Assembly (NCBI GenBank): GCA_002254765.1
Contig: NJDV01000033.1
Span: 1-7,089, forward strand
DNA length: 7,089 bases
DNA from: Thermoplasmatales archaeon ex4484_36
Lineage (GTDB): Archaea > Thermoplasmatota > Penumbrarchaeia > Penumbrarchaeales > EX4484-36
Direction of reading: 5' to 3'
Shown here: piece after piece, positions 1 through 7,089 of the stretch
How positions within the stretch are numbered: position 1 is the stretch's first letter
How the letters are laid out: each line of letters begins with the position of its first letter
Made by a program: the position numbers and the translations under genes
The notes under the pieces: generated by a model
Told to the model about the DNA's origin: nothing
Seen by the model: the letters and a program-made list of their open reading frames with translations, nothing else
Databases searched by the model: none

Positions 1-460
1 AGAGAGAGTTTCTCTAGTACATATTTGGCATAGTAGCCATAAATATAGAGGGAGATGCCATTGTCCAGAATCTGCGTCTTTATTATGGACGCTTTGTCCC
101 TGTAGAAGTAATTGGAAGCCACTATCACCACAAGCGAGTAGGAAGTGAAGGACATGGAATCACTCCACTGAACCTGCTCGTAGCTCCATCCTTCTTGGTC
201 CGCAATCTTCTTCACCCAGACGAAAATCTCGTTCTCATATCACTCCACTGAACCTGCTCGTAGCTCCATCCTTCTTGGTCCGCAATCTTCTTCACCCAGA
301 CGAAAATCTCGTTCTCATATGTGTTCGCACTGGAGCCCTGGGTGGCTAGGAGAATGTCTGCCCCGGAAGCCCTCACTCCTGAAGAGGGGCTCCGCACGTT
401 CGCCACACCCTCGGCATCCCCTGTAATACTTTTTTCCTTTCCCGACAACTTGCTGCTCAT
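1..460 (-). pseudogene. Unrecognised protein gene, 3' end off window, interrupted by an 80-bp tandem duplication
   Basis: I do not recognise this protein. The ATG at 460 is chosen because GGGGGTGGT lies 4 nt upstream; an in-frame TTG at 478 is weaker. As written, the frame stops at 212-214 because the exact 80-bp duplication (161-320) shifts it. With one copy removed, the frame is open from 460 to the left edge, about 126 residues. In that reading, residues 1-45 are rich in Ser, Gly and Ala and look disordered. They are followed by a folded-looking segment with aromatic and hydrophobic strands (ENEIFVWVKKIADQEGW, then YSLVVIVASNYFYRDK and LYIYGYYAKYVLEKL). No signal peptide or membrane helix is visible after this start, but a hydrophobic mini-ORF lies directly upstream in another frame and could be its detached anchor. 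The gene is divergent from the dehydratase operon. It could be an intact gene with an assembly error, or a real frameshift mutant. Confidence 0.6.
161..320. repeat. Exact 80-bp tandem direct duplication
   Basis: Positions 161-240 and 241-320 are identical base for base; the period-80 match actually begins at 159. The unit is not a multiple of three (81 minus 1), so the second copy throws the minus-strand gene into a stop. Full identity means either a very recent duplication or an unresolved overlap left by assembly. Confidence 0.97.
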
Positions 461-464
461 AGAT

Positions 465-473
465 ACCACCCCC
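465..473 (-). promoter_or_regulatory. Ribosome binding site for the leftmost gene
   Basis: On the minus strand, GGGGGTGGT precedes the ATG at 460 by 4 nt. It resembles the archaeal GGAGGTGATC consensus and is the reason for preferring 460 over the TTG at 478. Confidence 0.5.
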
Positions 474-474
474 T

Positions 475-546
475 TCAAAGAACCAGTACGGTTAATACGA
501 TGGTTACCATCAGTACCCTTTTCAGAAGCACACTATACACCTCCAT
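475..546 (-). CDS. Possible 23-residue hydrophobic mini-ORF (signal anchor or micropeptide)
   Basis: An ATG at 546 opens a 23-codon frame ending in TGA at 477-475. The product begins MEVYSVLLKR and continues VLMVTIVLTVLVL, that is, a short head with a Lys-Arg pair followed by a 13-residue hydrophobic run, as in a signal peptide or small membrane peptide. GAGGT lies 9 nt upstream of the ATG (556-560), a plausible ribosome site. The stop is 14 nt before the ATG of the leftmost gene. Adding one T to the TTT run at 477-479 would fuse this frame to that gene (VLVL-LKGVVSMSSK) and give it an N-terminal anchor. It could therefore be a detached N-terminus, a free-standing micropeptide, or chance. Confidence 0.35.
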   Translation of the reverse strand: MEVYSVLLKRVLMVTIVLTVLVL

Positions 547-553
547 TTTAAAA
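546..553 (-). promoter_or_regulatory. Possible TATA-like box for the leftward gene
   Basis: TTTTAAAA is the only AT-rich octamer between the leftmost gene and the centre of the divergent region. Transcription would begin roughly 25 nt further left. It overlaps the start codon of the mini-ORF, so if this is the real TATA box the mini-ORF would not be transcribed from its own ATG. Confidence 0.25.
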
Positions 554-611
554 GAACCTCTATTAGGGAGCTGAAACTGCGGTTGTGTGGCACCATACCT
601 ATGATGCTACG

Positions 612-646
612 TCTATAAAGTTTATGGTATTGTCATATAAAAAATT
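612..646 (+). promoter_or_regulatory. Candidate TATA boxes for the dehydratase operon
   Basis: Two AT-rich boxes face the dehydratase genes: TATAAAGT at 614-621, which sits in an 11-nt near-palindrome (ATAAA-G-TTTAT, 615-625), and CATATAAAAAATT at 634-646. Archaeal TATA boxes lie about 26 nt before the start of transcription, so either would give a leader of more than 130 nt before the ATG at 801. The remainder of the 461-800 gap shows no RNA gene that I can recognise. Confidence 0.4.
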
Positions 647-787
647 TGTTGGATGCTATCTGAATACTTCCTCCATTCCTTGGGGGAATTGACCCTCCCG
701 GGGGAGGAAGAAAAAAGACTGATAGGCATTATTGAAGATGTCCTTGAAGTCACGGGAATCTTTTTATTATACGGCGAAATCCTCTTT

Positions 788-794
788 GGTGGGG
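788..794 (+). promoter_or_regulatory. Ribosome binding site deciding the large-subunit start
   Basis: GGTGGGG lies 6 nt before the ATG at 801. Together with the family-typical N-terminus MPMTVVEKIM it favours 801 over the in-frame TTG at 732 and ATG at 738. Confidence 0.5.
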
Positions 795-800
795 TCCAAT

Positions 801-2048
801 ATGCCCATGACTGTCGTCGAGAAGATTATGGCCGCCCACAGCGGGAAGAAGAGCGTCTCTGCGGGTGACATCCTCTGGATAGACGTAGATGCGAGAACGG
901 CTAGAGACTTCGGCGGGCCCAACGTGGTGAAACACCTTAAAAAGAACTTCGAACCCCCATATGTTGCAGATCCCAAGAGAACCTTTTTCACTTTTGACCT
1001 GAGCACCCCAGCAAGAACAATAAAATACGCCATAAGCCAGCATCTGCTCAAGGAGTTCGCTAAGGAGACGGGGGTTGCGGTCTTTGACGTGGATGAGGGG
1101 ATAGGCACCCACGTGCTTATAGAGAAGGGCATCGTTAGGCCCGGGGACGTTGCAGTTGGAACGGACAGCCATTACAACATTCTGGGGGCGGTAGGTGCCT
1201 TTGGCCAGGGGATGGGGGACAAAGACATTGCCTTCGCTTTCAAGACTGGCAGGATTTGGTTTGAGGTGCCCCCCACTATGAAAATAAAGGTAGAGGGCGC
1301 CTACTCCTGGCCTGCGACAGCAAGGGACCTCACCTTTGCGGTCATGAGGGAGGTAGGCTCCTCCGGGGCTCTAGGAAGGGCAATTGAGTACACGGGGGAT
1401 GCTGTAGAGAGGCTCTCGCTGGACGGCAGGATAACCCTAGCATCGCAGACCACGGAGATGGGGGGCATCGTTGGATTCATACCTCTGAACGGGGAGGTCA
1501 GACGGTTCCTAGAGGAGAGGAGTGGACAGAGGGTGAAAGAGGTTCTGCCGGATAATGATGCGGAGTATGTTGACGAGCTGAGCGTGGAAGTGGTGGGGCT
1601 AGAGCCCTTGGTGGCAGCACCTCCAAGTCCTACAAACGTCAAATCCGTATCCGAGCTTGAGGGGATGGAAATAGACTCCGTCTTCGTCGGCTCCTGCACG
1701 GAGGGGCGCTATGAGAACCTTCTTCAGGTGGCAAGGGTGCTGAAAGGAAAGAAGGTAAAGAAGGGAGTCACCTTCAAAATAACTCCGGCCACGAAAGAGG
1801 TTTGGGCCCGTGCCATACGGGATGGCCTGGTCGACATCTTCCTTAAGGCGGGGGCGGTTGTCTTCTCCAACCCAGGCTGTGGAGGCTGTGCAGAAGGAAT
1901 GGCAGGGCTTGTGGGGGAGGGGGAGGTGGAACTGTCTACCACAAACAGAAACTTCCCCGGAAAACAAGGCCCGGGGAAGGTCTATCTGGTCTCAGCAGCC
2001 ACCGCGGCGGCCTCGGCGGTTAAGGGTTATCTTACAGGAGCGTGGTAG
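801..2048 (+). CDS. leuC: Aconitase-superfamily dehydratase large subunit (3-isopropylmalate dehydratase / homoaconitase type)
   Basis: This is the 415-residue catalytic large subunit of a LeuC/HacA-type hydro-lyase. The family isomerises 2-hydroxy acids (2- to 3-isopropylmalate, or homocitrate to homoisocitrate) through a 4Fe-4S cluster in the cytoplasm. The start at 801 gives the usual opening MPMTVVEKIM and a normal archaeal length. The three cluster cysteines are visible: Cys299 in GSCTEGR, and Cys360 and Cys363 in PGCGGC. The family signature NRNFPGK is at 382-388 and the GTDSH motif at 120-124. Some residues are unusual: the usual Asp-His-x-x-Pro motif reads FDLSTPA (65-71), GI-C-HQ reads GIGTHV (100-105), and GSCTNGR has Glu for Asn. 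I remember similar motifs in a divergent, uncharacterised LeuC-like clade, so the substrate is uncertain and the leuC symbol is provisional. The small subunit follows after 1 nt. No leuA or leuB is in view. Confidence 0.85.
   Translation: MPMTVVEKIMAAHSGKKSVSAGDILWIDVDARTARDFGGPNVVKHLKKNFEPPYVADPKRTFFTFDLSTPARTIKYAISQHLLKEFAKETGVAVFDVDEGIGTHVLIEKGIVRPGDVAVGTDSHYNILGAVGAFGQGMGDKDIAFAFKTGRIWFEVPPTMKIKVEGAYSWPATARDLTFAVMREVGSSGALGRAIEYTGDAVERLSLDGRITLASQTTEMGGIVGFIPLNGEVRRFLEERSGQRVKEVLPDNDAEYVDELSVEVVGLEPLVAAPPSPTNVKSVSELEGMEIDSVFVGSCTEGRYENLLQVARVLKGKKVKKGVTFKITPATKEVWARAIRDGLVDIFLKAGAVVFSNPGCGGCAEGMAGLVGEGEVELSTTNRNFPGKQGPGKVYLVSAATAAASAVKGYLTGAW
2036..2040 (+). promoter_or_regulatory. Ribosome binding site for the small subunit
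   Basis: AGGAG lies within the last codons of the large subunit, 9 nt before the GTG at 2050. It supports translation from GTG rather than from the longer upstream frame. Confidence 0.6.
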
Positions 2049-2049
2049 G

Positions 2050-2616
2050 GTGAAGCCAACTGTGATCAAGGGCAGGGTATGGATGCTCACGGACGATAAG
2101 GGAAGAAGGCTGGACGATGTGGACACTGACATGATATACCACAACCGCTACCTCACGGTGACGGACCCGGAGGATATGAAGAGATATGCCTTCTCAAACC
2201 TCCCGGGGTGGGAGGATTTCCCCAAGAAAGCAGTGCCGGGTGATATACTTATTGTGGGCAGGAACTTTGGCGCAGGGTCCTCCCGCCAGCACGCAGTTGA
2301 CTGCTTCATAGCACTCGGGATATCCGCCATAGTGGGGGAGTCCTTCGGTGCCATATACAAGAGGAACGCCATAAACTCCGGCTGGCCCCTCCTTGAGGCC
2401 CCCGGGGTCTTTGACACCGACCTCAAAACGGGGGATGTGGTGGAGATAGACCTGAAGAGGGGAGAGATAAAAAGGGAGGGAGAGCTTCTAATCAGGGCAA
2501 AGCCCTTCTCAAGGGTTCAGATGGACATATATCAAGCCGGGGACCTTTTCGCCTACGCTAAGACCTCCACTAAGGCGTCTCCTCCTCCTCGCTCTGGGCA
2601 GGGAAGAAACGGGTGA
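2050..2616 (+). CDS. leuD: Aconitase-superfamily dehydratase small subunit (LeuD/HacB type)
   Basis: This 188-residue swivel-domain subunit pairs with the preceding large subunit to form the dehydratase. GTG at 2050 is chosen because it lies 1 nt after the upstream stop, has AGGAG in front, and gives the standard opening (V/M)KPTVIKGRVW; the frame stays open further upstream only because it shadows the large-subunit gene. Visible motifs are DVDTDMI (23-29), the substrate-loop segment RYLTVTD (33-39), GRNFGAGSSRQHA (70-82) carrying the catalytic serine region, and YKRNAINSG (103-111). Known family members carry YLRT for isopropylmalate or YLRK for homoaconitate in the loop; here it is YLTV, without the arginine, and the usual NFGCGSSREH reads NFGAGSSRQH. 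The substrate is therefore uncertain. The last 15 residues (from about 174) are low complexity (KASPPPRSGQ) and lie in the antisense overlap with the next gene. Length is slightly above the usual 160-170 residues because of this tail. Confidence 0.85.
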   Translation: MKPTVIKGRVWMLTDDKGRRLDDVDTDMIYHNRYLTVTDPEDMKRYAFSNLPGWEDFPKKAVPGDILIVGRNFGAGSSRQHAVDCFIALGISAIVGESFGAIYKRNAINSGWPLLEAPGVFDTDLKTGDVVEIDLKRGEIKREGELLIRAKPFSRVQMDIYQAGDLFAYAKTSTKASPPPRSGQGRNG

Positions 2617-5600
2617 TGCTGTCTGATCGGTCCCACGTTACCAGTTGGGCCCTTATGAGGTTCTTCACGTGGTAGTTGACAATCTGCCGGGATATGCCCA
2701 GCTCCCTCGCGATATCCTTCACCGTTATGCCGGGCCTCTCAAGGATCTTGTTGAATATCTCCTCCTGCTTTGTTATGTTGCCCCTCACCTGGTTTACGGA
2801 TACCTCCGTGGGATAGTACCTGCGGTACATCCCATCTATCTCACTTCTTATGAAACCGTGCTTCTCAAGGACCCTGAGGTGATATGCCAGTGTTCCATTG
2901 TTGAGGTTTAGGTTCCTCTTTATGTTTGAATAGTGGTCCCCGGGGTTCGCTATGATATAGCCGCGTATGAGACCTCTTATCTCATGATCCAGGACGTCCT
3001 TTTTGCTCAACTTTGAGTAAAGGTTCACGGCTAGTGCAAATATAAGCGTCCCAAACATCACGTACATAATCAACGCCAGTATACCACCTCCCAGAAGAAG
3101 CACTCCAATTAACTCTGCCCTCCCAACCTCCTTCCCAGTGGTGGGCGTGAAGTCCCAGCCAGGAGATAGGGGGAAGGGGTCTGAGTTGTCTCCCACCCCA
3201 TCACCATCAGAATCCTTCCATTCGTTGGGGTCTAAAGGAAAAGCGTCATCTGCATCCCCCACACCGTCCCCGTCGTAATCCTGCCAGTTCATGGGGTCGT
3301 TGGGGAAGGCATCCAGGAAATCTGGATAACCGTCACCGTCAGAATCTACAGGCTTAAATGGGCTCGGAATGCTTATCTGAACGGCGGCTGGCAGGGAGCT
3401 TTTATCGCCGGTCAGAGCCCTGATTTGAATGCGGTATTCGCCGGCGGAGAGGAGGTCATAAGGCAGAAATATGGACCACTCCTCTGTGCCTTCCGCTGGG
3501 CTCCACTCACCGCTGTCCACCCTCCAGAGGACCCTCTCTACCGGGTCGTCCTCATCCCCTGCCACGCCCCATATCTCCACACCCTCCTCTCCCATCCGTT
3601 TTCCCTCAACCTTTATCCAGATGGGGTCATCAACCGCCACCACCACCACCCACATCGTGCCAGAACCCACAACCTCTCCCTCCTTGAAGGCCTCCACTAC
3701 AACCACCCCCTCCCCATAGCAGTTCCTCTGAGGGGTCAGGGTAATGTTGCTCTCCCCCATCCGGACCTGCATCCACTGGAGGCTGCACTTGGCCCGAAGA
3801 GTCACACCTTTGAAGTCACCCTCAATCTTCAAAGGCACGGTGGTTGGAGGAGAGTCCTCAAGCATGTTCAGCCTGTACGGCAGTTTCACAGACACAGGGT
3901 TCGACGGTATAAGCTTGAGAACCAGCTTTACAACAGAGCGGTTCAGCCTCTCCGGGACAGAGTAAGCCCCGGGGGCGTGGGGGAGGGGTGAGAGGGGCTC
4001 ATCAGAGGCAAGGAGCTGAACCTCCACCTCGCTTTCAGCGTACAGTTCTCTCGTCCAGCCCATAAGAAGGTGCCCGGATCTTATTTCAAGGCTGAAGGCG
4101 TCCGTTATATAGGTCAAGAGGGCCTTCTCCCCGCTGAGGAGGTAGTAGAGAATCTCTTTCCCCTCCGGGTCCACTGCTGGAGGGGTTCTCTCAAGGTCAA
4201 GGAGCGTTCCACTATCTCCCCGAACGGTGAACTCAAGGCTGCCGATGGTTATCTCAGGGGGCTCATTCTCCCTCACAACAATAAGCTCTATCGGCGGGGC
4301 ATCTACAGACCACACACCGTCGTAGGCCGTCACCTGAATAGTTCCGTGTATGGGGGAGACGACCGTAAGGGGCGGACCTATGCGGAGGATGGACCCCTCC
4401 AGGTGAACCTTGATTCCGGGCAAACAGTAGGTCTCAACGGAGTATTGAAGTTCATCTGGGGGGAGCATGTCATCCCTGAAATGCTCAGATAGATCAATTA
4501 TCACCTCCTCCCCGCCCATTCTCAGCTTTACCTGCCCCGGGAGGGGGGAGAATATCTCCGGCGGGGCATTCCACAGCAGGTGAGGGGAGGAGAGCACTAC
4601 CAATCCGGGGCCGGTTCCCACCACCTTAATGGGAAGGTCCCCTGACCTGCTGACTACGCCGCTCAAATAATCTTTCAGAGTGGCGTTGAGGAGGGTGGAT
4701 ATGGTCACATTCAGCGAATAGGTCACGCTGAGGTTTTTAAGGAGCGCCATACCCTCCACCACCTGGAAGGGGAGGTACACCTCCTTGAAGGCGTTTCCCC
4801 ATCCATCGGTAAGAACCCTGCCGGTGCTACGAATGTGAGAGGGCTCCACAACCTCCCTCCTCTCACCTCCCACAAGCTTCTCCATTCCCGCAGGAGTGGA
4901 GAGGACGCAGTACCTCCTTAAGGGGTAGTCCAGGACGAGCACTGTTCCGCCGTACACCCTGGGACCGAAGATGGTGAGGTACTCGGGCGTGAAGACCGCC
5001 GCTGGGGGACAGTAATAGAAGGCCCTGCTGACTTTAAGAATAGGTGGGTACTCACCCATACCCTCCGAGAAGGCGTAGATGGTCAGGTCCCTCCTCTGAT
5101 TCCAAGCCAGAAGGTAGAAAACACCATCGGTAGGAGAGCCGAAGGACTTCAAACTCCAGGGGGACGAAGAGCCGCCGAGCCTCCCCAAGGGCAGGTGGTC
5201 AACTCTGCCCTCCTGCAGGTGAACCCTAAAAAGCGTTCTGTTATCTGGGGAGTAGAGGAGCAGGGTTCGCCCTGCGGAGAATAGAATGAACCTCTGCTCG
5301 GAGTACTCTCTTCTCCGGAAGGTGGTGTTTATCTCAGCCCCTCTGAAGGGAGGGGTGAGGGGCACCTTCAGATACTTAAGATACGAAGTGTCATCTACTA
5401 TTGCAACAAAGGAGCAGTTGCCCGAGCGCTCCTTGAAGAGGACGGGGGAGTATACACTCTTTGAAAGTCTCACACTGGAAGCGGTCATGCGGGAGGTGGA
5501 TATGTGATAGAGGTAGGAGGGATATTGGGTCAGGATTGCCACCTCTACCCCGCCTCTGCCTGAGAAGCCTTCGGCCCAAACGGGCCATCCGCACACGTCA

Positions 5601-6346
5601 AAGCCTCCCAGAAGAGTTCCATTGAGGAGTAGGTATACCTCCCTTGTGGAGATCTCCCTGGCGTCGGTGTAGAGAATTGCAGAGCGGGGAAGGGAGCGGA
5701 GAGGTACAGGGTAGAGGGGGCTGGAAAGCCCTCCCTTGATCACACTCCTTGAGAAATCCCCCTCGCCGGGTCTTAGGATCTCAAGCTGGTAGGCGCCCTG
5801 TGTGTAGTGCAGTGCCAGAAGTTCCACACCACCTTCAAGAGGCAATGTCCATTTACATCCCTCTCCGGGGCTCAGCCATCTCTGCTCCCCCCTCCCCGGG
5901 ATGGGAAGGGGCTCCACATCAACCTTTCCTCCCCGGACCAGCGCCCCTTCAGGAAGCAAGAAGCCTGTGGAGGTGTTGGAGGATGGGTGTAGAACCCTCC
6001 TCCGAGAGGTGTCCATGAAGCCACTCTGCTCTCCGAAGGAGCCAAAAGGCGGACCGCCGAATCCCCACTCCAGGAGGGAGTCTGCTCCGAGGTCTAACCC
6101 CACCTGGGAGGGGTAGGGGGGGCCCGCTCCGGTGGCGATTCTCAGTGAGAACTCCTCCACGCTTTTTATCTCCCCCCTAACGCTCACAGTGATGTTTGAT
6201 ACAGAATCCTCGCCAGGGGAGAGGCGGATAGTGACCTCCTCTATCTCCTCTCCACCCAGTGAGAAGGTGTTCACCTCCTCCGCAGTTACAGGGGAGAGGA
6301 GCATGGGGAGGGTGAGGAGGGCGGTGAGGAGGAGTTTCCTAATCAT
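2570..6346 (-). CDS. Membrane-tethered putative transcription regulator: large ectodomain, TSP3-like repeats, membrane segment, two winged helices
   Basis: The 1258-residue product begins at ATG 6346 because this gives a clear signal peptide (MIRKLLLTALLTLPMLLSPVTA, cleavage near residue 22); the frame continues 116 codons upstream but without such features. In order: a segment with LGADSLLEWGFGGPPFGSFG (86-105), of a style seen in archaeal surface proteins; a long beta-rich region to about 590, possibly propeller-like; Ig/cadherin-like modules at about 593-693, 694-821, 822-905 (EDSPPTTVPL, ending VVVVVAVDDP) and 906-1000; acidic DxDGDG repeats (1001-1063); a hydrophobic stretch (1077-1111); a winged helix (1118-1178) with SNIKRNLNLNNGTLAYHLRV; and a second winged helix (1190-1249) with DIARELGISRQIVNYHVKNL. 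About eleven N-x-S/T sequons lie in the ectodomain, as expected for an exported glycoprotein. I infer a one-component system: outside sensing, inside DNA binding, similar in idea to ToxR/CadC but with reversed order. The double helix-turn-helix pair resembles archaeal two-HTH regulators (COG3398-like). The ligand is unknown. Confidence 0.85.
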   Translation of the reverse strand: MIRKLLLTALLTLPMLLSPVTAEEVNTFSLGGEEIEEVTIRLSPGEDSVSNITVSVRGEIKSVEEFSLRIATGAGPPYPSQVGLDLGADSLLEWGFGGPPFGSFGEQSGFMDTSRRRVLHPSSNTSTGFLLPEGALVRGGKVDVEPLPIPGRGEQRWLSPGEGCKWTLPLEGGVELLALHYTQGAYQLEILRPGEGDFSRSVIKGGLSSPLYPVPLRSLPRSAILYTDAREISTREVYLLLNGTLLGGFDVCGWPVWAEGFSGRGGVEVAILTQYPSYLYHISTSRMTASSVRLSKSVYSPVLFKERSGNCSFVAIVDDTSYLKYLKVPLTPPFRGAEINTTFRRREYSEQRFILFSAGRTLLLYSPDNRTLFRVHLQEGRVDHLPLGRLGGSSSPWSLKSFGSPTDGVFYLLAWNQRRDLTIYAFSEGMGEYPPILKVSRAFYYCPPAAVFTPEYLTIFGPRVYGGTVLVLDYPLRRYCVLSTPAGMEKLVGGERREVVEPSHIRSTGRVLTDGWGNAFKEVYLPFQVVEGMALLKNLSVTYSLNVTISTLLNATLKDYLSGVVSRSGDLPIKVVGTGPGLVVLSSPHLLWNAPPEIFSPLPGQVKLRMGGEEVIIDLSEHFRDDMLPPDELQYSVETYCLPGIKVHLEGSILRIGPPLTVVSPIHGTIQVTAYDGVWSVDAPPIELIVVRENEPPEITIGSLEFTVRGDSGTLLDLERTPPAVDPEGKEILYYLLSGEKALLTYITDAFSLEIRSGHLLMGWTRELYAESEVEVQLLASDEPLSPLPHAPGAYSVPERLNRSVVKLVLKLIPSNPVSVKLPYRLNMLEDSPPTTVPLKIEGDFKGVTLRAKCSLQWMQVRMGESNITLTPQRNCYGEGVVVVEAFKEGEVVGSGTMWVVVVAVDDPIWIKVEGKRMGEEGVEIWGVAGDEDDPVERVLWRVDSGEWSPAEGTEEWSIFLPYDLLSAGEYRIQIRALTGDKSSLPAAVQISIPSPFKPVDSDGDGYPDFLDAFPNDPMNWQDYDGDGVGDADDAFPLDPNEWKDSDGDGVGDNSDPFPLSPGWDFTPTTGKEVGRAELIGVLLLGGGILALIMYVMFGTLIFALAVNLYSKLSKKDVLDHEIRGLIRGYIIANPGDHYSNIKRNLNLNNGTLAYHLRVLEKHGFIRSEIDGMYRRYYPTEVSVNQVRGNITKQEEIFNKILERPGITVKDIARELGISRQIVNYHVKNLIRAQLVTWDRSDSITRFFPAQSEEEETP
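2600..2995 (-). other. Region coding the tandem winged-helix DNA-binding domains
   Basis: The first domain (residues 1118-1178) shows the archaeal pattern YSNIKRNLNLNNGTLAYHL, then LRVLEKHGFIRSEIDGMYRRYYP, with the basic wing near the end. The second (1190-1249) shows ITVKDIARELGISRQIVNYHV and ends in TRFFP. A 10-residue linker separates them. The recognition helices are NNGTLAYHLRVLEKHG and SRQIVNYHVKNLIRA. The C-terminus is a short acidic tail (SEEEETP). Confidence 0.8.
3014..3118 (-). other. Region coding the membrane segment of the regulator
   Basis: Residues 1077-1111 (AELIGVLLLGG, ILALIMYVMFG, TLIFALAVNLYSK) form about 32 hydrophobic residues with no charge after the initial Glu. It is followed by SKLSKKD, a basic stretch expected on the cytoplasmic side. 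It is long for one helix but short for two full crossings. Confidence 0.7.
3158..3346 (-). repeat. Three thrombospondin type 3-like acidic repeats (protein level)
   Basis: Residues 1001-1063 contain DSDGDGYPDFLDAFPNDP, DYDGDGVGDADDAFPLDP and DSDGDGVGDNSDPFPLSP, spaced 22-23 residues apart. Such DxDGDGxxD units bind calcium in known proteins and act as stiff spacers; here they lie between the sensor-like modules and the membrane. Confidence 0.85.
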
Positions 6347-6366
6347 TGGGTATTGTTTAATTTTCG

Positions 6367-6381
6367 TTTTATTTATTTTTA
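6367..6381 (-). promoter_or_regulatory. Candidate TATA box for the regulator gene (short-leader or leaderless)
   Basis: On the minus strand, AAAAATAAATAAAA covers positions -35 to -21 relative to the ATG at 6346. There is no clear ribosome site between the box and the ATG (ACAATACCCA). This spacing fits a transcript that begins at or near the start codon. Confidence 0.45.
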
Positions 6382-6402
6382 TTTGTATCGGTGTCTCGAA
6401 TT

Positions 6403-6414
6403 TGATATTAAAAG
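6403..6414 (+). promoter_or_regulatory. Candidate TATA box for the rightward membrane-protein gene
   Basis: TGATATTAAAAG is the AT-rich box on the plus strand nearest the GC-rich hairpin at 6445-6483. Transcription from about 6435 would place the hairpin in the leader of the gene starting at 6516. The assignment is weak because this whole stretch is AT-rich. Confidence 0.25.
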
Positions 6415-6444
6415 GGATGCCGACCTCGGGGGGCGACCCCTCCT

Positions 6445-6483
6445 CTGCCCTTCTGTGAGGCGGCCGATGTCCCCACAGGGCAG
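6445..6483. other. GC-rich hairpin in the divergent control region
   Basis: CTGCCCT (6445-6451) is the exact reverse complement of AGGGCAG (6477-6483). Inside, GTG (6455-6457) pairs with CAC (6474-6476), and after one mismatch GG (6459-6460) pairs with CC (6471-6472), leaving a 10-nt loop. It ends 33 nt before the rightward ATG. It could be a leader structure, a DNA operator, or chance in GC-rich sequence. Confidence 0.4.
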
Positions 6484-6515
6484 TCCATAAGCACTCTTGA
6501 GAAAACATTTTAAAG

Positions 6516-7057
6516 ATGATTAAACAATTAGCCTTCATGATGTTATCCTCCCCGATCCCACTCCTCTTTATGTGTTTGCCCTTGTTTGTAATCGTGCGGG
6601 TGGTTATGGCCCTTATAATCCAGCGCTGGCCGTGGGCGGTTGCAGGCCTTCTCGGAGGGCTCCTAGCTCTTCTGATATGGCTCACGGTGAACAAGGAGAT
6701 CCCTCACACTGGAAGGATTCCCTCAAAACCCATTCCGCAATACCAGCATACTCTACCGCAGTACCCATACCCCAGTCCCTACTACACTCCGTCTCCCTAT
6801 CACTACCCGTACCCGACGGGACATCCCACATCCGGAAGGCCCGTCCAGGGCTACACTACCAGTATCCAACGGGGCATCCCACATCCGGAAGGCCCGTCCA
6901 GGGCTACCCACCAGAGGGCGGATGGGGGCAGGCAGGGTATAGATATCCCCCGAGCTATTACTATCAGCCCAAGCATCCCCCCGCTAGAAGGGAGATGAAG
7001 CGGCAAAGTGAACAGAGCAGTGGAGGGGCACGGTCGCATAAGGAAGAAAAAATTTAA
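6516..7057 (+). pseudogene. Small membrane protein with Pro/Tyr-rich tail, frame broken by one missing base at about 6854
   Basis: I do not recognise a family. The frame from ATG 6516 encodes two hydrophobic segments (about residues 8-34, including LLFMCLPLFVIVRVVMALII, and 39-57, AVAGLLGGLLALLIWLTV), then a tail rich in Pro, Tyr and His. After the first copy of the repeat HYPYPTGHPTSGRPVQGY (6801-6854) the frame slips and would end at 6998. The second copy, HYQYPTGHPTSGRPVQGY, is read in another frame that continues PPEGGWGQAGYRYPP to TAA at 7055-7057, ending in a charged tail (RREMKRQSEQ, KEEKI). Restoring one C (TAC-CAC in place of TACAC near 6853-6856) joins both parts into a 180-residue protein. 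Three of the four base differences between the copies are silent in these two frames, so both were coding until recently, or the base is a sequencing error. The gene is divergent from the large regulator and may be its target. Confidence 0.7.
6801..6907 (+). repeat. Degenerate 54-bp coding tandem repeat with one base lost (observed period 53)
   Basis: Copies at 6801-6853 and 6854-6906 match at 49 of 53 positions, and the last 33 bases of each (through the shared C) are identical. The differences fall at the first third of the unit. In coding terms they are Pro to Gln once and three silent changes. Confidence 0.93.
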
Positions 7058-7089
7058 GTGGGGGCACTCTCTACTCCTTTCAAGGTGAA
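7047..7089 (+). promoter_or_regulatory. Possible promoter and leader of a gene beyond the right edge
   Basis: GAAAAAATTTAAG at 7047-7059 is TATA-like and overlaps the stop of the Pro/Tyr-rich gene. The last bases, CAAGGTGAA, resemble a ribosome site. Together they suggest a separate rightward gene starting just outside the window. Confidence 0.3.

Follow-up and report, generated by a model that had tools for sequence, protein, structure and literature searches.

A predicted membrane-bound receptor of Thermoplasmatota joining a large ectodomain to a conserved double winged-helix cassette

Membrane-bound regulators and the protein under study

Membrane-bound regulators of the ToxR/CadC type carry an N-terminal winged helix in the cytoplasm and a C-terminal ectodomain. 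Sensing by archaea with few histidine kinases is, to our knowledge, still largely an open question. Transmembrane transcription regulators (TTRs) have been surveyed in a study which defines them by a predicted DNA-binding domain together with a predicted membrane segment, finds single-pass forms to be the commonest, and reports an average of 4 (±2) TTRs in archaeal genomes (Demey et al. 2023, PMC10269533). ArnR of Sulfolobus, an archaeal membrane-bound one-component regulator, is described with an N-terminal helix-turn-helix (HTH), a HAMP-like part, and two C-terminal membrane segments (PMC6396743). In Bacteroides, the large protein SusR binds maltose in the periplasm and bears a putative HTH near its C terminus, and its C-terminal domain is reported not to resemble other known regulators significantly (PMC3878776). 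The hybrid two-component systems (HTCS) of Bacteroidetes form an expanded family in which a large N-terminal sensor made of a beta-propeller and a YYY domain is followed by a membrane pass and a C-terminal DNA-binding domain (PMC3243724, PMC3878776).

We analyzed a window of 7,089 nucleotides from Thermoplasmatales archaeon ex4484_36 (contig NJDV01000033.1, positions 1 to 7,089), which encodes a putative receptor carrying both of the features by which TTRs are defined, namely, a predicted DNA-binding domain and a predicted membrane segment. According to our analysis, it belongs to a family in which a conserved C-terminal cassette, consisting of a membrane helix, a juxtamembrane motif, and a double winged helix, is joined to differing ectodomains in Thermoplasmatota. 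As in the surveyed TTRs, the DNA-binding domain and the membrane segment reside in one polypeptide; in contrast to that survey, a single cassette family reaches 20 members in one genome and the sensor is N-terminal and predicted to lie outside (PMC10269533). The terms "Thermoplasm", "PKD", and "PQQ" are absent from the main text of the survey. With SusR, the protein shares its large size, a predicted noncytoplasmic sensor, and an HTH near the C terminus, which is a likeness of arrangement and not of homology, but it is archaeal, has two winged helices of which the first is of the PF24266 type, and belongs with Ig, propeller, PKD, and NosD ectodomains. With the HTCS, it has in common the large N-terminal sensor, the membrane pass, the C-terminal DNA-binding domain, and the family expansion. 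The histidine kinase and receiver domains that lie between membrane and HTH in the HTCS are missing among its Pfam matches (E values up to 1), as is an AraC domain, and the predicted membrane helix ends at residue 1112, with winged helix 1 starting at residue 1115. By analogy, SusR and the HTCS, minus the phosphorelay, would be the closest working models. The protein is of the same general type as ArnR/ArnR1, archaeal, membrane bound, and one component, but its order is reversed, with a C-terminal HTH, one membrane helix, and a large ectodomain; the order is likewise reversed relative to the ToxR/CadC type. Soluble HVO_0163-type regulators have their place in the same Pfam family as its first winged helix (PF24266, HTH_HVO_0163_N) but occur without an ectodomain or a membrane helix. 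While TTRs are known as a class, the family that combines the cassette with ectodomains tentatively appears to be undescribed, since it is absent from the titles and abstracts of the open PMC papers searched, a scope outside which lie most subscription papers and the bioRxiv collection.

The putative receptor gene and its ectodomain

The receptor gene lies on the minus strand, from position 6346 to position 2570, and comprises 1258 codons plus the stop in a single frame. The sequence-only reading had placed it at 2570..6346 as one uninterrupted frame; the coordinates proved exact and the 1258 residues run without a stop on the minus strand, but the plus-strand reading of the same interval is interrupted by 24 stops. 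The stop-free stretch measures 1377 codons, whereas the longest in 300 shuffles of the window has 317. Since the assembly is a draft of 111 contigs and 54% completeness, one might suspect a chimera or a decayed gene in which a surface protein and a regulator were fused accidentally. A protein search with the C-terminal tail returned 73 proteins, the window's own among them, of which 39 (P0003 to P0041) have a similarity to the window protein that extends into parts of the ectodomain. Of these 39 close relatives, 32 match both its N-terminal domain and its tail, and six of the remaining seven are shorter proteins. Because independent relatives match both ends, and given a single frame with no stop, we hold an accidental fusion or decay to be refuted already and its probability to be negligible.

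The protein starts with MIRKLLLTALLTLPMLLSPVTA followed by EE, which is signal peptide-like as judged by eye and by hydrophobicity (residues 1 to 22, 6281..6346, minus strand; hydrophobic segment 5 to 23). Next comes a beta domain (residues 23 to 150, 5897..6280, minus strand), which is modeled with pLDDT values mostly above 80 and has a mean identity of 28% to the relatives. The following propeller-like segment (residues 151 to 505, 4832..5896, minus strand), where the relatives carry FG-GAP repeats, is poorly predicted in the ectodomain model (residues about 150 to 505). Its mean identity to the aligned relatives is 14%, and DxDGDG-type loops, present in 31 of 33 aligned relatives, are missing from residues 151 to 505 of the window protein. 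A calcium-binding propeller was considered for the window protein and dropped on account of these missing loops and the low identity, despite the FG-GAP repeats in relatives.

Residues 506 to 1000 (3347..4831, minus strand) form a chain of beta domains, Ig- or cadherin-like according to the model and to structure matches. Most solved structures matched by the ectodomain are chains of the Ig, cadherin, FN3, or S-layer kind. The chain is followed by three thrombospondin type 3-like DxDxDGxxD repeats (residues 1001 to 1058, 3173..3346, minus strand), which read DSDGDGYPD, DYDGDGVGD, and DSDGDGVGD and start at residues 1001, 1023, and 1045; across 2000 shuffles, the mean number of such repeats is 0.0. 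The ectodomain holds 11 sequons, compared with 3.0 ± 1.6 in shuffles, none of the 2000 shuffles reaching 11, and two further sequons occur in the cytoplasmic part. The ectodomain model (residues 23 to 1120, mean pLDDT 65.7) is nearly all beta ahead of the membrane helix: a well-modeled N-terminal beta domain is followed by a propeller-like stretch of poor quality and then by Ig/cadherin-like domains leading up to that helix. The signal peptide-like start, the many sequons, the three acidic repeats, and the beta-rich modules that had been read from the sequence are in this way all recovered.

Membrane topology and the double winged helix

The C-terminal 199 residues were modeled by AlphaFold2 with a mean pLDDT of 87.4 and a pTM of 0.48, the latter leaving the placement of the membrane helix relative to the winged helices uncertain. 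One continuous helix without a hairpin is predicted for residues 1074 to 1112 (3011..3127, minus strand), with a hydrophobicity of 2.61 over 19 residues in its membrane segment, and extends into the cytoplasm. Winged helix 1 (residues 1115 to 1179, 2810..3004, minus strand) and winged helix 2 (residues 1193 to 1249, 2600..2770, minus strand) are delimited by Pfam, model, and alignment, and both are complete in the model, each with a two-strand wing. The Pfam search that had been proposed as a check finds matches in the C-terminal part alone (the last ~140 residues), where PF24266 scores 67 bits against a cut-off of 31 and PF12840 and PF13412 also exceed their cut-offs. The net charge is −48 in the ectodomain and +4 in the cytoplasmic part. 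We predict a single-pass protein with the N terminus outside and the C terminus inside; as there is no hairpin, the two ends would lie on opposite sides if the putative signal peptide is cleaved. The single membrane segment, the two winged helices, and the predicted orientation with the sensor outside and the DNA-binding domain inside agree with the earlier reading, whose interpretation as a signaling protein we regard as supported in part. In our assessment, the protein is probably a membrane-tethered one-component regulator, whose external ectodomain would bind a ligand and whose internal double winged helix would bind DNA and switch its targets.

The same outline extends to the family. An N-terminal hydrophobic segment is found in 60 of the 66 family open reading frames (ORFs) with a closed N-terminal side, the window's included, and at the threshold used none of them has a second strong membrane segment between this segment and the C-proximal helix, so that the ends are predicted on opposite sides here as well. 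Charge and topology were assessed on 80 aligned modules plus the window's, of which 4 of 81 lack the anchor motif and 4 of the remaining 77 lack a membrane segment above the threshold. Among the latter four, the short ORFs in loci L049 and L095 have no hydrophobic segment. Of the 73 proteins left, 72 have a net basic C-terminal part and 71 a net acidic part ahead of the membrane; a plain count of K+R flanking the membrane helix is less clean, being higher on the inside in 52. Near receptors in L049 and L053, there are short double winged-helix forms that have no hydrophobic segment. Short proteins comprising little more than the cassette are on record as well (P0088, P0089, P0090, and P0092, and L192 and L194 in this genome), some of which may be gene fragments.

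A conserved cassette

The consensus was drawn from 80 aligned modules, a set which excludes 8 loci repeating genes of CP070751.1 or CP070739.1 as well as modules below 90 bits. It consists of the membrane helix, T-E-x-G-K/R, a short hydrophobic stretch, P-L-Y-(T/S)-(K/R)-(I/L)-K-K, V-L-D-H, and the winged helices. In model numbering, R94, P105, and G106 of winged helix 1 are invariant, L89, H126, and L130 are conserved at 99% and G121 at 98%, and the juxtamembrane E66 is found in 93% of the 72 sequences having that position. Winged helix 1 displays the recognition helix N-G-x-L-A-Y-H-L and the wing K/R-R-F/Y-Y-P, and winged helix 2 a conserved Y-H. The features expected to contact DNA, an NGTLAYHL-type recognition helix and a basic wing, are retained across the 80 sequences, and the doubt raised beforehand that the winged helices might lack them is not borne out.

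The basic tail, together with the S-layer chains that rank among the top structure hits for the Ig-like part, would also suit a surface or S-layer-like protein that anchors the chromosome at the membrane and does not regulate specific genes. We consider this very improbable, since both winged helices are complete with recognition helix and wing conserved, the variety of ectodomains suits sensors, and the gene neighborhood is conserved in one subgroup.

The main rival to membrane-tethered action is regulated release, resembling Notch-like or SREBP-like signaling, in which a site-2-type or other membrane protease would cut the membrane helix upon ligand binding and the freed double winged helix would find its operators. 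The anatomy of the protein is equally compatible with it, M50 site-2-type proteases are matched in all three genomes examined, and short proteins nearly confined to the cassette, some possibly gene fragments, are on record. The presence of M50 proteases is uninformative because they are also matched in 14 of 14 control genomes, and the conserved juxtamembrane motif and the continuous helix exceed what a tether needs. On balance, we regard release as unlikely, and as the alternative to be taken most seriously.

Distribution of the family and variety of its ectodomains

Besides the close relatives, the tail search returned 33 more distant homologues (P0042 to P0074; 728 to 1829 residues), all of which match the window protein from residue 1048 on alone. 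One of them with a NosD ectodomain, P0072, carries the source label [Eubacterium] cellulosolvens. A protein search with the ectodomain only gave no match besides the window protein among the 7989 candidates sharing most words that were scored, and a first scan of genome contigs, preceding the profile scan, gave no relative. The tail profile scan of reference genomes yielded 71 stretches that fall into 53 loci, and every locus bears a Thermoplasmatota-type title (Thermoplasmatota, Thermoplasmata, Thermoplasmatales, Methanomassiliicoccales, Euryarchaeota, and Marine Group III). Strong matches to the tail profile (E up to 1e-30) are found in 30 of 150 genomes of the phylum, this one included, and reach at least 14 in one genome, out of at most 17 scored; the per-genome numbers are lower bounds, as they cover some of the candidates in each genome. 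Part of these matches, including three of five in the window's genome, are short ORFs too small for an ectodomain. PF24266 is more widespread, occurring in 112 of the 150 genomes, 107 of them above the cut-off and again with some of the candidates scored in each genome, and in 3 of 14 controls outside the phylum, Methanocaldococcus jannaschii, Haloferax volcanii, and Methanosarcina acetivorans. The suggestion that similar architectures may exist in related archaea understated the case, as the tail searches and the 150 genomes reveal an expanded family.

On the closed chromosome CP070751.1, we detected 20 cassette ORFs in 18 fetched stretches, which cover 20 of the strongest of 31 match rows, the others being weaker and mostly short ORFs; 18 of the 20 have both an N-terminal hydrophobic segment and a C-proximal membrane segment. 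At the same threshold, both segments are present in 7 of the 11 cassette ORFs of CP070739.1, where 11 of 22 match rows were fetched and the remainder is weaker and mostly short ORFs. A Pfam family could be named for 13 of the 20 ectodomains of CP070751.1 and for none of the other 7. The types comprise WD40 with PKD, PKD alone, a PQQ propeller with PKD and Big_7, a NosD beta-helix, CarboxypepD_reg, CARDB with PKD, and another propeller, and across the family the ectodomain kinds include WD40, PQQ, and FG-GAP propellers, PKD, the NosD beta-helix, CARDB, and Ig. Among the 190 ectodomain pairs of CP070751.1, 42 are similar (BLAST, E up to 1e-3), while the mean identity is 47.6% in the first winged helix and 35.3% in the second.

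An operator common to all paralogues through a shared recognition helix was also considered and dropped, since recognition helix 1 barely exceeds its fold in conservation (52.6% versus 47.6% in CP070751.1 and 49.2% versus 51.9% in CP070739.1).

The 20 cassette genes of CP070751.1 stand against 3 HisKA and 5 response-regulator matches, HisKA counts here and below excluding other kinase families; CP070739.1 has 1 HisKA and 4 response-regulator matches. The window's genome, at 54% completeness, displays no such excess, with 4 HisKA and 5 response-regulator matches against a single additional cassette gene that has a membrane segment (C54, whose second winged helix is shortened).

Gene neighborhood

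In each of the six close-relative loci fetched (L048 to L053), the receptor gene is immediately followed, on its own strand, by a gene for an MTAP-like nucleoside phosphorylase that overlaps the receptor stop or begins within about 40 bases of it. A purine phosphoribosyltransferase gene comes next in five of the six and about 2.8 kb further on in L052. According to NCBIfam, the phosphorylase of L050 is nearest to MTAP, scoring 172 bits where the equivalog cut-off is 275, and its phosphoribosyltransferase belongs to the adenine phosphoribosyltransferase subfamily (173 bits, cut-off 146). These neighbors hint at a link to nucleoside salvage in the nearest relatives, instead of the polymer, surface, or partner cell that the earlier reading had conjectured as the thing recognized. 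The conservation is of limited depth, because the loci that could be placed all come from one order of the phylum.

The window receptor gene instead runs toward a convergent leuC/leuD-like pair and shares 47 bases with the end of the small-subunit gene, and the phosphorylase gene of this genome is on another contig. The other neighborhood, the lack of FG-GAP-type loops, and an identity of about 34% over 800 residues to the protein of L050 mark the window protein as a diverged and likely relocated member of its group. No palindrome with arms of 6 or more was found in the 226 bases examined upstream of the window gene; palindromes are present upstream in L049, L052, and L053 but differ from one another, and we claim no common operator.

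Proposed mode of action and implications

As a membrane-tethered regulator, the receptor would bind its ligand with the ectodomain outside the cell, and binding may change how paired receptors are spaced or rotated. Through the continuous helix leading from the membrane to winged helix 1, this change would be relayed and DNA binding altered, so that transcription of the targets would be changed by the membrane-bound double winged helix. In the group nearest to the window protein, the input is likely to be an extracellular nucleoside or nucleic acid signal, because the phosphorylase and phosphoribosyltransferase genes directly follow the receptor gene.

More broadly, and more tentatively, we may be dealing with a system of the Thermoplasmatota's own, a reading that we find about as easy to doubt as to accept, and perhaps slightly easier. 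One output cassette would have been attached by shuffling to exchangeable sensors at the cell surface (propellers, PKD, beta-helices, and Ig chains), each combination making a new one-gene circuit from the outside to DNA; these circuits would outnumber two-component signaling in some members, and the branch of the window protein would read extracellular nucleosides or nucleic acids. A constant output on variable sensors means that swaps of ectodomains or cassettes can directly test which gene set responds. If the reading is true, the family would correspond in archaea to the SusR/HTCS glycan sensors found in gut Bacteroidetes, the sensor acting on DNA without a phosphorelay. The last ~170 residues would then allow many large Thermoplasmatota surface proteins to be recognized as receptors.

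Genes and upstream element adjoining the receptor and its relatives

The receptor gene of the window (6346 to 2570, minus strand) is flanked by a leuC/leuD-like pair (732 to 2616, plus strand), which encodes the large and small subunits of an isopropylmalate dehydratase or homoaconitase. The small-subunit gene, leuD-like, ends at 2616 and is convergent with the receptor gene, overlapping its 3' end by 47 bases. Divergent from the receptor lies an ORF of 160 codons (6516 to 6998, plus strand), for which a Pfam search returned no family above the cut-off. Its product starts with a hydrophobic stretch and ends in a tail rich in proline and tyrosine, within which a near-exact direct repeat was seen by eye around 6820 to 6910. 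In three loci encoding close relatives of the receptor, L049, L052, and L053, inspection by eye revealed a common ACAGATAAAAA element immediately 5' of the receptor gene. An AT-rich stretch comes after it, and together these likely constitute the promoter.

Cassette proteins with and without ectodomains

In L049 and L053, the receptor also has as a neighbour a short regulator with a double winged helix that lacks any hydrophobic segment (L049, 2138 to 2725; L053, 2281 to 2895; both minus strand), and these two regulators are 73% identical. The window's own genome encodes short proteins (L192 on contig C9 and L194 on contig C2) that carry the double winged helix and the PLYSKL/PLYSRL juxtamembrane motif without an ectodomain. 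A stop-to-stop frame of 2,744 residues in L071 (441 to 8672, plus strand) combines NosD, FG-GAP, PQQ, and PKD ectodomains with the same tail as the other receptors.

Receptor loci in the closed genomes

At both L153 and L171, the end of the receptor gene shares four bases with the gene downstream, an arrangement present in both closed genomes (CP070751.1 and CP070739.1); the product of the downstream gene, of about 900 residues, has NPCBM_assoc/Ig-like domains. A DUF763 gene follows the receptor at both L156 and L175. In CP070751.1, two receptor genes lie side by side at L161, and two more do so at L162. Two receptors, one from L162 and one from L166, are encoded at sites far apart in this genome; their sequences are 85% identical across 517 ectodomain residues, and they likely arose by recent duplication.
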